Assembly (NCBI GenBank): GCA_033875315.1
Contig: JANRJG010000029.1
Coordinates: 1 to 46,536, forward strand
From: Candidatus Methylacidiphilales bacterium
Lineage (GTDB): Bacteria > Verrucomicrobiota > Verrucomicrobiia > Methylacidiphilales > CAZTYG01
Direction of reading: 5' to 3'
Length of the DNA stretch: 46,536 bases
Part shown: positions 1-46,536 of the stretch, one piece after another
How positions within the stretch are numbered: position 1 is the stretch's first letter
Layout: every line of letters starts with the position of its first letter
Made by a program: the position numbers and the translations under genes
The notes under the pieces: generated by a model
Database searches by the model: none
What the model was told of the DNA's origin: nothing
Seen by the model: only the letters and a program-made list of their open reading frames with translations

Positions 1-152
1 GGGTGATGGCGGCACCTGCCCACCCCCTTCGTCGTCTCTTCCTTGCGTATCTCGTCCCGATATGCGCGGTCGCTCCTCCTCGGGCCCGGGCAGGTGGCAC
101 TCATCACGCGGGCCACGGGGGTTATCCGGATAGGCTCTTAGTCCGTCAACCC
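1..152. other. Intergenic left edge, nothing recognised
   Basis: This stretch downstream of the minus-strand fur gene carries no gene with a recognisable product and no clear terminator. The plus-strand open frame that crosses it continues over fur antisense and has no family resemblance, so I treat it as non-coding. Confidence 0.5.
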
Positions 153-629
153 TCAGCCCTTGGAGCGGCGGGTGCAGGTGCCGTTGCGGGCCATTTCTTC
201 GCAGGTGGCCTCGATGCGCAAACGCACCGTGCCCGGACGGAAGCCGAGGTTTTTGGCCAGCACGCTTTCCCGCACATCCAGGCAGTAGTCCTCGAATTCG
301 ACGATTTTGTCACAGTCGAGGCAGATGATGTGGTTGTGATTCGGATGGGTGGCGTAATTGGGGTCGTAGTATTGCTGGTCCTTGCCGAGATCGAGTTCGC
401 GCAGGAGGCCGGTCTGGACGAGGACGGGCAGGGTGCGGTAGACGGTGGCGCGGGAGACCGAGGCATCGATGGCGCGCGCGCGTTCGAGGAGATCGTCGGC
501 GGTGTAATGGTCGGTGGTGCTGAAGGCGGCCTCGATGATGGCCCGTCGCTGGTTGGTGATGCGCATCCCGTTGCTTTCCATGTAGGCGAGCACTTTGGCG
601 CGGATTTCGTGGGATTGTTCGGGGGCCAT
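153..629 (-). CDS. fur: Fur-family metal-responsive transcriptional repressor
   Basis: A 158-residue protein of usual Fur length. Residues about 15-75 form the winged helix, with the recognition helix around SVSRATVYRTLPVL (57-70). The HPNHNHIICLDC stretch (95-106) supplies the His-rich metal site and a CxxC zinc ligand pair (C103, C106). Family members bind iron or zinc as dimers and repress metal uptake or peroxide genes. The second CxxC pair usual in Fur/PerR is replaced by two cysteines spaced by eight residues (C143, C152), so the structural zinc site may differ. Which metal it senses (Fur, Zur or PerR type) cannot be decided from sequence alone. It stands alone, with no metal transporter beside it. 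Confidence 0.9.
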   Translation of the reverse strand: MAPEQSHEIRAKVLAYMESNGMRITNQRRAIIEAAFSTTDHYTADDLLERARAIDASVSRATVYRTLPVLVQTGLLRELDLGKDQQYYDPNYATHPNHNHIICLDCDKIVEFEDYCLDVRESVLAKNLGFRPGTVRLRIEATCEEMARNGTCTRRSKG

Positions 630-740
630 GTCTGAGGAGATGATTAAAGCAATGACGGCGCGGCTGTCACGCTTGGAGAAGGGCGCTGGCTTTCAGATTT
701 CTGAGTGCGGAATGACGCTGTTTCCTCAGTGGCCAAGGGG

Positions 741-840
741 GACGATGGACGGATGTCGGAGGGCTAAAAGCCATGAGTTAAAGCCCATGGGGAAGGGATT
801 CCCCGATTACCAAGACAGAGGGAGGACGACAGACGTGAGC
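741..840. repeat. Degenerate 7/14-base repeats around a GGGGAA-GGGA-TTCCCC hairpin
   Basis: The fur-lysR gap holds an exact 6-bp hairpin with a GNRA-like GGGA loop (789-804). On its left are two related 14-mers, GGCTAAAAGCCATG and AGTTAAAGCCCATG. On its right are loose heptads ending in GACAG or GAG. A near-identical hairpin (GGGGAAGGGATCCCCC) flanked by clearer heptads occurs at 23,502-23,672, so this looks like a worn copy of the same element. It lies downstream of the lysR stop and might also act on lysR transcript ends. Confidence 0.4.
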
Positions 841-847
841 AGGGGGA

Positions 848-1735
848 TCAGACGGCGGACTCGTCCTTGAGTGTCTTGAGGAAGCGCTTGAGGGCGGGGG
901 AGAGGACGCGACCGCTCTTGTAAATCATGCTCAGGGGGCGGTGGTAGGGTTTGCCCTTGAATTCGATGGCCACCAGGCTGCCGCCGCGGACTTCCTGCTC
1001 GATGGTGGCGCGGGGGACGATGGAGATACCGGCATCGATTTCCACCGCGCGTTTGACCGTTTCGATGTTGTCGAATTCCATGACGGGTTTGGGTTCGAAA
1101 CCGGCATCACGGAACATTTTGTCGATGGCCCGGCGGGTGGGGATGTCGGGCTCGAAACCGATGAATTTGGTCACGCCGATGTCCTTGACTTCGACCTCTT
1201 CCTTGGTGGAGATGGGGTGGTTGGGGGCACAGATGAGCACGAGGCGGTCCTTCTTGAAGGCCTCGGTCTTGAGGGACTTCTTCGGGGTGGCGAAAGCCAC
1301 CAGGCCGAGGTCGCAGGTGCCGGCCTGGACTTCTTCGTAGACTTGGTTGGAGCGGCGATATTCCACATGCACGTTGACGTTGGGGAATTCCTTGAGGAAG
1401 CGCTTGAGGTAGGGGGGGAGCTCGTGCAGGCCGATCGAGTAGACCGTGGCGATGCGGATGTTGCCGGAGATGATGTTGCGCATCTCGTTGAACTGGTTGG
1501 TCAGGGTGTCGAAGTGGGAGATGATGTCCTTGCTCGTTTCGTAGAGCAGTTCGCCTTCGCGGGTGAGGGCGAAGCGTTTGCTGGAGCGCTCAATCAAGGG
1601 GATGCGAAACCGGTCTTCCATGGCCCGGATCTGCTGGCTGACCGCGGATTGGGTGATGCTGTTCATCTGGGCGGCCTTGCTGAAACTCTGGGATTCGACC
1701 AGATCACGGAAGACGCGGAACGATTCGATCTGCAT
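848..1735 (-). CDS. LysR-family transcriptional regulator
   Basis: A 295-residue LTTR of standard length. Residues 1-60 form the N-terminal winged helix (FSKAAQMNSITQSAVSQQIR). The rest is the two-lobed periplasmic-binding-protein-like effector domain. The C-terminal part contains DNIETVKRAVEIDAGISIVP, a segment commonly conserved in LTTR effector domains of the CysB/Cbl sort. The effector is unknown. LTTRs often control a divergent neighbour. Here the divergent gene is the yggS-like gene 125 bp away, and a 19-bp dyad lies 20 bp upstream of the start, so autoregulation is likely. Function beyond DNA binding is not predictable. Confidence 0.88.
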   Translation of the reverse strand: MQIESFRVFRDLVESQSFSKAAQMNSITQSAVSQQIRAMEDRFRIPLIERSSKRFALTREGELLYETSKDIISHFDTLTNQFNEMRNIISGNIRIATVYSIGLHELPPYLKRFLKEFPNVNVHVEYRRSNQVYEEVQAGTCDLGLVAFATPKKSLKTEAFKKDRLVLICAPNHPISTKEEVEVKDIGVTKFIGFEPDIPTRRAIDKMFRDAGFEPKPVMEFDNIETVKRAVEIDAGISIVPRATIEQEVRGGSLVAIEFKGKPYHRPLSMIYKSGRVLSPALKRFLKTLKDESAV

Positions 1736-1754
1736 CGAGCCATGATAAGGTGGA

Positions 1755-1773
1755 CTAATTGGGCGTCAATTAG
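1755..1773. promoter_or_regulatory. Inverted repeat CTAATTG-N5-CAATTAG, candidate LysR operator
   Basis: A perfect 7-bp dyad (CTAATTG / CAATTAG, spacer GGCGT) sits 20 bp upstream of the lysR start codon in the divergent lysR/yggS region. LTTRs typically bind dyads here and repress themselves. It is not a strict T-N11-A box, so the assignment is by position and symmetry only. Confidence 0.5.
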
Positions 1774-1860
1774 AAAATCAGATGGGAGGACAAGATCGGC
1801 ATGAGCATGGCTTACAGGTCCTTTGCTTGGCTGGTGGTGAAAACAACGTAAGATGGCCTG

Positions 1861-2544
1861 ATGGATGCAGCCTTGGCGTTGAAGTGGTGGAAAGAGGAGA
1901 TGGAAAAAGAAGCGGCGGCCTGCGGGCGAACGCCGGGCTCGGTTCGCTTGATACCGGCCAGCAAAACCGTGGCGCCCGAACGGCTGCGGGAGTTTGTCGA
2001 TGCGGGTTGGCGGGTTTTTGGGGAAAACCGCATCCAGGAGGCCAAGGCCAAAGTCCCGCTTTTGTCGTCCCAGGTGGAGTGGCATTTCATCGGAGGTCTC
2101 CAAGGCAACAAGGTCAAGGATGCGGTGGCGCTGTTCGCCTGCATCCATTCGGTGGATTCGGAGAATCTTTTGCGTGAAATCGAGAAGCGGGCGGCGGTTC
2201 CGGGGAAGATTCAACGGGTGTTGATCGAGGTCAATGTGGCCGGAGAAGCGAGCAAGCACGGGTGTCCGCCGGACTTGGCCCCGGAGCTGGTCCGTCTGGC
2301 CGATGCTTTGCCACATGTGGAGGTTGCGGGATTGATGACCGTGGCTCCGTTCTCCGAGGATCTGGAAGTGGTGCGTCCTTTTTTCCGCCGGTTGCGGGAG
2401 TTGCGCGATGAGATCCAACAAGCCACCGGGGCGGTCTTGCCGGAATTGTCCATGGGGATGACCCACGACTGGCGGGTGGCGGTGCAGGAGGGAAGTACGA
2501 TGATCCGTATCGGCACTGGATTGTTTGGCATGCGGGCGCCATGA
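1861..2544 (+). CDS. YggS/PLPBP-family pyridoxal-phosphate homeostasis protein
   Basis: A 227-residue single-domain TIM-barrel PLP protein. Recognisable family signatures are PASKT with the PLP lysine (K35), FGENRIQEA, WHFIGGLQGNK, LSMGMTHDWRVAVQEGSTM and the C-terminal RIGTGLFG. Family members bind PLP without clear enzymatic activity and buffer free PLP; loss disturbs amino-acid pools. The gene ends in an ATGA overlap with the DNA glycosylase gene, so the two are probably translated from one message. The first ATG is used as the start. The coding strand is rich in G-ending codons, unlike genes in the right half of the window. Confidence 0.9.
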   Translation: MDAALALKWWKEEMEKEAAACGRTPGSVRLIPASKTVAPERLREFVDAGWRVFGENRIQEAKAKVPLLSSQVEWHFIGGLQGNKVKDAVALFACIHSVDSENLLREIEKRAAVPGKIQRVLIEVNVAGEASKHGCPPDLAPELVRLADALPHVEVAGLMTVAPFSEDLEVVRPFFRRLRELRDEIQQATGAVLPELSMGMTHDWRVAVQEGSTMIRIGTGLFGMRAP

Positions 2545-3158
2545 AGGCCGGGAAAAGCAGGCGTCTGTCGCGGCTTTTCTACCAAGGTGATGACGTGGTT
2601 GCCATCGCCCGGACGCTGCTGGGAAAACGTCTTTGTACACATATCGGCGGCGTGGTGACGAGCGGGCGCATTGTCGAAACGGAAGCCTACGGGGGGATCA
2701 CTGACCGGGCTTCGCATGCCTTTGGCGGCCGGCGGACGACGCGCACCGAGACCATGTATGCGGCGGGGGGACTGGCCTATGTGTACCTGTGCTACGGACT
2801 GCACCATCTGTTCAATGTGGTCACGGGTCCGGAAGGCCGTCCGGATGCGGTGTTGGTGCGGGCAGTCGAACCCTTGGAAGGGGTGGAGGTGATGCTTCGC
2901 CGCCGGCGGATGGAGAGTGCCGCCCGCCGCCTGACGGCGGGTCCCGGGGTGATGTCGCAGGCGCTTGGGATCACCACCGCCATTGACAGGTGCGATCTCC
3001 GGGGCGACCGGGTGTGGATAGTGGATGACGGGGTGAGCGTGGCCGGGGCTGACGTGGTGTGCTCGCCACGGGTGGGGGTGGATTATGCGGGCGAGGATGC
3101 ACGGAGACCCTGGCGGTTCCGGATCCGTGGCCACCGCTTCACCAGTCCGGCCCGGTAA
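2541..3158 (+). CDS. mpg: DNA-3-methyladenine glycosylase, AAG/MPG type
   Basis: A 205-residue monofunctional base-excision repair enzyme that removes alkylated purines such as 3-methyladenine and hypoxanthine. The family core is visible: ARTLLGKRL, IVETEAYGG (catalytic glutamate region), DRASHAFGGRR, MYAAGGLAYVYLCYGLHHLFN, and AGPGVMSQALGI near the C-terminus. Length matches bacterial AAG homologues. The ATG overlaps the stop of the preceding gene (ATGA), implying translational coupling. No ada or alkB relative is nearby, so any link to an alkylation response is not shown. Confidence 0.93.
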   Translation: MKAGKSRRLSRLFYQGDDVVAIARTLLGKRLCTHIGGVVTSGRIVETEAYGGITDRASHAFGGRRTTRTETMYAAGGLAYVYLCYGLHHLFNVVTGPEGRPDAVLVRAVEPLEGVEVMLRRRRMESAARRLTAGPGVMSQALGITTAIDRCDLRGDRVWIVDDGVSVAGADVVCSPRVGVDYAGEDARRPWRFRIRGHRFTSPAR

Positions 3159-3202
3159 GGGCCTTGGCATGAGCCCCATTTGATGGGTGCGTACTGAGCA
3201 GA

Positions 3203-4084
3203 CTAACGGGAGCGATTCAGGCGGGGGTCGGAGCGGTCGCGGAGGGCATCGCCGAGGAAATTGAGGGAGAGGAGGGTGACGGCCATAAGTCCGGCCGGTC
3301 CGAGCAGGACCCACCAATTGATGGTGAGGGGATTGACCATGCCCGCGCCGTCGGAGAGGAGGGTGCCCCAACTGGCGCTGGGGGCTTGGACGCCCAGGCC
3401 GATGAAACTGAGGAAGGCCTCGACAAGGATGACGTTGGGGATGGTCAGGGTCAGGTAGACGAGGATGATGGGCAGGAGATTGGGCAGGAGGTGGCGTAGG
3501 AGGATGCGCAGGTGGGTCTGGCCCATGACGCGCGCGGCCTGGACAAAGGCGCGTTCACGGAGCGAGAGGACCTGGCCGCGGACGATCCGGGCCATGGTGA
3601 GCCATTCGACCAATCCGAGGGTGATGAAAAGGAGGATGACACGGGTGTGCGGCACGCAGGCGGACCATCCCTGTGCTTCCATGAATACCTTGGCGCGTTC
3701 GTCGAAGAGGGCGATGAGGATGATGACGATGAGCAGGCGGGGGACGGCGTAGAGCAATTCGACGAAGCGCATCATGAGGTCGTCGACCCAACCCCCGGCA
3801 TAGCCGCTGACCAACCCGTAGGCGACACCAACGGTCAGACTGATGACGGCACCGATAAGTCCGACCATGAGGGAAATGCGGGCTCCTTCGAGCGAGCGGG
3901 AGAAGACGTCGCGCCCGTGGACATCGGTGCCCATCCAATGGGCCAGGGAGGGCGGGTTGAATTGCCGGCCGGAAGTGGTGCCGGATTTGTAGGGGGAGAG
4001 TTCCGGACCCAGGATCGCAGCGAGGACGATCAGGCCGAGGAGGGCCAGACAAACGGCCATGGTGCGCACGGGGGTGTTCACCAC
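3203..4084 (-). CDS. Peptide/oligopeptide ABC transporter permease, OppC/DppC type
   Basis: A 293-residue inner-membrane permease. It has an N-terminal transmembrane helix, the OppC N-terminal motif HWMGTDVHGRDVFSRSLEGARISL, and the BPD permease EAA-like loop ERAFVQAARVMGQTHLRILLRHLLPN that docks the ATPase. A segment around residues 130-160 (EAQGWSACVPHTR) is longer than in E. coli OppC. The frame opens with two GTG codons; the second (4081) overlaps the oppB stop as GTGA and may be the real start. It forms a pair with the next gene. Neither the binding protein nor the ATPases are in the window, so the substrate is unknown. Confidence 0.9.
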   Translation of the reverse strand: MVNTPVRTMAVCLALLGLIVLAAILGPELSPYKSGTTSGRQFNPPSLAHWMGTDVHGRDVFSRSLEGARISLMVGLIGAVISLTVGVAYGLVSGYAGGWVDDLMMRFVELLYAVPRLLIVIILIALFDERAKVFMEAQGWSACVPHTRVILLFITLGLVEWLTMARIVRGQVLSLRERAFVQAARVMGQTHLRILLRHLLPNLLPIILVYLTLTIPNVILVEAFLSFIGLGVQAPSASWGTLLSDGAGMVNPLTINWWVLLGPAGLMAVTLLSLNFLGDALRDRSDPRLNRSR

Positions 4085-4995
4085 AGCCGGATCCTCCGGT
4101 CGAGCAGGGCGGTGGCGATGTCGGCGAGCAAATTGAGGAGGATGAGGAGGGTGAAGTAAACGATGACGCAGCCACCGACGAGGAAGATATCGCGGCTGAG
4201 CACGGCGTTGACGAAGAACGGGCCCATGCCCGGAATTTTGAAGATTTCCTCGATGACGAGGCTGCCGGTGAGGACATTGGCGGCAAGCGGGCCGGCGTAG
4301 TTGACCAGGGGGAGGGCGGCGACGCGGAGGGCGTGGCGGTAGGTGACGACGCGTTCGTCGAGTCCCTTGGCCCGTGCAGTCCGGATGTAATCCTGGCCGA
4401 GGACGTCAAGCATGCTGGTGCGCATGAGGCGCGCGCAATAGGCCCCGTAGGGGATGCCCAGGCATGCCATGGGGAGGACAAGGTGGCCGGGTGTGCCCCA
4501 GCCGGCGACCGGGAAGAGTGGGAACTGGATGGCGAGGAGGAGGATGAGCAACGGGGCAAGGACAAAGGCGGGCAGGCAAATACCAGCCAGGGCCAGGGCC
4601 ATGGCGGCGTGGTCGCGGAAGCTGCCGTGGTGCAGGGCGGCCTGCGATCCTGCGACGATGCCGATGCCGAGGGCCACAACCATGGCCCCCAAGCCAAGGA
4701 GGGCGGACTTGGGGAAAGTCTGCCCGATGATATCCGCCACAGTGCGGTTGCGGTACTTGATGGAATCACCCAGATCCCCGCGGAGCAGGTTGGCCCAATA
4801 CGCGGTGAACTGCCGCATCAAGGATCCATCCAGTTGATAGCGTGTGAACAGGCGTTGCTCGATATCAGCCGAGAGTTTTCGGTCGGCTCCAAACGGCGAA
4901 CCCGGAGCCAGCCGCATGAAGAGAAAGGTGGCCGAGACGACGATGGCAAAGACGGGGAGAGAAGCCAGGAAGCGTTTGAAAATGAAGACAATCAC
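4078..4995 (-). CDS. Peptide/oligopeptide ABC transporter permease, OppB/DppB type
   Basis: A 305-residue permease with the family opening (IFKRFLASLPVFAIVVSATFLFMRLAPGSPF spans residues about 4-35), the conserved GDLGDSIKY block after the first periplasmic loop, and the ATPase-docking loop DYIRTARAKGLDERVVTYRHALR near residue 205. It starts with GTG and overlaps the oppC-type gene by a few bases, so the two halves of the membrane channel are co-translated. The 185 bp upstream hold no binding-protein or ATPase gene. Such orphan permease pairs are either served by ATPases encoded elsewhere or are remnants of a larger operon. Confidence 0.9.
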   Translation of the reverse strand: MIVFIFKRFLASLPVFAIVVSATFLFMRLAPGSPFGADRKLSADIEQRLFTRYQLDGSLMRQFTAYWANLLRGDLGDSIKYRNRTVADIIGQTFPKSALLGLGAMVVALGIGIVAGSQAALHHGSFRDHAAMALALAGICLPAFVLAPLLILLLAIQFPLFPVAGWGTPGHLVLPMACLGIPYGAYCARLMRTSMLDVLGQDYIRTARAKGLDERVVTYRHALRVAALPLVNYAGPLAANVLTGSLVIEEIFKIPGMGPFFVNAVLSRDIFLVGGCVIVYFTLLILLNLLADIATALLDRRIRLW

Positions 4996-5180
4996 GGGGA
5001 AAGGACCAGGTTCTCAGGGCAAAGGGAAAGGGCGTCTGCGTCGGAGATGTTTTCATGCCGGGAGGATTCGTCCAGCAGGAAAGATTCGCCGGCGATGCGA
5101 CCCTGCCCACTTCGAGGGAGAATGGGGGGACGTCCCGGTAGCTCATTCAGCGGGGCGCGCAAAGGGATATCAATGGGATA

Positions 5181-6065
5181 TCATTGCCCCCGGTAGAGTA
5201 TTGTCTGGAGTTGGTGGTGGAACCGTCGTTCCCAAGCAGACCAAGGGTCCCTGTGGCACCACTTCGGTGCTTCCACCGCGCGAATGATCCAGCGGTCGAA
5301 AACATTGCGGTCGCAGAAGGGGGTGGTGCGGCCATCCTTCAAGAGCGGTTGCCGGCGTATTTCCTCGTAGCGTGCCGGGTCCGCATCGACCGCAAGGATG
5401 TGGTCGATGCATGCGTCAATGCCGGGGAAGTCGTGCACGTTGATGAAAGATTTGGTGTTGAAGTCGTCGGCGACCCGTGGATCGCCCCAATAAATGGGAA
5501 TCGTACCGGCCAGTTTGGACTGCACGACTTTCTCGGTGGTGTAGCCCGGGTGGGAGGAATTTTCGAAAGCGAAGGAGAAGCGGTATTGTTGAAGGAAGGC
5601 GTTTTTGTCAACCACGGGAGCCCCGATGTTGTTGCGGAATTTTCCACCGGAATCGACCGGTCGGACCTGGCTGAGGCGGTCCAGGAATTCGTTGCGGAAT
5701 CGACCCTCCGGGTTGGTGATGACGACGGCGCAAAACTTTTCCCGATGATCGGTGAAGACGGGAAATTCCGCCATGTGATGGTATAAATTGTAAATCGGCC
5801 AGCGCAGGTGGCGTGGGTTGTTGAGGTGGTCGAAACTGATGGCGTAGTCGCAATCCCGGAAATCCGGGCGGACGTTCTCGCCAATGTAGGCGATTTTCTT
5901 GCAGGAGTATTCCCGGTGCTTTTGTGCGAAGAGGGAATAAATCAGGACATCGGGGTCGGATGACAGTTCCAGATCGTAGAAACGGGACAAGCGCTGGGTG
6001 AAGAAGTTGTCCGTCAAAGGGAAGTCGTCCCAGAAATCACAGAAGCCCAGCCGGAGTTTCTTCAT
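5181..6065 (-). CDS. Glycosyltransferase family 10 (alpha-1,3-fucosyltransferase-like)
   Basis: About 294 residues with the GT10 hallmark FAFENSSHPGYTTEKVVQ followed by AGTIPIYWGDPRVADDFN, the donor-binding core of alpha-1,3/1,4-fucosyltransferases that use GDP-fucose. No signal peptide or membrane anchor is evident, as in bacterial homologues that act on LPS O-chains at the cytoplasmic face. I start at ATG 6065 (MKKLRLGF); a TTG at 6083 would add six residues. No GDP-fucose synthesis or O-antigen genes lie near. The gene sits downstream of rbfA on the same strand, 44 bp away, probably read partly from the nusA operon. The acceptor sugar is unknown. Confidence 0.85.
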   Translation of the reverse strand: MKKLRLGFCDFWDDFPLTDNFFTQRLSRFYDLELSSDPDVLIYSLFAQKHREYSCKKIAYIGENVRPDFRDCDYAISFDHLNNPRHLRWPIYNLYHHMAEFPVFTDHREKFCAVVITNPEGRFRNEFLDRLSQVRPVDSGGKFRNNIGAPVVDKNAFLQQYRFSFAFENSSHPGYTTEKVVQSKLAGTIPIYWGDPRVADDFNTKSFINVHDFPGIDACIDHILAVDADPARYEEIRRQPLLKDGRTTPFCDRNVFDRWIIRAVEAPKWCHRDPWSAWERRFHHQLQTILYRGQ

Positions 6066-6109
6066 CGGTCTTCGGGGTTCCAAGGGGACGGGGATCGGGA
6101 AACCGAAAA

Positions 6110-6472
6110 TTATTTTTCAGGAGCGTCGGCAGGGGGGTCTTCGAGGTTGCGGAGGATTTCCATGACACGGTCTCCCCGGGTCAGGGAATCGTCGAAGCGG
6201 AAGGTCAGTTTGGGGGTGTATTTGATGTGCATGCGCGCGGCGATTTCCTTCTGCCAATCGAAGGCCAGACGGTGAAGGCAGGCCAGGAGATCGTCGGGAG
6301 AGATGCGGTCGCCGATCTGGCTGACATAGACGAAAGCCTGGCGCAAGTCGGGGGTGACATCGACGGAAGTGATGGTCACCACGACATCCTCCAGAAGCCG
6401 TTCTTTGCGCAGCATGCGGCTGAGCTCGCTTTGCAAGAGGCCGGAAATCCGGGTGAGGCGGCGGGAGCTCAT
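6110..6472 (-). CDS. rbfA: 30S ribosome-binding factor RbfA
   Basis: A 120-residue KH-fold protein that helps mature the 5' end of 16S rRNA in the 30S subunit and is needed in the cold. Features visible are RRLTRISGLLQSELSRMLRK at the N-terminus, VTITSVDVTPDLRQAFVYVS in the middle, and HIKYTPKLTFRFDDSLTRGDRVMEIL at the C-terminus. A longer upstream extension is open in frame but runs through the degenerate repeat behind infB and lacks family resemblance, so I use ATG 6472. It is the third gene of nusA-infB-rbfA, 56 bp after the infB stop. Confidence 0.93.
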   Translation of the reverse strand: MSSRRLTRISGLLQSELSRMLRKERLLEDVVVTITSVDVTPDLRQAFVYVSQIGDRISPDDLLACLHRLAFDWQKEIAARMHIKYTPKLTFRFDDSLTRGDRVMEILRNLEDPPADAPEK

Positions 6473-6484
6473 GTCCGATATGGG

Positions 6485-6532
6485 GGATTCCGGGTGCGGC
6501 GTTCTGCTGCGGGATCCGGGATCACGGGTTAC
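6485..6532. repeat. Imperfect 7-base repeats between infB and rbfA
   Basis: Plus-strand heptads GGATTCC, GGGTGCG, GCGTTCT, then after a one-base slip GGATCCG, GGATCAC, GGGTTAC can be read across the infB-rbfA junction, ending over the infB stop codon. The unit resembles the GGATTTG heptads at 23,523-23,564. The copy is degenerate, so confidence is modest. Confidence 0.35.
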
Positions 6533-8637
6533 AGGGCCTGGGGGACTTTTTCCAGGATGTAGCACTCGATAATGTCGTTTTCCATGTAGTCATCGAAGTT
6601 GCCCAGACGGATGCCGCATTCCATGCCGTTGCGGACTTCGGCGGCGTCGTCCTGGAAGCGCTTGAGGGTCTGGATGCTGCCGTCGTAGACCGGCTGGTTG
6701 CGTCGGATGACGCGGGCGCGGCCGGTGCGGACGATCCGGCCCTGTTCGACGATGCAGCCGGCGACGGGGAACTTGGACAGGCTGAAGACCTTCTTGACGG
6801 CGGCCTTGCCGACGGAGGATTCCCGGAGTTCGGGGTCGAGGAGGCCGGCCATGGCTTCTTTCACCTGGTCGATCAATTCGTAGATGATGGAGTAGAGTTT
6901 GATCTGGATGTCCTGGCGCTTGGCCTCGGCGTTGGCGGCATTGTCGACCTTGGTGCTGAAACCGATGATGACGGCGGCGGAGGCCTTGGCCAGGAGCACA
7001 TCGTTGACCGAGATGGGGCCGACCCCGCCGAGGACGTAATGGATCTCGACCTTGTTGGTGGGGATCTTGTTGAGGGAATTGATGATGGCCTCGAGGGAGC
7101 CCTGGACGTCGGATTTGATGATGAGGTTGAGGGTCTTTTTCTGTCCGTCGGCGATGGAGTCGAAGAGGTTTTCCAGGGTGACCGGGCGGGCGGTGGAGAG
7201 TTTGTCGAGGCGGGCGGCGGCTTCGCGTTCCTCACCCAACTGGCGGGCCTCGCGTTCGTTGCGCATGATGTGGAATTCCTCACCCGGGGTGGGGGAGCCG
7301 CTGAAGCCGAGCACTTGCACCGGGGTGGAGGGACCGGCGACCTTGATGGGTTGGCCCTGGTCATTGAGCATGGCCTTGACCTTGCCCCAGAACGGACCGC
7401 AGACGAAGGGGTCGCCGATCTTGAGGGTGCCCTGCTGGACGATGATGGTGGCGTTGGCACCCTTGCCGACATCTATACGGCTTTCGACCACGGTGCCGCG
7501 GGCGGGACAGTCGTGATCGGCTTTGAGCTCGAGAAGCTCGGCCTGCAGGATCATGAGGTCGATGAATTCGGAGATGCCGGTGCCCTTGGTGGCCGAGACG
7601 AGACAGACAACAGTGTCGCCGCCCCAGTCTTCGGGGGTGAGGTCGACTTCCTGGAGTTGTTGTTTGACGCGGTCGGGGAGGGCGCCGGGGACGTCGATTT
7701 TGTTGAGGGCGACCATGATCTTGACCTTGGCGGCCTTGGCATGGGCGATGGCCTCGCGGGTCTGGGGCATGAGACCGTCGTCGGCGGCGACCACAATGAC
7801 GGCGATGTCGGTGAGGTTGGCGCCACGGGCTCGCATGGCGGTGAAGGCCTCGTGGCCCGGGGTATCGAGGAAGGTGATGGACTGGCCGTTGCGGGTGATG
7901 CTGTAGGCACCGATGTGCTGAGTGATGCCTCCGGCTTCACCGGCCGCGACCTTTGTTTTGCGGACGGCGTCGAGAAGGGAAGTTTTGCCGTGGTCGACAT
8001 GGCCCATGAACGTGATGATGGGGGGGCGGCCGACCTGAAGGGTGGTTTCGACGGGCGGAGGGACGGGGATTTCGACTTTTTCCTCGACCTTGTGCACGCC
8101 GCCGCCTTCTTTGCGCCGTTCGAGTTCGAAGACGAAGCCCTTGCGTTCGCAGACTTTCTTGGCGGTTTCCTCGTCAATGACCTGGTTGAGGGTGGCGAAG
8201 ACGTTCATTTCCATGAGCTCGTGGACAACTTGGAAGGCCTTGAGCCCGACGCGGGCGGCGAGGTCCTTGACCACGATGGGGGGTTTCATGGAGATGACAC
8301 TGCCAGGGGCGGGAACCTCGAGGGCGGTGGTGGCCGGGGCAGTGGGGGTCGTGACAGGCTTGGAGGCCGAAGGGGACTCAGCGGTTTTCGCCGGGGCGGC
8401 GGGAGCTTTTTGAGCCAAGGCCGCAGGGGTGGCTGCGGCGGTAGAAGCCGGTGCGGCAGCAGCGGGCGCTGGGGCGGGCGAGGGTTCGGAGGCGGCGGCT
8501 TTTTTGGCCGGGGCTTTCCGGGTGGCGGTTTTCTTTTCAGCACCTGCAGGAGCCGTCGCGGCCGTTTTCTTGGAAGGGGTGGATTCCCCGGATTCGGCGG
8601 GCTTGGCGGTTTTTTTGCGGGTGGTTTCGGGGGCCAT
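6529..8637 (-). CDS. infB: Translation initiation factor IF-2
   Basis: A 702-residue GTPase that places initiator tRNA on the 30S subunit and drives subunit joining. The first ~118 residues are a low-complexity Ala/Pro/Lys/Thr tail. An IF2 N-terminal subdomain follows (residues about 120-172, [20 protein letters not shown]). The G domain has G1 GHVDHGKTS (212-220), switch region [13 protein letters not shown]3 DTPGHEAF and G4 NKID. The C-terminal half holds domains II-IV with the tRNA-binding C2 end ([20 protein letters not shown]). It starts 33 bp after the nusA stop, as in the classical operon, with no ylxR-type gene between them. Confidence 0.97.
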
Positions 8638-8670
8638 GATGATCGGGTATCTGAGAGGAGAGGATTAAAA

Positions 8671-9930
8671 TTAGGAAGCGGTTGTTTGTTCGGCGGATTC
8701 GGCGGCGCTGCGGAGGGATTGGATGGTTTCGTCGTCCAGATCGGGCAGGGCGTCCTTGATGTCGGAGGCCTCGACGCTGAGGATGACATCGGCACCGGTG
8801 AAACCGGCCTGGATGAGTTTCTCGGCCAGGTCGACGGCGATGCCCAGCTGGGTGGCGAGTTTTTCCGCGGCGAGGTGTTTCTTTTCCTCGAAGCCGACGA
8901 CGTGGACCTCGTCCTTCTCGATGTCGATTTCCCAGCCGGTGAGCTTGCTGGTCAGGCGGGCGTTCTGGCCCCGGCGGCCGATGGCGAGGGAGAGGTTTTC
9001 CTCATCGACGAAGGCCTTGGCGCGCTTGGCGTCGTTGTCGATGATGAGGTTTTTGAGCTTGGCGGGTTTGAGGGCCTCGATGATGAGTTCCTTGATGTCG
9101 GGGGACCAGCGAAAGAGGTCGATCTTTTCGTTGTTGAGTTCGCGGACGATGTTTTTGACACGCGAGCCGCGCATGCCGACACAGGCCCCGACGGGGTCGA
9201 TTTTCTCGTCCTTGGACCAGACGGCGATCTTGGTGCGGTAGCCGGCTTCGCGGGCCATGCCCTTGATTTCGATGGAGCCGTCGTGGAGTTCGTTGACTTC
9301 CAGTTCGAAGAGGCGGCGGACGAAGTTGGGGTGGCTGCGGCTGAGGATGATCTGGGGGCCACGGGCGGCGCTGTCGACGGCCAGCACGAGGGCGCGGATG
9401 CGTTCGCCCGGGGTGTATTCTTCGGTGGGGACGCGTTCCTTGGAAGGGATGACAGCCTCGAACTTGCCGAGGTCGATGATGACATCGGAACGTTCGAAAC
9501 GGCGGACGACGCCGGCGACGATGTCGCCTTCACGGTCCTTGAACTCGTCGAAGATCATTGTCTTTTCGATCGAGCGGAGGTTCTGGTTGATGGTCTGCTT
9601 GAAGATCTGGGCGGCGATGCGGCCGAAGTCCTTGGGGGTGACTTCGATTTCGACCATTTCGCCGAGTTGGGCCATGATTTTCTGTTGGCGGGCTTTCTGC
9701 AGTCCGACTTCCTCGACGGGGTTGGTGACTTTTTCAACGACGCGGAGGGAGGCGAAGCACTTCATGACGCCGTTCTTGGGGTCGAAGCTGACGCGGAGGT
9801 CTTTGGCGGGGCCGAAGCTCTTGCGGGCGGCGGAGAGGAGGGCCTGTTCGATGGCCTCAAGCATGCGCTTGCGGTCGATACCCTTCTCTTTTTCCATGTA
9901 TTCCAAAACTGCAAGAAAATCCTGGCTCAT
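8671..9930 (-). CDS. nusA: Transcription termination/antitermination factor NusA
   Basis: A 419-residue RNA polymerase-associated factor affecting pausing, termination and antitermination. It has the N-terminal RNAP-binding domain (MSQDFLAVLEYMEKEKGIDR), an S1 domain (DIVAGVVRRFERSDVIIDLG), two KH domains (DPVGACVGMRGSRVKNIVRE and LAIGRRGQNARLTSKLTGW) and a short helical C-terminal region with one HhH-like repeat. ATG 9930 is preceded by GGAAGG at good spacing; the 25-residue upstream extension would run through the leader terminator and is rejected. It is first in nusA-infB-rbfA; rimP, usually directly upstream, is absent. A structured leader with a terminator precedes it. Confidence 0.96.
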   Translation of the reverse strand: MSQDFLAVLEYMEKEKGIDRKRMLEAIEQALLSAARKSFGPAKDLRVSFDPKNGVMKCFASLRVVEKVTNPVEEVGLQKARQQKIMAQLGEMVEIEVTPKDFGRIAAQIFKQTINQNLRSIEKTMIFDEFKDREGDIVAGVVRRFERSDVIIDLGKFEAVIPSKERVPTEEYTPGERIRALVLAVDSAARGPQIILSRSHPNFVRRLFELEVNELHDGSIEIKGMAREAGYRTKIAVWSKDEKIDPVGACVGMRGSRVKNIVRELNNEKIDLFRWSPDIKELIIEALKPAKLKNLIIDNDAKRAKAFVDEENLSLAIGRRGQNARLTSKLTGWEIDIEKDEVHVVGFEEKKHLAAEKLATQLGIAVDLAEKLIQAGFTGADVILSVEASDIKDALPDLDDETIQSLRSAAESAEQTTAS

Positions 9931-9957
9931 CTGTCGGTTCCTTCCCTTGTCTGTTCG

Positions 9958-10034
9958 ATTCAGGTGGAATCGGGGAAAAAAAAAGTGGAAACCTGGGGTT
10001 TCCACCTTTCCTCACTCGGAAATCCAACCTGAAT
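9958..10034 (-). promoter_or_regulatory. Structured nusA leader: long outer stem enclosing a terminator
   Basis: Read as nusA-strand RNA, ATTCAGGTTGGATT (from plus 10,021-10,034) can pair with GATTCCACCTGAAT (plus 9,958-9,971): 14 positions with one mismatch and two wobbles, 8 of them continuous Watson-Crick. Inside lie a small TTTCC/GGAAA hairpin and a strong intrinsic terminator. GGATTTCC (plus 10,018-10,025) could instead pair with the terminator arm GGAAACC, an antiterminator option. No gene upstream on this strand needs terminating, so attenuation of the nusA operon is the natural reading. Confidence 0.6.
9976..10005 (-). terminator. Intrinsic terminator in the nusA leader
   Basis: On the minus strand GTGGAAACC-CCA-GGTTTCCAC forms a perfect 9-bp stem with a 3-base loop, followed at once by nine T residues. 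The end of the T run is 45 bases before the nusA ATG. On the plus strand the tail is weak, so it is oriented toward nusA. Confidence 0.8.
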
Positions 10035-10039
10035 TGAAA

Positions 10040-10067
10040 AAACTAGTTGAAAAAGAGAGTGGGTCAA
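10040..10067 (-). promoter_or_regulatory. Possible nusA promoter
   Basis: On the minus strand TTGACC (plus 10,062-10,067) and TAGTTT (plus 10,040-10,045) are spaced by 16 bases. The -35 is good, the -10 is poor. If used, transcription would start near 10,033, almost exactly at the foot of the leader structure. The same TTGACC also forms half of a GGGTCAA-N8-TTGACCC dyad (10,061-10,082) just before lpxI. Confidence 0.3.
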
Positions 10068-10088
10068 GGCTTAGTTTGACCCCTTAGG

Positions 10089-10901
10089 ATGGCACCACTG
10101 GGGATCATTGCCGGCAAGGGATTGTATCCCGAGCTGTTGCTGGAAGAGGCCCGAGCGGCCGGGGAGAGCCGTATCTGCATGGCGGCCTTCGAGGGGGAGA
10201 CCGATCCGGCCCTGGCGGCCCGGGCCGATGTGTGTGCGTGGATGCGGGTGGGGCAACTGGGGCGTTTGCTGGATTTTTTCAAACAGGAAGGGGTGGAACG
10301 GGCCGTCATGGCGGGTCAGATCACGCCCGGACGGTTGTTCGATCTGCGACCGGATTTCAAGGCTTTGTGGTTGTTGGCGCGGCTGAAGGAGCGGAATGCG
10401 GAAACGCTTTTTGGTGCGGTGGCGGGGGCGTTGGCCGGGGTGGGGGTGGAATTGTTGCCGGCGACCACGCACTTGGAGCGCTATCTGGCACCAGCCGGGC
10501 ACGTGGCCGGCCCGAAGCCGCACCGCCGTCTCCGGGAAGAGATCGCGTTTGGATGGCCCAAGCTCAAAAAAGTGGCGGCGATGGACATCGGCCAGTGCTT
10601 GCTGGTGCACCGTGGAACGGTATTGGCTGTGGAGGGTTATGATGGCACCAACGCCACCATCCGGAGGGGTGGAGCCCTGGCCGCGGGGGCGACGTTGCTC
10701 AAAGTATCAAAGCCGGGGCAGGACATGCGCTTCGACGTGCCGGTCATCGGCCCGGATACGGTGCGGGTGGCGGCGGAGTCGCGGTTGGGGGCGATTGTGG
10801 TCGAGGCCGGAAAAACACTCATGCTTGGGCTCGACGAGATCGAAAGTCTGGCCCAGAAAGAGCATGTGACTATTTTTGCCGTGGATACGGAGGGAGCATG
10901 A
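10089..10901 (+). CDS. lpxI: UDP-2,3-diacylglucosamine pyrophosphatase LpxI
   Basis: A 270-residue protein of the DUF1009/LpxI family, which hydrolyses UDP-2,3-diacylglucosamine to lipid X at the cytoplasmic membrane, replacing LpxH in many bacteria. Family blocks seen are GIIAGKGLYPELLLEEAR at the N-terminus, AVMAGQITP, MDIGQCLLVHRGTVLAVEGYDGT, and KVSKPGQDMRFDVPVIGPDT. The gene opens a three-gene unit (lpxI, oxidoreductase, lpxB) with ATGA overlaps, placing it directly before LpxB, the next enzyme in lipid A synthesis. Its start lies 158 bp from divergent nusA. Confidence 0.92.
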   Translation: MAPLGIIAGKGLYPELLLEEARAAGESRICMAAFEGETDPALAARADVCAWMRVGQLGRLLDFFKQEGVERAVMAGQITPGRLFDLRPDFKALWLLARLKERNAETLFGAVAGALAGVGVELLPATTHLERYLAPAGHVAGPKPHRRLREEIAFGWPKLKKVAAMDIGQCLLVHRGTVLAVEGYDGTNATIRRGGALAAGATLLKVSKPGQDMRFDVPVIGPDTVRVAAESRLGAIVVEAGKTLMLGLDEIESLAQKEHVTIFAVDTEGA

Positions 10902-11830
10902 CGCCGGTGCGGGTAGGTGTGGTCGGAGTGGGCCATATGGGCCGGGAACACGCCCGGATATACGCCAAGCTGCCCTCGGCCGCCCTGGCCGGGGTGTATG
11001 ATAACGACAAAGGCACGGCCCGGAAGATCGCGCAGCAGCACCAGTGCCGGGTTTTCGATTCCCTGGTCGACATGCTGGATGCAGTGGATGCGGTTTCGAT
11101 TGCCACACCCACGTCATCGCATTTCGAGACGGCCAAGCTTTTCCTGGGCGCGGGCAAGAATGTTCTGGTGGAGAAACCGATCACCCATACCACCGCGGAA
11201 GCATCGGAACTGGTGCAAATGGCCGACCGGTACCGGCTGGTTCTGCAAGTCGGGCACATCGAGCGATTCAACCCGGTGTTGCAGGCCCTGGAGGAACGGC
11301 TGACCCGGCCCCGGTTCATCGAGTCCCACCGCCTTTCCCCCTACCCGGGTCGCAGCACGGACATCGGGGTGGTGATGGACCTGATGATCCACGATCTGGA
11401 GATCATCCTGCATTTGGTGCGGTCGCCGGTGGTCTCGGTCGATGCGGTGGGGGTGCCGGTCTTGAGTTCGGCGGAAGACATCGCCAACGCGCGCATCCGC
11501 TTCGAGAACGGATGTGTGGCCAACATCACCACCTCACGAATCAGTCCCGAGAAGATGCGCAAGATCCGGGTTTTCCAGGACGACGCCTACCTCTCGCTTG
11601 ACTACATGAAGCAGGAGGGGCTGATCTACCGGCGCGAAAACGGGCAGATCACCCGGGACAATATCCCGGTGTTCAAGGACGAGCCCTTGAAACGGCAGCT
11701 GGATTCCTTCCTGCGTTGCGTGGCCGAGAAGGGCCAGCCGGTGGTCTCGGGCAACCACGCCACGGCGGCCTTGAGCCTGGCTTCGCGCATTTGTGCCCAA
11801 ATCGCCGAATTCCAACCGCCCCGCCCATGA
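10898..11830 (+). CDS. Gfo/Idh/MocA-family oxidoreductase, GnnA-like, in the lipid A operon
   Basis: A 310-residue NAD(P)-dependent oxidoreductase. It has an N-terminal Rossmann fold (GVVGVGHMGREHARIY), the family lysine motif VEKPI, VGHIERFNPV, and the C-terminal alpha/beta domain starting near the DLMIHDLEI motif. The VGHIERFNP stretch and the location between lpxI and lpxB match the GnnA group, which oxidises UDP-GlcNAc at C3 so that GnnB can aminate it, giving 2,3-diamino sugar lipid A. That role is an inference: no GnnB aminotransferase is in the window. ATGA overlaps at both ends indicate tight coupling to lipid A synthesis. Confidence 0.85.
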   Translation: MTPVRVGVVGVGHMGREHARIYAKLPSAALAGVYDNDKGTARKIAQQHQCRVFDSLVDMLDAVDAVSIATPTSSHFETAKLFLGAGKNVLVEKPITHTTAEASELVQMADRYRLVLQVGHIERFNPVLQALEERLTRPRFIESHRLSPYPGRSTDIGVVMDLMIHDLEIILHLVRSPVVSVDAVGVPVLSSAEDIANARIRFENGCVANITTSRISPEKMRKIRVFQDDAYLSLDYMKQEGLIYRRENGQITRDNIPVFKDEPLKRQLDSFLRCVAEKGQPVVSGNHATAALSLASRICAQIAEFQPPRP

Positions 11831-13008
11831 GTGCCGATCCCACTGGACCGGCCACGCCCGGGCCGGAAATATTCGTGGTGGCGGGCGAGGCCAGCGGGGA
11901 CCGGCACGCGGCCGAGTTGCTGCGGGAGTTGCGCAAGCTTTACCCAACAGCCCGATTCACCGGGGTCGGGGGGCGCCACCTCAAGGCGGCCGGGCAGGAG
12001 CAATTGTTCGACCTGGCGGTGCATGCGGTGGTGGGTTTGACCGATGTGTTGTGGAACTACCGGAAATTCCGGGGTTTTTTCCGTCGTTTGGAGGAAGAAT
12101 TGGTGCGGCGACAGCCGGCGGCACTGGTCCTGGTGGATTTTCCGGGGTTCAACCTGCGTCTGGCGGCGGCATTGCGTCGCCGGTTGCCGGAGACCAAGTT
12201 CATCTACTTCATCAGCCCGCAGGTCTGGGCCTGGAAGTCGGCAAGGGCCGACGACATGGCCCGGGTGCTGGACCATTTGTTGGTGATTTTTTCTTTCGAG
12301 AAGGAGTGGTTTGCCAAGCGCCGTCCCGACCTGCCCGTGACCTGGGTGGGCCACCCGATTGTCGACCGCTGGGCTGTGGATGAGACCCATCTGGACGAAG
12401 AGGAAGCGGCGGAACGCATCGTGTTGTTGCCGGGGAGCCGACGCCGGGAGATCGACCAGCACCTGACGATCCTCCTGGGTGCGGTGCGGATCATCAGTGC
12501 GCGGCGACCGGGGGTGAAGTTCAGTGTGCTGGCCTCCGACCCGGAGCGGCGGGCCCAGATCGAGAAAGTCATCCGGCGGGAGCGGGCGGAGAGCCTTGGG
12601 TTGGACATCCGCATGGGATATCAATTGACCCATCTGGCCCGTTCTTCACTGGCACTGGTGGCCTCGGGAACGGCGACGTTGGAATGCGCGGCGGCGGGCC
12701 TGCCCATGATCATCCTTTACCGGGTCAATCCCGTGACATTCTGGGTCGGGCGAAAATTGGTCAAGCTGCCCTACATCGGCATGGTCAATGTCATTGCCGG
12801 GGAGAAAGTGGTCCCGGAGTTTCTCCAAGACCTGGCCACACCGGAGGGACTGGCCGAGGCCTCGCTCGCGCTGTTGGACCATCCGCCCACGTTGGAGAAG
12901 ATGCGCGAGCGACTGGCCAAGGTGCGGAAGACACTGGGAGAACCCGGGGTCAATGAACGGGCCGCGCGGGCCATCCGTCAGGTGATCGAAGAACCGCGCA
13001 AGGCTTGA
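11827..13008 (+). CDS. lpxB: Lipid-A-disaccharide synthase LpxB
   Basis: A 393-residue GT19 glycosyltransferase that joins lipid X to UDP-2,3-diacylglucosamine, forming the lipid A disaccharide. Signatures are VVAGEASGDRHAAELLRELR at the N-terminus, FTGVGGRHLKAAG, DFPGFNLRLA, YFISPQVWAWK, WVGHPIVD, LLPGSRRREI, and ASGTATLECAAAGLPMIILYR in the C-terminal UDP-binding half. The ATG 11,827 overlaps the previous stop; a longer frame upstream lies inside the oxidoreductase gene and is rejected. It ends the lpx unit. The convergent gene ispA follows after 136 bp, with no obvious terminator between. Confidence 0.95.
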   Translation: MSADPTGPATPGPEIFVVAGEASGDRHAAELLRELRKLYPTARFTGVGGRHLKAAGQEQLFDLAVHAVVGLTDVLWNYRKFRGFFRRLEEELVRRQPAALVLVDFPGFNLRLAAALRRRLPETKFIYFISPQVWAWKSARADDMARVLDHLLVIFSFEKEWFAKRRPDLPVTWVGHPIVDRWAVDETHLDEEEAAERIVLLPGSRRREIDQHLTILLGAVRIISARRPGVKFSVLASDPERRAQIEKVIRRERAESLGLDIRMGYQLTHLARSSLALVASGTATLECAAAGLPMIILYRVNPVTFWVGRKLVKLPYIGMVNVIAGEKVVPEFLQDLATPEGLAEASLALLDHPPTLEKMRERLAKVRKTLGEPGVNERAARAIRQVIEEPRKA

Positions 13009-13144
13009 CCCGGGTCATTGGGTCGGCCTGCACCGGAAAATGTGGCTCCGTATGATGGTTTGGGAGCACGGCACCGTCCGAAGGTCAGGCGGTGCAGAAT
13101 CCGGCGCAACATGGCAGGTCTCTCCGGGCGCGGGGCGACCGGGA

Positions 13145-14026
13145 TCAGTTTTCCCGGGCCAGCATGATGTCGGAGATCGCGAGGAGGATTTCTGCTTTTT
13201 TTCCGAAGGGATTGAGGCTGTTGCGGGCCAATTTGGTCAGGCGGGTGGCTTCCTGGCGGGCTTTTTCCATGCCGAGAAGGGATGGGTAGGTGGCCTTTTC
13301 CGCGGCCAGATCCTTGCCCGCGCTCTTGCCGAGTTGTTCGCTGGTCTGGGTGATGTCGAGGATATCGTCAACCACTTGAAAGGCCAGGCCGAGGGCCTGG
13401 CCGAAGCGGGTGATGGCGGCCAGCTGCGCGGAGGTGGCGTCGGCCGACATGGCTCCGAGTCGGAGGGAAGAAGCGATGAGCGCGGCGGTCTTGCAGCGGT
13501 GGATGTAGGCCAGTTCCGCGGCGGAGATTTTTTTTCCCTCGCACTCCAGATCGACGACCTGGCCGGCGATCAGTGCGCGGCTGCCGGAGGCCCGGGCGAT
13601 TTCCTGGATGACATCGGCGGTCTTGTAACGTTTCCATCCGGGGACACGGGAAGCCAGTTCGAAAGCGTGGGTCAGCAGGGCATCGCCGGCGAGCACGGCA
13701 ATGCCTTCGCCGTAGACCTTGTGCGAGGTGGGTTTGCCCCGGCGCAGGTCGTCGTCGTCCATGCAGGGCAGGTCGTCGTGGACGAGCGAGTAGGTGTGGA
13801 TGCATTCGACCGCGCAGGCCAGGGGCATGGCATCGGCGATTTTGCCGCCGAGGGTTTCCGCGGCGGCCAGGACGAGGATGGGGCGGAGTCGTTTGCCGCC
13901 GGCAAAGAGACTGTAGCGCATGGCGCCATGGATGGTGGCGGGTTTGGTGTCGGCCGGAGGCAGGGCACGGTTGAGGGCTTTTTCGAAACGTTCCTGACGC
14001 GACTTCCAGTACTTATTGATGTCCAC
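13145..14026 (-). CDS. ispA: Polyprenyl (farnesyl/geranylgeranyl) diphosphate synthase
   Basis: A 293-residue trans-isoprenyl diphosphate synthase of the short-chain class. Both aspartate-rich motifs are present: the first DDLPCMDDDDLRRGKPTSH (residues 84-102) and the second FQVVDDILDIT (about 215-225); GGKRLRPIL binds isopentenyl diphosphate. It condenses IPP with allylic diphosphates to make C15 or C20 chains for quinones and cell-wall carriers. The GTG at 14,026 is chosen because GAGAGGA stands nine bases before it; a TTG at 14,044 overlaps that ribosome-binding site. Product chain length cannot be fixed by eye. It is monocistronic and divergent from the secreted protein gene. Confidence 0.9.
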   Translation of the reverse strand: MDINKYWKSRQERFEKALNRALPPADTKPATIHGAMRYSLFAGGKRLRPILVLAAAETLGGKIADAMPLACAVECIHTYSLVHDDLPCMDDDDLRRGKPTSHKVYGEGIAVLAGDALLTHAFELASRVPGWKRYKTADVIQEIARASGSRALIAGQVVDLECEGKKISAAELAYIHRCKTAALIASSLRLGAMSADATSAQLAAITRFGQALGLAFQVVDDILDITQTSEQLGKSAGKDLAAEKATYPSLLGMEKARQEATRLTKLARNSLNPFGKKAEILLAISDIMLAREN

Positions 14027-14103
14027 GGGGTCGAATCCTCTCAACGCCCTCCACGGCTGGCAAGCCTTCTTGTCAGTTGGATCTCGGGGGGTAGGGTGAG
14101 TGG

Positions 14104-15417
14104 ATGCGTCGAATCGTCCTCTGCGCCTGCTTTATGGCCGCTGGTGGCGGGCTGTTTGCGGCGAACCCCGCCGTGGCCAAACCTGCTCCGGGGCGTGCGG
14201 TGGTGCCGGTGGTGCGGCACGAGAGCAGCGTGGCTCCCTTGGTGGTGGTGGCGCCTGATTCGGGGGATGCCCGGCGGGCGCTGGCTTACGCAGAAGAGGC
14301 TTGGCGGATTTTCGCCACGACATTGCAGGTGAAAGCACCCCCGGCCGAGACCCGCATCGTGCTGCAGTGGGTGGTGGTCAAGGAACCGGCGGCCCTGCCA
14401 TCGGAGTTTCCCGTGCGCCTGGCTTTGGCCGGGAAGCGGAAGGACTTTATCATTGAATGGTTTGGAGACGCCTCACAGGCACGCGAGCCGGTGGTGCGCA
14501 GTGTGATGGGGGCGTGCCTTCAGGCTCTGGCTTGGGACGGACAAATGCCAGCGCCGGGTGGGTCGATCGCCCACGCGCCCTTCTGGATGTCGGAGGGCTT
14601 GGTGCAACGCCTGCTGGACCGCCGGATCGAGGACACAGCCCAGATCATCCACCGGCTGGAGCGGGCGAAGGCACTGCCCAAACTGGAGGAAATCCAGGGC
14701 TGGGAAGATGCAGGGGAACTGCGCCAGGAAAAGCTCATCCGGCGTGCGGTAACGAACTGGTTGTTCCGTCAAGCGACGGGGAGTCCGGTGGAGGCCGAAT
14801 CGCTCAAGCTTTGGTGGCAGTCGCAACGGGACAATTCATCGCCGCGCTATTGGGATGATTCCGGGCAGAGCGAGGGTTGGTGGCACCGGGTGGCCGAGGT
14901 GAGGGGGCCGGTGGGCCTGCCCGTGTTGTCGTGGGAACAAACGGCGAATCATGTCCGGGAAGCGCTGCATTTTTCCGCCAGGTTGAAAGGGGAGAAAGAA
15001 AGCCGCTTGCTGAGCATACTCGATCTTCCGGAAGCGCCCTCGGATCTGGAAAATCCCGCGGTGGTGCAGGAGGTTGTGAAGAAACTGGTCGATGTGGAAA
15101 GCCGGGCCCATTGGTTGTGGCCCTATGTTCTGGAGAAATACCGTGCCGCCCTCGATTCCTGGAGCGCAGGGCGTTACGTCGTTTACCGGCAGCAAGTCGA
15201 CCAGGCGCTGGTGATCCAGGGCCGGATGGACGGACTGGTCAAGCGTTCGGAGGATTACCTGGATTGGTTCACCGTCAACTACCCTCTCCAAGTGCCCGAC
15301 CCGGAGTGGGAGGACTACCGGCGGTTGGCGGTGGAAATGGAATCCGCCCGGGCGCCCTTCCAGGGCACAAGACCCGGACCGGCGGGGATCATCGAGCCGG
15401 TTGGGAAACGACGATAA
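14104..15417 (+). CDS. Secreted protein of unknown function, possible inactive gluzincin-like peptidase
   Basis: A 437-residue protein with an N-terminal signal peptide (positive MRR, hydrophobic to about residue 20, small residues at 19-25). I recognise no family firmly. Residues 130-168 resemble the MA-type metallopeptidase layout, where an HExxH helix is followed by P-x-W-x-x-E-G: here APFWMSEGLVQRLLD is kept but the helix VVRSVMGACLQAL has no HExxH. It may be a pseudo-peptidase or just a structural look-alike. The C-terminal third is helical and charged, around the EVVKKLVDVESRAHWLWPY and DYLDWFTVNYP segments. A ribosome-binding site (AGGGTGAG) precedes ATG. The first 78 bp upstream are shared with divergent ispA. 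Confidence 0.75.
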   Translation: MRRIVLCACFMAAGGGLFAANPAVAKPAPGRAVVPVVRHESSVAPLVVVAPDSGDARRALAYAEEAWRIFATTLQVKAPPAETRIVLQWVVVKEPAALPSEFPVRLALAGKRKDFIIEWFGDASQAREPVVRSVMGACLQALAWDGQMPAPGGSIAHAPFWMSEGLVQRLLDRRIEDTAQIIHRLERAKALPKLEEIQGWEDAGELRQEKLIRRAVTNWLFRQATGSPVEAESLKLWWQSQRDNSSPRYWDDSGQSEGWWHRVAEVRGPVGLPVLSWEQTANHVREALHFSARLKGEKESRLLSILDLPEAPSDLENPAVVQEVVKKLVDVESRAHWLWPYVLEKYRAALDSWSAGRYVVYRQQVDQALVIQGRMDGLVKRSEDYLDWFTVNYPLQVPDPEWEDYRRLAVEMESARAPFQGTRPGPAGIIEPVGKRR

Positions 15418-15506
15418 CCCGGTTGTTTTCCTTTTGGGCTGGGCGTGGTCCTGTTCGCCCCATGAGCGTGGCCTGACAACAGGTGCTCAGACAACTTGAT
15501 ATGGGT

Positions 15507-16763
15507 TCAAGCAGCCTTCTGGTTGTCCTTGCGCGTCAGGAGGGGCGGGCGTTTGCCCTCGATGGTGGCCCGGGTCATGGTGACGGAGGCGATGTCGTTG
15601 CGGGAGGGCAGTTCGAACATGAGGTCGCGCATGACCGTTTCCAGGATCGAGCGGAGGGCGCGCGCACCGGTGCCGCGCCGGCGTGCGGCCTCGGCCAGGG
15701 CCCGCAGCGCGTCCTTGGTGAAGACCAGTTCCACGCCGTCGATGCCGAGTAGTTTGGCGTATTGCTTGGTGAGGGCATTGCGCGGGTCCTTGAGCACGGA
15801 GACCAGTTCGTTTTCGGTCAGTTCCCCCAGGGTGGCCAGCACGGGCAGGCGGCCGATGAATTCCGGGATCATGCCGAAGCGCAGAAGGTCCTCGGGCTCG
15901 ACGTGGGCCAGGGCATCCGCGGCGGTGGCCTCGGTGGCGGCGTGGCCGAAGCCCATGCTGCTCCCGCCCCGGCGGCGGTGGACGATGGCGTCCAGGCCGA
16001 CAAAGGCCCCGCCGCAGATGAAGAGAATGTTCTCGGTGTTGACCTGGACGTACTCCTGTTGGGGGTGCTTGCGCCCGCCCTGGGGGGGGACGTTGCAGAC
16101 CGTGCCCTCCAGAATCTTGAGCAGAGCCTGTTGCACACCCTCGCCGGAAACATCCCGGGTGATGGAAACGTTCTCTGTTTTGCGTCCGATTTTGTCGATT
16201 TCGTCGATATAAATGATGCCGCGTTCGGCCCGTTTGACGTCGTAGTCCGCATTCTGGAGCAGGCGCAGGATGATCGTTTCCACATCCTCGCCCACGTAGC
16301 CGGCCTCGGTCAGGGTGGTGGCGTCGGCGATGCAGAAGGGGACGTCAAGGATGCGGGCGAGGGTTTTGGCCAGGAGGGTCTTGCCCGAGCCGGTGGGACC
16401 GATGAGGAGGATGTTGCTTTTCTCGATTTCAACGTCGGCGAATGGCCCGGGAAGGGCGAGTTCGGTTCCCTTGTGCAGGATGCGTTTGAAATGGTTGTGC
16501 ACCGCGACGGACAGGGTGCGTTTGGCCCCGTCCTGGCCGATCACGTATTTGTCCAACTCGTGCAGGATGGAGGCGGGTTTGGGGACCTTGAGCGATTTGG
16601 TCGGCGGGGCATCGCCTTCGCCGAGTTCTTTTTCAAGGATATTGCGGCAGACATGGACACAACTGTCGCAGATGTACACGCCGGGGCCGGCGATGAGTTT
16701 GCGCACCTCGGCATGGCTCTTCCCGCAGAAAGAACACATGGTGAGGTTAGGCGTCCGGGCCAT
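15507..16763 (-). CDS. clpX: ATP-dependent Clp protease ATP-binding subunit ClpX
   Basis: A 418-residue AAA+ unfoldase that recognises tagged substrates and feeds them to ClpP. It has the N-terminal zinc-binding domain (CSFCGKSH with C10/C13 and CDSCVHVC with C32/C35), Walker [16 protein letters not shown], Walker [11 protein letters not shown], a pore loop around AGYVGEDVE, and sensor 2 [13 protein letters not shown]. Length and motifs are canonical. It is last in tig-clpP-clpX, 57 bp after clpP. Confidence 0.97.
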
Positions 16764-16820
16764 GGGGTCATCCTAGCAGCAGGGGCCGGTCAAGACAAGG
16801 ACCAGCGGCCGGACTGGGGG

Positions 16821-17480
16821 TCAGGCGGGTTTGCCACCCTTGCGGGGGGAAACCACGTGGTCGATGATGCCGTAGGTCTTGGCGTCGTCGGGCGACATGA
16901 AGCGGTCGCGGTCGGTGTCTTTTTCAACCTGCGAGTACGACTGCCCGGTGTGGTCGGCCAGGATTTCGTTGAGTCGGCGTTTGGTGCGGAGGATTTCCTG
17001 GGCCTGGATGGAAATGTCGGTGGCCTGGCCCTGGGCACCGCCGAGGGGTTGGTGGATCATGATGCGGGCATTGGGGAGGGCGTAGCGCTTGCCCTTCGTT
17101 CCCGCGGCCAGCAAGACCGCTCCCATGCTGGCTGCCTGGCCCACGCAGAAGGTGGCGATGTCGCAGGTGACGTACTGCATGGTGTCGTAAATGGCCATGC
17201 CTGCGGTGACGTAACCCCCGGGGGAGTGGATGTAGATCTGGATGTCCTTTTTGGGATCCTGCATCTGCAGGAAGAGCAACTGGGCGGTGACGGCGTTGGC
17301 CACGAAATCGTCGATCGGCGTACCGATGAATATGACGCGGTCCTTGAGCAGGCGGGAGAAGACGTCCCAGGAGTGTTTTTCACGGCCGATTTCCTCCACG
17401 ACCTGGGGGACGATGTAGGGACCGGACACCGAGGTGAGGCGGGGGGCGTAGGCGCTGAGCAAACGGACGTCGGAAACCAT
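16821..17480 (-). CDS. clpP: ATP-dependent Clp protease proteolytic subunit ClpP
   Basis: A 219-residue serine peptidase forming the ClpP tetradecamer. The catalytic serine is in [11 protein letters not shown] (S119), the histidine in MIHQPLGG (H143), and the aspartate in the EKDTDRDRF segment (about 188). The hinge motif IYIHSPGG and the C-terminal [16 protein letters not shown] are canonical. The N-terminus before VPQVVEE is about 20 residues longer than many mature forms and is probably removed by self-processing. The start lies eight bases after the tig stop, so it is co-transcribed with tig and clpX. Confidence 0.97.
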
Positions 17481-17488
17481 GGGATAAA

Positions 17489-18784
17489 CTACTCCATGGA
17501 GGCCGATTGCAAGAGGAAATCGAGCGTCTTGCGATTGAGGATGTCCTCTTCGACCTTGTCCAGGTTGTTGTTTTCGCGGAGTTTTTTGACCAGTTTCTCC
17601 ACCGTCAGTTGGTAACGGGCGGCCAGGAACTGCAACTCGGCGTTGAATTCTTCCGGGGTGACCTCGATTTTTTCGGCTTCGGCGATTTTGGTCATGATGA
17701 AGCCGAGTTTGACCCTGTCTCGCGCGGTGGTCTGGGCGGCGTTGAAAAGATCTTCCTTCTTCTCGTTGAGCAGGTCCTCGGAAATCCCGCGCTCCTGGTT
17801 TTCCCGCACGATGTCGTAGAGGGCGCGCTGGGTTTCGTTCTGCACGGCGGACTCCGGCAGGTCGAATTCGGTGTTGCCGCGCAGGAATTCGAAGATTTGT
17901 TTGGCGTGCTCGGCGCGGGCAGCGCGTTCTTTGTCGGCGGTGACATTGACCCGGATGCGTTCCTGTAATTCGGCCAGAGGGACCTGGGCCAGTTCCTGGG
18001 CCAGGGCGTCATCGAGAACGGGCAGGATTTTTTCCCGGACATCCTCCACCTTGACTTCGTATTGGGCCTTCTGGCCGCGGAGGGCCTCCTGGGCGAAGTC
18101 CCCGGGGAAGGTCACCGAGACCGAACGGTCTTCCCCGGCTTTGGCTCCGACGAGTTGGTCGCCGAATCCGGGCAGAAAGATGTCTTCCTTGATCCAGATC
18201 CAGAATTTCTCCTGTTTGCCCAGTTGGGGCACGTCGGGAACGATTTCTTCGATCGGGCGGCCATCGACTTTTCCGGAGTAGGTGATGATGACAAAGTCAT
18301 CCTGCTGCACCGCGCGGTCAACGGTGCGGTAGTCGGCGCGCTGGTCGCGGATGCGCTCCAGCACTTTTTCAACGTCGGCGTCGGTGATGCTGGTGTCGCT
18401 CTTTTTGACCTTGATGCCTTTGTAAGAGGGCAGTTTGAAATCGGGAGCCAGGTCGACCACGGTGGAAAAGCTGAAGGTCGATCCCTTTTGTGCCACCTTG
18501 ACGTCTTCGACGCCGGGGACATTGACCACTTGGAGTTTTTTGCTCCGAACGGCCTCGCGGAAGGCGTCGGGGACAAGTTTGCGCCGAACTTCCTCCTCGA
18601 TGTCCTTGGCGTAGCGCTTCTCGATGACGGATAGGGGAGCTTTGCCAGCACGGAAGCCCTTGATGGTGGCCATCTTCTGGAAATCTTCGGTGATGCGGGA
18701 AAATTCGGCGTTGACCCGGTCGGCGGGAACCTCGATGCGGAGGCGGCGACGGAGGTTGGAAACCTCTTCAATGGCGATATTCAT
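17489..18784 (-). CDS. tig: Trigger factor, ribosome-associated chaperone and prolyl isomerase
   Basis: A 431-residue chaperone. The N-terminal ribosome-binding domain shows the signature [20 protein letters not shown] around residues 44-63. The FKBP-like PPIase domain follows (about 155-240, [19 protein letters not shown] ... [16 protein letters not shown]). The rest is the helical substrate-binding C-terminal domain with its long [19 protein letters not shown] end. ATG 18,784 begins [15 protein letters not shown], the normal N-terminus; the open frame upstream runs antisense through coaC and is rejected. It starts the tig-clpP-clpX operon and is divergent from coaC across a 120-bp gap containing a palindrome. 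Confidence 0.96.
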
Positions 18785-18824
18785 AGCCCTCCAAGCTAGC
18801 CCTGGCGACGAACGATGCCAGCAA

Positions 18825-18843
18825 ATTGTCGGATTCCGACAAT
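18825..18843. promoter_or_regulatory. 19-bp palindrome ATTGTCGGATTCCGACAAT between tig and coaC
   Basis: Perfect 9-bp arms around a single central T, 41 bp before the tig start and 62 bp before coaC. The near-zero loop suits a protein-bound operator better than an RNA hairpin. It also lies at the point where GC skew changes sign. The binding protein is unknown, and it does not match the bipartite dif pattern. Confidence 0.5.
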
Positions 18844-18904
18844 CGACGGTTTTTTGCCACCGGGGGGCTTGGCGAAGCGGCCCCTCTCTGGGTAATCTGG
18901 TCGG

Positions 18905-19468
18905 ATGGCTGCACGCAAGAAATCTCCCGGTGTCCCTTCCCGGGTGGTTTTGGGCGTGACGGGTTCGATTGCGGCCTACAAAGCGGCCGATATCGCCAGC
19001 GGGCTGACCAAAGCCGGAGTGCTGGTTGATGTGGTGATGACCGCCGAGGCGCGGAGATTCATCACTCCGCTCACCTTCACCGCCCTGACCCACCGCCCGG
19101 TGGTCGCGGACCTCTGGGACGAGGAACAGGGAGGAAAGCCGACCCATATCGAGTTGGCTGACGCGGCCCGCTTGGTCATCATCGCCCCGGCCACCGCCCA
19201 CCTCATCGCCCAAATGGCCCACGGTCTGGCCTCGGATGCGCTCACCTCCATCCTGCTCGCCACCCGTGCGCCGGTGACGGTGGCCCCGGCGATGAATGGC
19301 AAGATGTGGAGCCATCCTGCCACCCAGGACAATGTGCGACTGTTGAAAAAACGCGGGGTGTCTTTCATCGGCCCCGAAGCCGGCCTGCTGGCCTGCGGTT
19401 ATGAGGGACTGGGACGTCTCTGGCCCGCCGACAAGATTGTGTCCCGGGTGTTGCAATCCCTGCGTTGA
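18905..19468 (+). CDS. coaC: Phosphopantothenoylcysteine decarboxylase (stand-alone CoaC flavoprotein)
   Basis: A 187-residue HFCD-family flavoprotein that decarboxylates 4'-phosphopantothenoylcysteine in CoA synthesis. It shows the FMN site [15 protein letters not shown], the conserved [18 protein letters not shown] with the active-site histidine, the substrate motif [14 protein letters not shown], and the clamp [13 protein letters not shown] carrying the conserved cysteine. Most bacteria fuse CoaC to CoaB; here the protein ends before any CoaB domain, and no CoaB gene is in the window. Other HFCD decarboxylases (EpiD, UbiX) fit less well because of the PAMN and LACG motifs. It lies 35 bp before acs. 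Confidence 0.88.
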
Positions 19469-19503
19469 TCGCTTTAGTGTCTTTTTTCCAATCCATCCAT
19501 CCC

Positions 19504-21447
<1,944 letters not shown>

Positions 21448-21450
21448 CCC

Positions 21451-22839
21451 ATGACCGACCGATCCGGCCATTCCCAAATCATCCGTTCGAAGATGCAGGC
21501 CGCAGGGCAGGGCGGGGCGGCCATTGAGGCCTTCCTGCGGTCCTGCGAAGTCTTCCGTTCCGGCGACACCGGGATGATCCCGGAAGACCGCATCGTTGCG
21601 GTCGATGACCTGCTGCGTTGGGAAGAACTTCCCGATCTGGTCGATCCCTCCCTCCTGGCCCGGGCGGCGGTGGTCAAACTCAACGGTGGTCTTGGCACCA
21701 GCATGGGGTTGGATAAAGCGAAGTCGCTCCTCCCGGTCAAAAACGGGGCCAACTTCCTTGACCTCACCCTGCGGCAATTGGCCCACCTCGCCACGGGAAC
21801 GGGCACGGCTCCTTGTTTCATCCTCCTGAACAGCTTCAGCACCAGCGCCGACACCCGCGCCCACCTGGCCGCCCATCCGGTGGCCGGGGCACCCGAACCC
21901 TGGGAGATGATCCAGTCCCAGGTGCCCAAACTCAATGCCGCCACCGCGGCCCCGGTCGCCTGGCCGGACCAACCCGACTTGGAATGGTGTCCGCCCGGCC
22001 ACGGCGATATCTATCCGACGTTGTTCCACTCCGGCCTGATCGAAAAGTTGGAGGCGCGCGGCATCCAGACCCTTTTCTTCTCCAACTCGGACAATCTGGG
22101 CGCCGTCCTGGACCCGCGCATCCTGACCTGGTTCGTGCGCGGCAAACTGCCGTTCTTGATGGAAGTGGCCGAGCGCACCCCGTCGGATCGCAAGGGCGGA
22201 CACCTGGCCCGGCGGCGGGAAGACGGGGCGCTCATCCTCCGCGAGTCGGCCCAGTGTCCTTCCAGCGATGAATCCGCATTCCAGGACATCAAGCGCCACC
22301 GTTTCTTCAACACCAACAACCTTTGGATCTCATTGCCCGTCCTCAAGGAAGCCCTCACCCGTTCGGGCGGCTTCCTGCCCCTTCCACTCATCGTCAACCG
22401 AAAGACCGTCGATCCGCGCAATAAGCAATCGACCCCGGTGGTGCAGTTGGAAACCGCCATGGGTGCGGCCATTGGTTTCTTCCCCGGCGCCGCCGCTCTG
22501 GTCGTCCCTCGGTCCCGCTTTGCCCCGGTCAAGACCACCTCGGACCTCCTGGTGGTGCGTTCCGACGCCTATGCCCTGAGCCCCGCGCACACGCTGGCCG
22601 CCCGGTCCCAGCCGGTGGTCAGACTCGATGACCGTTTTTACAAGAACATGGCCGACTTCGAGGCCCGTTTTCCGGACGGGCCGCCGTCCCTGGTGGGCTG
22701 CCGCAGCCTGACCGTTCAGGGCGACTGGACCTTCTCATCGGGAGTGGTTTGTCAGGGAGAGGTCGACCTGCGGACGGAATCGCCCCGCTCGCTTCCCGCC
22801 GGCGAGGTCACCGGCGTGTTGGGTCAATCGGCCTGTTGA
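21451..22839 (+). CDS. UTP-glucose-1-phosphate uridylyltransferase, eukaryote-like UDPGP type
   Basis: A 462-residue nucleotidyltransferase making UDP-glucose for glycogen, trehalose and envelope polysaccharides. The UTP loop KLNGGLGTSMGLDKAKSLLP, then HGDIYPTLFHSGLIEKL, FFSNSDNLGAVLDP and the FNTNNLWI block identify the UDPGP family of eukaryotes and some bacteria, not the short GalU type of most proteobacteria. The C-terminal half ends in a beta-helix-like region. The start is three bases after the acs stop, so the two genes share a message, although no direct pathway link is obvious. Confidence 0.9.
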   Translation: MTDRSGHSQIIRSKMQAAGQGGAAIEAFLRSCEVFRSGDTGMIPEDRIVAVDDLLRWEELPDLVDPSLLARAAVVKLNGGLGTSMGLDKAKSLLPVKNGANFLDLTLRQLAHLATGTGTAPCFILLNSFSTSADTRAHLAAHPVAGAPEPWEMIQSQVPKLNAATAAPVAWPDQPDLEWCPPGHGDIYPTLFHSGLIEKLEARGIQTLFFSNSDNLGAVLDPRILTWFVRGKLPFLMEVAERTPSDRKGGHLARRREDGALILRESAQCPSSDESAFQDIKRHRFFNTNNLWISLPVLKEALTRSGGFLPLPLIVNRKTVDPRNKQSTPVVQLETAMGAAIGFFPGAAALVVPRSRFAPVKTTSDLLVVRSDAYALSPAHTLAARSQPVVRLDDRFYKNMADFEARFPDGPPSLVGCRSLTVQGDWTFSSGVVCQGEVDLRTESPRSLPAGEVTGVLGQSAC

Positions 22840-22892
22840 ACGGGTTTCGGGACGCGGTGGAAGTCCATACCGGGACCCCGGGCTTCGATCAA

Positions 22893-23432
22893 TCAATCGT
22901 ACTGCAGGATGGAAAAAACCGGGGTGGGGGAGAGTTTGGCCGCTCCCTTGAGGAACTTCAGTTCGATGAAAAAGGCGGCCTCGGTCACGTTGCCGCCGAG
23001 CTGTTTCACCAAGTCGACGGTGGCCTGCATCGTTCCTCCCGTGGCCAGAACATCGTCGATGATCACCACCTGCTGGCCGGGTTTGATGGCATCAATGTGC
23101 ATTTCCACCGTGTTGCTGCCGTATTCGAGGTCGTAGGAAGTGGTGATGGTTTTGTAAGGGAGTTTGCCCTTCTTGCGCACCAGCGAAACCCCGCAACCGA
23201 GGACATAGGCCACCGCGCTGGCGAAGAGGAACCCGCGGGCATCGACGGCGACGATCTGGTCGACCTGCTTGCGTTGGTAGCGGTCGGCCAGGACGGTGAT
23301 GGCCAGGCGGAAGAGCTGGCCGTTTTGCAGGATGGGCGTGATGTCCTTGAAAACCACACCGGGCTTGGGGAAGTCGGGTACGTCCCGGATGGAGGATTTC
23401 AGGCGTTCCACGGCGGATTTGAGCAGGACCAT
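22893..23432 (-). CDS. apt: Adenine phosphoribosyltransferase
   Basis: A 179-residue type I phosphoribosyltransferase salvaging adenine to AMP with PRPP. The PRPP loop VVIIDDVLATGGTMQATVDL is clear, as are the hood region RDVPDFPKPGVVFKDITP and DARGFLFASAVAYVLGCG. Length and motifs are canonical for Apt, rather than Xpt or Hpt. It is transcribed toward the end of the UDPGP gene (convergent, 53 bp apart). Its upstream side is the repeat-rich gap next to the sigma-factor gene. Confidence 0.95.
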   Translation of the reverse strand: MVLLKSAVERLKSSIRDVPDFPKPGVVFKDITPILQNGQLFRLAITVLADRYQRKQVDQIVAVDARGFLFASAVAYVLGCGVSLVRKKGKLPYKTITTSYDLEYGSNTVEMHIDAIKPGQQVVIIDDVLATGGTMQATVDLVKQLGGNVTEAAFFIELKFLKGAAKLSPTPVFSILQYD

Positions 23433-23501
23433 GGACGAGGATTAGAGCAGACGGCGTGCGGTGACAATCTGTATGTCAGTCGGGGAGGGGGGATGCTGAA
23501 A

Positions 23502-23564
23502 CTTGAAATGCGAAGACTGTCAGGATTCAGAATTCGGGATTTGGGATTTGGGATCTAGGATGAA
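23502..23564. repeat. Nine in-phase 7-base tandem repeats (GGATTTG family)
   Basis: Consecutive heptads read CTTGAAA, TGCGAAG, ACTGTCA, GGATTCA, GAATTCG, GGATTTG, GGATTTG, GGATCTA, GGATGAA. The central six (23,523-23,564) are clearly related, the first three are diverged. The first two units (TTGAAATGCGAAG) recur exactly at 39,594-39,606. Confidence 0.65.
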
Positions 23565-23590
23565 ACCCAATGGCTGATGCAACTACGGAA

Positions 23591-23672
23591 CGGGGAAGGG
23601 ATCCCCCGTCTTCAAACCCAGGGTGCCCCAAGATCAGCCAATAGCTAACAGCAAAGAGCAAAGAGCAGGTTG
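23591..23672. repeat. Hairpin plus second 7-base repeat array (CAAAGAG family)
   Basis: A CGGGG/CCCCG hairpin (23,591-23,608; core GGGGAAGGGATCCCCC, one base different from the hairpin at 789-804) is followed by heptads AGATCAG, CCAATAG, CTAACAG, CAAAGAG, CAAAGAG, CAGGTTG (23,631-23,672). TGGCTGAT at about 23,573 and ATCAGCCA at 23,633 form an inverted pair around the hairpin. Together with the array at 23,502-23,564 it fills the apt-sigma gap. Confidence 0.55.
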
Positions 23673-23677
23673 GGGGA

Positions 23678-24529
23678 TCAGTGCTTTTTCGAGGCCAGGT
23701 AGGGGGACTCCTGGCGTTCGAGTTCGGCACGGAGTTTTTTCAGGGCCTGGTTCTGCAACTGTCGGATGCGTTCCCGGGTCACCTTGAGCTTCGCACCCAC
23801 TTCTTCAAGTGTGAGTTCCTTGCGGGAGTCATCCAACGGGAAACGCAGGGCCAGGATGGTGCGTTCGCGCTCATCGAGGACATGGAGAATCTTGCCCAGG
23901 GAGGCCCGCATGCTGCGGTCGGTCAGGATGGCCACCGGATCGGGGGATTTATCGTCGGGTACCAGGTCGCCGAACTCCGTGCCGTCTTCGTCACCGAGCA
24001 TGGCGTTGAGCGAGGTCGGACGCATGGAAACGCGGTGGAGCATCTTGACCTTCTTGAGGGGAAGGTGGAGTTCCTCGGCCAGTTCCTCGTCTGTTGGTTC
24101 CCGGCCCAGTTCCTCGGTGAGTTGCATGGCCAGACGGCGCATGCGGGCCAGGCGGTCGACCATGTGGACGGGGAGGCGGATGGTTTTGCTCTGGTTGGCC
24201 AGCGCACGTTTGATGCCCTGCTTGATCCACCAGGCGGCGTAAGTGGAGAACTTGGTGCCGCGGTTGGGGTCGAAACGGTCGGCGGCTTTCATCAGGCCGA
24301 TGTTGCCCTCGGAAATCAGGTCCAGAAGCGGGAGGCCGTAGGCGGAGTAATCCTGGGCGATCTTGACCACCAGGCGCAGGTTGGCCTGGATCATCCGCTC
24401 GCGGGCTTTTTCGTCGCCCTTCTTGATCTTGCGGGCGAGGGATTTTTCCTCCGCCAGGGTCAGCAAATCCACTTTGCCGATCTCGTCGAGATAGGAGGTC
24501 AGGGCAAAATCTCGGTCATGCGGGGGCAT
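23678..24529 (-). CDS. Sigma-70 family RNA polymerase sigma factor (group 1/2, RpoD/RpoS-like)
   Basis: A 283-residue sigma factor without region 1.1 or the long non-conserved insert of RpoD. It has region 1.2 (LTSYLDEIGKVDLLTLAEE), 2.1-2.4 (ANLRLVVKIAQDY, DLISEGNIGLMKAADRFDP, FSTYAAWWIKQGIKRAL), 3 (RLARMRRLAMQLTEELGREP), and the 4.2 helix-turn-helix (LTLEEVGAKLKVTRERIRQLQ). By size it resembles RpoS-like or short SigA proteins; whether it is the main sigma cannot be told here. I use ATG 24,529 (MPPHDRDF). It follows thrB after a terminator-like hairpin. The plus strand is G-rich here, against the trend of the right half. Confidence 0.92.
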   Translation of the reverse strand: MPPHDRDFALTSYLDEIGKVDLLTLAEEKSLARKIKKGDEKARERMIQANLRLVVKIAQDYSAYGLPLLDLISEGNIGLMKAADRFDPNRGTKFSTYAAWWIKQGIKRALANQSKTIRLPVHMVDRLARMRRLAMQLTEELGREPTDEELAEELHLPLKKVKMLHRVSMRPTSLNAMLGDEDGTEFGDLVPDDKSPDPVAILTDRSMRASLGKILHVLDERERTILALRFPLDDSRKELTLEEVGAKLKVTRERIRQLQNQALKKLRAELERQESPYLASKKH

Positions 24530-24570
24530 CAGCAGTCGCCAGTCTAGAATCGATCCGCGACCGGGCAAGG

Positions 24571-24597
24571 GAAAAGCCCGTGCAGATTCTCCGGGCT
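24571..24597 (-). terminator. Terminator-like hairpin after thrB
   Basis: On the minus strand AGCCCG, an 11-base loop, and CGGGCT form a 6-bp stem followed by TTTTCCC, five bases after the thrB stop and before the sigma-factor start. The stem is short, so termination may be partial. Confidence 0.45.
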
Positions 24598-24601
24598 CGG
24601 A

Positions 24602-25450
24602 TCAGGGGTCCAAAACGACCGCGCCGTCATTGTCCGCGGTCAGGACGTGGGTGACGGGTTCCGCCACGCCCGCCCCGCGGAAGGCCGCACCCATGGCCAG
24701 GGCAATCTGGTGTTCGCTGTGCAGGGTCAGGGCCATCATGGCGGAGCCGGAACCGCTGATGAAGGCCCCGAGCGCGCCTGCATCAAGGGCCGCGTCCATC
24801 ACCGCCTGGCAGCCGTGAATGAGAGGGGCCCGGTAGGGTTGGTGCAGGGTGTCCTGGAAGTTTCCCCGCAGGGCCGGGTAGTTTTTGTCCACGAAGGCCC
24901 CGACCAGTGCGGCGGTGCACTGAAGGTTGAGGATCGCATCCCGCAACGGCAGGGTGGCTGGAAGAACGGCCCGCGCCGCTTTGGTTTCCACCTCGAAGTC
25001 CGGGATGGCGACGACGAACTTGAGTGTGGGCTCGACATCGATCCGGGTGTGGCCCTTGGGGCCGCAGGCCGCGAAGCCGCCGTGGAATGCCGGGACGGCA
25101 TTGTCGGGATGGCCCTCCAATTGGATGGTCAATTCGAGTATTTTTTCCGGTGGAAGCGGTCTCTTTTCGCGTTCATTCAGGGCCAGCAGCAATCCCAGCC
25201 GCACGGTCACGCTGCTGCCCAGGCCGCGCGCGCGGGGAACATCGCCTTCGATCAATACCTTCCAGGATCGCCGCTTGCGCCCGGCCGCCCGGAAGAAGGC
25301 CTCCGCCGCCTCTGACATGAACGCGTCCGGCCATGGGGCGGGTTCGTCGAGCAAGGTCAGGGTGTTGTGCAGGCGCACCGCCGCCCCCAGGCAGTCGAAA
25401 CCGGGACCGAGGTTGGCCGTGGTGGCGGGGACGCGGACACGAACGGGCAT
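24602..25450 (-). CDS. thrB: Homoserine kinase (GHMP family)
   Basis: A 282-residue cytoplasmic kinase phosphorylating homoserine in threonine synthesis. It has the N-terminal VRVPATTANLGPGFDCLG block typical of ThrB, the GHMP ATP loop PRARGLGSSVTVRLGLLLALN, and the C-terminal motif GALGAFISGSGSAMMAL. ATG 25,450 (MPVRVRV) is chosen; a TTG ten codons upstream is less likely. No thrA or thrC is adjacent. It follows the HIT gene on the minus strand with a 54-bp gap and is likely co-transcribed with it. Confidence 0.94.
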   Translation of the reverse strand: MPVRVRVPATTANLGPGFDCLGAAVRLHNTLTLLDEPAPWPDAFMSEAAEAFFRAAGRKRRSWKVLIEGDVPRARGLGSSVTVRLGLLLALNEREKRPLPPEKILELTIQLEGHPDNAVPAFHGGFAACGPKGHTRIDVEPTLKFVVAIPDFEVETKAARAVLPATLPLRDAILNLQCTAALVGAFVDKNYPALRGNFQDTLHQPYRAPLIHGCQAVMDAALDAGALGAFISGSGSAMMALTLHSEHQIALAMGAAFRGAGVAEPVTHVLTADNDGAVVLDP

Positions 25451-25504
25451 GGCGCCATCGTGGAACGTACCGGCGGGCAACGTCCAGCCGGAAGTGCGGC
25501 GTCT

Positions 25505-25996
25505 TCAGGCCGCCGGGCCGGAAAGAAGCCCGGAAAGGGTGCGGTGCACCGTTTCCAGGTCGTTCGGGTGGATGCGCGTCTCCGCCAGCGGAGTCATGAA
25601 ATTGGCGTCATTTTCCCAGCGCGGCACCACATGCACATGCAGGTGCTTGGGAATCCCGGCCCCGGCCGCCGTCCCCAGGTTCATGCCGATGTTGAATCCA
25701 TTCGGTTGATAGGCTTCCCGCAGGGCCCCGGTCACCCGCCGGACCATCGACCAGAGATCGAGGGTCTCGCCATCGGACAATTCCTCCAAGCCGGCCACCA
25801 CCCGGTAGGGGACGACCAGGCTGTGGCCGCTGTTGTAGGGGTAGCGGTTGAGCACGGCGTAGCAGGTCTTGGAACGGGCGATGACGAGGTGGGCGGCATC
25901 GTCGGTAGACTGCCCGATTTCCCAGAAGAGGTTGGCCGACGTTTTTTGGGCGCCGGAGACATAACGGTTGCGCCACGGTGCCCAAAGGTGTTCCAT
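25505..25996 (-). CDS. HIT-family nucleotide hydrolase/phosphorylase
   Basis: A 163-residue histidine-triad protein. The triad is HLHVHVV (H118, H120, H122), preceded by GFNIGMNLGTAAGAGIPKH. MEHLWAPWRNRYV at the N-terminus is typical of bacterial Ap4A-phosphorylase-like HIT proteins of this size. Such enzymes act on dinucleoside polyphosphates or AMP esters; the substrate is not determined. The start codon at 25,996 lies only 13 bases from the divergent holA start at 26,010, so promoters must lie inside or overlap the opposite gene. The longer frame upstream is antisense to holA and is rejected. Confidence 0.9.
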   Translation of the reverse strand: MEHLWAPWRNRYVSGAQKTSANLFWEIGQSTDDAAHLVIARSKTCYAVLNRYPYNSGHSLVVPYRVVAGLEELSDGETLDLWSMVRRVTGALREAYQPNGFNIGMNLGTAAGAGIPKHLHVHVVPRWENDANFMTPLAETRIHPNDLETVHRTLSGLLSGPAA

Positions 25997-26009
25997 ATCG
26001 GGTCCATCT

Positions 26010-27110
26010 ATGGCAGAGAACGCGGGCAAGCGCAAATCCGGACACTGGCTCATCGCAGGCAGCGATGAATTCGCGGTCAAGGAACGGACCCGCGCCCTGT
26101 TGGCCACCTTGGCCCCGGAGGATCCGATGAACTTCGAGGTGGTCGACGCCCAGGCCGACACCGTTGAGGCAGCCCGGCAGAGGCTGGTCCAACTTCAGGA
26201 AGCCCTCCTGACCCTGCCTTTTTTTGGGGGCAGCAAGCTGGTCCATTTCAAGTCCTGCCCTTTTCTGGCCGATTCTGTCACCGGTCGCAGTGAAACCGTG
26301 CTGGAAGGTTGGCAGGGGGTGGCAGAAACGCTCCGGAAAGTGGGACCGGAGGAAGTCAGCCTGGTCATCAGCGCCGGTCCGGTCGACAAGCGCCGCTCGT
26401 TTTTCAAGGCCTTCTCCAGCTTGGGAACTGTGGAGTTTTTCGATCTTCCCGACCTCGGTCGCGGACGGGACCTCCAGGCTTTTGTCAGCGGGGTCGAGGG
26501 CATGTTCCGGGAGGCAGGCTTGCAACCGGAACACGGGGTGGCCGAGTTGATGGTCGAACTCGTCGGGGGCAACACCCGGGGCATCCATGGCGAAATCGAG
26601 AAGCTGGCGCTTTTCGCCCATCCCGAGAAGCGCATCACCGAGGCCCACTTGCGGACGATGGTCGCCTCGACCCGCGAGTCGATCATCTGGGACCTCAATG
26701 ACGCGGTCATCGAGGGCGACACCACCCATGCGATTTATCTGGTGAGGCAATTGCTGGCCCAGGGCGAGTCCGAGGTTGGTATGGGCATCCTGTTGGCCGG
26801 GCAGGTCAGGCTGGCCGCGCTTGGCACCCATTTGTTAGAGACCAAGCGTCTCCGTTTGGTCAAGCAGGGTTACGGGGTGAACGTCGAGATCACGCAGGAG
26901 GGGATGCAATTGGTGCCGGAAAACAAAAAAGGGGAAAAGCCCTCCGGCTTCCGCCTGGCGCGCATCGTCGAGCGCGCGCGCAAGCGCAGCGCGGCCCGTT
27001 GGTTCCATGCCGTCGATTTCCTCCACCAAACCGCCTTCCAGTTGGTCAGTTCGGGCGGGGACCGCCGCCGCATCCTCGAGGCCGCAGTCATCCGGCTTTG
27101 CCAGATCTGA
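26010..27110 (+). CDS. holA: DNA polymerase III subunit delta
   Basis: A 366-residue clamp-loader subunit that opens the beta clamp. Recognisable features are HWLIAGSDEFAVKERTRALL at the N-terminus, LLTLPFFGGSKLVHFKSCPF around residue 70, the middle lid segment RGIHGEIEKLALFA, the DLNDAVIEGDTTHAIYLVRQLLAQGE region, and the C-terminal collar with LHQTAFQLVSSGGDRRRILEAAVIRLCQ. The sequence is divergent, as usual for HolA, but order and length fit. ATG 26,010 (MAENAGKRK) is used. A rhodanese gene follows 18 bp later. Confidence 0.88.
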   Translation: MAENAGKRKSGHWLIAGSDEFAVKERTRALLATLAPEDPMNFEVVDAQADTVEAARQRLVQLQEALLTLPFFGGSKLVHFKSCPFLADSVTGRSETVLEGWQGVAETLRKVGPEEVSLVISAGPVDKRRSFFKAFSSLGTVEFFDLPDLGRGRDLQAFVSGVEGMFREAGLQPEHGVAELMVELVGGNTRGIHGEIEKLALFAHPEKRITEAHLRTMVASTRESIIWDLNDAVIEGDTTHAIYLVRQLLAQGESEVGMGILLAGQVRLAALGTHLLETKRLRLVKQGYGVNVEITQEGMQLVPENKKGEKPSGFRLARIVERARKRSAARWFHAVDFLHQTAFQLVSSGGDRRRILEAAVIRLCQI

Positions 27111-27128
27111 TTTTTCACCTTTAAGCGC

Positions 27129-27455
27129 ATGGCGATGAAGCAGATTGATGTGCAGACGTTGCGGCAGTGGCGCGAGGACGGACGTGATTTCCGGCTGGTC
27201 GATGTGCGGGAAAAGGACGAGTGGGAACTGGTCCGCATCGAGGGTTCGGAATGGCTCCCGTTGTCCTCCTTCCAGCAGTTGGCGCCCCAGCGGCTCGATC
27301 CCGCGCACGAGGTGGCTTTGATCTGCCATCACGGCGTTCGCTCCCATCACGCGGGCTTGTTCCTGGAGCGGCTCGGTTTCAATCGGGTGGTCAATATCAG
27401 CGGCGGTATCGATGCCTGGGCTAAATGTGTTGATCCGACCCTGCGCACCTACTAG
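27129..27455 (+). CDS. Single-domain rhodanese-like protein
   Basis: A 108-residue rhodanese domain. The CH2A-like segment DFRLVDVREKDEWELVRIEGS, the active-site loop CHHGVRS with the sulfur-carrying cysteine, and the closing NISGGIDAWA identify the family. GlpE/PspE-like sulfurtransferases accept sulfane sulfur. The loop has the six-residue length of active rhodaneses, so catalysis is plausible. The substrate is unknown. It lies between holA and pta in a plus-strand run with short gaps. Confidence 0.9.
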   Translation: MAMKQIDVQTLRQWREDGRDFRLVDVREKDEWELVRIEGSEWLPLSSFQQLAPQRLDPAHEVALICHHGVRSHHAGLFLERLGFNRVVNISGGIDAWAKCVDPTLRTY

Positions 27456-27483
27456 GTTGGTTCTCCGCCGACCGGCGCCCTGC

Positions 27484-28521
27484 ATGAGCGAATTCATCGA
27501 ATCGATTTTCGACAAACTGCGCCGCCACCCCAAGCGCATCGTCTTCCCCGAAGGCAACGACCCGCGCGTCCTGCGCGCCGCCACGGAATTCTACCGGCTC
27601 CGGCTGGGCGTGGGTATTGTCCTCGGCGACCCCGACCACATCCGCAATGTCGCCCGCGGCCACGACATCAACCTCGACCACGTCCTCCTGGTCAATCCGG
27701 AGAAAGCGGATGACATGCCGCTTTTCATCCGTCGGCTGGAAACCCTCCAGCGCTACAAAGGCATCAAGAACCAGGACGCCGAAGCCATTCTCAAGAACCC
27801 GAATTACTTCGCCGCCATGATGCTGCAGAACAGCCAGTGCGATGGCCTGGTGGCCGGTGCCAGTGAGTTTTCTGGCAACATCCTCCGTCCGCTCTTCCAG
27901 CTCATCAAACCCCTGCCGGGTGTGAAGAGCATCTCCAGTTGCGTCATTCTGGTCGTTCCGGACTGCACCTACGGCGACAACGGGGTGATGTTTTTCGCCG
28001 ATGCCGGGGTCATTCCTAGCCCGACCGTCGAACAACTGGCCGATATCGCCGTGGAAACGGCACGCCTGCGCCGCCAGCTCACGGGCAAAGTTCCGCACGT
28101 GGCCATGTTGTCCTACTCCACCAAGGGCAGCGCCCAGACCCGCGATACGGAGAAGATCATCGCCGCCACCGCCCTGGCCCGGCAGAAGATCCGCGACCTC
28201 GGGATCAAGGCCGAGATCGACGGGGAATTACAAGTGGATGCCGCCATTCTTCCTGAAATCGCCGCCATCAAGGCTCCGGGCAGCCCGGTCGGGGGAATGG
28301 CCGATGTCTTTGTTTTCCCCGACCTCAGTTCGGGCAACATCTCGGTCAAGCTGGTCCAGCGGCTTTCCAAGGCCACTGCCTACGGGATGATCCTGTTGGG
28401 ACTTTCCAAGCCCGCGGCTGAATTGTCGCGCGGGGCCAGTGTCGAGGACATGGTCGGCTGTGCCGCCCTCGTCGGCCTCCAGGCTGTCGAATACCGCAAG
28501 CTCTATCCCGATCAAGCATGA
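27484..28521 (+). CDS. pta: Phosphate acetyltransferase, catalytic PTA_PTB domain
   Basis: A 345-residue single-domain phosphotransacetylase converting acetyl-CoA and phosphate to acetyl phosphate. It has RIVFPEGNDPRVLRAA at the start, QCDGLVAGASEFSGNILRPL, MLSYSTKGSAQTRDTEKI, and the C-terminal VFPDLSSGNISVKLVQRLSKA. The large N-terminal regulatory part of E. coli-type Pta is missing and is instead encoded by the next gene, which overlaps the stop by ATGA. ATG 27,484 (MSEFIESIF) is used. No ackA is in the window. With acs nearby the cell can interconvert acetate and acetyl-CoA by two routes. Confidence 0.94.
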   Translation: MSEFIESIFDKLRRHPKRIVFPEGNDPRVLRAATEFYRLRLGVGIVLGDPDHIRNVARGHDINLDHVLLVNPEKADDMPLFIRRLETLQRYKGIKNQDAEAILKNPNYFAAMMLQNSQCDGLVAGASEFSGNILRPLFQLIKPLPGVKSISSCVILVVPDCTYGDNGVMFFADAGVIPSPTVEQLADIAVETARLRRQLTGKVPHVAMLSYSTKGSAQTRDTEKIIAATALARQKIRDLGIKAEIDGELQVDAAILPEIAAIKAPGSPVGGMADVFVFPDLSSGNISVKLVQRLSKATAYGMILLGLSKPAAELSRGASVEDMVGCAALVGLQAVEYRKLYPDQA

Positions 28522-29654
28522 TCGGGTCGCAGGACCCCGCCATGGAACTGAATACGGTCACCCCGCGGGTCTTTGTCGCCGCCACACGGCAGGACGATGG
28601 AAAGACGACCACTTCCCTGGGTCTGCTCGGGGTTCTTCGCCAGCGCCTGGGCCGTATCGGTTACATCAAGCCCGTCGGGCAGCGCACGGTCGATATCGGC
28701 GGACTGAAAATCGACGAGGATTCGGTCCTGATCAATGACACGTACAATCCCGGCCTGCCGCTGGAGGCCATGAGCCCGATCGCCGTCGAGGGGGATTTCA
28801 CCCGCAAGTATCTGGACCATCCCGACCCCGCGCCGCTGGAGGAAAAAGTGGTGGCCGCCTTCAACCGCGCGGCTTGGGAGCAACAGTTTGTCATCATCGA
28901 GGGCACCGGACATGCCGGGGTGGGCAGTGTCTTCGACATGTCCAACGCCCGCGTGGCCCAGTTGCTCCGCAGCCGGGTCATCATCGTCAGCCAGGGTGGT
29001 GTCGGAAAACCCCTGGATGAAATCGCCCTCAACCTCTCCCTCTTCCGCGAAAGGGGGGTCGAAGTTCTCGGTGTGGTCCTGAACAAGGTCATCCCGGACA
29101 AGATCGAGAAACTCCGCCCCTACGCCGAGAAAGGACTTTCCCGCATGGGACTCAATCTCCTCGGCATCATTCCGTTGAGCCAGGAACTGCGCAAACCCAC
29201 CATCAACCAGGTCCGCCAGGAACTGGGCGGGGAATGGGTCTCGGGGGCCAAGTACCACCGCCGCCGCGTCAACCGGGTCTTCATCGGGGCCGCCTCCTCC
29301 CGCCATGCTGAATTGTACTTTGAGCCGGATTCGCTCATCATCACCTCCGGCGATCGGGAGGACCTCATCCTGGCCATCCTGGCCGCCTGTGGCGATGGCT
29401 CGGCGGTCCGGCTGGCCGGTGTGGTCCTGACCCAGGGCCTGATGCCGCAGAGCGGCTTGCTCAAGGTCATGCAGGGCAAGAATATCCCCTTTATTTGTGT
29501 CAAGCAGGACAGCTACACCGCCGCCACCATGATCAACAGCATGACGGTCAAAACCGAGCCCGGCGACAGCCAGAAGATCGGCCTCATCCAGGATCTGATC
29601 AACACCCATGTTTCCGTCGAGCGCATCATCGAACACGGGCGTGTCTCCGCATGA
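28518..29654 (+). CDS. Separate Pta-type regulatory protein: BioD-like P-loop plus DRTGG domain
   Basis: A 378-residue protein matching the N-terminal two domains of long Pta enzymes. The P-loop VAATRQDDGKTTTSLGLLGVL lies near residue 20, followed by KPVGQR, IIEGTGHAGVGSVFD and VVLNKV as in dethiobiotin-synthetase-like folds. From about residue 245 a DRTGG domain follows (LIITSGDREDLILAIL, GVVLTQGLMPQ, VKQDSYTAATMI). Long Pta enzymes use these domains for allosteric control. Here the order is reversed, with the catalytic gene first, and the two are coupled by ATGA. It may bind Pta in trans; cobyrinate-synthase-like annotation would be a misreading. Confidence 0.85.
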   Translation: MIGSQDPAMELNTVTPRVFVAATRQDDGKTTTSLGLLGVLRQRLGRIGYIKPVGQRTVDIGGLKIDEDSVLINDTYNPGLPLEAMSPIAVEGDFTRKYLDHPDPAPLEEKVVAAFNRAAWEQQFVIIEGTGHAGVGSVFDMSNARVAQLLRSRVIIVSQGGVGKPLDEIALNLSLFRERGVEVLGVVLNKVIPDKIEKLRPYAEKGLSRMGLNLLGIIPLSQELRKPTINQVRQELGGEWVSGAKYHRRRVNRVFIGAASSRHAELYFEPDSLIITSGDREDLILAILAACGDGSAVRLAGVVLTQGLMPQSGLLKVMQGKNIPFICVKQDSYTAATMINSMTVKTEPGDSQKIGLIQDLINTHVSVERIIEHGRVSA

Positions 29655-29704
29655 GGGTGCAAAATCCTCATTGAAAAGCCCCCGCCCGTCCTCATTCTCT
29701 CACC

Positions 29705-30235
29705 ATGTTCAGACCCTATTGGGCGGCCTTTCATTGGAACTTGAAATCGCTGCCTGCAGATTGTCCCCGACCGCAGGTCAAGTCCATCGAGCTCCGTGAG
29801 GCCACGGTCGAGGATGCCGCCAACCTTTGGTCGGTCATGCAGCGTTCCTTCAACACCGAACTGGCCTGGGGGCTCCTGCTCGAAGAGCGCACCCGCTTCC
29901 TGCGCCGGACTGTCTATGACGGCCTCTTGGACCGCAAGGTGGAATTCCTCGTCGTGGAACACGGCCGTCGCATCATCGCCGGCAGCGGGTTGCTGAAAAA
30001 TCCGCAGAGCCCGGTCCACCTGGTGACCGGCATCTGGGTCATGGAAGAATACCGTTGCCGGGGCCTTGGCCTGTACCTTCTCCATGCCTCCCTCAAACGG
30101 CTCGCCGAATCCGGCTTGGAAGATGCCTCGGTCATCACCCGCAGCAACACCGCCGCCGCCAAGTACCTCTACCCCAAACTGGATTCCCACACCGTCAAGC
30201 TCGAGGCCTATCCAGAACTCAAGTCGTTGGACTGA
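29705..30235 (+). CDS. GNAT-family N-acetyltransferase
   Basis: A 176-residue GNAT protein. The acetyl-CoA-binding motif A is seen as IWVMEEYRCRGLGLYLLHASLKRL, and motif B in ITRSNTAAAKYLYPKLD. About 30 residues before SIELREATVEDAANLW form an extra N-terminal arm rich in aromatic residues (FRPYWAAFHWNLK). The substrate is unknown; small molecules, antibiotics and protein N-termini are all possible. It lies 50 bp after the Pta regulatory gene and 35 bp before the disulfide reductase gene, so it probably belongs to the same plus-strand message. Confidence 0.85.
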   Translation: MFRPYWAAFHWNLKSLPADCPRPQVKSIELREATVEDAANLWSVMQRSFNTELAWGLLLEERTRFLRRTVYDGLLDRKVEFLVVEHGRRIIAGSGLLKNPQSPVHLVTGIWVMEEYRCRGLGLYLLHASLKRLAESGLEDASVITRSNTAAAKYLYPKLDSHTVKLEAYPELKSLD

Positions 30236-30270
30236 ATCCCCTCAACGATCGGGAACGGGTTGCCTTCACC

Positions 30271-31692
30271 ATGTCTTCAGCAATTTACGACGTCGTGGTC
30301 ATTGGCGGGGGCAGCGGGGGTTACGCCGCCGCGCGTACCGCCGCCGCACTCGGTGCCCGGGTGGGTGTGGTCGAGGGAGGCCGGGAGATGGGCGGTCTCT
30401 GCATCCTCCGGGGTTGTATGCCGACCAAGGCCCTCCTCGAGTCGGCCCACCGCAGCCATGAGATCGGGCGCGCCGCTGAGTTCGGCATCGATGTCGGCAA
30501 ACCCCGCCCCGATTGGGAACGCATCGTCGACCGCAAGGACGCCTTCATTCGCGACTTTGCCGGCTACCGCCGTCAACAATTGGAAAAGGGAAAGTTTGAT
30601 TTGATCCGTGGTCGCGCCCGCTTCATCGATGCCCGTCGCATCATGGTCGACCCGCTCAAGACCGGTGGCCGCAGACGGGAACTCGCCTCGCGCACCTTTA
30701 TCCTCGCCACCGGCTCGGTCATCGAGCGCAAGCCCATTCCCGGTCTTTGGGAAACCGGATGCCTGACCAGCGACGAAGCCATCCACCTCCGCCGCCCGCC
30801 CAAGAGTCTGGTCGTGCTCGGCGGCGGCCCCATTGCCTGTGAATTCGCCCAGTATTTCCACCACCTCGGGGTACGCACCACCCTCCTCCAGCGCAGCCGG
30901 CAATTGCTCAGCGGCCACGATGCCGATACGGCCGGGGAACTGGAAAAGACCTTCCGTCGCGAGGGCATGGAGGTCCTGACCGGAACGCAGTTGCTCCAGG
31001 TCTCCCGTCATGGAAACGGCAAACGGGTCTCATTCGAGCAGGATGGGAAGCGTCGCCACATCGACGCCGGCGAAATTCTCTACGCACTCGGACGTATCCC
31101 GGCTGTTGCAGGGCTTGGTTTGGAATCCGCCGGAGTGGCCTTGCGCGGGCTCGCCGTGCAGACCGGACCGACGATGCAGACCACTTGCAAGCACATCTTC
31201 GCCGTGGGCGATGTCACCGGACCCTACGAAGTGGTCCATACCGCCATCACCCAGGGTGAAGCAGCGGCCCGCAACGCACTGAAGTTCCTTCGAGGCACCG
31301 GTAAGTTGGAACGGGTTGACTACACCTCCCACATGGAAGTGGTTTTCACCTCGCCCGAGGTCGCCTCGATCGGCCTGTCCGAGAAGGAGGCTCTGGCGGA
31401 AAAGGTTCCCTTCCTATCCGCCAAGTATCCCTTCAACGACCACGGCAAGTCCCTGATCATGGGAGCCCGGGAAGGCTTCGTGAAGATCCTTGCCGATCCG
31501 GCCAAGGGCCGCATCCTCGGCGCCCAGATCGTCGGCCCGCATGCCTCGGATTTGATTCACGAGTTCGCCGCCCTGATGCACTTCAAAGCCACGGTCCACG
31601 ACCTCATCCGCATCCCGCATTACCACCCGACCCTGGGCGAGATTGTGACCTATCCGGCGGAGGAAATTGCCGACCAGTTGACCGCGAACTGA
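30271..31692 (+). CDS. Class I pyridine nucleotide-disulfide oxidoreductase, dihydrolipoyl dehydrogenase-like
   Basis: A 473-residue FAD/NAD flavoprotein. It has the FAD Rossmann motif VVVIGGGSGGYAAARTAA, redox pair GGLCILRGCMPTKA (C44, C49), NAD motif VVLGGGPIACEFAQYF, second FAD contact KHIFAVGDVTGPY, and the C-terminal catalytic HYHPTLGEI of the partner subunit. The N-terminus keeps LCILRGCM where typical lipoamide dehydrogenases have TCLNVGCI, so it may be a variant Lpd or a mercuric-reductase-like or glutathione-type enzyme. No 2-oxoacid dehydrogenase genes are adjacent. gcvP lies 4 kb downstream, and Lpd is the L protein of that system, but the link is only positional. Confidence 0.85.
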   Translation: MSSAIYDVVVIGGGSGGYAAARTAAALGARVGVVEGGREMGGLCILRGCMPTKALLESAHRSHEIGRAAEFGIDVGKPRPDWERIVDRKDAFIRDFAGYRRQQLEKGKFDLIRGRARFIDARRIMVDPLKTGGRRRELASRTFILATGSVIERKPIPGLWETGCLTSDEAIHLRRPPKSLVVLGGGPIACEFAQYFHHLGVRTTLLQRSRQLLSGHDADTAGELEKTFRREGMEVLTGTQLLQVSRHGNGKRVSFEQDGKRRHIDAGEILYALGRIPAVAGLGLESAGVALRGLAVQTGPTMQTTCKHIFAVGDVTGPYEVVHTAITQGEAAARNALKFLRGTGKLERVDYTSHMEVVFTSPEVASIGLSEKEALAEKVPFLSAKYPFNDHGKSLIMGAREGFVKILADPAKGRILGAQIVGPHASDLIHEFAALMHFKATVHDLIRIPHYHPTLGEIVTYPAEEIADQLTAN

Positions 31693-31694
31693 TT

Positions 31695-31735
31695 GGGTGG
31701 GGGGCAAGTTTCCCTTTGCCACCCATGACGGTTTT
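31695..31735 (+). terminator. Weak terminator-like hairpin before gltX
   Basis: GGGT-N-GGCAAG pairs with CTTTGCC-ACCC with a bulge around a short loop (31,695-31,724), and TTTT follows eight bases later. It lies just after the disulfide reductase stop and 20 bases before the gltX ATG. Spacing to the T run is poor. Confidence 0.3.
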
Positions 31736-31755
31736 GCGGTTTAATTTACTTTCCC

Positions 31756-33093
31756 ATGAGCAACGTCCGTGTCCGTTTCGCCCCTTCTCCCACCGGCCTC
31801 CTCCACATCGGAGGCGCCCGCACCGCGCTCTTCAACTGGCTTTACGCCCGCCACACCGGCGGCACCTTCGTCCTCCGCATCGAGGACACCGACGCCGCCC
31901 GCAACACACCCGAGGCCCGGGCCATCATTTTCCGTGGTTTGAAATGGCTCGGCCTGGATTGGGACGAGGGGCCGGATGAGGATGGTTCCACCCGCGGCGA
32001 CCGCGGTCCCTACAGCCAGAGCCAGCGCGGCGACATCTACCGTGGCTACATCAAGCGCCTGCTCGACGAGGGCAAGGCCTACGAATTCGAAGGCGCGGTC
32101 AAGTTCCGCACCCCCAAGACAATCTGCACCGTGCCCGACCTCATCTGTGGTGACGTCCAGTTCGACCGCACCAACGACCCAGACTTGGTCATCGCCCGCA
32201 AGGACGGCTCACCCGTTTTCCATCTCGTCAATGTGGTCGACGATTTGGAGATGGGCATCACCCACGTCATCCGCGGTGAGGACCACCTTTCCAACACGCC
32301 GAAGCATCTGGCCCTCTTCGAAGCCCTGGGCGCCACCCCGCCCCGCTACGCTCACATCCCGCTGATTCTCAACACCAACGGTTCCAAGATGAGCAAGCGC
32401 GACGAGGGTGCCTCCGTCGGTGAATACATCGAGCAGGGCTATCTGCCCGCGGCCGTGCGCAATTACCTCTGTCTTCTCGGCTGGTCGCCCAAGGACAACC
32501 GCGAGGTCATCGACATCGCCGAAGTCGTTGAACGCTTCGACCTCCCGCAGGTCAACCGCAGCAACGCCCGTTTCGACATCAACAAGCTTTACTGGATCAA
32601 CGGCGAATACTGGCAGGCCATGGACGCGGCCGCCTTCGAGACCTTCTCACGCGACTTTCTGACCCAGAAGAACGCACTTCCGTCCGGCACCGACCCGGAC
32701 TACCTGTCCCGGTCCCTCGCCATCATCCGCGAGAAAATCAAGATCGGCCGCGACCTTCCCGAGTGGATCGCCCCGTTCCTCAACGAGGAATTTGCCTACG
32801 ACGCCAAGGCGGCCGAGAAAAATCTGGCCCAGCCCGAGGCCTACGCCCGGGTTGGCAAATTGAAGGAAGTCTTCGCTTCCCAAACCGATTGGACGGCTGC
32901 CCCATTGGAAGCCGCCCTGGTCAAGGCTGCCGAGGACGAGGGAGTGAAGACGGCATTCTACGTCCATCCCTGTCGCGTGGCCGTTTCCGGCACGGCGGTC
33001 GGCCCCTCGCTCTATCACATGCTTGAAGTCATGGGTCGTGAGCGGGTCCTGCGCCGGATCGACCGTTCGCTCGCCCGGTTTGCCAAGGTCTGA
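31756..33093 (+). CDS. gltX: Glutamate-tRNA ligase
   Basis: A 445-residue class I aminoacyl-tRNA synthetase. The HIGH-type motif is RFAPSPTGLLHIGGARTALFN and the KMSKS motif is SKMSKRDEGAS (210-220); VRFAPSPTG, RIEDTD and VIRGEDHLSNTPKHL are canonical. Between residues 108 and 116 the sequence runs GKAYEFEGAVKF, with no cysteine-rich zinc knuckle or the roughly 40 residues usually found there, making the protein shorter than most bacterial GluRS. Whether it charges only tRNA-Glu or also tRNA-Gln is not visible; no gatCAB gene is in the window. It is followed by pgsA after 72 bp. Confidence 0.95.
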   Translation: MSNVRVRFAPSPTGLLHIGGARTALFNWLYARHTGGTFVLRIEDTDAARNTPEARAIIFRGLKWLGLDWDEGPDEDGSTRGDRGPYSQSQRGDIYRGYIKRLLDEGKAYEFEGAVKFRTPKTICTVPDLICGDVQFDRTNDPDLVIARKDGSPVFHLVNVVDDLEMGITHVIRGEDHLSNTPKHLALFEALGATPPRYAHIPLILNTNGSKMSKRDEGASVGEYIEQGYLPAAVRNYLCLLGWSPKDNREVIDIAEVVERFDLPQVNRSNARFDINKLYWINGEYWQAMDAAAFETFSRDFLTQKNALPSGTDPDYLSRSLAIIREKIKIGRDLPEWIAPFLNEEFAYDAKAAEKNLAQPEAYARVGKLKEVFASQTDWTAAPLEAALVKAAEDEGVKTAFYVHPCRVAVSGTAVGPSLYHMLEVMGRERVLRRIDRSLARFAKV

Positions 33094-33165
33094 CCGGCCC
33101 CATCCGTCGGGCCATGGGATCGCGGCCGGGATGGATTGCATTCTGGCCGCGGATGGCTAATGTAA

Positions 33166-33765
33166 ATGCGGAGCATGACACTGCCCAATTTCATCACCCT
33201 CTTCCGCTTCTGCCTCGTGCCGGTGTTCGTGGGGGCCCTTCTTTATTACCAGCGCAGCTACCGACTTGGGGAACCGGACTCGCTCTATTGGGCGATTGCC
33301 CTCGGTTCGTTTGTCACCGCTTCGCTCTCCGATGCCCTCGACGGCATCCTGGCCCGCCGGCTCAATCTTCACAGCCAGCTCGGCGCCATCATGGACCCCT
33401 TGGCCGACAAGGCCCTGCTGGTCAGTGCCATCATCACCCTCTGTTGGCTCGACACGGATCTGGCCCAGCTTCCCATCTGGTTTGCGGTCCTGGTTCTCGG
33501 TCGCGATTTCCTCCTGGTCGCCGGTGTGATCGGTCTCCAAGTCTACGTGCGCAACATCAAAATCAAACCGCACTGGTCCGGTAAGCTCTCCACCGCCCTG
33601 ATCATGCTCATCGTCTCGCTCATCCTCCTCAAATGCCCGTCCGCTTGGGTTGATCCGCTCGTCTGGATCGGCGGCGCATTCACCCTGCTCTCCACCGGGA
33701 TCTATCTTTCAAGGGGCATGCGCGCTGTCGTCACGAGCGGAATCGACCCCCCGCGCCACCGCTGA
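33166..33765 (+). CDS. pgsA: CDP-diacylglycerol-glycerol-3-phosphate 3-phosphatidyltransferase
   Basis: A 199-residue inner-membrane enzyme making phosphatidylglycerophosphate. The CDP-alcohol phosphotransferase motif DG-x2-AR-x8-G-x3-D-x3-D is complete in DGILARRLNLHSQLGAIMD with PLAD following. TLPNFITLFRFCLVPVF at the N-terminus is typical, and about five transmembrane helices are visible. Starts at 33,166 or 33,175 (MTLPNF) are both possible. The serine or cardiolipin relatives share the motif, but length and N-terminus favour PgsA. The gene lies between gltX and der. Confidence 0.87.
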   Translation: MRSMTLPNFITLFRFCLVPVFVGALLYYQRSYRLGEPDSLYWAIALGSFVTASLSDALDGILARRLNLHSQLGAIMDPLADKALLVSAIITLCWLDTDLAQLPIWFAVLVLGRDFLLVAGVIGLQVYVRNIKIKPHWSGKLSTALIMLIVSLILLKCPSAWVDPLVWIGGAFTLLSTGIYLSRGMRAVVTSGIDPPRHR

Positions 33766-33818
33766 GGTTGCAAAACCCGCCGTTTACACGCCCGCCCCGG
33801 GCGGTAGTCTGTCCCTTC

Positions 33819-35474
33819 ATGAAACCCGTCCTGGCCATCGTCGGCCGACCGAATGTGGGCAAGTCCGCCCTCTTCAACCGCATTTCCGGCAAACAGATCT
33901 CCCTCGTCTTCGACCGGCCCGGAGTCACCCGCGACCGCATCAGCCTCGACTGCGCCTGGCAGGGCAAGCCTTTCCAGTTGGTCGATACCGGCGGCATCGG
34001 CCTCGATGACGAGTCCGGCTTCGAGGATTCCATCCAGCGTGAAGTCACCGTCGCTCTCGCCACCGCCAGCGACATCTTCCTCGTCGTCGATGGCCGGGAA
34101 GGCCTGCACCCCCTCGATGTCGAGGTCGCCCGCCGCCTCCGCAGCACCGGTCTCGGCATCCACGTGGTTGTCAACAAGATCGACACGAGCCTAACTTCTG
34201 GATGGGAAGGCGAGTTCCAGCGTCTGGGTTATCCCTCGATCCATGCCGTCTCCGCCCTCCACGGGCTCGGGGTCGAAGCCCTCATGGCCCGTATCACCCG
34301 GGACTGGCCCGCCGCCGAGGAGATCGAACTATCCGTCCGCACCAAGCCGATCCAGGTGGCCATCGTGGGCCGTCCAAATGCCGGCAAGTCGTCGATGATC
34401 AACGCCCTCCTCAATGAGGAACGCGTCATCGTCAGCCCGATCGCCGGCACCACGCGTGACGCCGTCGATGTCCACTTCCACCGCAACGGCCAGCATTACT
34501 GCCTGGTCGACACAGCAGGCATGCGCAAGAAGGCCCGCATTTCGGATCCGTTGGAATCGATCATGAGCGGCCGCTCGGCCCACACCATCAACCGCGCCGA
34601 TGTCTGCGTGCTCGTCGTCGACGCCGTGCAGGGCATCGGTGTGCAGGAAAAGAAAATCGCCGGGCTCATCCAGGAAGCGGGCAAGCCCTGCCTCATCCTG
34701 GTCAACAAATGGGACCTGACCAAGGGCGCCGAGGTCCGCCGGCCCGAGGCTGTCAGTCCGAAAAGTGAGCGCAAGGGCTGGTTGACGCGCGAACCGAAAA
34801 GTTTCCAGGAGGAATACGAGATGGCGGTCCGGCGCGAGTTGTTCTTCCTATCCTACGCCCCGGTGGTGTTTGCCAGTGCCCTGGAGAAAACCAACGTCGA
34901 GGCGTGGATCGACACCCTCGAGCGCATCGGCCGCAACCGTCGCGCCGAAATCCCCGCCGGACCGCTCAACCGCCTCGTCCACCGTCTCTTCGCCGGCCAC
35001 AACCCGCCCTCCAAGGGCAACCGCCCGTTGAAAATTTACTATGTAGCCCAGATGCGCGATGAACTGTGTCCGACCCTGGCCGTTTTCATCAACGATGCCC
35101 AGCTCTGGACCCAGGACTATGCCCGTTACATGGAGCAACATGTCCGCGAGGAATTCCCCCTCGAAGGTTGTCCGCTCGTCTGGCAATTGCGCGACAAGAA
35201 GGGCACCACCGAAAAGGGAAGTGCCGGTCGAAGCCCAGCGGGGAATGCCGCCAGGGGAGGGGAACCGCAAGCGAGAAGAGGGGGCAGGCCGCCGCGCCAG
35301 CCCAAAGCCGAGGCTCCACGCCGGGAAAAGCCCAAACCCTCACGCACCCAACCCCCGACACCGCGTCGCCGGGCCAAACCATCCCCATCCCACAAGCAGA
35401 AACAGGCCGGCCCCAACAAACCGGTCAAGTGGGACCGCCGTAGCATGCCCAAAAAACGGAATCACCACAGCTGA
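33819..35474 (+). CDS. der: Ribosome assembly GTPase Der (EngA) with a basic C-terminal tail
   Basis: A 551-residue double GTPase needed for 50S maturation. Domain 1 has GRPNVGKSALFNRI, DTGGIG and NKID; domain 2 has GRPNAGKSSMINALL, DTAGMRKKA and NKWD. A KH-like domain follows (PLKIYYVAQMRDELCPTLAVF). After about residue 468 comes an unusual ~80-residue tail dominated by Arg, Lys, Pro, Gly and Gln, probably disordered and RNA-binding. An insert (EVRRPEAVSPKSERKGWL) sits after the NKWD loop. ATG 33,819 (MKPVLAIVGRP) is the canonical start. Confidence 0.95.
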   Translation: MKPVLAIVGRPNVGKSALFNRISGKQISLVFDRPGVTRDRISLDCAWQGKPFQLVDTGGIGLDDESGFEDSIQREVTVALATASDIFLVVDGREGLHPLDVEVARRLRSTGLGIHVVVNKIDTSLTSGWEGEFQRLGYPSIHAVSALHGLGVEALMARITRDWPAAEEIELSVRTKPIQVAIVGRPNAGKSSMINALLNEERVIVSPIAGTTRDAVDVHFHRNGQHYCLVDTAGMRKKARISDPLESIMSGRSAHTINRADVCVLVVDAVQGIGVQEKKIAGLIQEAGKPCLILVNKWDLTKGAEVRRPEAVSPKSERKGWLTREPKSFQEEYEMAVRRELFFLSYAPVVFASALEKTNVEAWIDTLERIGRNRRAEIPAGPLNRLVHRLFAGHNPPSKGNRPLKIYYVAQMRDELCPTLAVFINDAQLWTQDYARYMEQHVREEFPLEGCPLVWQLRDKKGTTEKGSAGRSPAGNAARGGEPQARRGGRPPRQPKAEAPRREKPKPSRTQPPTPRRRAKPSPSHKQKQAGPNKPVKWDRRSMPKKRNHHS

Positions 35475-35557
35475 AGATCCCTTCTTTCATTCGTGTTCGG
35501 GGTCCTTTTTCCTTCCTTAAAGGTAAATACTCTTTTCTCCAAAGAACGTGAAACGGT

Positions 35558-35584
35558 TTGAATTCTGCGTGCCGGACTTATACT
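35558..35584 (+). promoter_or_regulatory. Possible gcvP promoter
   Basis: TTGAAT (35,558-35,563) and TATACT (35,579-35,584) are spaced by 15 bases, about 12 bp before the gcvP ATG. The spacing is short, and the start site would leave almost no leader. No glycine riboswitch fold is recognisable in the 122-bp gap. Confidence 0.25.
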
Positions 35585-35596
35585 GCTCCGACGTTT

Positions 35597-38467
35597 ATGC
35601 ACCAGACTCTGGCCTCCTCTGATCCTTCTTCGCTCGACCCCCATGCCTTCGCCCCCCGTCACCTCGGGCCATCCGAAGGTGAAACCCGCGGGATGCTGGA
35701 AGCGCTCGGGGTTGATTCGATCGCGACCCTGATCCGCCAGGTGGTCCCCGACAGCATCCGTGTCCCCGCCCTCCTGCCTGAGCTTCAGCCCCTCGATGAA
35801 ACCGCCGCCCTGGCCCGGCTGAAAAGCTACGCCGCACAGAACCGTACCTGGCGCACCTACATCGGCCAGGGTTATTACCCCAGCATTCTTCCCCCGGTCA
35901 TCCTGCGCAATGTCCTGGAAAATCCCGGATGGTACACCGCCTACACTCCCTATCAGGCCGAAATCGCCCAGGGGCGTCTGGAAGCCCTTCTCACGTTCCA
36001 GACCATGGTCACCGACCTCACGGGAATGGAGATCGCCAACGCCTCGCTTCTCGACGAGGCCACCGCCGCCGCCGAGGCCGTGGGCATGTGTGCCGCTCTC
36101 GTCGACAATCTGGCCGAACGCCCCGTCTTCCTCGCCTCGGACCGTTGCCATCCGCAAACCCTCGCCGTGGTCCGGACCCGGGCCCGGGCCATCGGCATTG
36201 AGGTGAGGGTGGGGGACGCCAACGCTTTCACCTTCGAACCCGGCACCATCGGTGTGCTGGTCCAATACCCCGATACCCACGGTCGCGTCGAGGATTGGTC
36301 GGGCCTCGTAGGCAAGGCGCACGCCGCCGGGGCGAAAGTCGTGGTCGCCACCGACCTCCTGGCCCTGACCCTGCTCCGTCCGCCGGGCGAATTCGGCGCC
36401 GATATCGTGGTCGGCAGCACCCAGCGTTTCGGCATGCCCCTCGGCTTCGGCGGGCCGCACGCGGCCTTCTTCGCCACCCGCGATGCTTTCAAACGCAGCA
36501 TGCCCGGCCGCCTCATCGGGGTCTCCAAAGACTCGGCCGGCAAGCCCGCCATGCGACTCTCGCTCCAGACCCGCGAGCAACACATCCGGCGCGACAAGGC
36601 CACCAGCAACATCTGCACCGCCCAGGTCCTGCCCGCGGTCATCGCCACCATGTATGCCGTTTACCACGGCCCCGAACGCCTGCGCACCATCGCCGCCCGC
36701 ATCCACGGGCGCACCCGCGCCCTCGCCGCCCATCTGGCCTCCGCCGGATTCAGCCTCGAAGACGGACCGTTCTTCGACACGCTCTCACTGCGTGTTTCCG
36801 GCCAGGACCGGGCCGACATCCTGGCCCGGGCGCATCAAGCGGAAATCAATCTCCGACACGACGATCCATCCCGCATCGGTGTCTCCCTTGATGAAACCGT
36901 CGGAGACGATGCGCTCAACACCCTGGCCGCCGTCCTCACGGGCCGGCCCGCCGCACTCTCCTGGCAGCCCGGTCTTCCCGAGGCATCCTTCCGCCGCACT
37001 TCGGAGTACCTGCAGCACCCCAACTTCCAGACCTACCACTCCGAAACCGAAATGCTCCGCTATCTCAAGCGGCTGGAGAATCGGGACATCGCCCTGACCC
37101 ACTCGATGATCGCCCTCGGATCCTGCACCATGAAGCTCAATGCCACCGCGGAGATGATTCCGATGACCTGGCCCGAGTTCGGCAATGTCCATCCCTTCGC
37201 ACCGGAAGAACAGTGGCAGGGCTACCGGGCCATGTTCGACGACCTCGAACGCTGGCTCGCCGCCGTCACCGGTTTCCAGGCCGTTTCGCTCCAGCCCAAT
37301 GCCGGCTCGCAGGGCGAATACGCCGGCCTCCTCGCCATCCAGAAATTCCACCAGGCCCGCGGGGAGGGGCACCGGGACATTTGCCTCATTCCGCAATCGG
37401 CCCACGGAACCAACTTTGCCAGCGCGGTCATGTGCGGGTTGAAGGTCGTCGTCACCAAATGCGATGACATGGGCAATGTCGATCTCGCCGACCTCCAGAC
37501 CCACATCGCCGCCCACCGCGACCGCCTTTCCTGCGTCATGGTCACTTATCCCTCCACCCACGGGGTCTTCGAGGAGGAAATCCGCGACATCTGCGCCGCC
37601 GTCCACGGGGCCGGGGGACAGGTCTACATGGACGGGGCCAACATGAATGCCCAGGTCGGCCTTTGCAGCCCCGGGGCCATCGGGGCCGATGTCTGCCACC
37701 TCAACCTCCACAAAACGTTCTGCATCCCCCATGGCGGCGGCGGTCCGGGCATGGGTCCGATCGCGGTCGCTTCCCACCTGGCCGGCTATCTGCCGCAAAA
37801 CCCCGTCGCTGCCGTTGACCCCGAACACCAGGTCGGCGCGGTCTGCGCCAGTTCGCACGGCAGCGGGTGTATCCTCACCATCTCCTGGACCTACATGGCC
37901 CTCATGGGCGGATCCGGTCTGACCCGCGCCACCGAGATTGCCATCCTCAACGCCAACTACATCGCCTCCCGCCTCCGACATGCCTACCCCGTCGTCTTCC
38001 AGGGACGGCAGGGACGGGTGGCCCACGAATGCATCATTGATTTGCGCCAGTTCAAGGCAAGTGCGGGTATCGAGGTGGAGGATGTGGCCAAGCGCCTGAT
38101 CGATTACGGCTTCCACGCCCCCACCATGTCCTGGCCCGTGCCCGGCACCCTCATGATCGAACCGACCGAGAGCGAGCCCAAGGACGAACTCGACCGCTTC
38201 TGCGACGCCCTGCTGGCCATCCACCAGGAAATCAAGGACATCGAAGAAGGCCGCCTGGACCGCAAGGACAACCCCCTCAAGAACGCCCCCCACACCGCCG
38301 AAGTGGTTGTCTCGGATGCCTGGAACCGTTCCTACTCCCGCGAACGTGCCGCCTTCCCGCTGCCCTGGATCCGCGAGCGGAAATACTGGCCCCCCGTGGG
38401 CCGGGTCGACAATGTCCACGGCGACCGCAATCTCTTCTGCTCCTGCATTTACCCGGGTAAAGAATGA
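35597..38467 (+). CDS. gcvP: Glycine dehydrogenase (decarboxylating), full-length P protein
   Basis: A 956-residue PLP enzyme of the glycine cleavage system, which decarboxylates glycine and passes the aminomethyl group to lipoylated GcvH. Both halves of the long form are fused in one chain: the N-terminal half opens with [16 protein letters not shown] and [15 protein letters not shown]; the C-terminal half carries the PLP lysine in [18 protein letters not shown] (around residue 715). The family motif [12 protein letters not shown] is also present. ATG 35,597 is chosen; an upstream TTG lies in the promoter-like region. gcvT and gcvH are not adjacent, which is unusual but not rare. Confidence 0.97.
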
Positions 38468-38562
38468 GTTAGGGAAGACAAGACCTGGTTCCGGGAGTTG
38501 ATCGGCGGGGGCACCGGTCGTTTCTGTTCGCGCGCAGCCCGGGACCATGGTAGGATTGGGCC

Positions 38563-39597
38563 ATGTCGAGCGATCGCCGCGATTTCCTCAAGAAAATCGG
38601 TCTGGCCGGGGCCGCCTCCCTGGCTCCGTTCTCATCCAAGGGAGCCCCTGCAGATGAACCCACCCCGGCGCCCGCAGGCAACCCCAAGCCCGTCACGGTG
38701 CCCCGGCGCAAGTTCGGCAAACACGACCTGACCGTTTCCTGCCTCTGTCTCGGCGGCCACACCCTGCGCACCGCCTCCGATGAGGAAGCGGCCAAGATTG
38801 TCGACGCCGCGCTCGAGTGCGGGATCGATTTCTTCGACAACGCCTGGGATTACCACGGGGGAGGGGCCGAGGAATTGATGGGCCAGCTCCTTCGGGGCCG
38901 CCGGGACAAGGTCTTTCTCATGACCAAGGTGTGCAGCAACCACAAGGGCGGGGGAAAGAAGGCCGCCATGGCGATGTTGGAGGACTCCCTCCGCCGCCTC
39001 CGCACCGACCACCTCGACCTCTGGCAATTGCACGAGCTTGTCTCGCTGGCGCAGGTGGAAACGGCCTACCAAGTGGATGAGACCCTCGAGGCCCTGACCG
39101 AGGCCAAAAAGCAGGGCAAGGTGCGCTTCATCGGGTTCACCGGCCATGCCAACGCGGCCGCCCACTTGGCCATGCTCGAGCGGCAGTTCCCCTTCGACGC
39201 CTGCCTGATGCCCGTCTCCGCCGTCAATTTCCAGAAAGGCCCGAATTTCAATCTCCAAGGGAAGGACTACTCCGAGCAGGTGCTGCCGGTCTTGGTCAAA
39301 CAACAGATCGCCGCTCTGGCCATGAAAACCATGGGCGGCGACGGTGCCCCCATCCGCTCCGGCATGATGACGGCTGAGGAGGCCTTGCGCTACGCTTTGT
39401 CACAGCCCGTGGCCTCGGTGCTCACCGGTGTCAATCAAGTCGGGCATCTGCTGGCCAACGCACGCATCGCCGCTTCCTTCGTCCCGATGACCACGGCGGA
39501 AATGCGCGCCTTGGAAGACCGCTTTGCCCGACATACAGGCAACGAGCTTTACGCCTACTACCTCGGCGGCCATCACCGTGATGGTTCTCGGGTTTGA
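38563..39597 (+). CDS. Tat-exported aldo/keto reductase
   Basis: A 344-residue NADPH-dependent AKR. The N-terminus SSDRRDFLKKIGLAGAASLAP is a classical twin-arginine signal, so the folded, cofactor-loaded protein is probably exported to the periplasm. The TIM-barrel AKR catalytic residues are visible in FFDNAWDYHGGGAEE (Asp and Tyr), LMTKV (Lys) and LWQLHEL (His). The C-terminal SVLTGVNQVGHLLANA binds the cofactor phosphate. AGGA stands seven bases before ATG. The substrate is unknown; Verrucomicrobia and Planctomycetes often carry many such exported oxidoreductases. It is convergent with the PgeF gene, 27 bp apart. Confidence 0.9.
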   Translation: MSSDRRDFLKKIGLAGAASLAPFSSKGAPADEPTPAPAGNPKPVTVPRRKFGKHDLTVSCLCLGGHTLRTASDEEAAKIVDAALECGIDFFDNAWDYHGGGAEELMGQLLRGRRDKVFLMTKVCSNHKGGGKKAAMAMLEDSLRRLRTDHLDLWQLHELVSLAQVETAYQVDETLEALTEAKKQGKVRFIGFTGHANAAAHLAMLERQFPFDACLMPVSAVNFQKGPNFNLQGKDYSEQVLPVLVKQQIAALAMKTMGGDGAPIRSGMMTAEEALRYALSQPVASVLTGVNQVGHLLANARIAASFVPMTTAEMRALEDRFARHTGNELYAYYLGGHHRDGSRV

Positions 39598-39606
39598 AAT
39601 GCGAAG
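39594..39606. repeat. TTGAAATGCGAAG, second copy of the heptad motif
   Basis: This 13-mer overlaps the end of the aldo/keto reductase gene and is identical to 23,503-23,515, the first two units of the large heptad array. What follows (GGTGAGG, GAGGAGG) is also loosely heptameric. Confidence 0.4.
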
Positions 39607-39624
39607 GGTGAGGGAGGAGGAGCG

Positions 39625-40236
39625 CTATTTGCGCAAGCGCAGGGCGGCAAAGTGGCGTCCCGTCTGGCCTTGCTCGACCCGGTAGGAATAAAAGCGTTTC
39701 AGGTCGGCGGCCGTATTCAGGCCGCAATCGCTGACCCGAGGGACGCCTGAATCCCGGGCTTGGCGGGCGATGGCGGCGGCGAAATCCACCTCATAATGCG
39801 GCGGGCGGATGCAGGGCCCGATGACCGCATGCAGGTCGGCCACATCGCAGCCGCAGTTGCGCACCATCCGCGCGATCGCCCCCGGTACGATGTTCAGGCT
39901 GGTGCCGCGACGGCCCGAATGGACCAGCCCCACGACCTTCCGGACCGGATCAACGAGAAACACCGGGGCGCAGTCGGCCACCCGGATGATCAAGGTCAGG
40001 TTGGGCACATCCGTGATCAGACCATCAACCCCGGGGATGACCGAGTCTGCTTGGATGACGCCGCAGACGGAGGATTCCGCCCCGTGGACCTGTTCGGCCT
40101 GGACCCAGAGCGGGCTGGAGAACCCCTGTCGGGCCAGGGTTTGCGGCCCTTCGCCCATTCCGGGGTGCACATCGGCTTCGCGCTCGGTGAAGGCATAATC
40201 CACCGGCAAAGCATCCAGTTCGGGAAAGCGGATCAC
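39625..40236 (-). CDS. pgeF: PgeF/YfiH-family (laccase-domain) protein
   Basis: A 203-residue protein of the multi-copper polyphenol oxidase-like family, whose bacterial members include purine nucleoside phosphorylases and a peptidoglycan editing factor that removes misplaced residues. The metal-ligand motifs are QVHG (about residue 50), VADCAPVFLVD and GLVHSGRRGT, plus IGPCIRPPHYEVD. Most homologues have HAGWRG where this one has HSGRRG, and the protein is about 40 residues shorter than E. coli PgeF. It starts with GTG. It is divergent from hppA across 218 bp. Confidence 0.85.
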   Translation of the reverse strand: MIRFPELDALPVDYAFTEREADVHPGMGEGPQTLARQGFSSPLWVQAEQVHGAESSVCGVIQADSVIPGVDGLITDVPNLTLIIRVADCAPVFLVDPVRKVVGLVHSGRRGTSLNIVPGAIARMVRNCGCDVADLHAVIGPCIRPPHYEVDFAAAIARQARDSGVPRVSDCGLNTAADLKRFYSYRVEQGQTGRHFAALRLRK

Positions 40237-40335
40237 GCCACCATGTTGGACCGCTTTTTGCCGGCAGACAACCCCCTCCTTTCAACCGCCACCCATTCCT
40301 CTCCGTGCGCCAATGCGTAAAAAATCGGTTGCCCT

Positions 40336-40350
40336 CGGTCTTTTTGACCG
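40336..40350. promoter_or_regulatory. CGGTCTTTTTGACCG inverted repeat in the pgeF-hppA gap
   Basis: A perfect 5-bp dyad around TTTTT lies about 105 bp upstream of hppA and 100 bp upstream of pgeF. It may be an operator or chance symmetry. The T run inside the loop argues against an intrinsic terminator. The rest of the 218-bp gap shows no convincing promoter by eye. Confidence 0.3.
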
Positions 40351-40454
40351 TACCATCTCACGATCCGCATCCTGGTTGGACGGGTCTTTGAATGGACTGG
40401 AAGCATCGGTCTTCCGGCCCTTTGGAAAAGCGAAAAGCGGAAAGTTAGGTTATT

Positions 40455-42611
40455 ATGGATATGAATGTGTTGCATTTTGTGGGGGGCTCGACCTTCGCCC
40501 AGATCGAATGGAATTTTCTCGGACGCTACGGGATCGAAACAGCCCTTTTGGCCGGTGCGGTGGCCCTGGTCTTCGCTGGATGGTTGATCAAATGGATCCT
40601 CGCCCAGCCCGCAGGGAATGAAAAGATGCGCGAGATCGCCTCGGCCATCGAGGAAGGCGCCAAGGCCTACCTCCGCCGCCAGGTCAACAGCATCGCCCTC
40701 ATCGCCGCCATCCTCTTCTTCGTCATCGGCTTCGCCAAGGATTGGACCACGAGTGTCGGCTTCCTGGTCGGTGCGGTCTTCAGCCTCCTGGCCGGTTACA
40801 TCGGCATGCGCGTGGCCGTCCTCTCCAACGTCCGCACCACCCAGGGGGCCACCGAATCCAGCCGCAAGGCCCTCCGCGTCGCCTTCAATGGCGGTGCCGT
40901 CACCGGCATGCTCGTCGTCGGCCTCGCCCTCCTCTCGGTAGGCGGTTTCTATCTCGCCGTCCTCGCCCTCGGCGACACTCGCCTGGCCATCAACAGCCTC
41001 GTCGGCCTGGCCCTCGGCAGCAGCCTCATCAGCGTCTTCGCCCGTCTCGGCGGCGGCATCTACACCAAGGCCGCCGACGTCGGCGCCGACCTCGTCGGCA
41101 AGATCGAATCCAACCTCGACGAGGACGACCCACGCAACCCGGCCACCATCGCCGACAATGTGGGCGACAACGTGGGCGATTGCGCCGGCATGGCCGCCGA
41201 CGTCTTCGAGACCTATGTCGTCACCCTCATCGGCGCCGTCTTGGTCGCCTTCCTCACGCTTTCTTCCGTCCCCGCCGCCGTCATCTATCCCTTCCTCGTC
41301 GGTGCCGTCTCGGTCTTCGGTGCCATCGCCGGCATCGCCTACGTCAACCTGACCAAACAAAATGCCAATGCCGCCCTCCGTCGCGGAGTCGGCATCAGTG
41401 CCCTCGTGACCGGGGTTTTTCTCTACCCGGTGACCAAGTTCATGTTCCCCGCCCCGGTCATGATCGGCGGCCTGTTGCGCAGTCCCGATGAAATCTTCTT
41501 CGCCGGCCTCGTTGGCCTGGCCATGACTTTCATCGTGGTCATCATCACCAATTACTACACCGCCACCGAACACGCCCCGGTGCGCAAAATCGCCCAGGCT
41601 TCCGAAACCGGCCACGCCACCAACATCATCGCCGGTCTCGCCGTCGGGTCGCACGCCACCGCCCTCCCGGTGGGTTGCATCGGTCTGGCCATCCTCGCCT
41701 CCTATCACTTTGCCGGCCTCTTCGGCATCGCCATCGCCGCCATGGCCATGTTGAGCATGGCCGGGATCATCATTTCCCTCGACGCCTTCGGTCCCATCAC
41801 CGACAACGCCGGCGGCATCGCCGTCATGTCCGAATTGCCGAAGGAGGTCCGCCACATCACCGACGAACTCGACGCCATCGGCAACACCATGAAGGCCGTC
41901 ACCAAGGGCTATGCCATCGCTTCCGCCGGTCTGGCCTCGTTGGTTCTTTTCGGTTCCTACGTCCAGGAACTCAAGGCGCACTGGGAACTGGCCGGTCATG
42001 TGGTCCAGAGCCTCGAATTCTCCCTCACCGAACCCAAGGTCATCATCGGTCTCTTCCTCGGTGGCATGCTGCCGTTCATCTTTACGGCCTACAGCATGGA
42101 TGCCGTCGGCAAGGCCGCGGGCGCTGTGGTCTCCGAAGTCCGCCGCCAGATCGCGGAAAAACCCGGCCTGCTCCTCGGCACGGAAAAGGCCGACTACGGA
42201 CGCTGTGTCGACATCGTCACCACCGCCGCCCTCCGCGAGATGATCCTGCCCGCCCTCCTGCCGGTCATCTTCGTCGTCGCCGTCGCGGCCATCCCTCAAC
42301 TCGGCGCGGTCGTGCTCGGCGGCGTGCTCGTCGGCAGCATCGTCACCGGCCTCTTTGTCGCCATTTCCATGACCTCGAGCGGCGGCGCCTGGGACAACGC
42401 CAAGAAGAGCTTCGAAGACGGCTTCGTCGACAGCAAGGGCGAAAAGCACTTCAAGGGCTCGGAAGCCCACAAGGCCTCCGTCACAGGCGACACCGTCGGC
42501 GACCCCTACAAGGATACGGCCGGCCCGGCCGTGAACCCAATGATCAAGATCACTAACATCGTGGCGCTGCTGTTGCTCGCCGTGCTGGCACATCTGGGCG
42601 GCGCGGCGTAA
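40455..42611 (+). CDS. hppA: Membrane-bound H+-translocating pyrophosphatase, K+-independent type
   Basis: A 718-residue integral membrane pump with about 16 helices, coupling PPi hydrolysis to ion export. Catalytic blocks are [12 protein letters not shown] (207-218), [20 protein letters not shown] (223-242) and the C-terminal [19 protein letters not shown]. The subtype switch reads [10 protein letters not shown]: lysine at 480 and threonine at 483 match the K+-independent, H+-pumping class; K+-dependent (including Na+-pumping) enzymes have alanine there. The gene lies alone after a divergent pgeF and is followed by a strong hairpin. Codon use (C-ending) matches the preceding genes, so it belongs to the main genome part. 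Confidence 0.95.
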
Positions 42612-42639
42612 AACGCCGATCTAGCGCCGAGAATGAAAG

Positions 42640-42665
42640 AGGCCCGGGAGCAGTCCCGGGCCTTT
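42640..42665 (+). terminator. Strong hairpin after hppA, candidate intrinsic terminator
   Basis: AGGCCCGGGA-GCAG-TCCCGGGCCT is a perfect 10-bp stem with a 4-base loop, followed by TTG. It lies 28 bp after the hppA stop and five bases before the stop of the convergent minus-strand gene, so it could serve both. The T tail is short. It lies at the boundary of the two sequence types. Confidence 0.65.
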
Positions 42666-42669
42666 GTCG

Positions 42670-43029
42670 TCAGGCGAAGAAAGCGGCATCCTCTCCACGC
42701 AAGAGGTCCCGCGCGGATTTGTGGACGATAATGCCATAACCCACTTGGCCTTCGTGCCAAAATAGCCTGCCCTCACGGTGATAGCGGCTGAAGTGCAAAT
42801 CGCCGCCAAGCATCATGAGAGCCATCTGAATCGCGGCAAGACTGTCCAGGCCGCTGACCACTGATGACCGGGTCCTTTGAGCTGGCTCTTCATCCTCGGG
42901 CCAGTCGAACTCATACCAGCAACGCCAACGGCCATCAGGCTCTTTTTGAGGCGCCTCAATTCGTAGCTCGACAGGCTTGCGCACGCCGGACTTGGAGACG
43001 AGCGTTAGAGTGCGTGTGGCGACAATCAT
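42670..43029 (-). CDS. Hypothetical protein, DUF6968-like, second gene of a coupled pair
   Basis: A 119-residue protein starting ATRTLTLVSKSGVRKPVELRI after the initiating MIV, followed by WRCWYEFDWPEDEEP and GLDSLAAIQMALMMLGGDL. The pattern resembles the DUF6968 family of small alphaproteobacterial proteins, from memory; function is unknown. The ATG at 43,029 overlaps the upstream stop as ATGA, so it is translationally coupled to the gene before it. An in-frame extension upstream is rejected for that reason. No signal peptide or membrane helix. Confidence 0.65.
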   Translation of the reverse strand: MIVATRTLTLVSKSGVRKPVELRIEAPQKEPDGRWRCWYEFDWPEDEEPAQRTRSSVVSGLDSLAAIQMALMMLGGDLHFSRYHREGRLFWHEGQVGYGIIVHKSARDLLRGEDAAFFA

Positions 43030-43403
43030 TGCGCGTCCGCCAGGCGATAGATCAGAGGAGGAATTGGGTCGTCCTTCATGCATGTGTTACGGCGCGTCAT
43101 GGCCTGATTTTCGCATGCAGATCGGTATCGTGCCTGTGCGACGAAGCTGCAATGAAACATATCGCTGTCGAACTGTGCCTCGCACTTCGCACGGTTGGCC
43201 TCGTTCCAAAGGCCCGCTACTTCCGAGTCACTGCTACTTGCAGGGCGATCTTCGCCGTGACCAACCCAATCGATCCAGCGCCCCGTCACGTCACGAGGCT
43301 GATCAGGGCTGTACTTCGTCGCTCGAATCCTGTGCCAAGCCGTCAGCACCCGGTTGCCCGCAGCATGATATCTGAGCTCATTGCCAATTCTTTTGAACAT
43401 CAT
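43026..43403 (-). CDS. Hypothetical protein, first gene of a coupled pair
   Basis: A 125-residue protein I do not recognise. It is rich in Trp, Arg and Asp, with several cysteines (QFDSDMFHCSFV, RSACENQAM, NTCMKDDP) and no membrane helix or signal. ATG 43,403 is preceded by AGGA at five bases; a TTG at 43,481 would add 26 residues but has no ribosome-binding site. Its stop overlaps the next start (ATGA), the best evidence that it is a real gene. Codon use is less GC-biased than its right-hand neighbours, which may mean separate acquisition. Confidence 0.55.
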   Translation of the reverse strand: MMFKRIGNELRYHAAGNRVLTAWHRIRATKYSPDQPRDVTGRWIDWVGHGEDRPASSSDSEVAGLWNEANRAKCEAQFDSDMFHCSFVAQARYRSACENQAMTRRNTCMKDDPIPPLIYRLADAQ

Positions 43404-43575
43404 TTCCGTCCTACGATCATCAATGGCGATAGTGTAAGCGCCCTGGAATGGACGGGGATAACTTTTCGCAATCAGCGCCAATACGATAGTCGATGCAATA
43501 TCTTACGACCGATCGCCAGCCTCAAACTGCGGTCCCGGTCACCATCCTAGCTCACTTGATCGCACTGCAGCGCGT

Positions 43576-43596
43576 CCTCCCCGTAAGCGGGAGAGG
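43576..43596. repeat. Intergenic palindrome of the Rhizobiales type
   Basis: CCTCCCCG-TAA-GCGGGAGAGG forms an imperfect hairpin. Palindromes of the form CTCTCCCCG-loop-CGGGGAGAG are very common between genes of Bradyrhizobium and relatives, from memory, so this supports an alphaproteobacterial origin for the right end. Confidence 0.4.
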
Positions 43597-43631
43597 AGCA
43601 CCGATCGCGGCCTCCGTGCTAGAAGCGCGGC

Positions 43632-44267
43632 ATGGCTGGCACCACCACCCCGCTCACCTTCCGCACCGATGTCCGCGGCACGCTCTATCTCGCCTCGGCC
43701 GGCCTGCTGATCCTCGGCCTCGTCTTCACCGGCTATTTCCTCACCACCCCCGACGCCGGCTTCACGGGCATCCTCACCGTCACGCTCGGTGTGTTCTTGC
43801 TCTACGTTGCGTGGGTCAATTTCTGGGGGACGCGGGCGGGCTATCCGCATCTGACGCTGATCGGGCACTGGCTCATCGTGCAATCGAGCGGCACGCAGCG
43901 GCGCGATCTCGATCTCGGCGCGCTCGGTGCGCCCGAGATCGTCACGCTTCGCGCCCGCCGCTCGGCCAATCGCGTCTATCTCGGCTTTCCGCCGCTGCCG
44001 GGGGCGACGCACACGCCCTCGCGCTTCACGGCGCCCGAGCTGCAGCGCTTCGCTGAGACGGTGCTGCTCAATGGCTATACGGGAGGCGATCCGGCGCGGG
44101 CCACGGCGATCACCGATGTCATCAATGCCCGCCGCGCCGAGCCGAAGCAGGATGTGGCCCCGCCGCCGCGGCTCGATGCGACGCTGGCGCGAATCCGCTT
44201 CGTCGCCACGGCTGGTGCATTTGCGGCGCTCTGGTGCGGGCTGGTCTGGTGGCGGCTCTTGCCCTGA
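43632..44267 (+). CDS. Small membrane protein of unknown function
   Basis: A 211-residue protein with two N-terminal transmembrane helices (LYLASAGLLILGLVFTGYF and ILTVTLGVFLLYVAWVNFW), a cytoplasmic or periplasmic middle domain, and a C-terminal helix (FVATAGAFAALWCGLVWW). The middle part contains LIGHWLIVQSSGTQRRDLDL and LRARRSANRVYLGFPPLPG. No family is recognised. The next small membrane protein gene lies 57 bp downstream on the same strand. Codon use is alphaproteobacterial in style. Confidence 0.7.
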   Translation: MAGTTTPLTFRTDVRGTLYLASAGLLILGLVFTGYFLTTPDAGFTGILTVTLGVFLLYVAWVNFWGTRAGYPHLTLIGHWLIVQSSGTQRRDLDLGALGAPEIVTLRARRSANRVYLGFPPLPGATHTPSRFTAPELQRFAETVLLNGYTGGDPARATAITDVINARRAEPKQDVAPPPRLDATLARIRFVATAGAFAALWCGLVWWRLLP

Positions 44268-44324
44268 TCTGGACAGCACCACCGGTCGCAGGCCAGAGTT
44301 CGGCTCGACCGGGGGACCATGCAA

Positions 44325-44633
44325 ATGACCGACGCTTCACCCGCGACCGGCCGTCCGCTGCGCTGGCTCGTCTATCTCATCGCTGCGGCGCAGGTCGCGT
44401 TCTTCGCCTATGCCGCCTGGCGCATTCTCGCGGCGCCGCCGGGCGATGGCACCGGCATGCGGATCGTGGCCTTCGTGCCGCTTGGCGCGCTGCTTCTCAT
44501 CGGCGTCTTCCCCGCGATCAGCTACGCGCGCAGCAACAAGCCCCTTGTCGGGCTGGCGTTTGCGCTGTTCGGATTCGGCGCGACGCAATGGCTGTGGTGG
44601 ACGATGCTCGTCAATGAGCTCCGTCTTACCTGA
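44325..44633 (+). CDS. Small three-helix membrane protein of unknown function
   Basis: A 102-residue protein with three hydrophobic stretches (LVYLIAAAQVAFFAYAAW, RIVAFVPLGALLLIGVFPAI, LVGLAFALFGFGATQWLWW). ATG 44,325 is chosen because GGGGGA stands eight bases before it; ATG 44,319 would be too close. No family is recognised. It probably shares a message with the preceding membrane protein gene and is convergent with the small paralogue pair. Confidence 0.65.
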   Translation: MTDASPATGRPLRWLVYLIAAAQVAFFAYAAWRILAAPPGDGTGMRIVAFVPLGALLLIGVFPAISYARSNKPLVGLAFALFGFGATQWLWWTMLVNELRLT

Positions 44634-44640
44634 GCACGGC

Positions 44641-44886
44641 TTACGCCGCGGCCAGCGTCCGCTCCAGCGGATAGCCATCCGCGTCGTAGAGCGCGCGGAT
44701 CTGGCGGCCTTCGAAGCGGGTGCCGTCGACATCGAGATAAGTGCCGTTGAGCCAGGCTGCGGGCATTTTCTCGATCACATGCTTCACGGCTTCCGCCGCA
44801 TTGGCGAAGCGCTGGTAGCGCGCCAGCGATTTGGCGTAGCGGCGGCTGGGGAAGAGCTCGGCGGGAGCGGCGTAGTCGATCGTCAT
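44641..44886 (-). CDS. Small conserved protein, paralogue B of a tandem pair
   Basis: An 81-residue soluble protein: MTIDYAAPAELFPSRRYA, then RFANAAEAVKHVIEKMP, LNGTYLDVDGTRFEGRQI, ALYDADGYPLER. It aligns end to end with the gene immediately upstream (44,891-45,148), sharing DY-APAEL, the AA-A helix, a G-x-x-L-x-x-x-x-x-x-F stretch and RALY-x-x-x-x-YPL. It begins four bases after that gene's stop, with GAGG as ribosome-binding site. Similar proteins occur in Rhizobiales, from memory; function is unknown. Confidence 0.7.
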   Translation of the reverse strand: MTIDYAAPAELFPSRRYAKSLARYQRFANAAEAVKHVIEKMPAAWLNGTYLDVDGTRFEGRQIRALYDADGYPLERTLAAA

Positions 44887-44890
44887 GATC

Positions 44891-45148
44891 TTACCTCGTT
44901 GAAACGTCGTTCTTGCGGGCCAGCGGATAGCGCCGGCTGTTATAGAGCGCGAGCATGTCGGCCCGCGCGAAACTCTTGTCGCCGATCCTGAGGCGTGCGC
45001 CGCGCAAACTCACGGGAGCGGCCTCTTCGATGGCGAAACGCAGCGCCTTGGCTGCGGTGCGGAAAGCGCGCGGCCCATGGGCTGCAGCGCTGATGCGGTC
45101 GCTGCCGAGATAAAGCTCGGCCGGGGCCAGATAGTCTTGACTGGTCAT
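44891..45148 (-). CDS. Small conserved protein, paralogue A of a tandem pair
   Basis: An 85-residue soluble protein opening MTSQDYLAPAELYLGSDR, then AFRTAAKALRFAIEEAAP, RGARLRIGDKSFARADM, LALYNSRRYPLARK. It is the paralogue of the next gene. ATG 45,148 fits both the paralogue alignment and an AGG nine bases upstream; the longer frame is rejected. The conserved middle resembles a small alpha/beta domain. Function is unknown. The pair is downstream of the cold-shock gene on the same strand, 106 bp away, but a shared message is not shown. Confidence 0.7.
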   Translation of the reverse strand: MTSQDYLAPAELYLGSDRISAAAHGPRAFRTAAKALRFAIEEAAPVSLRGARLRIGDKSFARADMLALYNSRRYPLARKNDVSTR

Positions 45149-45254
45149 TTGTATTGCCTGGAGATTGGCCTCGACCGGGCCGGCATTCTGCCTTGGCTCT
45201 CGGGAGGCGAAGTCGGGGGCGCGCCGCGCGGGCACGCCCCATAGTCATGTATGC

Positions 45255-45461
45255 TTAGAGCATACGGAGATTGGTCGCCGACACCTTGCCGTCGCGGCCG
45301 GTCTCGAGGTCGTAGGAGAGCTTCTGGCCCTCGCCGAGGCCCGAGAAGCCGGCCCGCTCGACGGCCGAGATGTGAACGAAGGCGTCCTTGGAGCCATCAT
45401 CCGGCTGGATGAAGCCAAAGCCCTTGGTCGAATTGAAGAATTTTACGGTGCCATTGGTCAT
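45255..45461 (-). CDS. Single-domain cold-shock protein
   Basis: A 68-residue CspA-family OB-fold protein. RNP1 is KGFGFIQPDD and RNP2 is DAFVHISAV; GTVKFFNSTKGFGF at the start and NLRML at the end are typical of alphaproteobacterial CspA. It binds single-stranded RNA or DNA and melts structures in the cold. ATG 45,461 is canonical; the 23-residue upstream extension is rejected. The 294-bp divergent space to the next gene is long enough to hold a cold-shock 5' leader, though I see no defining motif. Confidence 0.93.
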   Translation of the reverse strand: MTNGTVKFFNSTKGFGFIQPDDGSKDAFVHISAVERAGFSGLGEGQKLSYDLETGRDGKVSATNLRML

Positions 45462-45755
45462 GGTGAAGTCTTTCGTGTCGTGACGGCTGAGGATCGTGAT
45501 CGCAAAGCGTCGGTTCCGCTCCCACGACATGCGGGACGGCGGTCTAGAACGTTGCGGAGATCAGGGGAGCCAAACAGCCGGCGAACCGGTCGATCAGAGC
45601 CGTGACGGCTGAAACGTATGGGCTGGATATAGGCGCGATGGGTGGCGAAAGCAAGGCGCACGGAAAATGCGTGCGCGATGTCGATTCCTCCGCGGCCCGT
45701 TCGTCGCGATGGTGAAGGCGGCCACGGGGCGCGCCGCAAGAGCAAGGATTACATC

Positions 45756-46301
45756 ATGCGCAAAGTTACAGCCGGTCTCTTCCACTCCGTCGATGGCGCC
45801 GTCGAGGCGCCTGATCAGTGGCAGTTCGATGCGTTCGACGATGAGCTCGGGGCGATCCTCGGCCAGGTGATCGGCGCCACCGACGCCGTCATCCTCGGCC
45901 GCGTGGGCTACGAGGCGTGGAGCAAGGATTTCGGCGAAGGCGGCGACGAGTTCTTCGGCCCCTTCATCAACACTGTGCCGAAGTTCGTCGCCTCGCGCAC
46001 GCTCAAGGCGCCGCTCGGTTGGCAGAACAGCACGCTGATCGCGGGCGACGTCGCGGCCTTCGTGCGCGATCTCAAGCAGCAGCCCGGCGGCGAGATCGCC
46101 GTGATGGGCGGCATCCAGATCGTCCGCTCCCTCTTCCTCGCGGGCCTCATGGACGAGCTGTCGCTCATCACCCATCCGGTGGTCGCCGGTGCCGGCTACC
46201 GCCGTCTCTTCGACGCCAGGGACACGGTTCGCCTCGAGCTGATCCGCAGCGTCACCACCAGCAAGGGCAACGTCGTCAGCACCTACACGCTCAGGACGTA
46301 G
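45756..46301 (+). CDS. RibD C-terminal/dihydrofolate reductase-like protein
   Basis: A 181-residue protein of the RibD-C/DHFR-like superfamily: VTAGLFHSVDGAVEAPDQWQ at the start, AVILGRVGYEAWSKDF, IAVMGGIQIVRSLFLAGLMDEL, and HPVVAGAGYRRLF near the end, where family members bind NADPH. Stand-alone members are common and mostly uncharacterised; riboflavin or folate roles are not implied. AAGGA stands seven bases before ATG 45,756, so the longer frame is rejected. Confidence 0.87.
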   Translation: MRKVTAGLFHSVDGAVEAPDQWQFDAFDDELGAILGQVIGATDAVILGRVGYEAWSKDFGEGGDEFFGPFINTVPKFVASRTLKAPLGWQNSTLIAGDVAAFVRDLKQQPGGEIAVMGGIQIVRSLFLAGLMDELSLITHPVVAGAGYRRLFDARDTVRLELIRSVTTSKGNVVSTYTLRT

Positions 46302-46304
46302 CGA

Positions 46305-46536
46305 TTAACCCGCCGCGGCCATTGCAACGCGCGGCTGCTCGCCGCGGCGGATCATCCATTCCGCCACGGCGAGGTTGATCACCCAGCCCATGGTCAACAG
46401 CAGCGATGCACTCAGCGGATCGGGCGTGCCGAACGGCGCGAGCGGGATGAACACGACGATCTGCGTGGCGGCGCCGAGCCCGATCGCATAGGCCCGCATC
46501 ATCCAGGCGCGGTGTGTCGGCACATCGCGGCGCACG
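46305..46536 (-). CDS. C-terminal part of a membrane protein, DUF2306-like (cut by window end)
   Basis: The last 76 or so residues of a protein that continues past the right edge. HRAWMMRAYAIGLGAATQIVVF followed by two hydrophobic segments resembles the end of DUF2306 membrane proteins, from memory. It is convergent with the DHFR-like gene, three bases apart. Function unknown. Confidence 0.55.
   Translation of the reverse strand, partial: VRRDVPTHRAWMMRAYAIGLGAATQIVVFIPLAPFGTPDPLSASLLLTMGWVINLAVAEWMIRRGEQPRVAMAAAG

Follow-up and report, generated by a model that had tools for sequence, protein, structure and literature searches.

The nusA gene of the Verrucomicrobiota genome described here is preceded by its own intrinsic terminator, which is conserved across the phylum and lies at a fixed short distance from a predicted promoter, so that attenuation of nusA-infB-rbfA is the best reading of the leader. 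The promoter-proximal terminator probably functions as a leader attenuator through which NusA throttles its own operon by negative feedback. This kind of attenuator is already known in other phyla, as the rimP-leader with NusA feedback, and the present case is a variant without rimP. The window, i.e., the whole stretch of 46,536 nucleotides analysed, forms one contig of the metagenome-assembled genome G000 (Verrucomicrobiota; 3.15 Mb, 95.65% complete), the closest named relatives of which carry Methylacidiphilales or Verrucomicrobiales labels.

The leader occupies the 158-base gap that separates the divergent nusA and lpxI genes (Table 1). Read on the nusA strand, this gap is TTGACC-N16-TAGTTT-N5-ATTCAGG...GGAAAGGTGGAAACC-CCA-GGTTTCCAC-T9-CCCCGATTCCACCTGAAT...GGGAAGGAACCGACAG-ATG. 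The hairpin core, GTGGAAACC-CCA-GGTTTCCAC (9,985-10,005, minus strand), is perfect over 9 bp, and 45 bases lie between the end of the U-tract and the nusA start codon; the initial annotation had described exactly this hairpin, with nine Us, and its coordinates are borne out. With its A-U extension the hairpin has a folding energy of -15.9 kcal/mol, and that of the whole 113-nt leader is -39.6 kcal/mol versus -28.4 +/- 3.3 kcal/mol in shuffled sequences (z = -3.4). The pattern GTGGRA..TYCCACTTTTT has a single match in the 3.15-Mb genome, at the nusA leader. A repeat or mobile hairpin is rejected, as the genome holds no second full copy.

Table 1. Genes and leader elements of the nusA region, in window coordinates
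Feature	Position	Strand	Basis and remarks
rbfA	6110..6475	-	TIGR00082 59.6 bits; PF02033
infB (IF-2)	6529..8637	-	TIGR00487 710 bits
nusA	8671..9930	-	NusA_N, S1 and KH domains; TIGR01953 418 bits; Pfam; ATG at 9,930
Probable Shine-Dalgarno region of nusA (GGGAAGGAA)	9938..9946	-	Sequence
Outer stem, 3' arm	9958..9971	-	Fold; species-matched pairing; prefix folds; made only once polymerase is beyond the U-tract
Terminator U-tract (nine T)	9976..9984	-	Sequence
Intrinsic terminator hairpin	9981..10009	-	9-bp core; fold; conservation; lengthened into the U-tract by one G-U pair and by A-U pairs
Outer stem, 5' arm	10021..10034	-	Fold; order-level species-matched pairing; begins at the predicted transcription start
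-10 element TAGTTT (weak)	10040..10045	-	Sequence prediction; 16-nt spacer; start ~10,034
-35 element TTGACC	10062..10067	-	Sequence; TTGAC is the core in 62/77 relatives with a promoter-like match
lpxI (divergent neighbour)	10089..10901	+	LpxI_N and LpxI_C domains

The initial annotation had proposed a comparison of nusA upstream regions in related genomes. Such regions were gathered from the order Methylacidiphilales, from named genomes and from classes across the phylum, near-duplicates were removed, and terminators were called with a home-made scorer. An intrinsic terminator is present within 150 nt of nusA in 118 of 136 non-redundant Verrucomicrobiota leaders, and in all 30 of those from Methylacidiphilales, counts that overstate the number of independent events because the sequences are related. 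The comparison also supports the outer stem within the order, as detailed below. In a first set, 81/95 leaders carry a terminator versus 51/950 dinucleotide shuffles (~5%) and 6/95 antisense strands; when a G(T/C)GG 5' arm is required, 74 of these 95 leaders qualify versus 5/950 shuffles. The U-tract begins 54 nt from the ATG in the window and a median of 40 nt from it in relatives (5-95% range, 20-78). The terminator is missing from about 13% of leaders, among them those of a Chthoniobacterales/Terrimicrobiaceae-like group. Twelve leaders (L059, L060, L069, L071, L072, L074, L077, L078, L079, L051, L052, and L113) keep a TTGAC-type promoter and carry no U-tract terminator; some of them retain a hairpin, e.g., CCGTGAA..TTCACGG in L069.

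The two arms of the stem are conserved to different extents. A paired G(U/C)GG 5' arm, mostly GUGGG, occurs in 101 of the 118 leaders with a terminator, and across these anchored leaders the 5'-arm signature R-R-GUGG(G) is near-invariant. Around GUGG(G) the stem covaries, with A-U/G-C swaps outside and U-A/C-G/A-U/G-C swaps inside. The 3' arm is more variable (CCCAC, CCCGC, UCCAC), and pairing is kept by G-U wobbles; the 5' arm therefore seems to be retained not just for pairing but also for its sequence. The 5'-arm motif is found in 42/51 nusA-leader terminators and in 0/12 other terminator-like hairpins near nusA. The looser pattern GTGGG..CCCRCTYTT with a U-tract gives ~1-2 matches per genome over 134 genomes, and among the matches listed ~52 are the nusA leader by hand count. 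Outside the hairpin, leader sequence is poorly conserved. This poor conservation weighs against the terminated leader RNA of ~55-60 nt being a functional small RNA, which is most improbable, even though an RNA consisting of a small, stable hairpin would build up in the cell and short leader RNAs have been observed in Streptococcus agalactiae (PMC4448216).

Promoter-like sequences, identified by consensus match, precede the hairpin in 77/118 leaders versus 15.6% of shuffles. The -10 element of relatives is TANNNT, at the same place as TAGTTT in the window. The promoter proposed in the initial annotation is indeed found, and its predicted start coincides with the foot of the outer stem. In leaders with a promoter-like match, a median of 28 nt separates the -10 element from the hairpin, corresponding to ~20 nt of RNA before it. 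Neither a leader peptide nor an aptamer would fit into so short a stretch, and leader-peptide attenuation is rejected on the same ground. The window thus has the layout of NusA attenuation, i.e., a predicted promoter (by consensus match), then a terminator, then nusA. With the putative promoter upstream of the hairpin, the terminator is taken to belong to nusA itself. An inverted repeat, GGGTCAA-actaagcc-TTGACCC, overlaps the -35 element at 10061-10082 as a possible operator; it is not seen in the relatives looked at.

The same geometry bears on insulation against transcription from upstream. Although this is a common role of intergenic terminators, it is highly implausible at nusA, where the predicted promoter itself lies upstream of the terminator and lpxI is divergent in the window and in 12 relatives (all those in which lpxI was found). 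Because lpxI is divergent, no same-strand upstream gene needs a terminator, as the initial annotation had remarked. In other relatives the neighbouring gene changes and the nusA terminator persists.

The absence of rimP narrows the choice of effector. RimP_N profile searches give no match in the window's genome, none above cut-off in 62 genomes of the order, and one in 383 Verrucomicrobiota genomes, while the RimP C-domain is over cut-off in 0/194 genomes; the same searches recover RimP in 10/14 control genomes. The sole RimP_N match (L124) comes from a stretch of 2.8 kb, next to an unrelated DUF1501-like gene, and may be contamination. RimP thus appears to be missing from Verrucomicrobiota, effectively phylum-wide. 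The terminator stands directly before nusA because rimP is missing, and the layout differs, as had been pointed out, from that of E. coli, with neither metY nor rimP ahead of nusA. Since the terminator is retained where rimP is missing, RimP cannot be its required sensor. Naville and Gautheret, who described the rimP-leader attenuator in 2010, considered RimP conceivable as the effector and gave preference to NusA (PMC2965389), leaving open which of the two drives what was their most widespread attenuator (PMC2965389).

The rimP-leader (PMC2965389; Rfam RF01770, ‘rimP’) is likewise a short terminator hairpin with G-rich and C-rich arms, a U-tract and a conserved stem sequence, located 4-130 nt before the first gene of a (rimP-)nusA-infB operon, a range that includes the 54 nt of the window. 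Neither leader has a visible antiterminator or aptamer. The differences are that (i) rimP comes first in the rimP-leader operon and nusA comes first here, (ii) the window stem GUGGAAACC/GGUUUCCAC departs from the GGGc(...)gCCC motif, and (iii) Methylacidiphilales add the outer stem. The motif GGGc(..)gCCC is exact in Opitutales relatives (GUGGGCC/GGCCCGC) and partial elsewhere (GUGGGU/ACCCAC); E. coli has CUGGGC-UUUA-GGCCC-U7 ahead of rimP. The RF01770 model has no match in the window leader, and its matches elsewhere in the same genome are all below the 47-bit gathering cut-off; Rfam at gathering thresholds likewise matches neither the window nor the leader of any of 16 relatives. The RF01770 model is narrow, as only one of 14 control genomes passes its cut-off. 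At the phylum level, the terminator is very probably homologous to the rimP-leader.

Three operons offer further comparisons. According to a passage in a review, NusA of Bacillus subtilis autoregulates its own synthesis by stimulating termination in the 5' leader of nusA (Mondal et al. 2016, per PMC12288461); by the same account that nusA gene also has an intrinsic terminator in its leader, with experimental support there and an assignment from anatomy here (PMC12288461). NusA feedback has also been proposed for the rimP-nusA leader of S. agalactiae, in which termination occurs 31 nt after the start (PMC4448216). The S. agalactiae rimP-nusA-infB operon likewise has a promoter-proximal terminator, and its very short terminated leader shares its start with the long mRNA; unlike the window, it retains rimP and terminates just 31 nt from the start (PMC4448216). 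The metY-rimP-nusA-infB operon of E. coli combines terminators (t1, t2) ahead of the operon, NusA feedback, and a base-paired leader processed by RNase III, but differs from the window in having the metY tRNA and rimP before nusA, several promoters and two terminators (PMC6511841).

The leader in the window has a conserved promoter-proximal stem and no structure that competes with it, an anatomy consistent with an attenuator operated by a polymerase-bound protein. NusA stimulates hairpin-dependent pausing and intrinsic termination. It is also encoded by the first gene of the operon, which makes it the best candidate effector. Transcription would start at ~10,034 on the minus strand, and polymerase would reach the strong intrinsic terminator ~30-60 nt further on. 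A fraction of polymerases would stop there and release the short leader RNA, while the remainder would continue into nusA-infB-rbfA. Abundant NusA would raise termination and scarce NusA would lower it, giving negative feedback on the operon. The near-fixed 5' arm, purines followed by GUGGG, may be read by a protein as it leaves the exit channel, most likely by polymerase-bound NusA. The initial annotation had put forward NusA feedback as a natural hypothesis. The conserved promoter-proximal terminator and the standing of NusA among candidate effectors agree with that proposal; the idea itself had already been described in other phyla.

Factor-dependent terminators are often weak. A 9-bp stem followed by nine uninterrupted Us looks strong, and adequate expression of nusA may therefore need an antitermination input. 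Such an input would also make sense if the attenuator were run by another factor, such as a cold-shock protein (Csp) or a different RNA-binding or elongation protein, able to melt the hairpin or to leave it intact, in which case the ratio of stopped to continuing polymerases would report a signal other than NusA. Retention of the 5' arm in sequence, and not in pairing alone, is compatible with this alternative, as is the induction of the whole E. coli operon by cold stress (PMC6511841). Another factor is nevertheless rather unlikely. Outside Methylacidiphilales the hairpin has no further conserved element next to it, the first gene of the operon encodes NusA, and in other phyla NusA feedback is documented at the corresponding site.

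An antiterminator is not apparent within the leader either. The initial annotation had cast GGATTTCC as an antiterminator arm against GGAAACC, a pairing that reduces to a 5-bp UUUCC/GGAAA core (-7.8 kcal/mol). Species-matched pairing of the 5' flank with the terminator 5' arm gives z = -1.4 (p = 0.09) in the order, z = -0.3 in other classes, and a weak z = -1.9 in Opitutae-like leaders; the proposed arm lacks comparative support and is rejected. The shuffle control for the same two segments gives z = -2.2 in the order and -3.6 in Opitutae-like leaders, and a weak conserved complementarity between flank and arm is possible (CACTTT..AAAGTG in Opitutae). In Opitutae-like leaders L083-L115, a conserved CACTTT lies just before AAAGTGGG, where it has the potential to fold into a small alternative hairpin at the terminator's base. 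The lack of a detected antiterminator, together with a strong hairpin and U-tract, would suit a fixed, unregulated partial terminator that sets nusA-infB-rbfA output at a lower level. Such a device is quite unlikely, since a weaker promoter would do as a brake and a near-invariant GUGGG arm would be unneeded, other terminators being without GUGGG.

The outer stem of the initial annotation (9,958-9,971 with 10,021-10,034) is present, with one bulge and one mismatch. Taken by itself, the window shows an outer stem no better than chance would allow (p ~0.19), and support for the stem comes from the order. Aligning seven close relatives with MAFFT and RNAalifold yielded a positive covariation term, owing to the sliding of the outer stem from one species to the next, and pairing was assessed by matched-pair permutation instead: within the order, flanks pair at -17.4 kcal/mol within species versus -12.3 kcal/mol between species (z = -7.6; 0/20,000 permutations). 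Against shuffled flanks the z of the mean is -11.0, with z < -2 in 15/30 leaders. Other classes show weaker pairing (z = -4.9 and -4.7), and in Opitutae-like leaders the outer stem is absent by the shuffle control (-1.1).

Prefix folds place the outer stem after the termination event, with the terminator already complete before the outer-stem 3' arm is made. Polymerase has already left the U-tract behind when it makes this arm. The outer stem therefore cannot decide termination there, and it probably suits mRNA processing or stability better than a stop/go decision; RNase III processing of the E. coli leader is a precedent (PMC6511841). On readthrough past the terminator, the order-specific outer stem would fold and give the mRNA a long base-paired 5' structure, probably serving processing (RNase III-like) or stability. 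For one family (f8), the fold favoured by RNAalifold was a rearranged one, with the 5' arm of the terminator paired to a downstream segment, a modelled pairing that could dismantle the hairpin after readthrough. Seven leaders (L015, L016, L018, L019, L021, L022, and L023) carry CCCCACTGCAGG downstream of the U-tract. This segment is similar to the 3' arm of the terminator and, in these leaders, can pair with GCCTGCGGTGGG as an alternative to the terminator, post-readthrough only.

A phylum that lacks RimP and still retains the nusA terminator argues that RimP is dispensable for this attenuator and turns attention to NusA. The 5' arm, near-invariant while the 3' arm drifts, provides a concrete candidate recognition sequence, GUGGG, and the outer stem of Methylacidiphilales adds a structured element beside the terminator. 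A more specific and tentative proposal, possible but doubtful, is that NusA of rimP-less Verrucomicrobiota directly recognises GUGGG in the nascent RNA, and that in Methylacidiphilales the readthrough RNA refolds into the outer stem and is then cut or protected. If true, Methylacidiphilales would have an mRNA with separate controls at the levels of termination and processing.
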